From an uncultured Lachnospiraceae bacterium (GTDB lineage Bacteria > Bacillota > Clostridia > Lachnospirales > Lachnospiraceae), in assembly GCA_902762955.1 (NCBI GenBank), contig CACWQH010000022.1, forward strand, positions 1 to 39,825: DNA of 39,825 nucleotides, given 5' to 3'. Position 1 is the stretch's first letter. Every line of letters begins with the position of its first letter. Below are positions 1 through 39,825 of the stretch, one piece after another. The translations under genes and the position numbers were made by a program. A model generated the notes under the pieces. The model did not search any database. It was not told where the DNA came from and worked only from the letters and a program-made list of their open reading frames with translations.

Positions 1-50
1 TTTCGGCAACATTAAAGGAAACTGTCTCTCAAATACATAATTTATGACAT

Positions 51-99
51 AAAAAGGGGCCTCGCATAGATAAATTTAATTATCTAAAGCGACAGCCCC
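51..99 (-). terminator. Rho-independent terminator of the cytidylate-kinase-like gene
   Basis: Read on the minus strand this is a GGGGC...GCCCC hairpin with inner pairing CGC/GCG and TAGATA/TATCTA, followed by a T run (the AAAAA at 51-55). It lies just past the stop codon at 147. It shares the block CTGTCGC with the terminator at 1512-1564. The first 50 bases of the window show no gene I can support. Confidence 0.8.
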
Positions 100-146
100 G
101 TTTTCGTTGTTTAAAGTCACATTAAGTAATCTATTTATTTAATTAT

Positions 147-683
147 TTATTTTGTAGCAATATTTTTATTGCTTATAAGTTCTATGTAATCAATCAGAAA
201 TTGCGTTGTGCCTTCGATACCGAGGCGGCTGCTGTTAATAGTCAGGTCATAGGTTGTTGCATCACTCCACTCGGATTCGGAATGGCTGTTGTGATAATTT
301 CGTCTGGTGCGGTCGTGACGCTTAATCTTATTGGTCGCCTCGCCCTCGGTTTCTATATTATATTTACGCTTTACACGTTTGATTCTGTCTTCTAAATCAG
401 CGGTTATAAATATACTTATTATATTGTATCTGTCTTTTAAGATTTCCTCTGCGCATCTTCCGACTACAACAAAAGATTCACGCTCGGCAGCTTTAGTTTT
501 TATGTAGTCAAATTGGAGTTCCTCAAGGGCACTTGTTGAAACATCCGGCTGGTCTTTAGCCATTTCGTCAAGAGCACTTCTGTCATACATCGTAAAACCA
601 AAATGTTCTGCGATTTCACGTGCAATTTCATGTCCGCCGCTTCCGTATTCTCTGCTGATTGTTATAATAATCTGATTCGCCAT
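147..683 (-). CDS. Cytidylate kinase-like family protein
   Basis: A 178-aa protein opening MANQIIITISREYGSGG, the P-loop region typical of the cytidylate-kinase-like family (AAA_26 type). This family binds a nucleotide, but its substrate is usually unknown. Other family-like segments are VVVGRCAEEIL, IFITADLEDRIKRV and an Arg/Lys-rich lid (KRHDRTRRNYHN). I chose the ATG at 683 because a GGGGG ribosome site lies just upstream and the P loop then starts at residue 11. An ATG 22 codons further up adds an unconserved tail. The length fits stand-alone Firmicute members. A terminator at 51-99 follows. The fold is fairly certain; true CMP kinase activity is not, since these proteins usually coexist with a real Cmk. 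Confidence 0.85.
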   Translation of the reverse strand: MANQIIITISREYGSGGHEIAREIAEHFGFTMYDRSALDEMAKDQPDVSTSALEELQFDYIKTKAAERESFVVVGRCAEEILKDRYNIISIFITADLEDRIKRVKRKYNIETEGEATNKIKRHDRTRRNYHNSHSESEWSDATTYDLTINSSRLGIEGTTQFLIDYIELISNKNIATK

Positions 684-750
684 AATATAACCCCCTTTGA
701 CTAAAAAATTTCGTAAGTTAATTTTATTATAAAATGACACTAAATGCAAT

Positions 751-789
751 TAAAAAATTAAAAGGGCAGGTACATATTTGCACCTGCCC
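751..789 (-). terminator. Rho-independent terminator after the small Asn/Gln-rich gene
   Basis: An 8-bp GC-rich stem (764-771 GGGCAGGT with 782-789 ACCTGCCC) has a long T-rich tract on the minus strand (751-763). It lies 17 bases past the stop codon of the minus-strand small gene at 806-946. Confidence 0.85.
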
Positions 790-805
790 CTGCTTTTGTA
801 TTTAA

Positions 806-946
806 CTAATCACAATTCTCTTGCTTGCTGTCCTTAGAATTGTTGCTCTGGTTGTTTGACTGATTGTTAGAACCTGCATTATTCTGGCTGTTAGTCTGGC
901 TGTTCTTGTTACCAGCCTGATTCTTTGACTGATTTTTAGATGACAT
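806..946 (-). CDS. Small Asn/Gln/Ser-rich protein (46 aa), unknown function
   Basis: A short reading frame with a perfect AAGGAGG ribosome site about 7 bases before its ATG at 946, ending in TAG, followed by a strong terminator at 751-789. It is therefore a complete monocistronic unit. The 46 residues are almost all N, Q, S, K and G with repeated N-Q-S units (MSSKNQSKNQAGNKNS at the start), one cysteine near the end and no hydrophobic segment. Nothing marks it as secreted. The composition recalls small spore or coat proteins and Gln/Asn-rich SASP-like peptides, but no signature is clear, so that is only a guess. The gene structure is well supported; the function is unknown. Confidence 0.7.
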   Translation of the reverse strand: MSSKNQSKNQAGNKNSQTNSQNNAGSNNQSNNQSNNSKDSKQENCD

Positions 947-1113
947 GTCTATTCCTCCTTAATATATCAGTGCATCAGCATATATATGCACCTTAGATAT
1001 GTTTTAGGTTATAAAGTAATAACCTTTACACTCTAATTATGGACATATATTAAAAGGAATATACATCAATTGGTAAATTTTTTTGATATAAAGCATCTGC
1101 TTAAAATCATAGG

Positions 1114-1422
1114 TTATCTGTGTCTTGTCAAAGCACCTCTGTAATTTGCCAGACCGCCCACAGCATTTAATACATTATATCCCATATCAGATAAAATACG
1201 TGCAGCCATCATGCTTCCACCACCATTTTCACAATAAACAAGTATTACCTTATTTTTTGGTAAGCCAACCTTTCCGTTTTTTATATCTGAAAGAGGCAGA
1301 TTGATAGCCATTGGTATATGACCCTTTGCGAATTCTTCCACTTCTCTTACGTCTACTATTATTCCTTCGTTATTGATTGCTTCATTCATGATGTTCCTAA
1401 TATTAATATTACGAAATCTCAA
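1114..1422 (-). CDS. Rhodanese-like domain protein (TTG start)
   Basis: A single-domain rhodanese of 102 aa. It shows the family's VDVREVEEFAKGHIPMAINLPL region and the active-site loop YCENGGGSMMAARIL with its catalytic cysteine, then DMGYNVLNAVGGL. Such proteins move sulfane sulfur or act in thiol chemistry; the acceptor is unknown. I place the start at a TTG (1422) because AAGGAGG at 1430-1436 sits about 7 bases upstream. An ATG at 1449 would bury that ribosome site inside the coding sequence. No signal peptide is present. The 947-1113 stretch downstream of this gene shows no further gene. Its neighbours give no functional clue. Confidence 0.85.
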   Translation of the reverse strand: MRFRNINIRNIMNEAINNEGIIVDVREVEEFAKGHIPMAINLPLSDIKNGKVGLPKNKVILVYCENGGGSMMAARILSDMGYNVLNAVGGLANYRGALTRHR

Positions 1423-1511
1423 AATGTCCGCCTCCTTGAAAATAATCATCTACTTTAAAATATTCATTACATTTGTATAATGATACAAAGTTAAATATAA
1501 AATAATTGGTA

Positions 1512-1564
1512 CAAAAAAAGAGCTGTCGCACTAAATATGCTAAATGCAATTAGTACGCAGCTCT
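1512..1564 (-). terminator. Rho-independent terminator (CTGTCGC type)
   Basis: A minus-strand hairpin pairing 1520-1525 GAGCTG with 1558-1563 CAGCTC and, inside, 1530-1534 ACTAA with 1550-1554 TTAGT, followed by seven T's (the A run at 1513-1519). It ends transcription of the decayed minus-strand unit at 1578-2802. It shares AGCTGTCGC with the terminator at 51-99. Confidence 0.8.
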
Positions 1565-1577
1565 ATATTTTATTTGG

Positions 1578-1690
1578 TTATGCTTTTATTTCATGTAATT
1601 CTCTTTTGAGATTTGTGATAATATTATCCTTTTCTGCAATGATTTTATCTTTTCTTCAATGATTGCCTTGCTTTTAGCTTGTTCATTTTC
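1578..1690 (-). pseudogene. 3' remnant of a coiled-coil protein, one-base frameshift
   Basis: Directly after the DUF5648-type gene's TGA, the minus strand encodes AKSKAIIEEK. After a missing base near 1635 it resumes as IIAEKDNIITNLKRELHEIKA and then TAA at 1578. With one base restored this is a continuous Glu/Lys-rich coiled coil with an IIxEKDxII repeat. Such tails are common at the C-terminus of Rpn/PD-(D/E)XK transposase-like nucleases in this bacterial group; that link is inference from composition. No catalytic domain is left. It appears to be the stump of a gene replaced or overrun by the neighbouring repeat gene. Confidence 0.4.
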
Positions 1691-2802
1691 CACCGTACCA
1701 TGCAATTCCTTCATCACGCCATCCTAATTTTTTAAGATTATCTCTTTCTGCTGCGTTTGTGGTATAGTGATGTGAGCCTGCCTTGGCATTTGGATTATAT
1801 AATCGATATAACGGCTGTCCTTCATTACCTGTTGAATACCAACCTATACCTTCATATCTCCAGCCAACCTTTACAAGATTATCTTTTTCTGCTGCGCTTG
1901 TAGTATAATGATGATCTCCGGCATTTGGATTGTATAATCTGTACACTGGTGTATCGGAGGTCACAGGTGCGTTCCATGCAATACCCTCATATTTCCAACC
2001 TACATTTACGAGATTGTTTTTCTCTGCTTCGTTTGCAGTGTAGAAATGCTCTCCTGAATTCGGATTGTAGAGGCGATACATTGAGGAATATGTTACTGCT
2101 GGAAAATTAAAATATTCAATCGTTGAATACCAACCTATACCTTGCTTTTCTTTAACTATATCTCCATCATTATCATACTCATACTCTATTTCAGATGAAA
2201 ATTCGGGATATTTATAATATCCTTTTATTATATTTCCTTTGTCATCATATTCATACTCATTTTCATATGTTTCTGTATGTATTAAACCATCTGAACCATA
2301 ATATGTTTCTTTTGTCTTATTTCCAACAGCATCATACTCATATTCATATGTGTGTATATTAACCGTATTAACATAATACTCATAATAAATTTCTTTTATA
2401 ATATTTCCATTTGAATCATATTCATATATAACCTCACGATAATCAAGTCCATATATTGATTCAATAGTATCATCATGAGTCCATATACTTTTTACAATAT
2501 TACCTTCTGAATCATACTCATATGTTTCATAATAACCTGATTCTGAGCCATCCTCATTACAATATTTAGCTCTTACACACTTACCTGTAGAATCATATTC
2601 GTACACCATGTAAACAATATCTGTTCTTTGACTTTCTATGTTAAATGTAAACTTTATAAGATATATCAATAGCAGTCTCATCTGTTTCAGTCAACTCAAT
2701 ATCCGATTCATTTTCTGCCATTACATCAATGACATAAAAACCTCCATTAAAAATAAACATTGCTGCACAAGCTGTAAATGCCATAAATTTTTTTAATCTC
2801 AT
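1683..2802 (-). pseudogene. Secreted RHS-like/DUF5648 repeat protein, frameshifted near its N-terminus
   Basis: The frame from ATG 2802 (ribosome site CAGGAGGA) encodes MRLKKFMAFTACAAMFIF, a signal peptide, then an acidic stretch, and stops at TAA 2641. The body continues one base out of frame (open from 2681 to TGA at 1683). It holds about six YEYDxxGNIxKE repeats resembling RHS/YD repeats, then three ~37-residue repeats of the form YRLYNPNxGEHxYTxxxAEKxNLxxxGWxYEGIAW (DUF5648 type, found in clostridial surface proteins). The shift lies between 2641 and 2681. The body has no good start of its own, so I read this as one exported protein broken by a recent frameshift. Programmed shifting or a sequencing error are alternatives. 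It faces the XRE gene across shared operators. Confidence 0.75.
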
Positions 2803-2826
2803 TTATATTCCTCCTGAACAAAATTT

Positions 2827-2913
2827 AACTGTATAGCTATATTTTAGCCTATACAGTTTATTTTATGTTAGCATAATTGCCTATACAATTCAAGTATAAT
2901 TTTATTGTATAGG
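2827..2913. promoter_or_regulatory. Two perfect inverted repeats, likely XRE operators
   Basis: In the divergent gap AACTGTATAG (2827-2836) is repeated inverted as CTATACAGTT (2849-2858), and CCTATACAAT (2880-2889) as ATTGTATAGG (2904-2913). Both are perfect 10-bp arms sharing the half-site TGTATAG, so four half-sites flank a TATAAT box at 2895-2900. The arrangement suggests cooperative binding by the adjacent XRE regulator, repressing itself and the divergent secreted-protein gene. Confidence 0.7.
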
Positions 2914-2923
2914 TGGTGATTGA

Positions 2924-3256
2924 ATGGACTATTATAAGATAGGACAGCGCATAAGAAAAATAAGGAAAGCATGTGGTCTGTCACAGGAAGAACTTGCAGA
3001 AAAAGTCGGTATATCAGTTACACATATGAGCCATATAGAAACTGGCAATACAAAGTTAAGTCTTCCGGTTCTTGTTGATATATCGAAGATACTACAAGTT
3101 TCTACTGATGAACTGCTATACGATAAACCTTATTCAGACAAAACTCAAATAAAACAGGAAATATCCTCACTAATTGATTCTTGTTCAGAAAAAGAAGCCA
3201 AAATACTGATTGAAACAATCAAATCACTAAAAAAAAGTTTCGATAAATATTCATAA
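2924..3256 (+). CDS. XRE-family transcriptional regulator
   Basis: A 110-aa regulator with an N-terminal Cro/C1-type helix-turn-helix over residues 6-62 (IGQRIRKIRKACGLSQEELA, then the recognition helix SVTHMSHIETG and SLPVLVDISKILQVSTDELL). A ~45-residue C-terminal helical tail probably dimerises. The start has a GGTGGTGA site just upstream. It is transcribed away from the secreted repeat-protein gene, and the gap holds four TGTATAG half-sites, so autoregulation and control of that neighbour are likely. It is a single gene, closed off by the long palindrome at 3292. No phage or plasmid genes sit next to it. Confidence 0.9.
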   Translation: MDYYKIGQRIRKIRKACGLSQEELAEKVGISVTHMSHIETGNTKLSLPVLVDISKILQVSTDELLYDKPYSDKTQIKQEISSLIDSCSEKEAKILIETIKSLKKSFDKYS

Positions 3257-3291
3257 ATATAATCAATATGTATGTATTTTTGTATGTGTTA

Positions 3292-3567
3292 CGGGCGTGA
3301 GCCTTGTCACAAACAATAAGTAATGTGAAAGGGTATAATGAGAAGACAGGTAGAGAATAATTAACCCGATTTGCGTAAAATCAATAGCGAAAATTCTTTA
3401 TGAGGTGCGTTAAAAAAATCGAACTGTTTGAGCAAAGCGAGTTTTCGATTTTTAGCACCTATAAAGAATTTGAGCGCATTGATTTAGCAAATCGATGGTT
3501 TGTTCTCTACCTGTCTTCTTATTATATCCTTTCATATAGTAATAAAATGTGACAAGGCTTACGCCCG
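3292..3567. repeat. Long palindromic element E1 (covarying family)
   Basis: A 276-nt nearly continuous inverted repeat. The outer arms CGGGCGTGAGCCTTGTCAC and GTGACAAGGCTTACGCCCG are followed inward by GAAGACAGGTAGAGAA/TTCTCTACCTGTCTTC, GATTTGC/GCAAATC, AAATTCTTTAT/ATAAAGAATTT and AAAAATCGA/TCGATTTTT. It closes on the tip TTTGAGCAAAGCGAGTTT. The blocks CCCGATTTGCGTAAAATCA, the tip, and CATTGATTTAGCAAATCGAT recur in the element at 18237-18553, although the stems there differ. It starts 36 bases after the XRE stop codon and ends 27 bases before the next promoter. There is no T tract, no transposase and no plausible coding frame. Confidence 0.85.
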
Positions 3568-3593
3568 CGCCACGCCCCGCAACATATAAATCC

Positions 3594-3622
3594 TTGACAC
3601 TATATCGCAAGACATTTAAAAT
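3594..3622 (+). promoter_or_regulatory. Sigma-A type promoter for the THUMP methyltransferase gene
   Basis: TTGACA at 3594-3599 and TAAAAT at 3617-3622, separated by 17 bases, lie 42 bases before the start codon at 3664 and just past palindrome E1. Confidence 0.75.
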
Positions 3623-3663
3623 AATATGGATAATGCGTATTTATAAATAGAAGGGTAAAATAT

Positions 3664-4848
3664 ATGGATAAAAATGAATTTGAGTTTATTGCACCGTGCC
3701 ATTTCGGACTGGAGTCGGTGCTTAAAAAAGAGATAATTGAACTTGGATATGAGATAGTTTCCGTGGAGGACGGCAGAGTTACCTTTAAGGGGGATGAAAC
3801 CGTTATTCCGCGTGCCAATATATTTATAAGAACTGCCGAAAGAATCCTTTTAAAGATGGGAAGCTTTAAGGCGGTTACCTTCGATGAGCTTTTTGAGGGT
3901 ACGAAGGCCCTTGCGTGGGAGGAGTATCTTCCGAGGAATGCGAAGTTTTGGGTGACTAAGGCGACTACCAATAAGAGTGCACTTTTTTCGGGAAGTTCTA
4001 TACAGTCGATTGTAAAAAAGGCTATAGTGGACAGGATGAAGCAGACCTACCATATAAATCATTTTGAAGAGGACGGAGACGAGTATCCTATAAGGGTATT
4101 TATATTTAAGGATATGGTTTCCATAGGCATCGATACCTCCGGAACCTCGCTGCATAAGCGTGGGTACAGGCAGCTTGTGGGTAAGGCACCGATTTCGGAA
4201 ACGCTTGCATCTGCACTTCTTATGCTTACGCCCTGGAATAAGGACAGGGTACTGGTCGATCCGTTTTGCGGAAGCGGTACATTTCCGATTGAGGCGGCAA
4301 TGATAGGGGCCAATATCGCGCCGGGCATGAACCGTGAGTTTACTGCGGACTCCTGGGATAAGGTTATTCCTAAAAAGATTTGGTATAACGCATATGATGA
4401 GGCTCATGATGTGATTAGAAAAGATATTGAAATGAACATTCAGGGGTATGATCTGGACCCTGAAATTGTAAAATGTGCCATGACCAATGCGCGTGAGGCA
4501 GGAGTGGATAAGTACATTCATTTTCAGGCAAGGGATGTTAAGGAGCTTTCCAATCCAAAGCATTACGGATTTATAATAACCAATCCACCGTATGGTGAAA
4601 GACTTGAGGACAGGAAGGATCTGCCGGAGCTTTATCGGACCATAGGTGAGAGCTTTGCAAGACTTTCGGACTGGTCCATGTATCTTATAACCTCATATGA
4701 TGAGGCGGAGAAATATATAGGAAGAAAGGCTGATAAGAACAGGAAGATTTATAACGGAATGATTAAATCATATTTTTATCAGTTTATGGGACCCAAGCCA
4801 CCGGGAAAAGATAAGGATAACAGACATGCAGATGAGCATAATATCTAA
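3664..4848 (+). CDS. THUMP-domain class I SAM-dependent RNA methyltransferase (RlmL/YpsC type)
   Basis: A 394-aa enzyme. Residues ~1-165 hold the ferredoxin-like and THUMP RNA-binding part (opening FEFIAPCHFGLESVLKKEI), and ~166-385 the Rossmann methyltransferase. The SAM loop is VDPFCGSGTFPIEAA and the catalytic motif is TNPPYGERL, as in N2-guanine methyltransferases. By family it should make m2G in 23S rRNA, as the N-terminal half of E. coli RlmL (G2445) does; the exact base is inferred. The length matches Firmicute YpsC proteins, which lack the RlmK half. It has its own promoter at 3594-3622, and the secreted protease gene follows after 54 bases, possibly cotranscribed. Confidence 0.92.
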   Translation: MDKNEFEFIAPCHFGLESVLKKEIIELGYEIVSVEDGRVTFKGDETVIPRANIFIRTAERILLKMGSFKAVTFDELFEGTKALAWEEYLPRNAKFWVTKATTNKSALFSGSSIQSIVKKAIVDRMKQTYHINHFEEDGDEYPIRVFIFKDMVSIGIDTSGTSLHKRGYRQLVGKAPISETLASALLMLTPWNKDRVLVDPFCGSGTFPIEAAMIGANIAPGMNREFTADSWDKVIPKKIWYNAYDEAHDVIRKDIEMNIQGYDLDPEIVKCAMTNAREAGVDKYIHFQARDVKELSNPKHYGFIITNPPYGERLEDRKDLPELYRTIGESFARLSDWSMYLITSYDEAEKYIGRKADKNRKIYNGMIKSYFYQFMGPKPPGKDKDNRHADEHNI

Positions 4849-4902
4849 ATGACGGATGATTTAAAAGTGTTATAGAATAATTAAAATATCAGGATTGATT
4901 TT

Positions 4903-6636
4903 ATGAAAAAGATACTTGTATTTTTTGCGGCCATAGCTGCAATATTTACAATTACATATTTTGCGACAAGGAAACAGGTTGTTATGATAGATATGTCGGA
5001 TGATTTTTCCGAATGTGCCGCCGGATTTAAAAGCGATATGGTTGACAGATTAAATGATGATCTTATCGTAACCATAAACGGAATAAGCATAGAGGAATTC
5101 GGCTTTGATTATTATGTAAGCGATACAATGAAGCTGGTTGTGGAGGCGGATTTTTTAAAAAGCCTGTTAAATGCTTCGGTACAGGAGTATCCTGACGGCA
5201 GACTGCTTGTGATGAAGGGTGAAAATAAGCTTGAGTTTAAAGTGGGAAAAGATGATGCTTTGTTAAACGGTCAGGAGGACATAAAACTTGAAAACGAGGT
5301 TGATAAAGCTTCGGATAGCGATAAGATTATGGTTCCGCTGGATGAGGTTTCAAAATATCTCGGATACAGCACAGACTACTATTATTATGATAATCATATC
5401 GACCTTGCATTAACAGGCAGGGAGCGGGCATTGCCTTCGAGTTATGATATGAGAGATTATGGCAGAGTCACCGAAGTAAGGGATCAGGGAAGATATGGTA
5501 CCTGCTGGGCATTTGCTTCGCTGGGTGCCCTTGAGACCACACTCCTGCCTAAGGAGTACTGTGTATTTTCAACGGATAACATGACACTCACTAACAGCTA
5601 CAATCTTGATATCGATATAGGCGGCGAACATACCATGAGTATTGCATATCTTGCGGCATGGCAGGGACCTGTATATGAGAAGGATGATCCTTACGGTGAT
5701 GGTAAGACGGACGATTCCTTAAAAGCTGTAAAGCATCTGGAGGAGGCACTTATAATAAATGATAAGGATATGGACATTTTAAAGAGTGCGATTTTCAGAT
5801 ATGGTGCGGTTGAGACTTCAATTTATTGTCAGATGGAATATGTAGACAGTGTATCTATGTATTACTCAAGGGAGAATGCTGCTTACTATTATGATGGTGA
5901 TGAGGGCGCAAATCATGACGTGGTAGTCGTTGGATGGGATGATAATTTTCCAAAGGAAAACTTTACCATAGAGCCAAAGGGCGATGGTGCGTTTATCTGT
6001 AAAAACAGCTGGGGCGAAGAGTTTGGCGAAGACGGTTATTTTTACGTTTCTTACTATGATAATGTAATCTGCAATAAATCCGTTGTCTATACCAAGGTTG
6101 GCGAGGCTGATAATTTTGATAAGATTTATCAGTCGGATCTGCTCGGCTGGGTCGGACTTATGGGCTTTAATAAAGAGGATGCTTTTTTTGCAAATGTTTA
6201 TGAGACAGATGAAAATGAAGAACTTGAGGCCGTTTCATTTTATGCAACAGACAAGGATACCAGCTTTGAGGTCTATCTGGTTCAGAATTATAAGGATGAA
6301 AGCTCCTTTGATAACAGGGAGTTACTTGCTTCGGGAAGTATGAAATATGCCGGCTATTATACTGTAAGGATACCTGAGCCTGTACGACTTTCCGACAAGA
6401 GTAAATATGCCGTAGTCGTTAAGATCCACACGCCAAAGGCTATACATCCGATAGCCATAGAGTATGATGTGGATGAGAGAACAGAGAATTTTGATATAAC
6501 AGATGGAGAGGGCTATATAAGCCTTTACGGAGAAAGCTGGCACAGCGCCGAGAAAACCCAGAACTGTAATGTCTGTTTAAAGGCATTTACAAATTATGTG
6601 TCTGATGGTGATGAGGAAGAGATAGATAAGGAATAA
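4903..6636 (+). CDS. Secreted C1 (papain-like) peptidase with copper-amine-oxidase-like and lectin-like domains
   Basis: A 577-aa protein with an uncleaved-anchor-like or signal helix at residues 3-21. A ~45-170 region resembles the copper-amine-oxidase N-terminal domain often used as a wall/surface module (LIVTINGISIEEF, MVPLDEVSKYLGY). The papain domain covers ~178-400, and a C-terminal beta domain of the 'lectin-like' kind seen in clostridial C1 proteases covers ~405-565. All catalytic residues are visible: Gln195 and Cys201 in DQGRYGTCWAF, His338 in NHDVVVVGWDD and Asn368 in KNSWGEEFGEDGY. It is therefore probably an active extracellular cysteine protease; the substrate is unknown. The sequence is rich in Asp/Glu and Tyr. 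The ribosome site is weak (CAGGATTG). Confidence 0.9.
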   Translation: MKKILVFFAAIAAIFTITYFATRKQVVMIDMSDDFSECAAGFKSDMVDRLNDDLIVTINGISIEEFGFDYYVSDTMKLVVEADFLKSLLNASVQEYPDGRLLVMKGENKLEFKVGKDDALLNGQEDIKLENEVDKASDSDKIMVPLDEVSKYLGYSTDYYYYDNHIDLALTGRERALPSSYDMRDYGRVTEVRDQGRYGTCWAFASLGALETTLLPKEYCVFSTDNMTLTNSYNLDIDIGGEHTMSIAYLAAWQGPVYEKDDPYGDGKTDDSLKAVKHLEEALIINDKDMDILKSAIFRYGAVETSIYCQMEYVDSVSMYYSRENAAYYYDGDEGANHDVVVVGWDDNFPKENFTIEPKGDGAFICKNSWGEEFGEDGYFYVSYYDNVICNKSVVYTKVGEADNFDKIYQSDLLGWVGLMGFNKEDAFFANVYETDENEELEAVSFYATDKDTSFEVYLVQNYKDESSFDNRELLASGSMKYAGYYTVRIPEPVRLSDKSKYAVVVKIHTPKAIHPIAIEYDVDERTENFDITDGEGYISLYGESWHSAEKTQNCNVCLKAFTNYVSDGDEEEIDKE

Positions 6637-6748
6637 ATTGATAAAGATAAAAAGAATTATTATATGGCTGTTATAGATTGATGGCATACATGGGATATCG
6701 TTCATAAAAAAATAACGTATAGATATTAGAAAGCAGAGGTACTTAAAA

Positions 6749-7339
6749 ATGAAAAAGATTATATTTGCAACCGGAAATGAAGATAAGATGAAGGAAATCA
6801 GGATGATTCTTGCGGATGAGGACTATGAGATTTTATCTATGAAGCAGGCAGGAATTGATATAGATATAGTTGAGGACGGTAAGACCTTTGAAGAAAATGC
6901 CATTATAAAGGCTACTGCAATTTCAAAGGTTAAGGAAGCAGAGGGCTGCATCGTGCTTGCGGATGACAGTGGACTTGAGATTGATTATCTTGGCGGAGAG
7001 CCGGGCATCTATTCCGCAAGGTATGAGGGTGTTGATACACCTTATGAAATTAAAAATCGTATAATACTTGACAGACTTAAGGGCGTACCGGATGAAGAAA
7101 GGTCTGCACGCTTTGTATGTGCTATAGCGATTGCATATCCGGATGGCAGAGTCGATACCAGAAGGGGTACCATCGAAGGAAGGATTGCCTATGAGCCTGC
7201 CGGTGAAAACGGTTTTGGTTATGATCCTATATTTTATGTTCCTGAACTGGGTAAGACTACTGCAGAGCTTGATCCCGTGGAGAAAAATAATCTCAGCCAC
7301 AGAGGAAATGCGCTTCGTGCAATTAAAGAGATTATATAA
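6749..7339 (+). CDS. rdgB: XTP/dITP diphosphatase (RdgB/HAM1)
   Basis: A 196-aa enzyme that hydrolyses non-canonical purine nucleotides (dITP, XTP) to monophosphates and keeps them out of DNA and RNA. Family marks are IIFATGNEDKMKEI at the N-terminus, EDGKTFEENAIIKA, the metal and substrate region VLADDSGLEIDYLGGEPGIYSARY, GFGYDPIFYVPELGKTTAEL and NNLSHRGNALRAI at the C-terminus. The length is standard. The next gene is a YfcE/MJ0936-type phosphodiesterase, a pairing common in Clostridia, and the two are very likely one operon. Confidence 0.95.
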   Translation: MKKIIFATGNEDKMKEIRMILADEDYEILSMKQAGIDIDIVEDGKTFEENAIIKATAISKVKEAEGCIVLADDSGLEIDYLGGEPGIYSARYEGVDTPYEIKNRIILDRLKGVPDEERSARFVCAIAIAYPDGRVDTRRGTIEGRIAYEPAGENGFGYDPIFYVPELGKTTAELDPVEKNNLSHRGNALRAIKEII

Positions 7340-7407
7340 GCAATTTATGTACAAGTAAATTATTTTATTTTTTGATTTTGGTGTTTGTGAGGTTTAAAAA
7401 AAGTACT

Positions 7408-7890
7408 ATGAGAATACTGGTAGTAAGTGATTCGCACGGAAGAAATGAAAATGTAAAAAAGGCGATAGAGGATGCCGGTGAGATAAATGCTCTTATCCAT
7501 CTTGGAGATGTGGGCAGCAGCTATCGTGAGATAGAAAGCATGGCAAGGGTTCCGGCTTACTTTGTCTGTGGAAATACTGACTATATACCGGAGCTTAAAG
7601 ACAGACTGATCTTGATGTTTGGTGAGCATAGGATATATGCAGTTCATGGTCATAGAGAGGGTGTGAGCATGGGACTTTCGGGTCTTAGATATAACGCACT
7701 CCAAAATGAATGTGATATAGCATTATTTGGACATACACATATGCCGTATCTGGATGAAAATGAAGATGATGTAACTATACTTAATCCGGGCAGTATCTCG
7801 CTTCCAAGACAGGATGACGGAAAGAAAACCTATGCAATTATAGATATCGATGATTATGAAATGGTATCTTATGAATTTCATTCTATCTAA
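7408..7890 (+). CDS. YfcE/MJ0936-family metallophosphoesterase
   Basis: A 160-aa calcineurin-like phosphodiesterase. Metal-binding motifs are SDSHGR near the start, LGDVG, CGNTD, VHGHREG and GHTHMP, the full set for a two-metal site. By family it cleaves phosphodiesters in vitro; the physiological substrate is unsettled. I start at the ATG at 7408, because MRILVVSDSHGR is the usual N-terminus of the family. An in-frame ATG at 7372 would add 12 hydrophobic residues with no family match, and neither start has a strong ribosome site. It lies 68 bases after rdgB and is followed by an rRNA methyltransferase gene. Confidence 0.9.
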   Translation: MRILVVSDSHGRNENVKKAIEDAGEINALIHLGDVGSSYREIESMARVPAYFVCGNTDYIPELKDRLILMFGEHRIYAVHGHREGVSMGLSGLRYNALQNECDIALFGHTHMPYLDENEDDVTILNPGSISLPRQDDGKKTYAIIDIDDYEMVSYEFHSI

Positions 7891-7941
7891 ACTTGAATCT
7901 GTTAGACTAAATCCATAGCAGTAAAAAATAGAGGGTTAAAA

Positions 7942-9447
7942 ATGAAAAAAGGCGAAGTTTATGAGGGAATTATATCTGATTTTGATTTTCCCAATAAAGG
8001 TATTTTATATATAGATGATAGGAAGGTTACTGTTAAGGAGACTCTTCCGGGACAAAAGGTAAGATTTTCCATATCCAAGAAAAAGACCGGTATGGCAGAG
8101 GGACGATTGCTTGAAGTAATAGAAAGGTCAGATCTTGAGGATATAGAACCTTTATGTCCTTATTTTGGTATATGCGGAGGATGCGCTTACCAAAATCTTT
8201 CATATAAGAACCAGCTTAAGTTCAAGGAAGATATGGTAAAAAAGCTGATAGATAAGGCGCTTCCCGGACATACCTATGAGTGGGAGGGTATCATACCGTC
8301 TCCTGTTCAAAATTCATATCGCAATAAGATGGAGTTTACCTTCGGAGATGAATATAAGGATGGTCCTCTTGCACTTGGACTTCACAAGAAGGGAAGCTTT
8401 CATGATATAGTGAGTGTGTGTGAGAGCAGAGATTTTGGCGAGAACAAGGGTATTTATAACACAAGCGAAAATTCTGTCGGTGAAAGTGGTGATAAGGAAT
8501 CCGGCTGCGTGATAATTAATGCGGACTGGCGGAAAATAGTTCAGTACACCTTAACATTTTTCAGTGAAAGAAAGGTACCTTATTATCATAGGATGAAGCA
8601 CGAGGGAATACTTAGAAACCTTGTGGTAAGACAGTCAGCTGCGACTCGAGAATTTCTTATAAATCTTGTTACTTCAACCCAATGGAATACATATGGTTTT
8701 GATGAAAAAGCCCTGCTTGATGAGTATGTAAATGGCTTGTTATCTCTTGAAAATAATGGAGAACTCACCGAAGGCGGAAGCATAGCCGGAATTCTTTATA
8801 CGGAAAATGATACTCTCGGAGATGTAGTTAAAAGCGACAGAACCACATGCTTATACGGAAAGGATTACATAACCGAGGAAGTAATAGGACTGAAATTCAA
8901 GATATCACCATTTTCATTTTTCCAGACCAACACAAAGGGCTGTGAGGTGCTTTACGAAAAGGCGAGAGAGTATATATATAATACTGAAAGTGAAATGAAT
9001 AATCCTTCAGGAAAAGTTGTCTTTGACCTATACAGCGGAACAGGAACTATAGCGCAGATGATGGCGCCTGCTTCAAAAAAGGTAATAGGAATTGAAATTG
9101 TTGAGGAGGCTGTAGAGGCCGCAAGGGAAAATGCAAAGCTTAACGGACTTACTAACTGTGAGTTTATAGCCGGAGATGTCTTAAAGGCAATTGATCTGGT
9201 TTCGGATAAACCGGATTTAGTCATAGTCGATCCGCCTCGGGATGGCATAAATCCCAAAGCGCTGGATAAGATTTTGGATTTTGGAGTGAAGCAGATAGTT
9301 TATATATCCTGCAAACCAACATCCCTTGCAAGGGATTTAAAGATAATGGATGAGAAAGGTTATAAGCTTGTCAAGGCAAGCTGCGTGGATCAGTTTCCTT
9401 TTACGAGGAATATTGAAAGTATTTGCCTAATATCCAAGAATCAATAA
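7942..9447 (+). CDS. rlmD: 23S rRNA (uracil-C5)-methyltransferase, RlmD/RlmCD family
   Basis: A 501-aa RumA-type enzyme that makes 5-methyluridine in 23S rRNA (U1939, and in Bacillus also U747). A TRAM RNA-binding domain covers residues ~1-62. An iron-sulfur cysteine cluster follows in CPYFGICGGCAYQNLSY, with a fourth cysteine in VSVCESRDF. The SAM-binding part has FDLYSGTGTIAQMM, the motif DPPRDGI and the catalytic cysteine loop YISCKPTSLARDL. It is longer than E. coli RlmD (~430 aa) because of a poorly conserved insert around residues 170-190 (TSENSVGESGDKESG). A strong terminator at 9481-9513 follows. A paralogue lies at 36557-38482, so the division of labour between U747 and U1939 cannot be assigned. 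Confidence 0.92.
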   Translation: MKKGEVYEGIISDFDFPNKGILYIDDRKVTVKETLPGQKVRFSISKKKTGMAEGRLLEVIERSDLEDIEPLCPYFGICGGCAYQNLSYKNQLKFKEDMVKKLIDKALPGHTYEWEGIIPSPVQNSYRNKMEFTFGDEYKDGPLALGLHKKGSFHDIVSVCESRDFGENKGIYNTSENSVGESGDKESGCVIINADWRKIVQYTLTFFSERKVPYYHRMKHEGILRNLVVRQSAATREFLINLVTSTQWNTYGFDEKALLDEYVNGLLSLENNGELTEGGSIAGILYTENDTLGDVVKSDRTTCLYGKDYITEEVIGLKFKISPFSFFQTNTKGCEVLYEKAREYIYNTESEMNNPSGKVVFDLYSGTGTIAQMMAPASKKVIGIEIVEEAVEAARENAKLNGLTNCEFIAGDVLKAIDLVSDKPDLVIVDPPRDGINPKALDKILDFGVKQIVYISCKPTSLARDLKIMDEKGYKLVKASCVDQFPFTRNIESICLISKNQ

Positions 9448-9480
9448 ATTTATTATTTAATATATTAAAATAAAATCTTA

Positions 9481-9513
9481 AAAACAGGCAGAGTTTTGGC
9501 TCTGTCTGTTTTT
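9481..9513 (+). terminator. Rho-independent terminator after rlmD
   Basis: The 13-base arms AAAACAGGCAGAG (9481-9493) and CTCTGTCTGTTTT (9500-9512) pair with one G-T wobble around the loop TTTTGG and run into T's. Confidence 0.9.
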
Positions 9514-9514
9514 C

Positions 9515-9543
9515 TTGACAAAACTACCAATCGGTAGTAAAAT
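9515..9543 (+). promoter_or_regulatory. Promoter with TetR operator inside the spacer
   Basis: TTGACA (9515-9520) and TAAAAT (9538-9543) are 17 bases apart, and the spacer contains the palindrome ACTACCAATCGGTAGT (9523-9538). A repressor bound here would block RNA polymerase, so autoregulation by the TetR protein encoded 70 bases downstream is the natural reading. ACCNNNCGGT-type boxes are common TetR sites. Confidence 0.8.
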
Positions 9544-9613
9544 CACAAACAATAGGTAAACGTAAAACGAAAAAATATATAAAATAATTATAAGAATAAT
9601 ACGGAGAAAAATC

Positions 9614-10228
9614 ATGACAAACAGAAAAGAAGAGATAATCGAAGCCGTCCTTTTACTTGCAGCCGAGAAGGGACTTGGAACCATATCCATGCAGCAGATT
9701 GCGGATAAGGTGGGTATAACAAAGGCTTCGCTTTATAATCATTTTTCCTCAAAGGAAGAAATCGTAAATGAAATGTATGAGGTTTTAAGAACCACGTCAA
9801 AGAAGGCGGCAGATGTGGGCGAGATAGATTATGATAAGCTTGCAGAGGGGAGGTCACTTAAGGAGATACTGACTGATTCGGTTACTTCCTATAAGAGGAT
9901 GGTAAATGATCCCAAAATGTACCTCTTTTATAAAATAATCATGTCGGAAAGGTCGATTAACAGTGCGGCAGCAGAGATTATGGTTAAAGAAACAAAAAAG
10001 ATGATTAATGCCACGAAGACCTTGTTTTACGCATTGCAGGTAAAGGGTATTGCAGACTTTAAAGATGTGGATGTGGCTGCATTTTCTTTTGCGATGGCTG
10101 TACATGCGATTATTGATTATGAGTTTGATATGCGTTTTGCCGGACAAGAAGCAAAAGAGGGAAGGCTTCAGGATTATATTGATGAGTTTTGCAGGATATA
10201 CGATGTGAAGAATAAAGGTAAAGAGTAA
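9614..10228 (+). CDS. TetR/AcrR-family transcriptional regulator
   Basis: A 204-aa repressor. The N-terminal helix-turn-helix lies at residues ~8-55 (IIEAVLLLAAEKGLGTISMQ, QIADKVGITKASLYNHFSSKEEIV), the standard TetR signature. The rest is a helical ligand-binding and dimer domain ending DEFCRIYDVKNKGKE. The ligand is unknown. Its promoter carries a near-perfect operator (9523-9538). The DUF998 membrane protein gene starts 40 bases downstream with its own GGAGGTG site, so both are probably one operon under this repressor. Confidence 0.92.
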   Translation: MTNRKEEIIEAVLLLAAEKGLGTISMQQIADKVGITKASLYNHFSSKEEIVNEMYEVLRTTSKKAADVGEIDYDKLAEGRSLKEILTDSVTSYKRMVNDPKMYLFYKIIMSERSINSAAAEIMVKETKKMINATKTLFYALQVKGIADFKDVDVAAFSFAMAVHAIIDYEFDMRFAGQEAKEGRLQDYIDEFCRIYDVKNKGKE

Positions 10229-10267
10229 ATTGAAAAAAATAAATGGAAAAAATGGAGGTGTTAAGGA

Positions 10268-10915
10268 ATGAATAAAAAATTAATCAACTGGATTGGATTG
10301 GCCGGAATCCTATCATTTTTATCATATACGGCAGCGGTGGTATTTTCGCCTATGGCATTTCCGGGATATAAATGGATGGAGCAGGCGGTAAGCGACCTTT
10401 CTGCGGAAAGTGCTCCGTCGAGAGTCCTTTGGGAGAGACTTTCGGCATTTTACGGAGTTGGTGGAATGGTTTGTATTACCTGTGTTTCTGTTTTCATTTC
10501 TGAAAACAAGATATCGTCAAAGCTGTTTCGACTGGGAGTTTATCTTTTTGCCATAATGAATCTAATATCAAATGTCGGATATAAAATGTTTTCTCTTTCC
10601 GACAGCGGAAAAGAAATTGACTCCTTTCAGGAGGTAATGCATATGGTGGTTACTATAGCAGTAGTGCCTTTATCTATTGTATCACTTGTTATAATTATCA
10701 TAGAAGGATGCAAGGATAAGCAGATAAGAGGCATAGGGATCTGGGCTGCTGTTGCACTTGCCATGATGTTCATAGGTGCAATCGGAACCGTAGCAGTACC
10801 GCCCGAATATTTCGGAATAGTAGAACGCTTTAGCGTATTTGCGGCAGTTGGCTTCAATGCAGTGCTCGGGTGGCATTTATTTAAAGGATTTGAAAGACGA
10901 AAAGCAGATGAATAA
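10268..10915 (+). CDS. DUF998 family integral membrane protein
   Basis: A 215-aa protein with six hydrophobic segments (near residues 7-27, 58-75, 88-106, 124-145, 155-176 and 184-205). The early motif AFPGYKWMEQAVSDLSAESAPS is characteristic of DUF998 proteins. No enzymatic role is established for the family. Start: ATG with GGAGGTGTTAAGGA upstream. It lies directly behind a TetR gene, the arrangement seen for repressor-controlled membrane or drug-response proteins, but no transporter motif is visible. A terminator at 10980-11010 ends the unit. Confidence 0.85.
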   Translation: MNKKLINWIGLAGILSFLSYTAAVVFSPMAFPGYKWMEQAVSDLSAESAPSRVLWERLSAFYGVGGMVCITCVSVFISENKISSKLFRLGVYLFAIMNLISNVGYKMFSLSDSGKEIDSFQEVMHMVVTIAVVPLSIVSLVIIIIEGCKDKQIRGIGIWAAVALAMMFIGAIGTVAVPPEYFGIVERFSVFAAVGFNAVLGWHLFKGFERRKADE

Positions 10916-10979
10916 CATAATCATAAAAAAATCAAAAAGAAAAACCATACAGAGCAGAGTTAAAATGGGTAGAATAATC

Positions 10980-11010
10980 AGTCGGTGGAAATTCCATCGG
11001 CTATTTTTTT
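10980..11010 (+). terminator. Rho-independent terminator after the TetR/DUF998 unit
   Basis: AGTCGGTGG (10980-10988) pairs with CCATCGGCT (10994-11002), with G-T wobbles, around the loop AAATT, followed by seven T's. Confidence 0.88.
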
Positions 11011-11037
11011 GCGTCCTTTTTATGGCGCACATTTTTA

Positions 11038-11066
11038 TTGAACAACATTTAATTCTTTGGTATAAT
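11038..11066 (+). promoter_or_regulatory. Sigma-A type promoter for signalling cluster 1
   Basis: TTGAAC (11038-11043), a 17-base spacer and a perfect TATAAT (11061-11066) lie 44 bases before the ATG of the REC-GGDEF-EAL gene. It probably drives the genes through 16316, as no terminator was found between them. Confidence 0.78.
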
Positions 11067-11109
11067 TTTTTTATTCGAGGAAGGTACACGAGAGGAGGGG
11101 CTGCGCCGG

Positions 11110-12810
11110 ATGAAACGCTTTAAAGAAAAGGATGGCTTTAAAAAGCACATACTCATAGTTGATGATGAATTTGTTAACAGAGAAATACTTGGAAATATAT
11201 TTAATCAGGCATACGAAGTGACTTATGCCGAGGATGGCGGGCAGGCCATGGAAATCTTAAGAGAAAGACCTTATGATTTCGCTCTTATGCTGCTTGATTA
11301 GCTCATGCCGAAGATGGATGGCTATGAGGTTATAAAGCTATGTAAAGAGGATGAAATCCTTAAGCGGATTCCGATAATTGTAATGACCTCCGAAAAGGAT
11401 GCCGAGATTGAAAGTATAAAGCTTGGTGCAATTGACTTCATAACAAAGCCTTATGATATGCCGGAGGTTATATTTGCGAGAGCTGAAAGAATCATAGAAT
11501 TTGCAGAGGATAAAAATATAATTCAGGCCACAGAAAAGGATTCCCTTACAGGCCTTTATACCAAAGAATATTTCTTAAGATACATTTCACAGATAGAAAA
11601 ATATGCACCGGATACAAAGATGGATGCGGTTGTGCTTAACATCGATCATTTCCATCTTATAAATGAGATATACGGAAGGGATTTTGGTGACGAGATACTT
11701 GTTCTTGTGGCTAATGAACTTCAAGATATGATTGAACATAAAAACGGAGGGCTTGCAAGCCGTGTAAATGCAGATACATTTTACGTATATCTTGAACACA
11801 AGGATATATACGGTCACAATGTGCTGGAGAGGATTAATAAGCAGATTTATGAGAAAACAAGCACACATAATATAAGAGTAAGACTTGGCGTCTATCCTGA
11901 TGTTGATAAATCCGTTCAGCCGGAGATGTGGTATGACAGAGCGGTTATCGCCTGCAACCGAATAAGAGAGGACTATACAAGAAATGTTGCTTATTATGAT
12001 AAAAATCTTTATGACAGGGCAATATATGAAGAAAAACTCATAAGAGATTTTTATACGGCGGTTTCGGAAAAACAGCTTATGGTTTATTTCCAGCCTAAAT
12101 ACAATATAACAGGCGACAGACCGAGACTTTCGAGTGCAGAGGCGCTTATAAGATGGAAGCATCCTGAACTCGGTATGATAAGTCCGGGGGATTTTGTCCC
12201 GCTTTTTGAAGGTAACGGACTTATACAAAAGCTCGATAATTATGTATGGGAAGAGGCGGCAAGACAGATCAGGGAATGGAAGGATAAGTACAATGTCACT
12301 ATACCGGTATCCGTAAATGTTTCCCGAATTGACATATATGATCCAAAGCTTTTTGATAAGCTTACAAATCTCGTCGAAAAGTATGGACTTACTACTAACG
12401 AATATATGCTTGAGATAACCGAGTCGGCGTATTCCGATAATGTAAATGAGCTTATAGAGGTTGTAAATAAATTAAGAAGCAGAGGCTTTAAGATAGAGCT
12501 GGATGATTTTGGTTCCGGCTATTCATCATTAAATATGCTCACAACACTTCCGATAGATGTACTTAAGATGGATATGAAATTTATAAGAAATATGCTCACT
12601 GATTATAAAAATCTAAAGCTTGTGGAGATAATCCTCGATATAGCAAGACTTCTTAAGGTGCCTGTCATAGCGGAGGGCGTTGAGGAAGAAAAGCAGTACA
12701 AAACCTTAAAGGACAGAGGCTGTGATGTGATTCAGGGATACTATTTCTCAAAGCCTTTACCTGCCGCAGAGTTTAATCTTTTGATAGAGAAGGACTTAGA
12801 GGAAAAGTAG
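11110..12810 (+). pseudogene. REC - degenerate GGDEF - EAL protein with one in-frame TAG
   Basis: A 567-codon frame, intact except for TAG at 11299-11301 (codon 64). The receiver domain (~12-130) has DD in ILIVDDEF, the phosphoacceptor Asp63 in MLLD and MPKMDGYEV, with T and K in VMTSEKD and ITKPYD. The TAG is the residue right after the phosphoacceptor, which is Tyr in three of the window's four other receivers. The GGDEF domain (~140-300) reads RVNADTFYVYL where GGDEF should be, so it has no cyclase activity. The EAL domain (~315-560) keeps EALIRW, VNVS, EITES, DDFGSGYSS, KMD, AEGVE and QGYYFSKPL and should hydrolyse c-di-GMP. The ribosome site is GAGGAGGGG. Either a nonsense mutation or readthrough. 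Restart at ATG 11305 is possible but lacks a ribosome site and would lose the phosphoacceptor. Confidence 0.85.
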
Positions 12811-12871
12811 TTATAACAACCCGATATATAATAATACAAAAGCAGCTATTTGAGCTGCAAAGGGAGAAAAA

Positions 12872-13210
12872 GTGCTTACAATAGATGCGTTAAGAAATTA
12901 TGGTGCAAATGTTGAAGAAGGACTTTCAAGATGTATAAATAACGAGGCACTCTATCTTAGACTTGTCGGTACAGTGGCTGATGAAAAAAACTTTGACAAG
13001 CTTCATGAAGCACTTGCAGCAGATAATCTTGATGAAGCCTTTGAGGCTGCGCATGCCTTAAAGGGAGTACTTGGTAATCTTGCTCTTACACCTATCTATG
13101 ATAAGGTTGTTGAGATAACAGAACTTTTAAGGGCTAGAACCGAGATGGACTACTCGGAACTTGAGTCTGTAATTTTTGACAAGAGGGAAGAGTTGAGAAA
13201 TATTATGTAG
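12872..13210 (+). CDS. Stand-alone Hpt phosphotransfer protein (GTG start)
   Basis: A 112-aa all-helical protein with the Hpt signature AAHALKGVLGNLAL, whose histidine would carry the phosphoryl group between receivers. The start is GTG 12872, with AAAGGGAG five bases upstream. A small hairpin (12842-12858, GCAGCT/AGCTGC) sits just before the ribosome site and could affect translation. It lies 61 bases behind the REC-GGDEF-EAL gene. No kinase is encoded nearby, so the source of phosphate must be elsewhere, possibly the hybrid kinase at 31782. Confidence 0.88.
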   Translation: MLTIDALRNYGANVEEGLSRCINNEALYLRLVGTVADEKNFDKLHEALAADNLDEAFEAAHALKGVLGNLALTPIYDKVVEITELLRARTEMDYSELESVIFDKREELRNIM

Positions 13211-13302
13211 AGATAAAAATCTAAAGATGAGTTTAAATGATTTTTATATTTACATATATATTTGAATGTGGTGAATTAATAATTGTTTAAGGATAAGTGA
13301 GA

Positions 13303-14430
13303 ATGAACGATAAGAAAAAAAGTCTTCTGATTACTATCTGTGTGATTGTGCTTGTGCTGGTCACTTCGGTTCTTTCAGCTGTTGCTAAAAGGGCGGAAGA
13401 AGCTGATAAAACGGGTACATTTAGGTTTGATGATAATTGGAATTATCTGATTTCAATTAAGATAAAAAAATCCAACAGTGTCAGCACATACTATGATAAT
13501 AATAAAAATAATGTTTATATACTTGCCGCTACTCACAATATCACTGATGATATGCGAGGCAAAACCTTATCCTTTATAACCAATGATGCATATGTTGATG
13601 TTTATATTTCTGAAAGCATAAGTGCTTCTGATGAAAATGCAGGCATTTTTTCAAAGGATAATGCGTTTAACTTAACTGAAAGAGTTTATCATTTTGGTAA
13701 GAAACCGCATTTTGGAGATTCTCCCGGAAGCTGTATGCATTTTATAGATATACCGGATGACGCTAAGGGTTCGATAACTATAAGGATTGAAACCTCTTAC
13801 AAAAATAGCTTTTTAAAGAATTATAATTTTAATCTGGGCTCGAAAAAAGAAATCCTAAGTAAATATTTAAGTATAGAAAAGTATTTCATAATTTCCGGAG
13901 GATTGCTTTTTTGCTTTGGCATAATTCTTCTTGTATATTTTATTATCAATAAAACAAAGAAAACAGCAGATAAGAAAACTTATTATCTCGGACTTTTATC
14001 GATTGTACTGACCGTGTATTCTGCATGTCCTTTACTATTAACTCAATATGTAATCAAAAAACCCATAGGACATTATTATTTAAAATATCTGTCTGATTTT
14101 ATGCTGCCTTTTTTGATACTGGGATATATGGGTACTATTGTAAAAATGATTAACATAAGAGTTGAACGATATGTTCTTGTGGCAATTATAGCTGTATTAT
14201 CTTTGCTTCATTTTACTCAAGTAGCGGCATACACGAGAACGATGGGTATATATTTCGCAGGACTTATCATATTGATAATAGTTATTATGATTAGGATTGC
14301 AAGGATGATTAAGAAATTGAATGTGCAGGAAGAATATGAATCAGGCAGTTTAGTTGAGCCGGAAGAAAACGAAGAAGCAGAAATCTTAATTGAGTTGGAA
14401 GAAAATGAAGATACAAACGAGTTAGAATAG
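13303..14430 (+). CDS. Membrane sensor-like protein without an output domain
   Basis: A 375-aa protein. It has an N-terminal membrane helix (residues ~6-27), a ~150-residue extracytoplasmic region rich in beta strands and polar residues, five further hydrophobic helices (~188-345) and an acidic cytosolic tail of E/N repeats (EEYESGSLVEPEENEEAEIL). This layout resembles 7TMR-DISM receptors but ends where a kinase or GGDEF domain would normally follow. The start ATG 13303 has AAGGA nine bases upstream; GTG 13297 is less likely. It sits between the Hpt and REC-Hpt genes. I infer a ligand-sensing receptor for the cluster, perhaps acting through a partner kinase; the family link is weak. Confidence 0.6.
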   Translation: MNDKKKSLLITICVIVLVLVTSVLSAVAKRAEEADKTGTFRFDDNWNYLISIKIKKSNSVSTYYDNNKNNVYILAATHNITDDMRGKTLSFITNDAYVDVYISESISASDENAGIFSKDNAFNLTERVYHFGKKPHFGDSPGSCMHFIDIPDDAKGSITIRIETSYKNSFLKNYNFNLGSKKEILSKYLSIEKYFIISGGLLFCFGIILLVYFIINKTKKTADKKTYYLGLLSIVLTVYSACPLLLTQYVIKKPIGHYYLKYLSDFMLPFLILGYMGTIVKMINIRVERYVLVAIIAVLSLLHFTQVAAYTRTMGIYFAGLIILIIVIMIRIARMIKKLNVQEEYESGSLVEPEENEEAEILIELEENEDTNELE

Positions 14431-14464
14431 CTTTTAAATTATAAAAAACTAAGGAGGAAAACTG

Positions 14465-15517
14465 ATGGCTGAAACAAATAAACCAAGGGCATTGGTTTGT
14501 GATGATATGGAAATCAATCGTATTATGCTTGAGTCGCTGCTTATGTCCTATGGGGCTGATGTAGAGCTTGCAGTTGATGGGGACGAATGCATAAAAAAAT
14601 GTAATGATAAGAAATATGATTTAATATTTTTGGACAATCATATGCCGGATAAGGATGGCTATGAAACCTTAAAAGAGCTTAAAGCAAAAACCGGTGATGA
14701 TTTTAATACTCCTGTTGTTTGTTATACGGCGTACGAGCCACAGGAAGGACAATCGGATTATGAAAAGGCAGGCTTTGATGCGGTATTAAATAAGCCCATA
14801 GAACCTGCACAGCTTTCGGATATACTGGAAAAATTCTTATCAGAAAGGTTCAATCTTAAGGATAAGGAAGAGGAAAGCAAAGAACAAAAAAATATCCGTA
14901 TGGATAAGGAAAAGGAAATACTTCCAAAATGGATTTTTGATATAAAAGGACTTGATATAGATGAGGGTATAGCGCATTGTGACAATGCCAATGATTATAT
15001 AAACGCTTTAACAATATTTGCCGCATCTATAGATGATAAGTCAGATGAGATAAGAAACTATCTAACCAAGGACAATATACAGATGTATATACTTAGGGTT
15101 CATTCTCTAAAAAGTATAGCCAGACTGGTAGGAGCAAAAGAATTGTCCGAACTTGCGGCGGAGCTTGAAAAAGCCGGCAAGATGGGAGATATGAAGCTTA
15201 TAAATGACAAAACAGATACGCTTCTTGAATTATACACTTCATTTAAGAAACTGCTAAGCAGACTTTTTGACGAGGTTATATTAAATGAGGATGAAGCCAG
15301 AAAAATACTTCCTTCAGTATCGGAAGAAACCTTAAATGACGCTTATATGTCCATGGCAGAATTTACATACTGCTATGATGCGGGCAGTATAAAAATGGTG
15401 CTTAATGCACTTTCCGATTATAAGCTTAAAGAAGAAGATGAAGCAAAGGTTGACTCCATAAAAAAAGCGGTTAAAAAGCTTGATTGGGAGAAGCTGAGAG
15501 ACATTTTTGGTATATAG
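14465..15517 (+). CDS. REC-Hpt phosphorelay protein
   Basis: A 350-aa protein. The N-terminal receiver (~5-125) has DD in LVCDDMEINR, phosphoacceptor Asp57 in FLDNHMPDKDGYE and Lys110 in LNKPIE. A linker rich in E/K leads to an Hpt domain (~160-265) with His213 in RVHSLKSIARLVG, then an ~85-residue helical tail ending KLDWEKLRDIFGI. The Hpt and tail are clearly paralogous to the end of the hybrid kinase at 31782-35666 (VHAIKSSARLIGAS, KLDWDKFVEAIDN). It therefore looks like the C-terminal REC-Hpt module of such a kinase freed from its catalytic part. Ribosome site AAGGAGG. The next gene starts 25 bases on. Confidence 0.88.
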   Translation: MAETNKPRALVCDDMEINRIMLESLLMSYGADVELAVDGDECIKKCNDKKYDLIFLDNHMPDKDGYETLKELKAKTGDDFNTPVVCYTAYEPQEGQSDYEKAGFDAVLNKPIEPAQLSDILEKFLSERFNLKDKEEESKEQKNIRMDKEKEILPKWIFDIKGLDIDEGIAHCDNANDYINALTIFAASIDDKSDEIRNYLTKDNIQMYILRVHSLKSIARLVGAKELSELAAELEKAGKMGDMKLINDKTDTLLELYTSFKKLLSRLFDEVILNEDEARKILPSVSEETLNDAYMSMAEFTYCYDAGSIKMVLNALSDYKLKEEDEAKVDSIKKAVKKLDWEKLRDIFGI

Positions 15518-15542
15518 AAAAGGTATATGAGGGTAAGCGAAT

Positions 15543-16316
15543 ATGGTAAACAGAACTATTTTATTTATAAAATCGGTAAATGGATTTATAACGCAGGCTA
15601 TAACAAAAAATCTTAAGGATGCCGGATTTAATGTAATCGAGGTACCGGATTCTTTGGAGGATATCAATAACCACAGAAGCTTTGCAGATATGATTCTTTA
15701 TTATGCATCAGACTCAAAGACGATGATTGCACAGCGCATGACATATCTTACCGATATGTGCAATGAGTTCAATAAAACAATCTGCCTGATCGGAGATGAA
15801 AGCTGCGTAAATGAAGCCTTAAATACTGAAAATACACAAAGGATTGTAGGTGCTTATAAAAGACCGGTGGATATAAGAGAGCTGGTAATCGGCGTTATGA
15901 ATCAGTTTGAAATGCACAAGGAGTACGAGAGGACAAAAAGTGTACTTCTTGTCGATGATGACAGTGATTATATCTCCATCGCTTCTATATGGCTGGAGGA
16001 TAATTATAAGGTTGACGGTGTGTGCTCGGGCAGGGAGGCATTAAGATATCTTGACAGATATAAGCCGGATCTTATTTTACTTGATTATGATATGCCGGAG
16101 CTTGATGGATATGAGGTATTTGAGAGGATAAAAAATGATCCGTTTATATCTAAAATACCTGTAATCTTTTTAACCGGTAAAAATGATCGGGAAAGTGTCA
16201 TGAAGATAATTGACAAAAAGCCTGAAGGATATCTTCTTAAATCAATGGGAAGAGCAGGACTTATGAATTCCATCGACAGCTTTTTTGCCGACAGGTCCTT
16301 AGGTGTTGCAAAATAA
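15543..16316 (+). CDS. PseudoREC-REC two-domain response regulator
   Basis: A 257-aa protein. Residues 1-122 fold like a receiver but lack the acidic pocket and phosphoacceptor (ILFIKSVNGF at the start, DMILYYASDSK where the Asp should be). Residues ~131-250 are a full receiver with VLLVDDDSDY, Asp181 in LILLDYDMPELDGYEV, FLTGKND and a lysine-containing segment KPEGYLLKS. There is no DNA-binding or enzymatic output. A paralogue with the same layout and the same Asp181 position is at 35670-36458, also last in its signalling cluster. It is probably a phosphate sink or adaptor; that is inference. Confidence 0.85.
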   Translation: MVNRTILFIKSVNGFITQAITKNLKDAGFNVIEVPDSLEDINNHRSFADMILYYASDSKTMIAQRMTYLTDMCNEFNKTICLIGDESCVNEALNTENTQRIVGAYKRPVDIRELVIGVMNQFEMHKEYERTKSVLLVDDDSDYISIASIWLEDNYKVDGVCSGREALRYLDRYKPDLILLDYDMPELDGYEVFERIKNDPFISKIPVIFLTGKNDRESVMKIIDKKPEGYLLKSMGRAGLMNSIDSFFADRSLGVAK

Positions 16317-16336
16317 TAATCAAAATACAAAAAATC

Positions 16337-16365
16337 TTGCAATTACAAATAATTATATATATAAT
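16337..16365 (+). promoter_or_regulatory. Promoter of the OFA-type transporter gene
   Basis: TTGCAA (16337-16342), a 17-base spacer and TATAAT (16360-16365). The leader before the ATG at 16483 carries a perfect 8-bp inverted repeat, GCAAATCAGTGATTTGC (16398-16414), just downstream of the expected start of transcription, possibly an operator. Confidence 0.7.
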
Positions 16366-16482
16366 GTTTTTTAGTGCTTTGTAAAAGGCGTATTTTGGCA
16401 AATCAGTGATTTGCAGTTTGATTGTAAAGAGCTTGATTTTGCAAAATATAAAAATGTAATAATAAGAAAAGGAAGAAAAAAG

Positions 16483-17931
16483 ATGGGAACAAACGAACAA
16501 ACAAAAGCAGGAGGATGGCGCACCAATAAGTGGATACGCGCAGCTATACCTGCACTCTTACTTCACTGTAGTATCGGTACTGTTTACTGTTGGTCAATAT
16601 TCAGCCAGGAAATTGCGGATTACATAGGTTCAACCAAGAAGGCAACAGAATAGGCTTTCTCCTTTGCAATATTTTTCCTTGGTATGTCAGCAGCATTTCT
16701 TGGAAATGTAGTTGAGAAGGATATCCATAAGTCATCACTTATTGCAACTATCTGTTTTTCAGTAGGTATGGCACTTACAGGATATTTTATCTACTACGGT
16801 GGTGAGCATCAGGGAAGCAAGCTCGCACTCTTTGGAATTTATATCAGCTATGGTTTCATCATGGGTGTAGGACTTGGTACAGGTTATTTATCACCTGTAA
16901 AAACTCTCATGCTGTGGTTTGAAGATAGAAAAGGTCTGGCTACCGGTTTGGCAGTTGCAGGTTTCGGTGCTGCAAAGGCTATCGCAAGTCCGATTATGAC
17001 TAAGATGCTTTCAGGTCTTAGCGGAACTAATCCGGACGGTACATCAGATGGAACCGGTGTTTATAAGATGTTCTGGATTCTTGCGTGTGTATATTTTGTA
17101 ATGATGTTTGTAGGACATTTATTACTTAAGAAGCCTGAGGGATGGCATGAGCCACAGGGCAAGGATGCTAAGCCAAGTATCATACAGGTACTTAAGACTA
17201 AGCCGATTGGAAATTATATCGGAATCTGGGTTATGTTCTATATAAATATTACCTGTGGTCTTGCACTTATTTCACAGGAAAAGGCAATCGTAAAATGTAT
17301 CGGCCTTTTCGCTTCGGTCGGTATTATATCAACAATTTCTGCAATATTTAACGCAGGTGGTCGTCTTGGTTTCTCTGCATGGGCAGATACCATGAAGGAC
17401 AGAAATACTATTTATAAGCTTATATTTATTCTTTCAATAGCATTTACCGGACTTGTTATGTTGACTCAGGGTATTAAGAATGGTGAAGGCAATACTCTTC
17501 TTATATTCCTTGTACTTGCACTTATATTTATCGTAAATGCAGGTTACGGCGGTGGTTTCTCAAATGTACCTACACTTCTTTCAGACCACTATGGAATGGG
17601 AAGTATAAGTGCTATCCACGGAATTACACTTTCCGCTTGGGCATTTGCAGGTCTTACCGGTAATCAGGTTGCAACTATGATAGTTGAGAAGACTAATAAG
17701 TGGCTGTATGATGTCGGAGATCATGTTTACAAGACTGCTGCAGAGGCACAGGCACTTGGCATTGATTTGGATAAGGCTGATAAGGTTAGTCCTGTCGGAT
17801 ACCAGAACGTACTTTACTTCACAATAGTTATGTACATTATTGCTTTGGTTCTTTGCCTTGTTCTTGTAAGACCTACAGATAAGGCACTTGAAGCAAAGGC
17901 TGCAAAGAAAGCCGCTAAGGAAGGAAAATAA
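16483..17931 (+). pseudogene. OFA-family MFS transporter (oxalate/formate-antiporter-like) with one in-frame TAG
   Basis: A 483-codon frame, intact except for TAG at 16651-16653 (codon 57). The protein is a 12-helix major facilitator of the OFA family: helix 1 GTVYCWSIFSQEI, then TE*AFSFAIFFLGMSAAF in helix 2, LGTGYLSPVKTLMLWFEDRKGLATG in the helix 4 region, and NAGGRLGFSAWAD. In OFA relatives I recall Trp just before AFSxAIFFLGMSAAF, so TGG to TAG is the simplest change. Family substrates are oxalate/formate or other small carboxylates; the one here is unknown. The start ATG 16483 has AAAGGAAG upstream. An internal ATG at 16684 would lose helix 1. Either a fresh nonsense mutation or suppressed by readthrough. 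Confidence 0.85.
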
Positions 17932-17954
17932 ACTTCTGTTCATCGCAGTAAGAC

Positions 17955-18200
17955 AGATATCAGGTTGGTTAATATACTGAACAAAGAAAGCAGGCGACCT
18001 ACGTAACTCACATAGTTTCCTAAATCAGTACATTCAAATTCTTTATATTCGCACGAAACCGAAAACTCGCTTCGCTCAGACATTCTGGTTTCTGAGCGAA
18101 TATATGCGAATTCTCATTGCTGATTTGACGAAAACTATGCTCACGTTACGTAGGTCGCCTGCTTTCTTGTTTCAGTATTCATTAACCAACCTGATACCTG
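17955..18200 (-). repeat. Long palindromic element E2
   Basis: A 246-nt inverted repeat, in opposite orientation to E1 and E3. Arms: TATCAGGTTGGTTAAT (17958-17973) with ATTAACCAACCTGATA (18181-18196), then AAGAAAGCAGGCGACCTACG with its complement, which reaches CGTAGGTCGCCTGCTTTCTT at 18149-18168. Read on the minus strand it holds the family blocks TCAAATCAGCAATGAG, the tip TCTGAGCGAAGCGAGTTT and TGTACTGATTTAGGAAA. Stem sequences are unrelated to those of E1 and E3. Confidence 0.85.
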
Positions 18201-18236
18201 TAGCTTAAAACAGCACATACTGTGCTGTTTTGAGCT

Positions 18237-18553
18237 GTGGGTGCAGCAATGATGCTTGTGTATATCTTCACATATAATAAATTAAAATACAGGAGCTTAT
18301 ATAAATAAGATATGAATACAACATTTATCCCGATTTGTGTAAAATCAGCAACGAGTACATGAGATGATTTTGCACGTTTAAAACCAATATGTTTGAGCGA
18401 AGCGAGTTTATTGGTTTTGTGCAAAATCTTGAAGGTACGAGTGTACTGATTTAACAAATTGATGGATAGTTGTGTTTATATCTTATTTATATAAGCTCCT
18501 GTAAAAGTCAAAATATAAATGTGAAGATATACAAGCATTATTTCTGTACCCAC
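18237..18553 (+). repeat. Long palindromic element E3
   Basis: A 317-nt inverted repeat. Outer arms GTGGGTGCAG...ATGCTTGTGTATATCTTCACAT match the complement at ATGTGAAGATATACAAGCAT...CTGTACCCAC. Next come CAGGAGCTTATATAAATAAG/CTTATTTATATAAGCTCCTG and then GATTTTGCAC...AAAACCAATA/TATTGGTTTTGTGCAAAATC. It carries the family blocks CCCGATTTGTGTAAAATCAG, the tip TTTGAGCGAAGCGAGTTT and TACTGATTTAACAAATTGAT, collinear with E1. Confidence 0.85.
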
Positions 18554-18597
18554 TATACTGCGATAAACAGAAGTTTATATGCAGATGCAAGATTGCC

Positions 18598-18626
18598 TTG
18601 ACATTGGAGTAGGTATGGAGTAAAAT
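18598..18626 (+). promoter_or_regulatory. Promoter of the metal ABC transporter operon
   Basis: TTGACA (18598-18603) and TAAAAT (18621-18626), 17 bases apart, lie 20 bases after the four-way palindrome and 84 bases before the ATPase start. I see no convincing Zur or Fur box. Confidence 0.75.
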
Positions 18627-18709
18627 GTGAATTTGAAAATGGTTTTTAATTTCATTTTTGAATTTCATTTTCGGGATTTTTGATTTTTCTATGATTTGGA
18701 GGATATATC

Positions 18710-19423
18710 ATGAGTGAGCTTATATGTAAGGATTTAACACTCGGATATGAAAATAATGCCTTGGTTGAAGGCCTTAACTTTGAGGTGAAAAAGGGAGATT
18801 ACCTTTGTATAGTCGGAGAAAACGGAACCGGTAAATCTACCCTTATGAGGACGATATTGCACCTGCAAAAGCCTATGGGTGGAAGCATAGAGTATGGAGA
18901 TGGTCTAAAGAGCACAGAGATAGGATATCTGCCTCAACAGACTCTTGTTCAGAGGGATTTTCCGGCATCGGTCAGGGAGGTTGTTCTTTCGGGCTGTCAG
19001 GCAAAGACAGGATTCAGACCATTTTATACTAAGGATGAAAAGGCGCTTGCCAAAAAGAATATGGAAAGACTTGGTATAGAAAAGCTTGCCAAGAGATGCT
19101 ACAGAGAGCTGTCAGGCGGACAACAGCAGAGAGTGCTTTTGGCGAGGGCACTTTGTGCTACGGAAAAGATGCTTTTACTTGATGAGCCTGTATCCGGACT
19201 TGATCCTAAGGTTACAGCTGATATGTATAAGATGATAAAAAAATTAAATGATGATGGAATATCGATAATAATGATTTCACATGATATATATAGTGCGGTA
19301 AAATATGCCAGTCATATCCTTCACATCGGAAATGATACATTTTTCGGTACTGTAAAGGAATATAAAAAGACGAAGCTTGGAAAGCTCTATCTGGATGAGG
19401 AAGGGGGCGGAGAAAATGCTTGA
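18710..19423 (+). CDS. Metal ABC transporter ATP-binding protein (ZnuC/MntB type)
   Basis: A 237-aa ATPase with Walker A GENGTGKST (residues ~37-45), Q-loop region YLPQQT, signature LSGGQQQRVLLARAL and Walker B LLLDEPVSGLD, followed by the switch histidine in MISHD. Sequence type and gene order point to the zinc/manganese (ZnuC/TroB) class rather than siderophore uptake. Ribosome site TGGAGGA before ATG 18710. The permease start overlaps the last eight bases, so the pair is translationally coupled. The metal specificity is not visible. Confidence 0.92.
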   Translation: MSELICKDLTLGYENNALVEGLNFEVKKGDYLCIVGENGTGKSTLMRTILHLQKPMGGSIEYGDGLKSTEIGYLPQQTLVQRDFPASVREVVLSGCQAKTGFRPFYTKDEKALAKKNMERLGIEKLAKRCYRELSGGQQQRVLLARALCATEKMLLLDEPVSGLDPKVTADMYKMIKKLNDDGISIIMISHDIYSAVKYASHILHIGNDTFFGTVKEYKKTKLGKLYLDEEGGGENA

Positions 19424-20285
19424 TACGCTTACTTATTATCTTAAGTTCCCGTTTGTACAGTATGCCATTATAGTCGGTGTGCTTATAGCACTTTGCTCAT
19501 CCTTGCTCGGGGTAACACTTGTGCTTAAGAGATTTTCATTTATCGGTGACGGTCTTTCACATGTGGCATTTGGAGCGATGGCGATTGCTTCAATTGTAGA
19601 TGTGTCCTTTGGAGAATCATCAAGGTCATCAGGTCAAAATGATATGCTTATAGTATTGCCTATAACCATAATTTCTGCTATTTTATTATTGTGGACAGGA
19701 CAAAACACGAAGATAAAGGGAGATGCGGCAATTGCAATGATTTCAGTAGGTGCGCTTGCTATCGGATACCTTTTGATGAATATATTTTCAACGTCCACAA
19801 ATCTTTCGGGAGACGTGTGCAGTACACTTTTCGGTTCGACCTCGATTCTTACCCTTAAGTCTTCCGAGGTATGGCTTTGTATAGTGCTTTCAATAGTTGT
19901 TGTATTGGCATTTATATATTTTTATAATAAAATATTTGCAGTAACATTTGATGAAAGCTTTGCTAAAGCGGTAGGCACAAAGGCAAATGCTTATAATCTT
20001 ATAATCGCGGTTATAATCGCAGTTATAATTGTTCTTGCGATGAATCTTGTCGGCTCGCTTTTGGTAACGGCACTTATTATATTTCCGGCTCTTTCGGCAA
20101 TGAGAGTTTTCAAGAGCTTTTTATCGGTTACTGTATGTGCGGCGATTTTTTCGGTTATTTGCGCATTATTGGGAATTTTTCTGTCGATAATATACGGAAC
20201 GCCGGTCGGCTCAACAATTGTTGCAGTTGATATGGCAGGATTTTTCGTATTTTCCATAGTCGGAAAGGTAGGAGGTAAGGCATAA
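19416..20285 (+). CDS. Metal ABC transporter permease (ZnuB/TroC type)
   Basis: A 289-aa inner-membrane permease of the ABC-3 family with about eight hydrophobic segments. It has the typical LKRFSFIGDGLSHVAFGAMA near residue 35 and SLLVTALIIFPALSAMRVFKSF near the end. It would form the channel with the ATPase encoded just upstream. The ATG at 19416 overlaps the ATPase stop and has GGGGGCGGAG in front; an upstream in-frame start at 19377 would lie deep in the ATPase gene. No ZnuA-like binding protein gene is adjacent; the next gene encodes a different lipoprotein. Confidence 0.92.
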   Translation: MLDTLTYYLKFPFVQYAIIVGVLIALCSSLLGVTLVLKRFSFIGDGLSHVAFGAMAIASIVDVSFGESSRSSGQNDMLIVLPITIISAILLLWTGQNTKIKGDAAIAMISVGALAIGYLLMNIFSTSTNLSGDVCSTLFGSTSILTLKSSEVWLCIVLSIVVVLAFIYFYNKIFAVTFDESFAKAVGTKANAYNLIIAVIIAVIIVLAMNLVGSLLVTALIIFPALSAMRVFKSFLSVTVCAAIFSVICALLGIFLSIIYGTPVGSTIVAVDMAGFFVFSIVGKVGGKA

Positions 20286-20286
20286 A

Positions 20287-20940
20287 ATGAAAAGAAAGAT
20301 AACGATATTGATAAGTCTTGTTATGATAATGATGTCGCTTTCTGCATGTGGTAAGGCGGCTGATTCGGGCAGCAGAGGCAGTGGCACAAAGGGTGTAAAT
20401 GATGTCCTTGAGGAAGGTGCGGCTAAGGAGGAAGAAAAGAATTCTGAAACCACACAGGAAGAGGTAACTACCGAGAAAGAAACCGAAGTAACAACTGAAG
20501 CAACAACCGAGATGACAACGGAAGAAGAAACTACCGAGGTGGCGGATGCTTCAGAGGATGGGGAAAATGCACCGAAGGAAGCTACAGTTGTTCCACCGGA
20601 GATAGATGTGGATCTTACAAAGCTTTCCAGTACTATGGTTTACTCTGAAGTCTATAACATGATGGTTGATCCTGACAGTTATCTTGGTAAGACTATCAAG
20701 ATGTCAGGTGCATTTGCGGTATATACAGATCAGGAGAGTGGTAAAAATTATTTTGCATGCATAATTCAGGATGCAACAGCCTGCTGTGCACAGGGAATCG
20801 AGTTTACTCTGGACGGAGACTATAGTTATCCGGCTGATTATCCGGCTGTAAATGATGAAATCACTGTCACCGGTACATTTGCAACCTATGAGGAAGATGG
20901 ATATATTTATTCGACGCTTCTTAATGCAAAGATGGATTAA
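20287..20940 (+). CDS. Lipoprotein with Thr/Glu-rich linker and small C-terminal domain, zinc-cluster associated
   Basis: A 217-aa lipoprotein with signal peptide and lipobox LSACG (Cys21). A ~85-residue linker dominated by T and E (EVTTEKETEVTTEATTEMTT) leads to a ~105-residue domain. There, IKMSGAFAVYTDQESGKNYF, IIQDATACCAQGIEFTL and ITVTGTFATYEEDGYIYSTL suggest an OB-like beta barrel; the Cys-Cys pair could bind metal. It starts one base after the permease stop, with AGGAGG inside that gene, so it belongs to the transporter operon. It has no ZnuA features. A role in delivering or sensing metal at the surface is inference. Confidence 0.75.
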   Translation: MKRKITILISLVMIMMSLSACGKAADSGSRGSGTKGVNDVLEEGAAKEEEKNSETTQEEVTTEKETEVTTEATTEMTTEEETTEVADASEDGENAPKEATVVPPEIDVDLTKLSSTMVYSEVYNMMVDPDSYLGKTIKMSGAFAVYTDQESGKNYFACIIQDATACCAQGIEFTLDGDYSYPADYPAVNDEITVTGTFATYEEDGYIYSTLLNAKMD

Positions 20941-20959
20941 GATTAATTGGAGATAGCTT

Positions 20960-22012
20960 ATGTCGGTAGATAAAAGGTCAGTTCTAAATATAAAAAATAC
21001 AGTGGCAATATTTCTTGCTGCTGTATTTTTTGTGCTTTTAATAAGTCCGGTTAATGCTTATGCGGCAGAAAATGAAAAGATATCATCGCTGGATGATTTT
21101 TATGTCAAGGTTTCAAACCAGATATATAATCACGAGGTTGACGTGACCTATGATGTTTCGGATTATGAGCTTGCCAAATCAATAATGGGAATATCCATGG
21201 AGGATTATCAGTTTCACTATGATGAAAAAAATCCTCTTATAAGCGGATGCTATCTTTCGTTCTATATAGATTATCTTAGTCTTTATTATAATCATGGAAC
21301 ATTAAGAATACTTATAAGCTTTAAGTATACAAAGTTTGATATGAATCAGCATTTTTCCATGATGAAGGAACTTGCAGACGAACTAAAATGTGATACGGAT
21401 TATGACACGATTCAAAAAGTACATGATTATCTGATAAAGAATTTTGAGTACGATAAAAAGACACTCTATGTTAATCACACCGATATAGACGGATTTAAGG
21501 ATAAACAGATGGTATGCAGCGGTTACAGTCTCGCTGCCTATAATCTGCTCAATCAGGCAGGTATTCCGACAAGAGTTATAACCGGCTATGGTGGAGACGG
21601 AAGACCGGATGAGACAAATCATATGTGGAATATGGTATGTCTTGACGGCGAGTGGTACAACATGGATATCACCTGGGATGATACAAATGGTAAGATGCCT
21701 ACCTATAATTATTTTTTAAAAAATGATAAGGATTTTAAAGGACATCTAAGACGTGGCAAATATGACAGTGATTATTTTACGTATTCTCTTGCGGAAAAGT
21801 CTTATAAGCTGCCGATGAGTCTTAAATTCGGAGATTTTAAATATTATATTATAGTTGTTGCGGTAATACTTATAGCCATGTCTTTATTTACAAAGGTTAT
21901 AAACAATCGACGCAATAAGAAACTTCAAGCCCTTATTGCGTCTGATGATTATAAAGAACAAAATTTCAAATCATCACAAGCTCTCGATGATGACGAGGTC
22001 CCAAGGCTTTAA
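20960..22012 (+). CDS. Membrane-anchored transglutaminase-like domain protein
   Basis: A 350-aa protein with signal peptide or anchor helix (residues ~12-34, ending NAYAAEN), an extracytoplasmic region, a transglutaminase-like fold at ~150-260 and a C-terminal membrane helix (YYIIVVAVILIAMSLF), then a basic cytosolic tail. The Cys-His-Asp triad is visible in MVCSGYSLAAYNLL, TNHMWNMV and NMDITWDD. Such bacterial proteins are thought to act as peptidases or crosslinkers at the cell wall; the substrate is unknown. It lies 19 bases after the lipoprotein gene, probably as the last gene of that operon. Its last 39 bases overlap the 3' end of the convergent GH42 gene. Confidence 0.85.
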   Translation: MSVDKRSVLNIKNTVAIFLAAVFFVLLISPVNAYAAENEKISSLDDFYVKVSNQIYNHEVDVTYDVSDYELAKSIMGISMEDYQFHYDEKNPLISGCYLSFYIDYLSLYYNHGTLRILISFKYTKFDMNQHFSMMKELADELKCDTDYDTIQKVHDYLIKNFEYDKKTLYVNHTDIDGFKDKQMVCSGYSLAAYNLLNQAGIPTRVITGYGGDGRPDETNHMWNMVCLDGEWYNMDITWDDTNGKMPTYNYFLKNDKDFKGHLRRGKYDSDYFTYSLAEKSYKLPMSLKFGDFKYYIIVVAVILIAMSLFTKVINNRRNKKLQALIASDDYKEQNFKSSQALDDDEVPRL

Positions 22013-23956
22013 TGTGATTTTGTCTTTATTTGAAACCTGTGTATTACTTAAAAGCTCCGTGCCATCAGAACAGTCTAAAGAGAAAGTCTGTGTGTCGGAG
22101 GAGTAGTTGAAATAAAAGCTTATCTCTTTTCCTTCTTCGTTTATACCACGTTTTTTGATTATTGGTAATTCAAGACTGCAGGATGGAAGCTCGGCTATAT
22201 CCGATACCTTTTTCAAAAGCTTTTTAATCGCTTCCTTTTCGGTATAGCAGCCTATGTAGGTTGCTGTTCCGCTGCCGTAGCTGTTATGCGTTATGGCTGC
22301 ATAATTTCCCCAAAACTTATGCTTGTAGGATGCCCATACCCCTGCATCTGTCGGAGTGACAAGCTCTATCCATTTTTTTGCCGGATATATCTTGGAATCA
22401 AACTCTATATCGACATTTTTAGGAACAGTAAACATATCATAGGTTGCGCCTATACATTCGGTTAAAAGATGAGGCTGTGCATCATGGTATATTTTAAGTT
22501 CGTCATCTGAAAATGCACTCTTAAAACTCATTAGAAGATGTCCGCCGGCTTTAACGTAATCCTTTATTTTAAGTAAGGTTTCATCGGAAGCAGAGTAAAG
22601 TGCAGGCACGATTAAAAGCTTGTAACCTTCAAATGAATCATCTTTATATAATAAATCATATTCTATATTTAACTCGTGGCAGCAATCAGCAAAGCTTCTT
22701 AAAATTGCATTATAATCAAGGTCTTCACTTATCGGAAATTCATCCAGTCCGGTAAGGCTTGCATTGTCAACAAGAATTCCAACATTTGCCATTTTCTTAA
22801 GGTTCTTTAATTTGTTTTCAAGAGGTATAAATTCCTGTCTGAAATTTTTGATTTCCTCATAGGTTGCGTGTGGTGTGAGGTCATGGCTTAAAACACCCTT
22901 CCAATAGGATTCTATGGCATTGTGTATAGAGTGCCAGTTCCAGTACATAATACTGCTTGCACCATTTGCTATATGACTGTATGCAGAAAGTCGCAGCTGC
23001 CCCGGATATGCGAGCCATTCGACATTGCCCTGGGCCTCTGTTTCAAGAACCAGATAATTATCCTTTTTAAGAGAACGTGCTACCGCACCTCCAAAGGTTA
23101 TGGTGGAACCGTCCAGATAATCCTGCATACGGTGATATATATCACAGCCTGCGATATCCATGCATTTTGCTGCTTCGTACTGATTTACTTCAGGCTGTAT
23201 GCCTACCGAATATCCACACCAGGAGTAATCAAAGTTGTGGGTTATAAATTGTCCCTCATGCATATATTCACGAACGATGTTTGATTGCCAGGTTAGAAAA
23301 TCGGTTATGCAGTCACGCAAAAATCTTTTATATGCAGCAGATAGACTTCCGTTTATGGTTCCTCTGATATCCGGAAAATCTTCCCATGAGGATATGCGGT
23401 TACTCCAGTAATCAAGACCGAATTCCTGATTAAAAGCTTCTATATCAGGATATTTTCTCTTAAGCTTTTCAATAAAAAGTTTTTGTGTTGCAGGTGAAGC
23501 TGCTCCGGCAGACCGGGTTTCATTATCCAACTGATAACCTATAACCTGAGGATTGTCCTTAACAACCTCCATAAGCTTTCTTATTATGCGCTCTGCGTGT
23601 CTTAGATAATCAGGATTGGTTATATCAAAAAGCTGTCTGTGGCCATAAAGCTCGTGACCGTTTTTTCCGTACGCCATTATATCGGGATATTTTTTGGCAA
23701 GCCACGAAGGAATAGCATAGGTCGGTGTTCCGATTATTACCTTTAAATCATATTTTTCGGCGCATTCAAGCATATGAGTAAGATGTGAAAAATCAAATAC
23801 CCCGTCACTTGGCTCCCAGGTACTCCAGGTAGACTCGGCTATTCTTATAACATTCATGCCCGCTTCCTTCATAAGCTTAAAGTCTGTTTCCGTTCGTTCG
23901 TATGGCATATATTCCTCATAATATGCTGCTCCAAATAAAAAATCATTAATCCGCAT
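21974..23956 (-). CDS. GH42 beta-galactosidase
   Basis: A 660-aa intracellular enzyme (no signal peptide). Three GH42 parts are seen: a TIM barrel at ~1-385 (start GAAYYEEYMPYERTETDFKL), a trimerisation domain at ~390-590 (VGILVDNASLTG) and a C-terminal beta domain. The acid/base is Glu146 in YQLDNETRS and the likely nucleophile is Glu305 in LVLETEAQGN. The cysteines of the family's optional zinc site were not found. With the GH53 galactanase it should release galactose from galacto-oligosaccharides. Ribosome site GGAGG before ATG 23956. It diverges from the LacI gene across operator-like sites. Confidence 0.93.
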   Translation of the reverse strand: MRINDFLFGAAYYEEYMPYERTETDFKLMKEAGMNVIRIAESTWSTWEPSDGVFDFSHLTHMLECAEKYDLKVIIGTPTYAIPSWLAKKYPDIMAYGKNGHELYGHRQLFDITNPDYLRHAERIIRKLMEVVKDNPQVIGYQLDNETRSAGAASPATQKLFIEKLKRKYPDIEAFNQEFGLDYWSNRISSWEDFPDIRGTINGSLSAAYKRFLRDCITDFLTWQSNIVREYMHEGQFITHNFDYSWCGYSVGIQPEVNQYEAAKCMDIAGCDIYHRMQDYLDGSTITFGGAVARSLKKDNYLVLETEAQGNVEWLAYPGQLRLSAYSHIANGASSIMYWNWHSIHNAIESYWKGVLSHDLTPHATYEEIKNFRQEFIPLENKLKNLKKMANVGILVDNASLTGLDEFPISEDLDYNAILRSFADCCHELNIEYDLLYKDDSFEGYKLLIVPALYSASDETLLKIKDYVKAGGHLLMSFKSAFSDDELKIYHDAQPHLLTECIGATYDMFTVPKNVDIEFDSKIYPAKKWIELVTPTDAGVWASYKHKFWGNYAAITHNSYGSGTATYIGCYTEKEAIKKLLKKVSDIAELPSCSLELPIIKKRGINEEGKEISFYFNYSSDTQTFSLDCSDGTELLSNTQVSNKDKITLKPWDLVIIESL

Positions 23957-23991
23957 ATATTATAACCTCCATTGCATTTATTATTTTCTTC

Positions 23992-24047
23992 TTGACAGTT
24001 TGCGCAACTAGTGATAGTATAAAAGTGAACAATCGGTTGCGCACAAA
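23992..24047. promoter_or_regulatory. Divergent promoter region with paired LacI-type operators
   Basis: A plus-strand promoter TTGACA (23992-23997)/TAGTAT (24015-24020) has TTGCGCAAC (24000-24008) inside its 17-base spacer. A second site, GTTGCGCAC (24036-24044), lies 36 bases further. Both centre on TGCGCA, as expected for a LacI/GalR dimer. Bound together they could silence both GH42 and lacI. A weaker match, GTTGAGCACAAA (25116-25127), overlaps the lacI stop before galE. Confidence 0.7.
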
Positions 24048-24111
24048 GTATAACATAACTTTTTTGTATTGTAAATAGTGCAAAAGATTTAATTTAAGGA
24101 GAGTTATAAAA

Positions 24112-25116
24112 ATGGCTGTTGCAAATAACAATCTTACAATATCTGATATTGCAGATGCACTTAATATATCTAAAACAACGGTATCACGTGCTATATCCGG
24201 AAAGGGTAGAATAGGTAATGAGACAAGGGAAAAGGTTTTAAAATATATTGAGGAAAATAATTATGTGCCTAATCCAATGGCAAAAGGTCTTGCACAATCA
24301 AAGACTTACAATATATGCTGGGTAATACCTGCGGATTCCGTTGCAACGGAGCTGCCCTTTTTCCAAAGATGTATGATGGGGATAGCAGATGTAACCGGTA
24401 ACTTTAATTATGATATACTCATATCTATGGTTTATGAGGATAATATCGATCAGTTAAAAAGGATAATAACAAACAAAAAAGTTGATGGGGCAATTCTTGG
24501 AAGAACCCTTGTAAATGATTTAAGTGTAGAATTTTTAAAAAAGAGCGGAATCCCTTTTGTTGCAATAGGAAGTACTGAAATTAAAAATATAACTCAGGTG
24601 GACAACGATCATATAAGGGCTTGTAAAGAACTTACCTCAATTCTTGTTATGAAGGGAGTTAAGAAAATAGCTCTTATCGGAGGAAGCCTCAACCATGTTG
24701 TTAATCGTACCAGACGGGACGGATTTTTGCTTGGCTTGAAGGAACAAGGGGTTAAACCGGATGAAGAGCTTATCTATGTTGGAAGTGATGATTCAATAAG
24801 TGTTGAAAGAGCAGTTGATGATGCTTTAAGAAACGGTGCTGAATGCCTGGTTTGTATGGATGACGGAATTTGCGCAAATGTACTTGCAAAACTGAAAAAA
24901 GACGGAGTTGAAATTCCAAAGGATATAAAGGTGGCATCCTTTTATAATAGCGCAATTCTTGAAAATAACCAGCCGGCGATAACTACACTCAGTTATGATC
25001 CTAAAGAACTTGGAGCAACAGCATGTAAAGTATTGTTTGATAAAATTGAGGGAAAAACTGTTCAAAATAAGAAGCTTTTAAGCTACGACGTTTTACTTAA
25101 AGGCTCTACACAATAG
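24112..25116 (+). CDS. LacI/GalR-family transcriptional regulator
   Basis: A 334-aa regulator. The N-terminal headpiece (residues ~8-60) reads LTISDIADALNISKTTVSRA with the hinge region YVPNPMAKGLAQ. The rest is a periplasmic-binding-protein-like effector domain (VDGAILGRTL, KKIALIGGSLNHV, VASFYNSAILENN). Ribosome site GGAGAG. Its place between GH42 and galE-galK-GH53-galT suggests it controls galactan use, with galactose or a galacto-oligosaccharide as inducer; this is inferred from context. A second TAG follows five codons after its TAG stop. Confidence 0.92.
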   Translation: MAVANNNLTISDIADALNISKTTVSRAISGKGRIGNETREKVLKYIEENNYVPNPMAKGLAQSKTYNICWVIPADSVATELPFFQRCMMGIADVTGNFNYDILISMVYEDNIDQLKRIITNKKVDGAILGRTLVNDLSVEFLKKSGIPFVAIGSTEIKNITQVDNDHIRACKELTSILVMKGVKKIALIGGSLNHVVNRTRRDGFLLGLKEQGVKPDEELIYVGSDDSISVERAVDDALRNGAECLVCMDDGICANVLAKLKKDGVEIPKDIKVASFYNSAILENNQPAITTLSYDPKELGATACKVLFDKIEGKTVQNKKLLSYDVLLKGSTQ

Positions 25117-25204
25117 TTGAGCACAAATTAGCAAATCGGTAAAAACAAAAGAAAAGATAAAACATAATCATAATGAAACAAAAAGGAAAGAGGAGGATAA
25201 TAAA

Positions 25205-26227
25205 ATGACAATTTTAGTTACAGGAGGAGCAGGCTATATCGGAAGCCATACCTGCGTGGAATTATTAAATGAGGGATATGAGGTTGTCGTGGTTGATAAC
25301 CTTTATAATTCAAGCCCTAAGGCTATAGAAAGGGTTGAAAAGATTACCGGAAAGAAGATTAAATTTTATGAAGCGGATATATGTGACGCAGCTGCCATGA
25401 ATAAGGTTTTGGATGAGAATAAGATTGACTGCGTTATACATTTTGCAGGACTTAAGGCAGTCGGTGAGTCGGTTGAAAAGCCTCTTGAATACTATCAGAA
25501 CAACATAGGCGGAACCCTTACCTTATGTGATGCACTTAGAAAGCATGGAGTTAAAAATATAATCTTTTCTTCATCGGCAACAGTTTACGGCGATCCTGCA
25601 TTTATACCTATCACCGAGGAGTGTCCAAAGGGAATATGTACCAACCCTTACGGTTGGACCAAGCATATGATAGAGCAGATTCTTACGGACTTTCATACAG
25701 CAGATAATGACTGGAATGTTATATTGCTTCGTTACTTTAACCCAATCGGAGCACATGAGAGCGGACTTATAGGTGAGGATCCAAAGGGTATTCCGAATAA
25801 TCTCGTACCTTATGTGGCACAGGTTGCAATCGGAAAAAGAGAGGTGCTGGGTGTATTTGGCGATGACTATGATACACCGGACGGAACCTGTATCAGAGAT
25901 TATATACATGTAGTTGACCTTGCGAGAGGACATGTGGCAGCTATTAATAAGATTAAGGACAATCCGGGTGTTAAGATTTACAACCTTGGTACCGGAAACG
26001 GTCAGAGTGTTCTGGATGTGGTTAAGGCATTTAGCAAGGCATGCGGACACGATGTACCATATGTTATCAAACCAAGACGTGCAGGTGATGTACCGGTATG
26101 TTATTCGGATGCAAGTCTTGCGCTTAAGGAGCTTGGCTGGAAAGCGGAGTATGGCATAGATGAGATGTGTGCTTCTTCCTGGAAGTGGCAGAGCATGAAT
26201 CCGGACGGATATAATACAGCAGAATAG
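25205..26227 (+). CDS. galE: UDP-glucose 4-epimerase
   Basis: A 340-aa short-chain dehydrogenase-type epimerase interconverting UDP-galactose and UDP-glucose. The NAD-binding motif VTGGAGYIGSH opens the protein; the catalytic SSSATVYG and YGWTK (Tyr-x-x-x-Lys) follow, then RYFNPIGAHESG and the C-terminal sugar-binding part. The length is standard. Ribosome site GAGGAGG. It begins 88 bases after lacI and is followed by galK, so the Leloir genes run lacI-galE-galK-GH53-galT on one strand. It ends in TAG. Confidence 0.96.
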   Translation: MTILVTGGAGYIGSHTCVELLNEGYEVVVVDNLYNSSPKAIERVEKITGKKIKFYEADICDAAAMNKVLDENKIDCVIHFAGLKAVGESVEKPLEYYQNNIGGTLTLCDALRKHGVKNIIFSSSATVYGDPAFIPITEECPKGICTNPYGWTKHMIEQILTDFHTADNDWNVILLRYFNPIGAHESGLIGEDPKGIPNNLVPYVAQVAIGKREVLGVFGDDYDTPDGTCIRDYIHVVDLARGHVAAINKIKDNPGVKIYNLGTGNGQSVLDVVKAFSKACGHDVPYVIKPRRAGDVPVCYSDASLALKELGWKAEYGIDEMCASSWKWQSMNPDGYNTAE

Positions 26228-26322
26228 ATATATAAGAATAATCAGTCAGTAATAACGGACAAGATTAAGAGGATGATTAAATAAGTAAGTTGAATTAAGT
26301 AGGTTTAGAAAGGGCTTTTAAT

Positions 26323-27615
26323 ATGAATAAGATTTCAGCACTTTCCCTTGAGATAAAAGAGGGAAAATTAGATGATAAAATCAAGGATATATATGTTGAT
26401 GAAACCAAGCTTTCATATCAAAGAGAAAGATATGTGGAAGCACTTTCGGAGTACGCACGTATATTTGCGGATGGAGATATGGATGCCTCTGTAGAGATTT
26501 ACAGCGCACCGGGAAGAAGCGAGATAGGTGGCAATCATACGGATCATCAGCACGGAAATGTACTTGCGGCATCCATCAATGATGATGCTATAGCAATTGT
26601 CGGAAATGTAAATAATGAAGCAGTAAGAGTGTTGTCAAAGGGATATGATATGCTTACCATACCACTTGACAATATCGAAAAAGTTGACAGTGAAGAGGGC
26701 ACAACCATAGCACTTATCAAAGGCGTAATCTATGGTGTGAAAAATGCAGGCCATAATATAGGCGGTTTTGATGCCTACATAACCAGTGATGTTTTAAGCG
26801 GCTCCGGACTTTCTTCCTCTGCAGCCTTTGAGACAATAATCGGAACAATTTTGTCCGGTCTTTACAATGATATGAAGATAGATGCAGTTGAGATAGCAAA
26901 GCTTGGACAGTATGCTGAAAATATCTATTTTGGAAAGCCATGCGGGCTTATGGATCAGATGGCATGCTCGGTCGGTTCACTCTGTCAGATAGATTTCAAG
27001 AATCCTGAGGAACCTGTTATAGATAGAGTTGAATTTGATCTAAGCAGTGTAGGCTACAGCTTGTGTATAACCGATACAAAGGGCTCTCATGCAGACCTTA
27101 CACCGGATTATGCGGCTGTTCCTGTGGAAATGAAAAATGCTGCTTCCTGCTTTGGCAAGGAGGTTCTTCGTGAGGTTGATAAGGATGAGCTTTTGGCAGG
27201 AATCAATAAGATAAGAAAAGCTTATGGTGACAGAGCTGCACTTCGTGCACTGCATTTCTTAGAGGAGAATGAGCGTGCGGTACTTGAAGCCAAAGCATTG
27301 AAGGATAATGATTTTGAAGAGTTTTTAAGACTGTTTAAGGCATCAGGGGATTCTTCCTATAAGTATCTTCAGAATGTTTATACCAACCATGATGTAGAAC
27401 ATCAAAATATGTCGGTAGGTCTTTGTATAAGCGAGCTTGTGCTTGGCGATAAGGGTGTCGCAAGAGTGCATGGCGGTGGATTTGCGGGAACCATACAGGC
27501 ATTTGTAAAAAATGATGTGGTTGAGAAGTATAAGAAGGCTATGGATGATTTGTTTGGAGAAGGTTCTTGTAATGTACTTATGATAAGAAAGTACGGCGGT
27601 ATAAAGGTGGCATAA
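26323..27615 (+). CDS. galK: Galactokinase
   Basis: A 430-aa GHMP kinase that makes galactose 1-phosphate. The galactokinase signature appears as APGRSEIGGNHTDHQHGNVL (residues ~66-85), the ATP-binding motif as SDVLSGSGLSSSAAFE, and the third GHMP motif as VHGGGFAGTIQAFV near the end. It is some 40 residues longer than typical GalK because of an N-terminal extension, a form seen in several Lachnospiraceae. Asn-His replaces the usual Glu-His in the signature (GGNHTDH for GEHTDY), also known from that group. Upstream is galE; the galactanase gene follows 93 bases on. Confidence 0.93.
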   Translation: MNKISALSLEIKEGKLDDKIKDIYVDETKLSYQRERYVEALSEYARIFADGDMDASVEIYSAPGRSEIGGNHTDHQHGNVLAASINDDAIAIVGNVNNEAVRVLSKGYDMLTIPLDNIEKVDSEEGTTIALIKGVIYGVKNAGHNIGGFDAYITSDVLSGSGLSSSAAFETIIGTILSGLYNDMKIDAVEIAKLGQYAENIYFGKPCGLMDQMACSVGSLCQIDFKNPEEPVIDRVEFDLSSVGYSLCITDTKGSHADLTPDYAAVPVEMKNAASCFGKEVLREVDKDELLAGINKIRKAYGDRAALRALHFLEENERAVLEAKALKDNDFEEFLRLFKASGDSSYKYLQNVYTNHDVEHQNMSVGLCISELVLGDKGVARVHGGGFAGTIQAFVKNDVVEKYKKAMDDLFGEGSCNVLMIRKYGGIKVA

Positions 27616-27708
27616 AAATCAGTTATGAGGTTCATTTGCTCTGTGACAGATTGCTTGGCTGTTTTATGGTAAAAGTATTAACGAACTCTTTAGGAGGCTT
27701 GTGAGGTT

Positions 27709-29784
27709 ATGAAGTTTGAGAAAAAGGTACTGACAGCAGTTCTTGCTTTGACACTTACACTATGTGCTGTCGGATGTGGAAAGAAAGAGACAACTGATAA
27801 TACGGATGCAGGGGTTACTTCGGAAGATACTGCATCGCCGGAGGATGCAGATGGCGGGGATTATATTCCTCTTCCTGCCGGAAGCTCATCTGAGGATACT
27901 GCTGTGGAGGCAGATGTGTTTGTAGAAAAGATAGATAATCTGTCAGAGGATTTTATAACCGGTGCTGATTTATCTTCAATTGCAGCGGAGTTTGACAGCG
28001 GTGTTAAGTATTATGACTTTGACGGAAATGAATTGGACGAGCAGGGATTTTTTGATTTCCTTTATAACGATTGCGGAGTTAATTATGTTCGTATAAGAGT
28101 TTGGGTTAATCCTTATGATGAAAACGGTAATTCCTATGGCGGTGGTAACAATGATATTGAGACCGCAAAAAAGATAGGAACCTGGGCAACAAAGGCAGGC
28201 ATGCGAGTACTGATTGATTTTCATTATTCTGACTTCTGGGCTGACCCGAGTAAGCAGAAAGTTCCTAAAGAATGGGAGGATTTATCGGTAGATGAAAAAG
28301 CGGTTGCTTTAAGAATGTACACGGAGGATTCTCTTAATGCGCTGAAAGATTCCGGTGTTGATGTGGGCATGGTTCAGATCGGAAACGAAACCACAACCGG
28401 CTTCTGCGGTGAAAAAGAATGGGAGGATATGTGCACATTATTTAAGGCAGGATGCGAAGCGGTAAGAGGTATCGATAAGGATATTCTTATAGCGATTCAT
28501 TTTACCAATCCTGAAAAGGGGTCCTATCCTGCTTATGCTTCATACCTTGAGCAGTATGGTGTGGATTATGATGTATTTGCTTCTTCTTACTATCCGTATT
28601 GGCATGGTGAGGTTGGAAGCATGAAGGCTATATTAAATACCATCGTCAATAAATACGACAAGAAGGTAATGATTGTTGAGACCTCATATATACATACCTA
28701 TGAGGATGGTGACGGTTCGGGCAATACTGAGTCCGAGGGTAAGGCAGGAGATGCGTTTTATTATGATGTATCCGAGCAGGGTCAGTGCGATGCGATAAGA
28801 GAGGCTGCAAATGCAGTTGCATTTTGCGGTGATGCAGGTTTAGGCATATTTTATTGGGAGCCGGCTTGGATTCCTGTAGGAGTTTATGCTGACGCCGAAA
28901 ATCCTGATGAGGTTTACGAAAATAATAAAAAGATATGGGAGGAAAAAGGCTCCGGCTGGGCAGCAAGCTATGCGTCGGATTATGATGAGGACGCGGCGGA
29001 GTATTATGGCGGTTCGGCGGTAGATAATGAAGCATTGTTTGATTTCTACGGACATCCTCTTGCATCTGCAAAGATTTATAAATATATAAGAACAGGTGCG
29101 GTTGCGGATCTTGCTGTGGCCGATGTTACAGCGGACAATATAGAAATTGATGTTGATGAATATATAGCTTTACCGGAGGTTGCCCATGTAAGATATAATG
29201 ACGGAACCATAACCGATATGCCGGTAAGCTGGATAGAGGACAGCCTTGCCGGTGCGGACGCAAGTACACCGGGAGAGTATGTTGTAGACGGTACTGTAGA
29301 TGTTGACGGAAAAAGCTATGATGTATCGGTAACGGTTAAGGTTCTAGCGGAAAATCTTCTTGCCAATCCGGGCTTTGAGGATGAGGATATGAGTATGTGG
29401 AACATAGACTCTGATATCATAAGCCGTAAGGATGATTCAAGCAATGTTCATGACGGAGCATATTGTCTTCATTTCTGGTCTGAAAAGGATATAGAATATA
29501 CGGTATATCAGACGGTTACACTTGATGCCGGAGAGTATGTCCTCGGAACATACATAGAAGGCGGAGATTGTGGTGACGATGCAAGCTTTGTGCTTTATGC
29601 AGAGTATGGTGACGAGAGTCTTGAACAAGAAACAGGTGTTACCAAGTGGCAGGAATGGGATAATCCTGAGATAGATAATATAGTTATAACCGAGGATGGT
29701 ACCGAGCTTACGATAGGTGTTAAGGTTAAGGCACAAGCCAAGGGCTGGGGTGCCTGGGATGATTTTTATCTATATTCTAAATAG
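27709..29784 (+). CDS. GH53 endo-beta-1,4-galactanase lipoprotein with Ig-like and CBM61-like domains
   Basis: A 691-aa surface lipoprotein with lipobox CAVGCG (Cys23), an acidic linker to ~75 and the GH53 barrel at ~80-465. The acid/base is Glu227 in MVQIGNETT and the nucleophile Glu324 in VMIVETSY; FYWEPAWIP is also typical. An Ig-like domain at ~475-550 (VRYNDGTITDMPVSW) precedes a C-terminal jelly-roll opening LLANPGFEDEDMSMWNI, like the CBM61 modules that bind beta-1,4-galactan. It would cut type I arabinogalactan or pectic galactan at the cell surface. Ribosome site TAGGAGG. The cluster holds no sugar transporter for the products. Confidence 0.94.
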   Translation: MKFEKKVLTAVLALTLTLCAVGCGKKETTDNTDAGVTSEDTASPEDADGGDYIPLPAGSSSEDTAVEADVFVEKIDNLSEDFITGADLSSIAAEFDSGVKYYDFDGNELDEQGFFDFLYNDCGVNYVRIRVWVNPYDENGNSYGGGNNDIETAKKIGTWATKAGMRVLIDFHYSDFWADPSKQKVPKEWEDLSVDEKAVALRMYTEDSLNALKDSGVDVGMVQIGNETTTGFCGEKEWEDMCTLFKAGCEAVRGIDKDILIAIHFTNPEKGSYPAYASYLEQYGVDYDVFASSYYPYWHGEVGSMKAILNTIVNKYDKKVMIVETSYIHTYEDGDGSGNTESEGKAGDAFYYDVSEQGQCDAIREAANAVAFCGDAGLGIFYWEPAWIPVGVYADAENPDEVYENNKKIWEEKGSGWAASYASDYDEDAAEYYGGSAVDNEALFDFYGHPLASAKIYKYIRTGAVADLAVADVTADNIEIDVDEYIALPEVAHVRYNDGTITDMPVSWIEDSLAGADASTPGEYVVDGTVDVDGKSYDVSVTVKVLAENLLANPGFEDEDMSMWNIDSDIISRKDDSSNVHDGAYCLHFWSEKDIEYTVYQTVTLDAGEYVLGTYIEGGDCGDDASFVLYAEYGDESLEQETGVTKWQEWDNPEIDNIVITEDGTELTIGVKVKAQAKGWGAWDDFYLYSK

Positions 29785-29908
29785 AGTATGATTTTTAAAT
29801 TATAATTTTAAGTGAAATAAATGATAAGTGAATATGTAACTGAATGATTTTAGCATATAAGCTTATCGTATATAAAATTTGATAAAAATTTTTTAGGAGG
29901 GTTATGAG

Positions 29909-31441
29909 ATGACAGAGAAGATAAGCAGACTTATAGATGAGCTTTTAGCTTATGGTGTCAATGCAGGACTCGTTGATAAAGAGGATGAAACATATACAAG
30001 AAACAAGTTGCTCGAATTATTTGAGGAGCAGGAATATATCGAGGCGGGTGTAAGCAATAATGAGGCTGCTTCTTGCGGTACTAAAACAAATGAAAGACAG
30101 CTTTCAGAAATCCTTGATGATATGCTTTCAGTACTTTATGAGAAGAAGATTATGCCGGAGGATACCATAACCTATAAGGATTTATTTGATACTAAGATTA
30201 TGGGACTTCTTACACCGGCACCTTCGGTTATAAGAAGAGAGTTTGCATCACATCTTGCGAAATCTCCAAAAGAAGCAACGGATTATTATTATGATTTTTC
30301 AAGAGCAACTAATTATATAAGAGTTGACAGAATTAAGAAGGATGAGAAATGGCAGACATCTACAGAGTTTGGAGATTTGGATATCACAATTAATCTTTCC
30401 AAGCCGGAGAAGGATCCAAGAGATATAGCAAAGGCAGGTCAGGCTAAAAAGTCCGGCTATCCAAGCTGTCTGTTATGCAGGGAAAATGAAGGCTATGCGG
30501 GACATTTTTCACATCCTGCCAGACAGAATCATCGTATCATACCGATTACACTTGGCGGAGAAAACTACAATCTTCAGTATTCTCCTTATGTGTATTACAA
30601 TGAGCACTGTATAATATTTAATGACAAGCATATTCCTATGAAGATAGACAGGGATACCTTTGTAAAGCTTCTTGATTTTGTGGGACAGTTTCCGCATTAT
30701 ACTGCCGGTTCAAATGCAGACCTTCCGATAGTAGGCGGTTCTATCTTAAGCCATGACCATTTTCAGGGTGGTAATTATGAGTTTCCTATGGTGAGGGCTC
30801 CTTATGAGAAGGAGTTTACAGTTTCTGGTTATGAAGAGGTTCATGCAGGCATAATCAACTGGCCGTTATCGACCATCAGACTTCAGGCAAAGGATGCTGA
30901 TAAAATCGTAGAGCTTGCGGATCATATCCTTGGAAAGTGGAGAGCATATACCGATGAGGAGGCATTTATCTATGCCGAGACAGACGGAACACCTCACAAT
31001 ACAATCACACCGATTGCACGTATGAGAGGGGAGCTTTTTGAGCTTGACCTTGTACTTCGTAACAACATAACCACTGACGAGCATCCGATGGGTGAGTATC
31101 ATCCGCATCCGCAGTATCATCACATCAAGAAGGAAAACATCGGACTTATCGAGGTTATGGGACTTGCGGTTCTGCCTGCGAGACTTAAGGGTGAGATGGC
31201 ACACTTGGAGGAGCTTATACTTAAGGGTGAGGATTTGGCATCTGATGAAAGCATTGCTTCGCACGTTGACTGGGCTAAGGAGTGGATGAAGAATTATGAT
31301 GATATAAATGCATCCAATATCCACCAGATAGTTCAGGATGAGATAGGTAAGGTGTTTTCAAAGGTTCTTGAGTGCGCAGGTGTATATAAGTGCACAGAAG
31401 AAGGCAGGAAATATTTTGATAAATTCATAAATCAATTATAA
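29909..31441 (+). CDS. galT: UDP-glucose--hexose-1-phosphate uridylyltransferase (class II, Gram-positive type)
   Basis: A 510-aa GalT of the Firmicute class II family, unrelated in length to the ~350-aa E. coli enzyme. It moves UMP from UDP-glucose to galactose 1-phosphate. Family segments are YPSCLLCRENEGYAGHFSHP (metal-binding cysteines), the nucleotide-transfer region ILSHDHFQGGNYEFPM with the HxHxG-like HDHFQGG, and DGTPHNTITPIARM. Ribosome site TTAGGAGGG. It is the last gene of the galactose cluster, followed 20 bases later by a perfect 25-bp palindrome (31461-31543). Confidence 0.95.
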   Translation: MTEKISRLIDELLAYGVNAGLVDKEDETYTRNKLLELFEEQEYIEAGVSNNEAASCGTKTNERQLSEILDDMLSVLYEKKIMPEDTITYKDLFDTKIMGLLTPAPSVIRREFASHLAKSPKEATDYYYDFSRATNYIRVDRIKKDEKWQTSTEFGDLDITINLSKPEKDPRDIAKAGQAKKSGYPSCLLCRENEGYAGHFSHPARQNHRIIPITLGGENYNLQYSPYVYYNEHCIIFNDKHIPMKIDRDTFVKLLDFVGQFPHYTAGSNADLPIVGGSILSHDHFQGGNYEFPMVRAPYEKEFTVSGYEEVHAGIINWPLSTIRLQAKDADKIVELADHILGKWRAYTDEEAFIYAETDGTPHNTITPIARMRGELFELDLVLRNNITTDEHPMGEYHPHPQYHHIKKENIGLIEVMGLAVLPARLKGEMAHLEELILKGEDLASDESIASHVDWAKEWMKNYDDINASNIHQIVQDEIGKVFSKVLECAGVYKCTEEGRKYFDKFINQL

Positions 31442-31460
31442 ATAGACTATATTATGCATA

Positions 31461-31543
31461 AAAACATGGAACACCAAAAAGTTACACGCAAAGCTCACTG
31501 TCGCTCACGCTTTGCTTAGTAACTTTTTGGTGTTCCATGTTTT
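31461..31543. repeat. Palindromic element E4, perfect 25-bp arms
   Basis: Arms 31461-31485 (beginning AAAACATGGAACACC) and 31519-31543 are exact inverted repeats. In the 33-base loop GCAAAG (31488-31493) pairs with CTTTGC (31510-31515), closing on CTCACTGTCGCTCACG. That tip resembles, but is not the same as, the GAGCGAAGCGAG tip of E1-E3. It sits 20 bases after the galT stop and 24 before the next promoter, the same placement as the longer elements. Confidence 0.85.
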
Positions 31544-31566
31544 CACTTTGTTTTTCCAATATATTC

Positions 31567-31595
31567 TTGTGTTTAGCCCCAAAATAGTGTAAAAT
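31567..31595 (+). promoter_or_regulatory. Promoter of signalling cluster 2
   Basis: TTGTGT (31567-31572) and TAAAAT (31590-31595) are 17 bases apart. Transcription would begin near 31602, giving a leader of ~180 bases that includes an early terminator (31622-31663) and two further hairpins before the hybrid kinase gene. Confidence 0.6.
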
Positions 31596-31621
31596 ATTAA
31601 TATCTAAAATGTTATGTGACC

Positions 31622-31663
31622 GGCAGGGAATTTCATATCGAAAGTTCCTGCCAGACTTTTTTT
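31622..31663 (+). terminator. Terminator inside the hybrid kinase leader
   Basis: GGCAGGGAATTTC (31622-31634) pairs with GAAAGTTCCTGCC (31640-31652), and a run of seven T's follows at 31657-31663. Its place after a promoter and before the gene suggests attenuation, unless the real promoter lies further downstream. Confidence 0.75.
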
Positions 31664-31781
31664 CACAGAGCCGCCGAAAGGAATATGTCAGCTAAAGCTG
31701 ACCGTCGGCTCGCGCACGAGTAGGGTGCTATTTCATCTTCCCTACTCGATTTAAATTGAACAATATATGGGGGATAAAATT
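31664..31781 (+). promoter_or_regulatory. Structured 5' leader of the hybrid kinase gene
   Basis: Two more hairpins follow the terminator: GAGCCGCCG/CGTCGGCTC, with an inner TCAGC-TAAA-GCTGA (about 31668-31713), and CGAGTAGGG/CCCTACTCG (about 31718-31749). No known riboswitch consensus, including c-di-GMP-I or -II, could be recognised. The rest of the leader is A/T-rich. Confidence 0.45.
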
Positions 31782-34700
31782 ATGTGGGGGAATGTACCGG
31801 CGATACTGGACGGAGCAGGCTTTCAGATTTCTACAATCGTTGTCTGTGTTTCATGTCTGTTTTATACATTTATACATTCAAAGCCTGAGAAGGTTCAAAA
31901 TAAGCTTTTTTTAATTATATTTTGTAATATATTAATTACTGCAGTATGCAATTTTATGAGTGCACTTTCAAAGCCGTATCTGGATACTTCAAAAGCTATG
32001 CGGACTGTACGTGTAACAGCGCAGTACATTTATTTTGTGTTTCATTCATTTTTAGCTCCACTATTTTGCTTTTATATAGCTTTAATTACGGGAGCAAATT
32101 ATGTATTAAAGAAGAAAAATCATTTTATCTATGAAATCCCTGTTATACTTACGGTGCTTCTGACAATTATCAATCCTTTCACACATTGGGTATATTATTT
32201 TACGGGTAATGGTGAATTTCACAGAAATTGGGGTGAAAATATTATCTATGTGGTAAGCATACTCTATTATATATTAGCTATTGTTATGCTTTTGTTCTTC
32301 TGGGATGCCATAAGCTTAAAAACCAAGCGTATAATGATTTATTTCTTTGTACTTGTAGGTATAGGTACACTCGTTCAGTTTTTGTTTGTTCCGATGCACA
32401 CAGAGCTTTTTGCCGAGGCTATAGCCATGACCGGTATTATGATAACAATAGAAAATGAAGAGGGAAGAAAGGATTCAAGAACCAAGATATATAATCATGC
32501 CGCACTTGCTTATGATGTTCAAAAGTTTATCAGGGTAAGACGCTCATTTTATATAATATGTGTTAAGATGCAGAATCCTATGAGTCTTATGCATTTGGTA
32601 GGTCCTGCAAACATTGAGGCACTTACCGAACAGACAGCAAATTATATATCTACACTGGTACCGAGATATTCCATATACTATATCGGCGTCGGAACCTTTG
32701 TAATTATAAGTGAGAATTCCGACAGAGATTATAATATTGAGATTGCAAAAAATATAAAAAATCGTTTCGGCCACAGCTGGCTTTTTCAGGACAGGGATAC
32801 TACTTTTAATGCCTCAGTATTTTGTGCGGAGATTCCTACGGATTTAAAATCATATAAGGATATCATGATGTTGGTAAACGGTCCGATACCTATGGATAAA
32901 GCACATGTTGATGGTGTTTATTACGGCAGCAGTCTTAATTATGTCTTAAGAAGAAGTCAGGTTGAGGATGCCATAATTAACGGACTTTCAAGTAAGAGCT
33001 TTGAGGTTTATTATCAGCCGATTTATAATTTGTCAGACCTTTCCATATGCTCCGGTGAGGCACTGCTTCGTCTTCATGACACTGAAATCGGAGATATCTA
33101 TCCGGATGAATTTTTACCTATTGCTGAAAGAAGCGGTATGATATTTGATTTGGGTGACTTTGTATTGGATGAGGTTTGCAAATTCCTTAACAGCGGCATC
33201 CCGACAGAGATGGGTATTGATACCTTAAATGTTAATCTTTCGGTAATTCAGTGTATTCAGTCAAATTATGCGGATAGGATAATTGAGCTTGTTTCCAAGT
33301 ATGACATATCTCCTTCAAGGATTGCATTTGAGATAACAGAGTCGGCAGCAACCACTGATTTTAATGCTTTAAGAGAGTTTGTTGAAAAGCTGAGAGGAAA
33401 AGGCTTTAAATTTACGGTTGATGATTACGGTGTGGGTTATTCCAATGTTCACTCCATACTTTCGCTTGATGTTGATATTATCAAGATTGACAGAACGATT
33501 CTCTGGGAGGCTGAGCAGTCCGAGACCGGTAGAATCATTATGGAAAGCTCTGTTGCCATGATTAAGAAGATGGGTAAGCAGATACTTATCACCGGTGTTG
33601 AGACCAAGCCTCAGATAGACCTTGCACATGAGTTTGGAGTAGACTATCTTCAGGGATATTATTTCTCCAATCCTATATCTCAAAATGAGTTTATCGGCAT
33701 ACTTAAGGCTACACAGATAGCAAGATTTGAAGAACAGAAGGCTCTTGCTGCAAGTGAGGCTATGAGTAACTTCCTTGCCAATATGTCCCACGAGATAAGA
33801 ACTCCGATAAATGCAGTTTTAGGAATGGATGAGATGATACTTCGCGAAAGCGATGATGACAGAATTATTGAATATGCAAAAACCATAGAGGGAGCAGGCA
33901 GAACTTTGCTTTCCATTATCAATGATATACTCGATTTTTCAAAGATTGAAAAGGGCAATGTTGAGATTGTCGAAAGCAATTATGAGCTTTCTTCACTATT
34001 ATCAGATGTCATAAATATGGTATGGTTAAGGGCGGAAAAGAAGGGGCTTAAGCTTGTGACGGAGGTTGAGCCAACCACGCCGGAGAAGCTTTACGGTGAT
34101 GAGGTACGTATAAGACAGATTATCATTAATCTTCTTAATAATGCGGTGAAATATACCGATAAGGGCAGCGTTACCTTAAAGGTTGGATATGAGAAGACAG
34201 ATAAAGAGAACATAAACCTTAAGGTAAGTGTAAGTGATACCGGAATAGGTATAAAGGAAGAGGATTTGGGCAAGCTCTTTGATAAATTTAAGAGACTCGA
34301 CCTTGATAAAAATAAGACTATTGAGGGAAGCGGTCTCGGTCTTCCTATTACCAGTCAGCTGATTAAGCTTATGAACGGCGGGATAAATGTTGAGAGTACA
34401 TATGGTGAGGGCAGTACATTTTCCGTTAGCATACCTCAAAGGGTATTAACCGATGAAAAGATAGGACGCTTTAATTCAAGACGTGCGGTTTCAAAGATGG
34501 AAAAAGTTAAAAATGAGACCTGGTACACAGCACCTGATGCAAAGCTTCTTATAGTAGATGATACATCCATGAATCTTATGGTGGTAAGGAAGCTTTTAAA
34601 GAGAACCAAGGTTCAAATCGATGAAGCCGGAAGCGGTATGGAATGTATCAAAAAGGCAACCGAAAGAAAATATGATATAATTCTTCTTGATTACAGAATG

Positions 34701-35666
34701 CCTGAGATGGACGGTATAGAGGTTCTTAACAAGCTTAAGGAAATGGATGAAAATATGAATAAGGAAACTCCGATAATTGCCCTTACCGCCAATGCCATAT
34801 CCGGTGCAAGAGAGAGGTTCCTTAATGAAGGCTTTGATGATTATATAACCAAGCCGGTGGATGGAGAAAAGCTTGAAAAACTTATAATGGCATATCTTCC
34901 TGATGATAAGATTAGACCACATGAGGTTGAGGTGGGAGATGATGAGGCTGATGCTTTGGAGGAAGCTGCAGTAGGTAAAGATAACAATTCTTTTGATGTT
35001 AGTGGTGATGGTATGAAAGAGGCTAAAGATGTAATGTCCGGTGAAACAAGTGATGCCTATGATAAAAAATATGGCAGCCTCGATGTGAAAGCGGGAATTG
35101 AACTTTGTGGTTCAAAGGAAACCTATGACGAGGTGCTTGCCGCATTTAGAGAGGGCATTAAGGAAAAAGTATCAGTTATAAGAAATGCTCTTGAAGAGGA
35201 TGATTTAAAAAGATATACCGTAGAGGTTCATGCGATAAAAAGCTCGGCAAGACTTATAGGTGCAAGCAGGCTGTCTGAACTTGCGAGAAGTCTCGAAGAA
35301 GCGGGAGATGCCGGAAACAGGAGACTGATTAATGAAAAAACGGACGAATTGCTTGACTTATATAAAAGCTACGGATATTCTGTTAATGAGGCAGATGAAG
35401 GTTTAAATGCCGGACAAGAGGATAAAGCTGATGCATCAAAGCCGGAGCTTTCCGAGGAGATGTGGGAGGATGCATTAAGTACCATGAAGGAGTTTGCAAA
35501 GTCCATGGATTATGACAATACCATGGGAGTGCTTAAATCAATGAACGGTTACAGGCTTTCGGATAAAATAAAGGAGAAAAAACGTATTATCGAAACCCAT
35601 ATAAGAAAGCTTGATTGGGATAAATTCGTTGAAGCTATAGATAACATTTTGGGGAAGAAAGGATAA
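31782..35666 (+). CDS. 7TM - degenerate GGDEF - EAL - HisKA - HATPase - REC - Hpt hybrid sensor kinase
   Basis: A ~1,294-aa membrane protein. Residues ~10-222 form seven membrane helices. A GGDEF-like domain (~225-385) has GVGTFVII in place of the GGDEF motif. The EAL domain (~390-640) keeps EALLR, NVNLS, EITES, DDYGVGYSN, KID and QGYYFSNP, but the usual AEGVE reads ITGVE, losing a conserved Glu, so activity is doubtful. HisKA follows with His670 in SHEIRTPINAV, HATPase (DTGIGI, GSGLGL), a receiver with Asp970 in LLDYRMPEMDG, and Hpt with His1150 in EVHAIKSSARL, then a helical tail shared with the REC-Hpt protein at 14465. I prefer ATG 31782, seven bases after GGGGGA; ATG 31767 lacks a ribosome site. 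It is the only kinase in the window. Confidence 0.93.
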   Translation: MWGNVPAILDGAGFQISTIVVCVSCLFYTFIHSKPEKVQNKLFLIIFCNILITAVCNFMSALSKPYLDTSKAMRTVRVTAQYIYFVFHSFLAPLFCFYIALITGANYVLKKKNHFIYEIPVILTVLLTIINPFTHWVYYFTGNGEFHRNWGENIIYVVSILYYILAIVMLLFFWDAISLKTKRIMIYFFVLVGIGTLVQFLFVPMHTELFAEAIAMTGIMITIENEEGRKDSRTKIYNHAALAYDVQKFIRVRRSFYIICVKMQNPMSLMHLVGPANIEALTEQTANYISTLVPRYSIYYIGVGTFVIISENSDRDYNIEIAKNIKNRFGHSWLFQDRDTTFNASVFCAEIPTDLKSYKDIMMLVNGPIPMDKAHVDGVYYGSSLNYVLRRSQVEDAIINGLSSKSFEVYYQPIYNLSDLSICSGEALLRLHDTEIGDIYPDEFLPIAERSGMIFDLGDFVLDEVCKFLNSGIPTEMGIDTLNVNLSVIQCIQSNYADRIIELVSKYDISPSRIAFEITESAATTDFNALREFVEKLRGKGFKFTVDDYGVGYSNVHSILSLDVDIIKIDRTILWEAEQSETGRIIMESSVAMIKKMGKQILITGVETKPQIDLAHEFGVDYLQGYYFSNPISQNEFIGILKATQIARFEEQKALAASEAMSNFLANMSHEIRTPINAVLGMDEMILRESDDDRIIEYAKTIEGAGRTLLSIINDILDFSKIEKGNVEIVESNYELSSLLSDVINMVWLRAEKKGLKLVTEVEPTTPEKLYGDEVRIRQIIINLLNNAVKYTDKGSVTLKVGYEKTDKENINLKVSVSDTGIGIKEEDLGKLFDKFKRLDLDKNKTIEGSGLGLPITSQLIKLMNGGINVESTYGEGSTFSVSIPQRVLTDEKIGRFNSRRAVSKMEKVKNETWYTAPDAKLLIVDDTSMNLMVVRKLLKRTKVQIDEAGSGMECIKKATERKYDIILLDYRMPEMDGIEVLNKLKEMDENMNKETPIIALTANAISGARERFLNEGFDDYITKPVDGEKLEKLIMAYLPDDKIRPHEVEVGDDEADALEEAAVGKDNNSFDVSGDGMKEAKDVMSGETSDAYDKKYGSLDVKAGIELCGSKETYDEVLAAFREGIKEKVSVIRNALEEDDLKRYTVEVHAIKSSARLIGASRLSELARSLEEAGDAGNRRLINEKTDELLDLYKSYGYSVNEADEGLNAGQEDKADASKPELSEEMWEDALSTMKEFAKSMDYDNTMGVLKSMNGYRLSDKIKEKKRIIETHIRKLDWDKFVEAIDNILGKKG

Positions 35667-35669
35667 ATT

Positions 35670-36458
35670 ATGGCAGGATACAATGTTTTATTAATCAGAG
35701 ATAAGGTAACCTTTATGGTTAATGCCCTTATTACAAACCTTGAAAAAGGAGGTTATAGAGTCATCGAAGCAGATTATGACTTAAAGAGCGTAATCGCAAA
35801 TGAGGATGATGTGGATGTAATGATTATCTTCTCCGATGATGCTACAACGGAAAAGCAGAATTTGCTCGTTTACCTTAAGGATATGTGTGTTGAAAAGGGT
35901 AAGCTTATGCTCCTTATAGGCAGCAAGGAAGAGATAGATAATATATCCGAATATATACCACCGCATCTTTTCTGTGAGGTTTTGGAAAGACCTCTTGATA
36001 TGAATTTATTTATAGAAAAGCTTGACAATATAATGAGCGAGGAGCAGCTTGAAAAGAGAAAAAAGAGCATACTTTTGGTGGATGATGACCCAACCTACCT
36101 GCAGCTTTTACATGACTGGCTCTGTGAGGATTACAGGGTTGGTATGGCGAAATCGGGTGTTCAGGCAATCACCTGGCTTGCCAGAAATAATGTTGATTTA
36201 ATATTACTTGATTATGAGATGCCGGTTACAAACGGACTTCAGGTATTTAAGATGCTTAAGAGTGAACAGTTTTCAAAGGATATCCCGATTATGTTCCTCA
36301 CAAGCAAGAGTGACAGAGATATTATACTTAGGGTAATGGCGCATAAGCCGGCGGGCTATATGCTTAAGCATATAACAAGGCAGCAGCTTTTGACTAACAT
36401 CGCCCAGTATTTTGTAAAGGAAGAATACAACAAGCTGCATAAGGATGTAGAAGAATAA
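35670..36458 (+). CDS. PseudoREC-REC two-domain response regulator (paralogue)
   Basis: A 262-aa protein starting three bases after the hybrid kinase stop, so the two are cotranscribed and probably coupled. Residues 1-122 are a receiver-like domain without the acidic pocket (VLLIRDKVTF; DVMIIFSDD). Residues ~131-255 are a full receiver with ILLVDDDPTY, Asp181 in LILLDYEMPVTNG, FLTSKSD and KPAGYMLKH. There is no output domain. It aligns along its whole length with the protein at 15543-16316. It is likely a partner receiver of the kinase, acting by protein contacts; the target is unknown. Confidence 0.88.
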   Translation: MAGYNVLLIRDKVTFMVNALITNLEKGGYRVIEADYDLKSVIANEDDVDVMIIFSDDATTEKQNLLVYLKDMCVEKGKLMLLIGSKEEIDNISEYIPPHLFCEVLERPLDMNLFIEKLDNIMSEEQLEKRKKSILLVDDDPTYLQLLHDWLCEDYRVGMAKSGVQAITWLARNNVDLILLDYEMPVTNGLQVFKMLKSEQFSKDIPIMFLTSKSDRDIILRVMAHKPAGYMLKHITRQQLLTNIAQYFVKEEYNKLHKDVEE

Positions 36459-36556
36459 TTATATAGTGACATTTTGATATGATGAATAACTGAATATATC
36501 GGCAGTAAGGTATATTGAGTCAGCATAATAATATAGGACGGATGAGATAAGACAGA

Positions 36557-38482
36557 ATGAATAAGAATGAAGAATATGTAGTTACAATTGAAGATATAGG
36601 TTCCGACGGAGAGGGGATCGGGCATATTATAGAGACGGGATTAAAAGAAGATAGTCCTGTGAAAAATGGTTTAGACAAATCAGGGATTGGTAATGATTTG
36701 TCAGGCGAGGAAAAAGGGATAACCTGCTTCGTCAAGGACACGGTTGTAAAAGACGTGGTTAAGGTTAAGATTATCAAGGTCAAGAAGAACTATGTCTACG
36801 GAAGACTTATGGAGATAATAACTCCCTCACCTTACAGAGTAGAAGCTGTATGTCCTAAGGCAAGAAGCTGTGGCGGCTGTACGCTCATGCATATGTCTTA
36901 TGAAAAGCAGCTTGAATATAAGAAGAATAAGGTTATAAGCTGCCTTGAGCGAATTGGAGGTATCAAGGACGCAGGCCGTCTTGTGGAAGATATATATGGT
37001 ATGGACACTCCTTATAATTACAGAAACAAGATGCAGTTCCCTGTTGGAGTGGATAAGGACGGAAATATAAGAATCGGATTTTATGCAGGGAGGACACATT
37101 CAATCATAGATATAGATGAGTGTGCCACAGGACATAAAATCAATACATTTATCATTAAAAATTTAAGAGTATGGATAAGTGAAGCATATAAAAAGGACAA
37201 ACAGTTTGTCTATAATGAGGAGCTTCACAAGGGTTTGGTAAGGCATATAGTAACAAGAATCGGTTTTTCGACCGGTGAGTTAAGTGTATGCCTTGTTATT
37301 AATGGCGAAAAATTAAGCAGGGATAAGGCTTTAGATGTTAGATTGAGAAGTGAACTGATAAGCGCACTTTGTGATGCTGTTGGAGAGTATAACAAGAGTT
37401 TGCTTGACATAAATGAAGTTGAAGAATCAAATGATTTGGATACGAATGATGCAAAGAACAATCCTGATATAGATAAATCTAAGTTAGGAGACAAGGCTGA
37501 CAGCGTAATCAAGCTATCGAATGTAAGTCTAAATATCAATAAGGAAAAAACCAATAAAATTCTGGGAGATAAAAATATAACTATATATGGCGAGGATTAC
37601 ATAACGGATTACATCGGAGATGTCCGTTTTAATGTGTCGCCGCAATCCTTCTTTCAGGTCAATCCGGTGCAGACCAAGGTCTTATATGACAAGGCACTTT
37701 CCTATGCTGACCTTACCGGTAATGAGGTCGTATGGGATATGTACTGCGGCATAGGAACGATATCGTTATTTCTGGCACAAAAGGCAAAGAAGGTATATGG
37801 TGTAGAGATAGTTCCACAGGCAATAGAAGATGCGAAGAAGAATGCTGAACTAAATAAGCTTACTAATACAGAGTTTTACTGTGGTAAAGCGGAAGAGCTT
37901 GCACCGAAGCTATATGAAAAGGAAGGAATAAAGCCTGATGTAATAGTTGTGGACCCGCCACGAAAGGGTTGTGATACAGCTCTACTTGACACCATAGATA
38001 AGATGTCACCGAAGCGCCTGGTATATGTAAGCTGTGATCCCGCAACTTTGGCAAGGGATATCAAGTGCCTTTTAGAGAAGGGGTTTGAGGTTAAGAATGT
38101 AGCTGTGATTGATCAATTTTGTCACAGTGTGCATGTGGAGACGGTTGTACTTCTTTCCCACAAAAAACCTGACAGCGTAATCAATGTAAAAGTAGAGTTT
38201 GGCGAGGGTGAGGGCAAAATTCCTCTTGATAATATTGAAAAGAGAGCAGAAAGTTATAAGCCAAAAGAGCGAGTAACCTACAAGATGATTAAGGAGTATA
38301 TAGAAGCAAAACACGGCTTCAAGGTACATACCGCATATATCGCAGAAGTAAAACGAGATTTAGGTTTGCCAATGTATGATGCTCCTAATGCGGTAGAGGA
38401 ATTGAAACAACCGAGGAAACACCCAACACCAGAAAAGGTAGAAGCGATAAAAGATGCCTTGAAACATTTTGAAGTTATCTAA
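36557..38482 (+). CDS. rlmD: RlmD-family 23S rRNA uracil-C5 methyltransferase, 3' end rebuilt by an integrated element
   Basis: A 641-aa RumA-type enzyme. It has a TRAM domain with an Asp/Gly-rich insert, the iron-sulfur cysteines CPKARSCGGCTLMH plus DIDECATGH, a ~50-residue low-complexity insert near 280-325, the SAM loop WDMYCGIGTISLFL, DPPRKGCD and the catalytic YVSCDPATLARDI. The native enzyme normally ends soon after HVETVVLL (His526). Here about 105 further residues follow (VKVEFGEGEGKIPLDNI to KDALKHFEVI), a tail I know from RumA genes carrying integrative conjugative elements. The tail is inferred to be supplied by the element, keeping the enzyme in frame. A paralogue lies at 7942. 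The terminator at 38489 follows. Confidence 0.9.
   Translation: MNKNEEYVVTIEDIGSDGEGIGHIIETGLKEDSPVKNGLDKSGIGNDLSGEEKGITCFVKDTVVKDVVKVKIIKVKKNYVYGRLMEIITPSPYRVEAVCPKARSCGGCTLMHMSYEKQLEYKKNKVISCLERIGGIKDAGRLVEDIYGMDTPYNYRNKMQFPVGVDKDGNIRIGFYAGRTHSIIDIDECATGHKINTFIIKNLRVWISEAYKKDKQFVYNEELHKGLVRHIVTRIGFSTGELSVCLVINGEKLSRDKALDVRLRSELISALCDAVGEYNKSLLDINEVEESNDLDTNDAKNNPDIDKSKLGDKADSVIKLSNVSLNINKEKTNKILGDKNITIYGEDYITDYIGDVRFNVSPQSFFQVNPVQTKVLYDKALSYADLTGNEVVWDMYCGIGTISLFLAQKAKKVYGVEIVPQAIEDAKKNAELNKLTNTEFYCGKAEELAPKLYEKEGIKPDVIVVDPPRKGCDTALLDTIDKMSPKRLVYVSCDPATLARDIKCLLEKGFEVKNVAVIDQFCHSVHVETVVLLSHKKPDSVINVKVEFGEGEGKIPLDNIEKRAESYKPKERVTYKMIKEYIEAKHGFKVHTAYIAEVKRDLGLPMYDAPNAVEELKQPRKHPTPEKVEAIKDALKHFEVI
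38120..38170 (+). other. Probable left attachment junction (attL) in rlmD
   Basis: The stretch encoding CHSVHVETVVLLSHKKP is the conserved 3' part of rumA/rlmD, a known integration site for Firmicute conjugative elements. Sequence after it encodes the element-type tail, and downstream genes are typical ICE backbone with visibly higher GC. The exact crossover bases cannot be fixed without the other end. Confidence 0.55.
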
Positions 38483-38488
38483 TCGTGC

Positions 38489-38526
38489 GGGCGTATCATT
38501 AGAAATAGTGGTACGCCTATTTTTTT
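38489..38526 (+). terminator. Rho-independent terminator after rlmD
   Basis: GGCGTATCA (38490-38498) pairs with TGGTACGCC (38509-38517), followed by TATTTTTTT. Confidence 0.88.
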
Positions 38527-38597
38527 ATCCTGATTTGCAGATTTGTTCTTTCTCTCACTTCTGGATATAATGAAGCCAAGAAAGGACGGTGGCAATT

Positions 38598-38777
38598 ATG
38601 AGAGATAAAATCTATCACGCATATTTGGATAGCCACGAAAGGCAGATAGTTATACATAGCCTTGTGGAGCTGAAAAATAAACTCATACAGCAAGGCAGAT
38701 ATACAGACTGCGTTGACGAGCTGATATTCAAAGTCGCCAACGCCCCTGTTAAGAGAATGAAAATTGAATATGTCTAA
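38598..38777 (+). CDS. Small conserved ICE-backbone protein (59 aa)
   Basis: A 59-aa protein (MRDKIYHAYLDSHERQIVIH at the start, ending VKRMKIEYV) with no membrane or secretion signal, predicted mostly helical. I recognise the type from the left ends of Tn1549/CTn-like elements, just upstream of parA; no function is established. The ATG at 38598 is chosen over GTG 38589 because AAAGGA lies about ten bases upstream of the ATG but only a few from the GTG. It is followed by a strong terminator-like hairpin (38791-38839), so it may be transcribed apart from parA. Confidence 0.75.
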   Translation: MRDKIYHAYLDSHERQIVIHSLVELKNKLIQQGRYTDCVDELIFKVANAPVKRMKIEYV

Positions 38778-38790
38778 GGCACATTACACC

Positions 38791-38839
38791 GAGCCGCTTA
38801 TTCTTATTGATTTTAATTTTAAGAGTAAGCGGCTCTTTT
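38791..38839 (+). terminator. 16-bp hairpin with T tail between the small ICE gene and parA
   Basis: GAGCCGCTTATTCTTA (38791-38806) pairs with TAAGAGTAAGCGGCTC (38820-38835), with one wobble, and TTTT follows. A second small hairpin, TAGCCGC/GCGGCTA (38861-38883), lies just before the parA ribosome site. Confidence 0.75.
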
Positions 38840-38909
38840 GCGTTCTCTGATATGGTTACATAGCCGCCTTGACAAAGCGGCTAAATAAATGCGAAAGGAG
38901 GACGCACCT

Positions 38910-39737
38910 ATGTCAAATTGCAAAGTGATTGCTCTGACTAATCAGAAAGGCGGTGTCGGAAAAACAACAACGGCGGTCAATCTGGGTGTGGGTCTGGCAA
39001 AACAGGGCAAGAAAGTCCTGCTCATTGATGCCGATGCACAGGCTAATCTCACAATGGCTCTGGGTTACAACAGACCTGATGATATTCCAATAACCCTCTC
39101 TACCGTAATGCAAAGCATCATAGACGATAAATCTTTTGATGCTTCTGGAGGTATCCTGCACCACGGCGAGGGCATTGACCTGCTCCCGTCCAACATTGAG
39201 CTGTCAGGCTTTGAAGTCAGGCTTATCAACGCGATGAGCCGTGAGCGTGTTCTGAAAACCTATGTGAATGAGGTCAGGAAGAATTACGATTATGTGCTTA
39301 TCGACTGTATGCCCTCTCTCGGAATGATAACTATCAATGCTCTGGCGGCGGCTGACAGCGTGATTATCCCGACACAGCCCCATTATCTTTCTGCCAAAGG
39401 TTTAGAGCTTTTGCTTCGCTCGGTGTCAATGGTCAAGCGGCAAATCAACCCCAAGCTGCGGATAGACGGTATCCTTATGACAATGGTAATGCCACGCACC
39501 AACATTTCTAAGGAGATTACCGCAACCGTTAAGAGTGCCTATGGGCAGAGGATTAAGGTGTTTGATACGGAAATCCCTCATTCTATCCGTGCGGTGGAAG
39601 CTACCGCAGAGGGCAAGAGCATTTTTGCCTATGACAAAAGCGGCAAGGTAGCTGCAGCTTATGAACAGTTTGGAAAGGAGGTGGCAGATATTGGCGAGAA
39701 GCAGAGAAAGCAAAATCGAGCTGACTGCATACGATGA
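38910..39737 (+). CDS. parA: ParA-family ATPase (Soj type) of the integrated element
   Basis: A 275-aa partition ATPase with deviant Walker A NQKGGVGKTTTAVNLG, Walker A' LLIDADAQANLTMALG and Walker B YDYVLIDCMPSLGMITINAL. The ending VAAAYEQFGKEVADI is common to the ICE-borne ParA group. It would help maintain the excised circular element with ParB. The start is ATG 38910, ten bases after AAGGAGG at 38894-38900; an ATG at 38889 would place the ribosome site inside the gene. GC and codon use are clearly higher than in the host genes. Its 3' end overlaps parB by 47 bases. Confidence 0.93.
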   Translation: MSNCKVIALTNQKGGVGKTTTAVNLGVGLAKQGKKVLLIDADAQANLTMALGYNRPDDIPITLSTVMQSIIDDKSFDASGGILHHGEGIDLLPSNIELSGFEVRLINAMSRERVLKTYVNEVRKNYDYVLIDCMPSLGMITINALAAADSVIIPTQPHYLSAKGLELLLRSVSMVKRQINPKLRIDGILMTMVMPRTNISKEITATVKSAYGQRIKVFDTEIPHSIRAVEATAEGKSIFAYDKSGKVAAAYEQFGKEVADIGEKQRKQNRADCIR

Positions 39738-39825
39738 CCTTTTCCAAACAGACGAGAGCCGTGAAGAAGCAAAGTTAAGTAAAATCAGGGATATACCGAT
39801 TGCAGAGATTGACGAATTTCCAGAC
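39691..39825 (+). CDS. parB: ParB-like partition protein, N-terminal part (cut by window end)
   Basis: Starts at TTG 39691 with AAGGAGG ten bases upstream, in another frame inside the end of parA, an overlap typical of coupled parAB pairs. The 45 visible codons read (M)ARSRESKIELTAYDDLFQ and on to KIRDIPIAEIDEFPD. The final IPIAEIDEFPD resembles the start of the ParB/Spo0J nuclease-like domain (I-x-x-D-x-I-x-P-N). The rest lies outside the window. Confidence 0.85.
   Translation, partial: MARSRESKIELTAYDDLFQTDESREEAKLSKIRDIPIAEIDEFPD

Follow-up and report, generated by a model that had tools for sequence, protein, structure and literature searches.

The present study points to an undescribed family of capped hairpin elements that spread between stop signals. 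A core hairpin of ~140 nt occurs in dozens of copies per genome, at the 3′ ends of genes; the stems below it mostly vary between copies and are mostly kept at orthologous sites. The window, i.e., the whole 39,825-nucleotide stretch analysed from an uncultured Lachnospiraceae bacterium, holds three of these elements, and all three lie where a first-pass annotation of the letters had placed long palindromes: E1 at 3292–3567 (plus strand), E2 at 17953–18201 (minus) and E3 at 18237–18553 (plus). Their near-complete self-complementarity, also claimed there, amounts to 119, 101 and 122 pairs, respectively. Corresponding MFE z-scores against dinucleotide shuffles were −20.3, −16.1 and −20.0, and no shuffle (200 for E1, 200 for E2 and 100 for E3) equalled the native fold. 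The three also have their inner blocks in common in identical order, as had been noticed.

E1 is a single element that reaches 3283–3588 when its flanks are folded in. Its conserved core, as delimited by the covariance model R1, occupies 3361–3502 and its tip, the GC-AAA-GC variant TGTTTGAGCAAAGCGAGTT, 3425–3443 (both plus); an XRE-type regulator and an RlmL-like methyltransferase are its neighbours. E2 (core 18007–18143, tip 18064–18082, both minus) and E3 (core 18325–18469, tip 18390–18408, both plus) form the first and second members of a divergent pair, 35 nt apart, between genes for an MFS transporter and an ABC ATPase. This pair sits inside a 23-nt inverted repeat, the left arm of which (17928–17950) overlaps the MFS gene stop codon and the right arm of which lies at 18556–18578; a related enclosing repeat is found at the E2/E3 locus of UBA3820. 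In the spacer, a small perfect hairpin picked out by eye (18207–18231; A4, stem, 3-nt loop, stem, T4) reads, by its sequence pattern, as a bidirectional terminator, and similar spacer hairpins adjoin members of other divergent pairs. Several copies (3292–3311 of E1, L048, L049 and L137) have outer-stem modules in common, such as GGGGACGGTTCTTGTTGACAC and GGCGTGAGCCTTGTCACA, which resemble REP-type repeats and suggest nested palindromic modules. Elsewhere in the window, the arms of a perfect 25-nt inverted repeat flank a 33-nt loop (31461–31543), directly 3′ of the stop codon of a gene ending at 31441.

The first-pass annotation had proposed a covariance-model search, and this search found many copies. 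R1, a model of the ~140-nt core built on 27 sequences, located 45 full-model copies in the organism's own genome, dispersed over its contigs, plus 3 truncated at contig ends. Matches occurred in 12 of the 41 genomes searched, own included, which comprise 12 of 25 genomes of the genus and 0 of 16 outside it. Nine genomes (the own and 8 relatives of the genus) carry at least 10 copies each; G001, G014 and G017 carry 3, 8 and 1, and the matches in G001 and G014 are long hairpins with mainly the tip in common. A pattern scan of named genomes added at least 88 stretches, all titled Lachnospiraceae among the matches listed. The analysed set of 138 matches combines 92 from 80 of these stretches with 46 from the own genome; later counts use the 133 with a full hairpin, 5 being left out as cut or decayed. 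The 133 elements have a median length of 290 nt (186–399) and a median of 111 pairs (76–149), and they include 15 divergent pairs. Copies lie at or near the ends of own contigs C13, C28, C31, C50, C55 and C60 and of several G505 contigs. As this is expected if assemblies break at palindromes, copy numbers are probably underestimated.

The window gave no Rfam match at gathering scores, and positions 17900–18620 gave only weak, chance-level matches at E values up to 10, in agreement with the earlier remark that no named noncoding RNA family fits. Likewise, the E3 core matched nothing in annotated plasmid and phage collections, and one element from a viral contig matched nothing among the plasmids. 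A second, unrelated palindrome of ~350 bp (ACCGACCGAAGATA ... TATCTTCGGTCGGT) was seen by eye at ~60–440 of the reverse-complemented stretch L060 (G024, contig C95), and long palindromes of more than one kind may therefore exist in the genus.

The core covaries strongly. In an alignment of 95 sequences, which was fitted to the structure, 96.6% of the cells were paired, 29 of 45 pairs had changed on both sides, and the covariation score was 0.458, compared with 0.190 for shuffled and at most 0.076 for slid alignments. A MAFFT alignment of 27 sequences, with the structure predicted from it, gave both-side changes in 25 of 45 pairs. The core also has conserved internal loops, and in 22 comparisons with the flanks its identity was higher in 18, equal in one and lower in three. 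Several of these comparisons share sequences, and for two of them (L123/L086 and L174/L161) two-sided synteny is not established. The expectation of a conserved inner part and tip throughout the family was thus borne out.

The outer stems behave differently. A greedy pick yielded 62 elements whose left stems have at most one 9-mer in common. Beyond the edges of the core, these elements agree only in composition, GC-rich for ~16 nt, then A-rich on the left (17–28) and T-rich on the right (14–25). Since they were selected as distinct, the dissimilarity of their left stems partly reflects that selection, and a fair test of stem relatedness is to compare pairs by core identity. In the own genome (42 elements), pairs whose cores were 0.85 to 0.95 identical (86 + 57 pairs) had left-stem identity below 0.65 in 78% and 81%, against a random mean of 0.44 and 95th percentile of 0.67. 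In contrast, both stem arms were at least 0.67 identical in 11 of 13 syntenic ortholog pairs, the others being L178/L142 and L048/L101. Therefore the view of the stems put forward in the first-pass annotation changes. It had described covarying stems under selection on a folded molecule: the core does covary, and signs of such selection are present (below), whereas the outer stems of most copies are unrelated sequences and compensatory drift is not the source of most of their differences. Paralog stems are mostly not drifted versions of each other; they look, for the most part, like the terminator stems of different genes around one repeated core. Of the two, the core persists longer as a repeated unit, with stems being exchanged around it.

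By longest-ORF calls from our own script, 112 of the 133 elements have an edge within 100 nt of a stop codon. A convergent downstream gene, to which the core is antisense, follows 103 of the 125 elements with a called downstream neighbour. For 76 of these 103 genes, the distance from the element edge to the stop codon is −10 to 30 nt; for 12 it is below −10 nt, so that the arms reach into coding sequence. Only 4 of 117 elements lie between divergent genes. Runs of at least four T at +10 to +32 occur in 54% of 128 elements versus 37 ± 4% when shuffled, a moderate excess, and left-side A-runs in 48% versus 35%; a clear T-tract is missing from several stems. These sequence features support a predicted identity of the stems as intrinsic, often bidirectional, transcription terminators, with the core filling the terminator loop.

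Copying that corrects one arm by the other would leave equal numbers of G·U and A·C mismatches. Among isolated mismatches of the outer stems, counted on the element strand in a strand-symmetric alignment, G·U outnumbered A·C by 160:45 in the 133 elements and by 25:11 with one element from each of 28 clusters. Since this departs from equality, the folding of one strand appears to be selected. Specifically, the ratio was 26:1 where both neighbours run with the element, 69:18 where one runs with it and one opposite, and 40:23, a weak excess, where both run opposite. Selection on folding thus appears to act most where the element could be transcribed from its upstream gene. Another recount gave 101:34 for outer stems and 4:3 for the core, the latter too few to read. 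A count on RNA-folded pairs was set aside, as the folding rule biases it.

As looked for in a mobile element, the core stands at unrelated sites and relatives hold empty ones. Read by eye, 9 of 10 element-free alleles in relatives have an ordinary terminator: 4 of 4 at the L032 locus (G024, G022, G015 and G013; the G011 allele, L257, was left out as not interpretable), 2 of 3 at L177 (G015 and G022, with none evident in G013), and one each at L095 and L018 (both in G024, the empty alleles being among the matches listed). The E2/E3 locus in G024 is likewise an empty allele with ordinary terminators. This orthologous site of RGIG4472 (L214; G024, contig C102, 340–1490, minus) holds two extra ORFs along with the terminators in place of the pair, the larger HipA-like by eye. 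Decay by deletion was seen for L096 and L023 of the own genome, and for L157 and L168. No clean insertion with target duplication was seen in the alleles read.

We regard as somewhat probable that the elements are dispersed hairpin caps which sit in terminator loops, spread between them and have their stems lengthened by fold-back copying. The core would be a non-autonomous mobile unit that enters terminator loops via a putative enzyme. The stem would then be lengthened as flanking DNA is copied inverted by fold-back template switching, yielding palindromes of 200–400 bp, and folding would be kept through selection on element-strand transcripts. The capped hairpin may act as an oversized terminator or 3′-end insulator, most often between convergent genes. 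The L032 locus is consistent with this scheme, as filled RUG13380 and empty RGIG4472 have the terminator stem and left flank in common. Furthermore, the right arm of the filled site aligns to the inverted left flank of the empty site with a score of 20 (maximum 18.5 in 300 shuffles), where its match to the right flank (8.5) is inside the null. A shared stem was found in this one filled/empty comparison only; elsewhere the stem differs, which indicates that stem replacement also happens.

Those differing stems bear on another explanation, which we consider unlikely: that whole capped palindromes are duplicated and their stems later swapped for the local terminator by recombination or conversion. 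The terminator is unlike the filled stem at most empty sites read, and different elements can occupy orthologous sites (L046 versus L150; L148 versus L018). In the 15 own-genome pairs with core identity of at least 0.95, stems are mostly shared (median identity 0.81; 20% below 0.65). Thus whole units are copied too, and insertion of a bare core into a loop is not the sole mode, which lowers our confidence in the loop-insertion reading. Against duplication as the general route stands L032, where filled and empty alleles have the same terminator stem and left flank.

The tip bears on a further explanation, in which a recombinase or HUH-type enzyme acts on the folded single strand of DNA (REP-like or attC-like), the tip is a GNA mini-hairpin and terminators are tolerated targets. 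GNA triloops form very stable DNA mini-hairpins. The tips of 110 of the 133 elements parse as TGT.TGA-GC/AC-NNN-GC/GT-GAGTT. Their triloop is GNA in 96, which suits this explanation, and ANA in 14, which does not; the closing pair covaries from GC..GC (93) to AC..GT (13), with 4 wobble GC..GT and no AC..GC. The first-pass annotation had recognised a DNA mini-hairpin in the tip; the GNA count suits that idea, and RNA and single-stranded DNA are both possible. Eight loci found by the model in other genera all carry GNA, and all four bases occur at N outside the genus (A 25, C 7, G 2 and T 2 in 36 elements), though the search pattern itself fixed G and A and so leaves N as the one informative position of the triloop. 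The recurrence of divergent pairs in G329 and G569 and the biased orientation of the elements with respect to stop codons also accord with a DNA substrate. Conversely, the G·U excess that tracks the strand of neighbouring genes fits RNA better, and an association with a Y1 transposase is absent. Y1 transposase (PF01797) was not found in the own genome, which is 89% complete, and occurs in 2 of 9 strong carriers versus 6 of 28 other genomes (12 of those 28 without an R1 search). A RAYT partner was accordingly rejected. Taken together, we hold the single-stranded DNA explanation improbable, and the cap in a terminator loop is preferred.

An autonomous version with cargo was also sought. The ORFs beside the wide or clustered copies L111, L362 and L363 look like ordinary genes by eye, and no transposase or intron gene was recognised among them.

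That the family is a structured noncoding RNA acting in trans, or a regulatory 3′-UTR domain, in line with the folded RNA considered in the first-pass annotation, seems to us quite unlikely. The strong covariation of the core, its conserved internal loops, its conservation above the flanks in 18 of 22 comparisons and the strand-specific G·U excess all speak for an RNA. Nevertheless, in 103 of 125 cases the core and its downstream neighbour are antisense to each other, both neighbours are antisense in 40 of 117 copies, which leaves no evident transcript, and neither Rfam search, at gathering scores or at E up to 10, returned a credible match. Mutation alone, with template switching growing short terminator hairpins and keeping their arms alike without selection on folding, is very improbable: the one inverted-copy event at L032 and the 12 of 103 cases with arms running into coding sequence agree with it, but it leaves unexplained why one conserved core stands on unrelated stems, why G·U exceeds A·C and why the core is better conserved than the flanks.

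The tip reaches beyond the genus. Of 250 genomes searched in the family, 5, the own among them, contain an exact 17-mer of it; G262 has the same core architecture on different stems, and the G112 locus a weaker hairpin. With one genome searched per genus, the model matched 8 of 150; 7 of these 8 supplied the 8 loci that were read, each with its tip at the apex of a hairpin with 63–112 enclosing pairs. The pattern TGTYTGAGCGNAGCGAGTT occurs in 13 of 299 genomes of the phylum, own included, and in 10 of 214 genera (the Lachnospiraceae titles would make this phylum Bacillota); its reversed control gave no match in the 299 genomes among the matches listed. Copy numbers were 39 in G000, 36 in G505, 12 in G329 and 8 in G569. 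In 27 matches read from 11 of the 12 other genomes, the tip is enclosed by 33–100 pairs in windows of up to 261 nt. Thus, the 19-nt tip caps unrelated long hairpins elsewhere in the phylum. The same tip is also found on a palindrome at ~1500 of L327 (G067), whose arms of ~150 nt match almost perfectly (140 of 152).

An internal loop, GCGTNA/TTAGC, was first spotted by eye and then tested. Outside the genus, both motifs occur in 7 of 36 elements (mean 0.23 and maximum 2 in 300 shuffles) and are paired across in all 7; the other 29 lack one or both, and 1 element has the motifs on the wrong arms. A convergent downstream gene follows 20 of the 38 elements there with a called one, its stop 90–140 nt from the tip in 16 of 20. 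Since the other 18 of 38 face no convergent gene, the orientation rule is weaker outside the genus. Among viral contigs, 87 stretches carry the tip pattern, and the 80 of them that were read fall into 18 clusters; the 14 cluster examples listed have from 1 to 53 enclosing pairs. The largest cluster (36 AT-rich contigs; example L371, 1 enclosing pair) has the tip string without a hairpin. Only tentatively do we extend the cap reading to selfish or domesticated caps across the phylum, where a putative enzyme would read the 19-nt GC-GNA-GC tip, seat the cap in a terminator loop and prime fold-back copying of the flanks, so that long palindromes of any sequence would arise at the 3′ ends of genes.

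Among known systems, intrinsic terminators have a GC-rich stem followed by a T-tract directly 3′ of stop codons; the present elements resemble them in stem and location and, given the moderate excess of T-runs, in part also in the T-tract. Terminator loops are normally a few bases long, whereas the loop here would be a conserved hairpin of ~140 nt. IS1397 inserts in REP loops and group IIC introns insert at terminators; both prefer hairpins as targets, like the proposed cap. Unlike them, the copies at L111, L362 and L363 have no recognised transposase or intron gene. Integron attC sites stand in an integrase-adjacent cassette array; the copies here are dispersed over contigs. Conservation in ERIC extends over the whole element. 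Families of stem-loop repeats, ERIC among them, are in the available part of one report (PMC2267715) likewise intergenic, structured and present in many copies per genome, but each follows one sequence model, where our stems are mostly unrelated and the apical core alone is common.

REP, BIME and REPIN elements with RAYT transposases, as portrayed in the accessible portions of three papers (PMC3116915, PMC8266576, PMC3733652), are also dispersed, intergenic, palindromic and non-autonomous, and form inverted dimers with spacers that are sometimes themselves stem-loops. The 15 divergent pairs among our 133 elements, and those of G329 and G569, correspond to such dimers. In contrast, the palindromic unit of REP is short, 20–40 bp, with stems of 5–13 bp in a table (both in the accessible part of PMC3733652), compared with 76–149 pairs and a median of 290 nt here. 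Furthermore, the apex alone is conserved in our family, it probably sits in terminator loops, and no association with a cognate Y1 (TnpA-REP) transposase was seen. The literature searched includes papers on REP/REPIN elements, stem-loop families and template switching, but no description of this hairpin family was found in it, which is weak evidence of novelty as subscription papers lie mostly outside the coverage, and no paper was found on elements that insert in hairpin loops or beside terminators. One tip string in the available text of two plant papers, on juniper and mistletoe and on Platycladus reference genes, is taken to be chance.

With one conserved, structured core seated on many palindromic stems that are unrelated, the family allows selected covariation to be told apart from palindromes made by copying. 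If the cap does spread between terminators, termination sites would be landing pads for an undescribed class of element, and the tip motif would be a handle for finding its enzyme. Studies of template switching and of the stability of palindromes would also gain a natural series of related examples of 200–400 bp.
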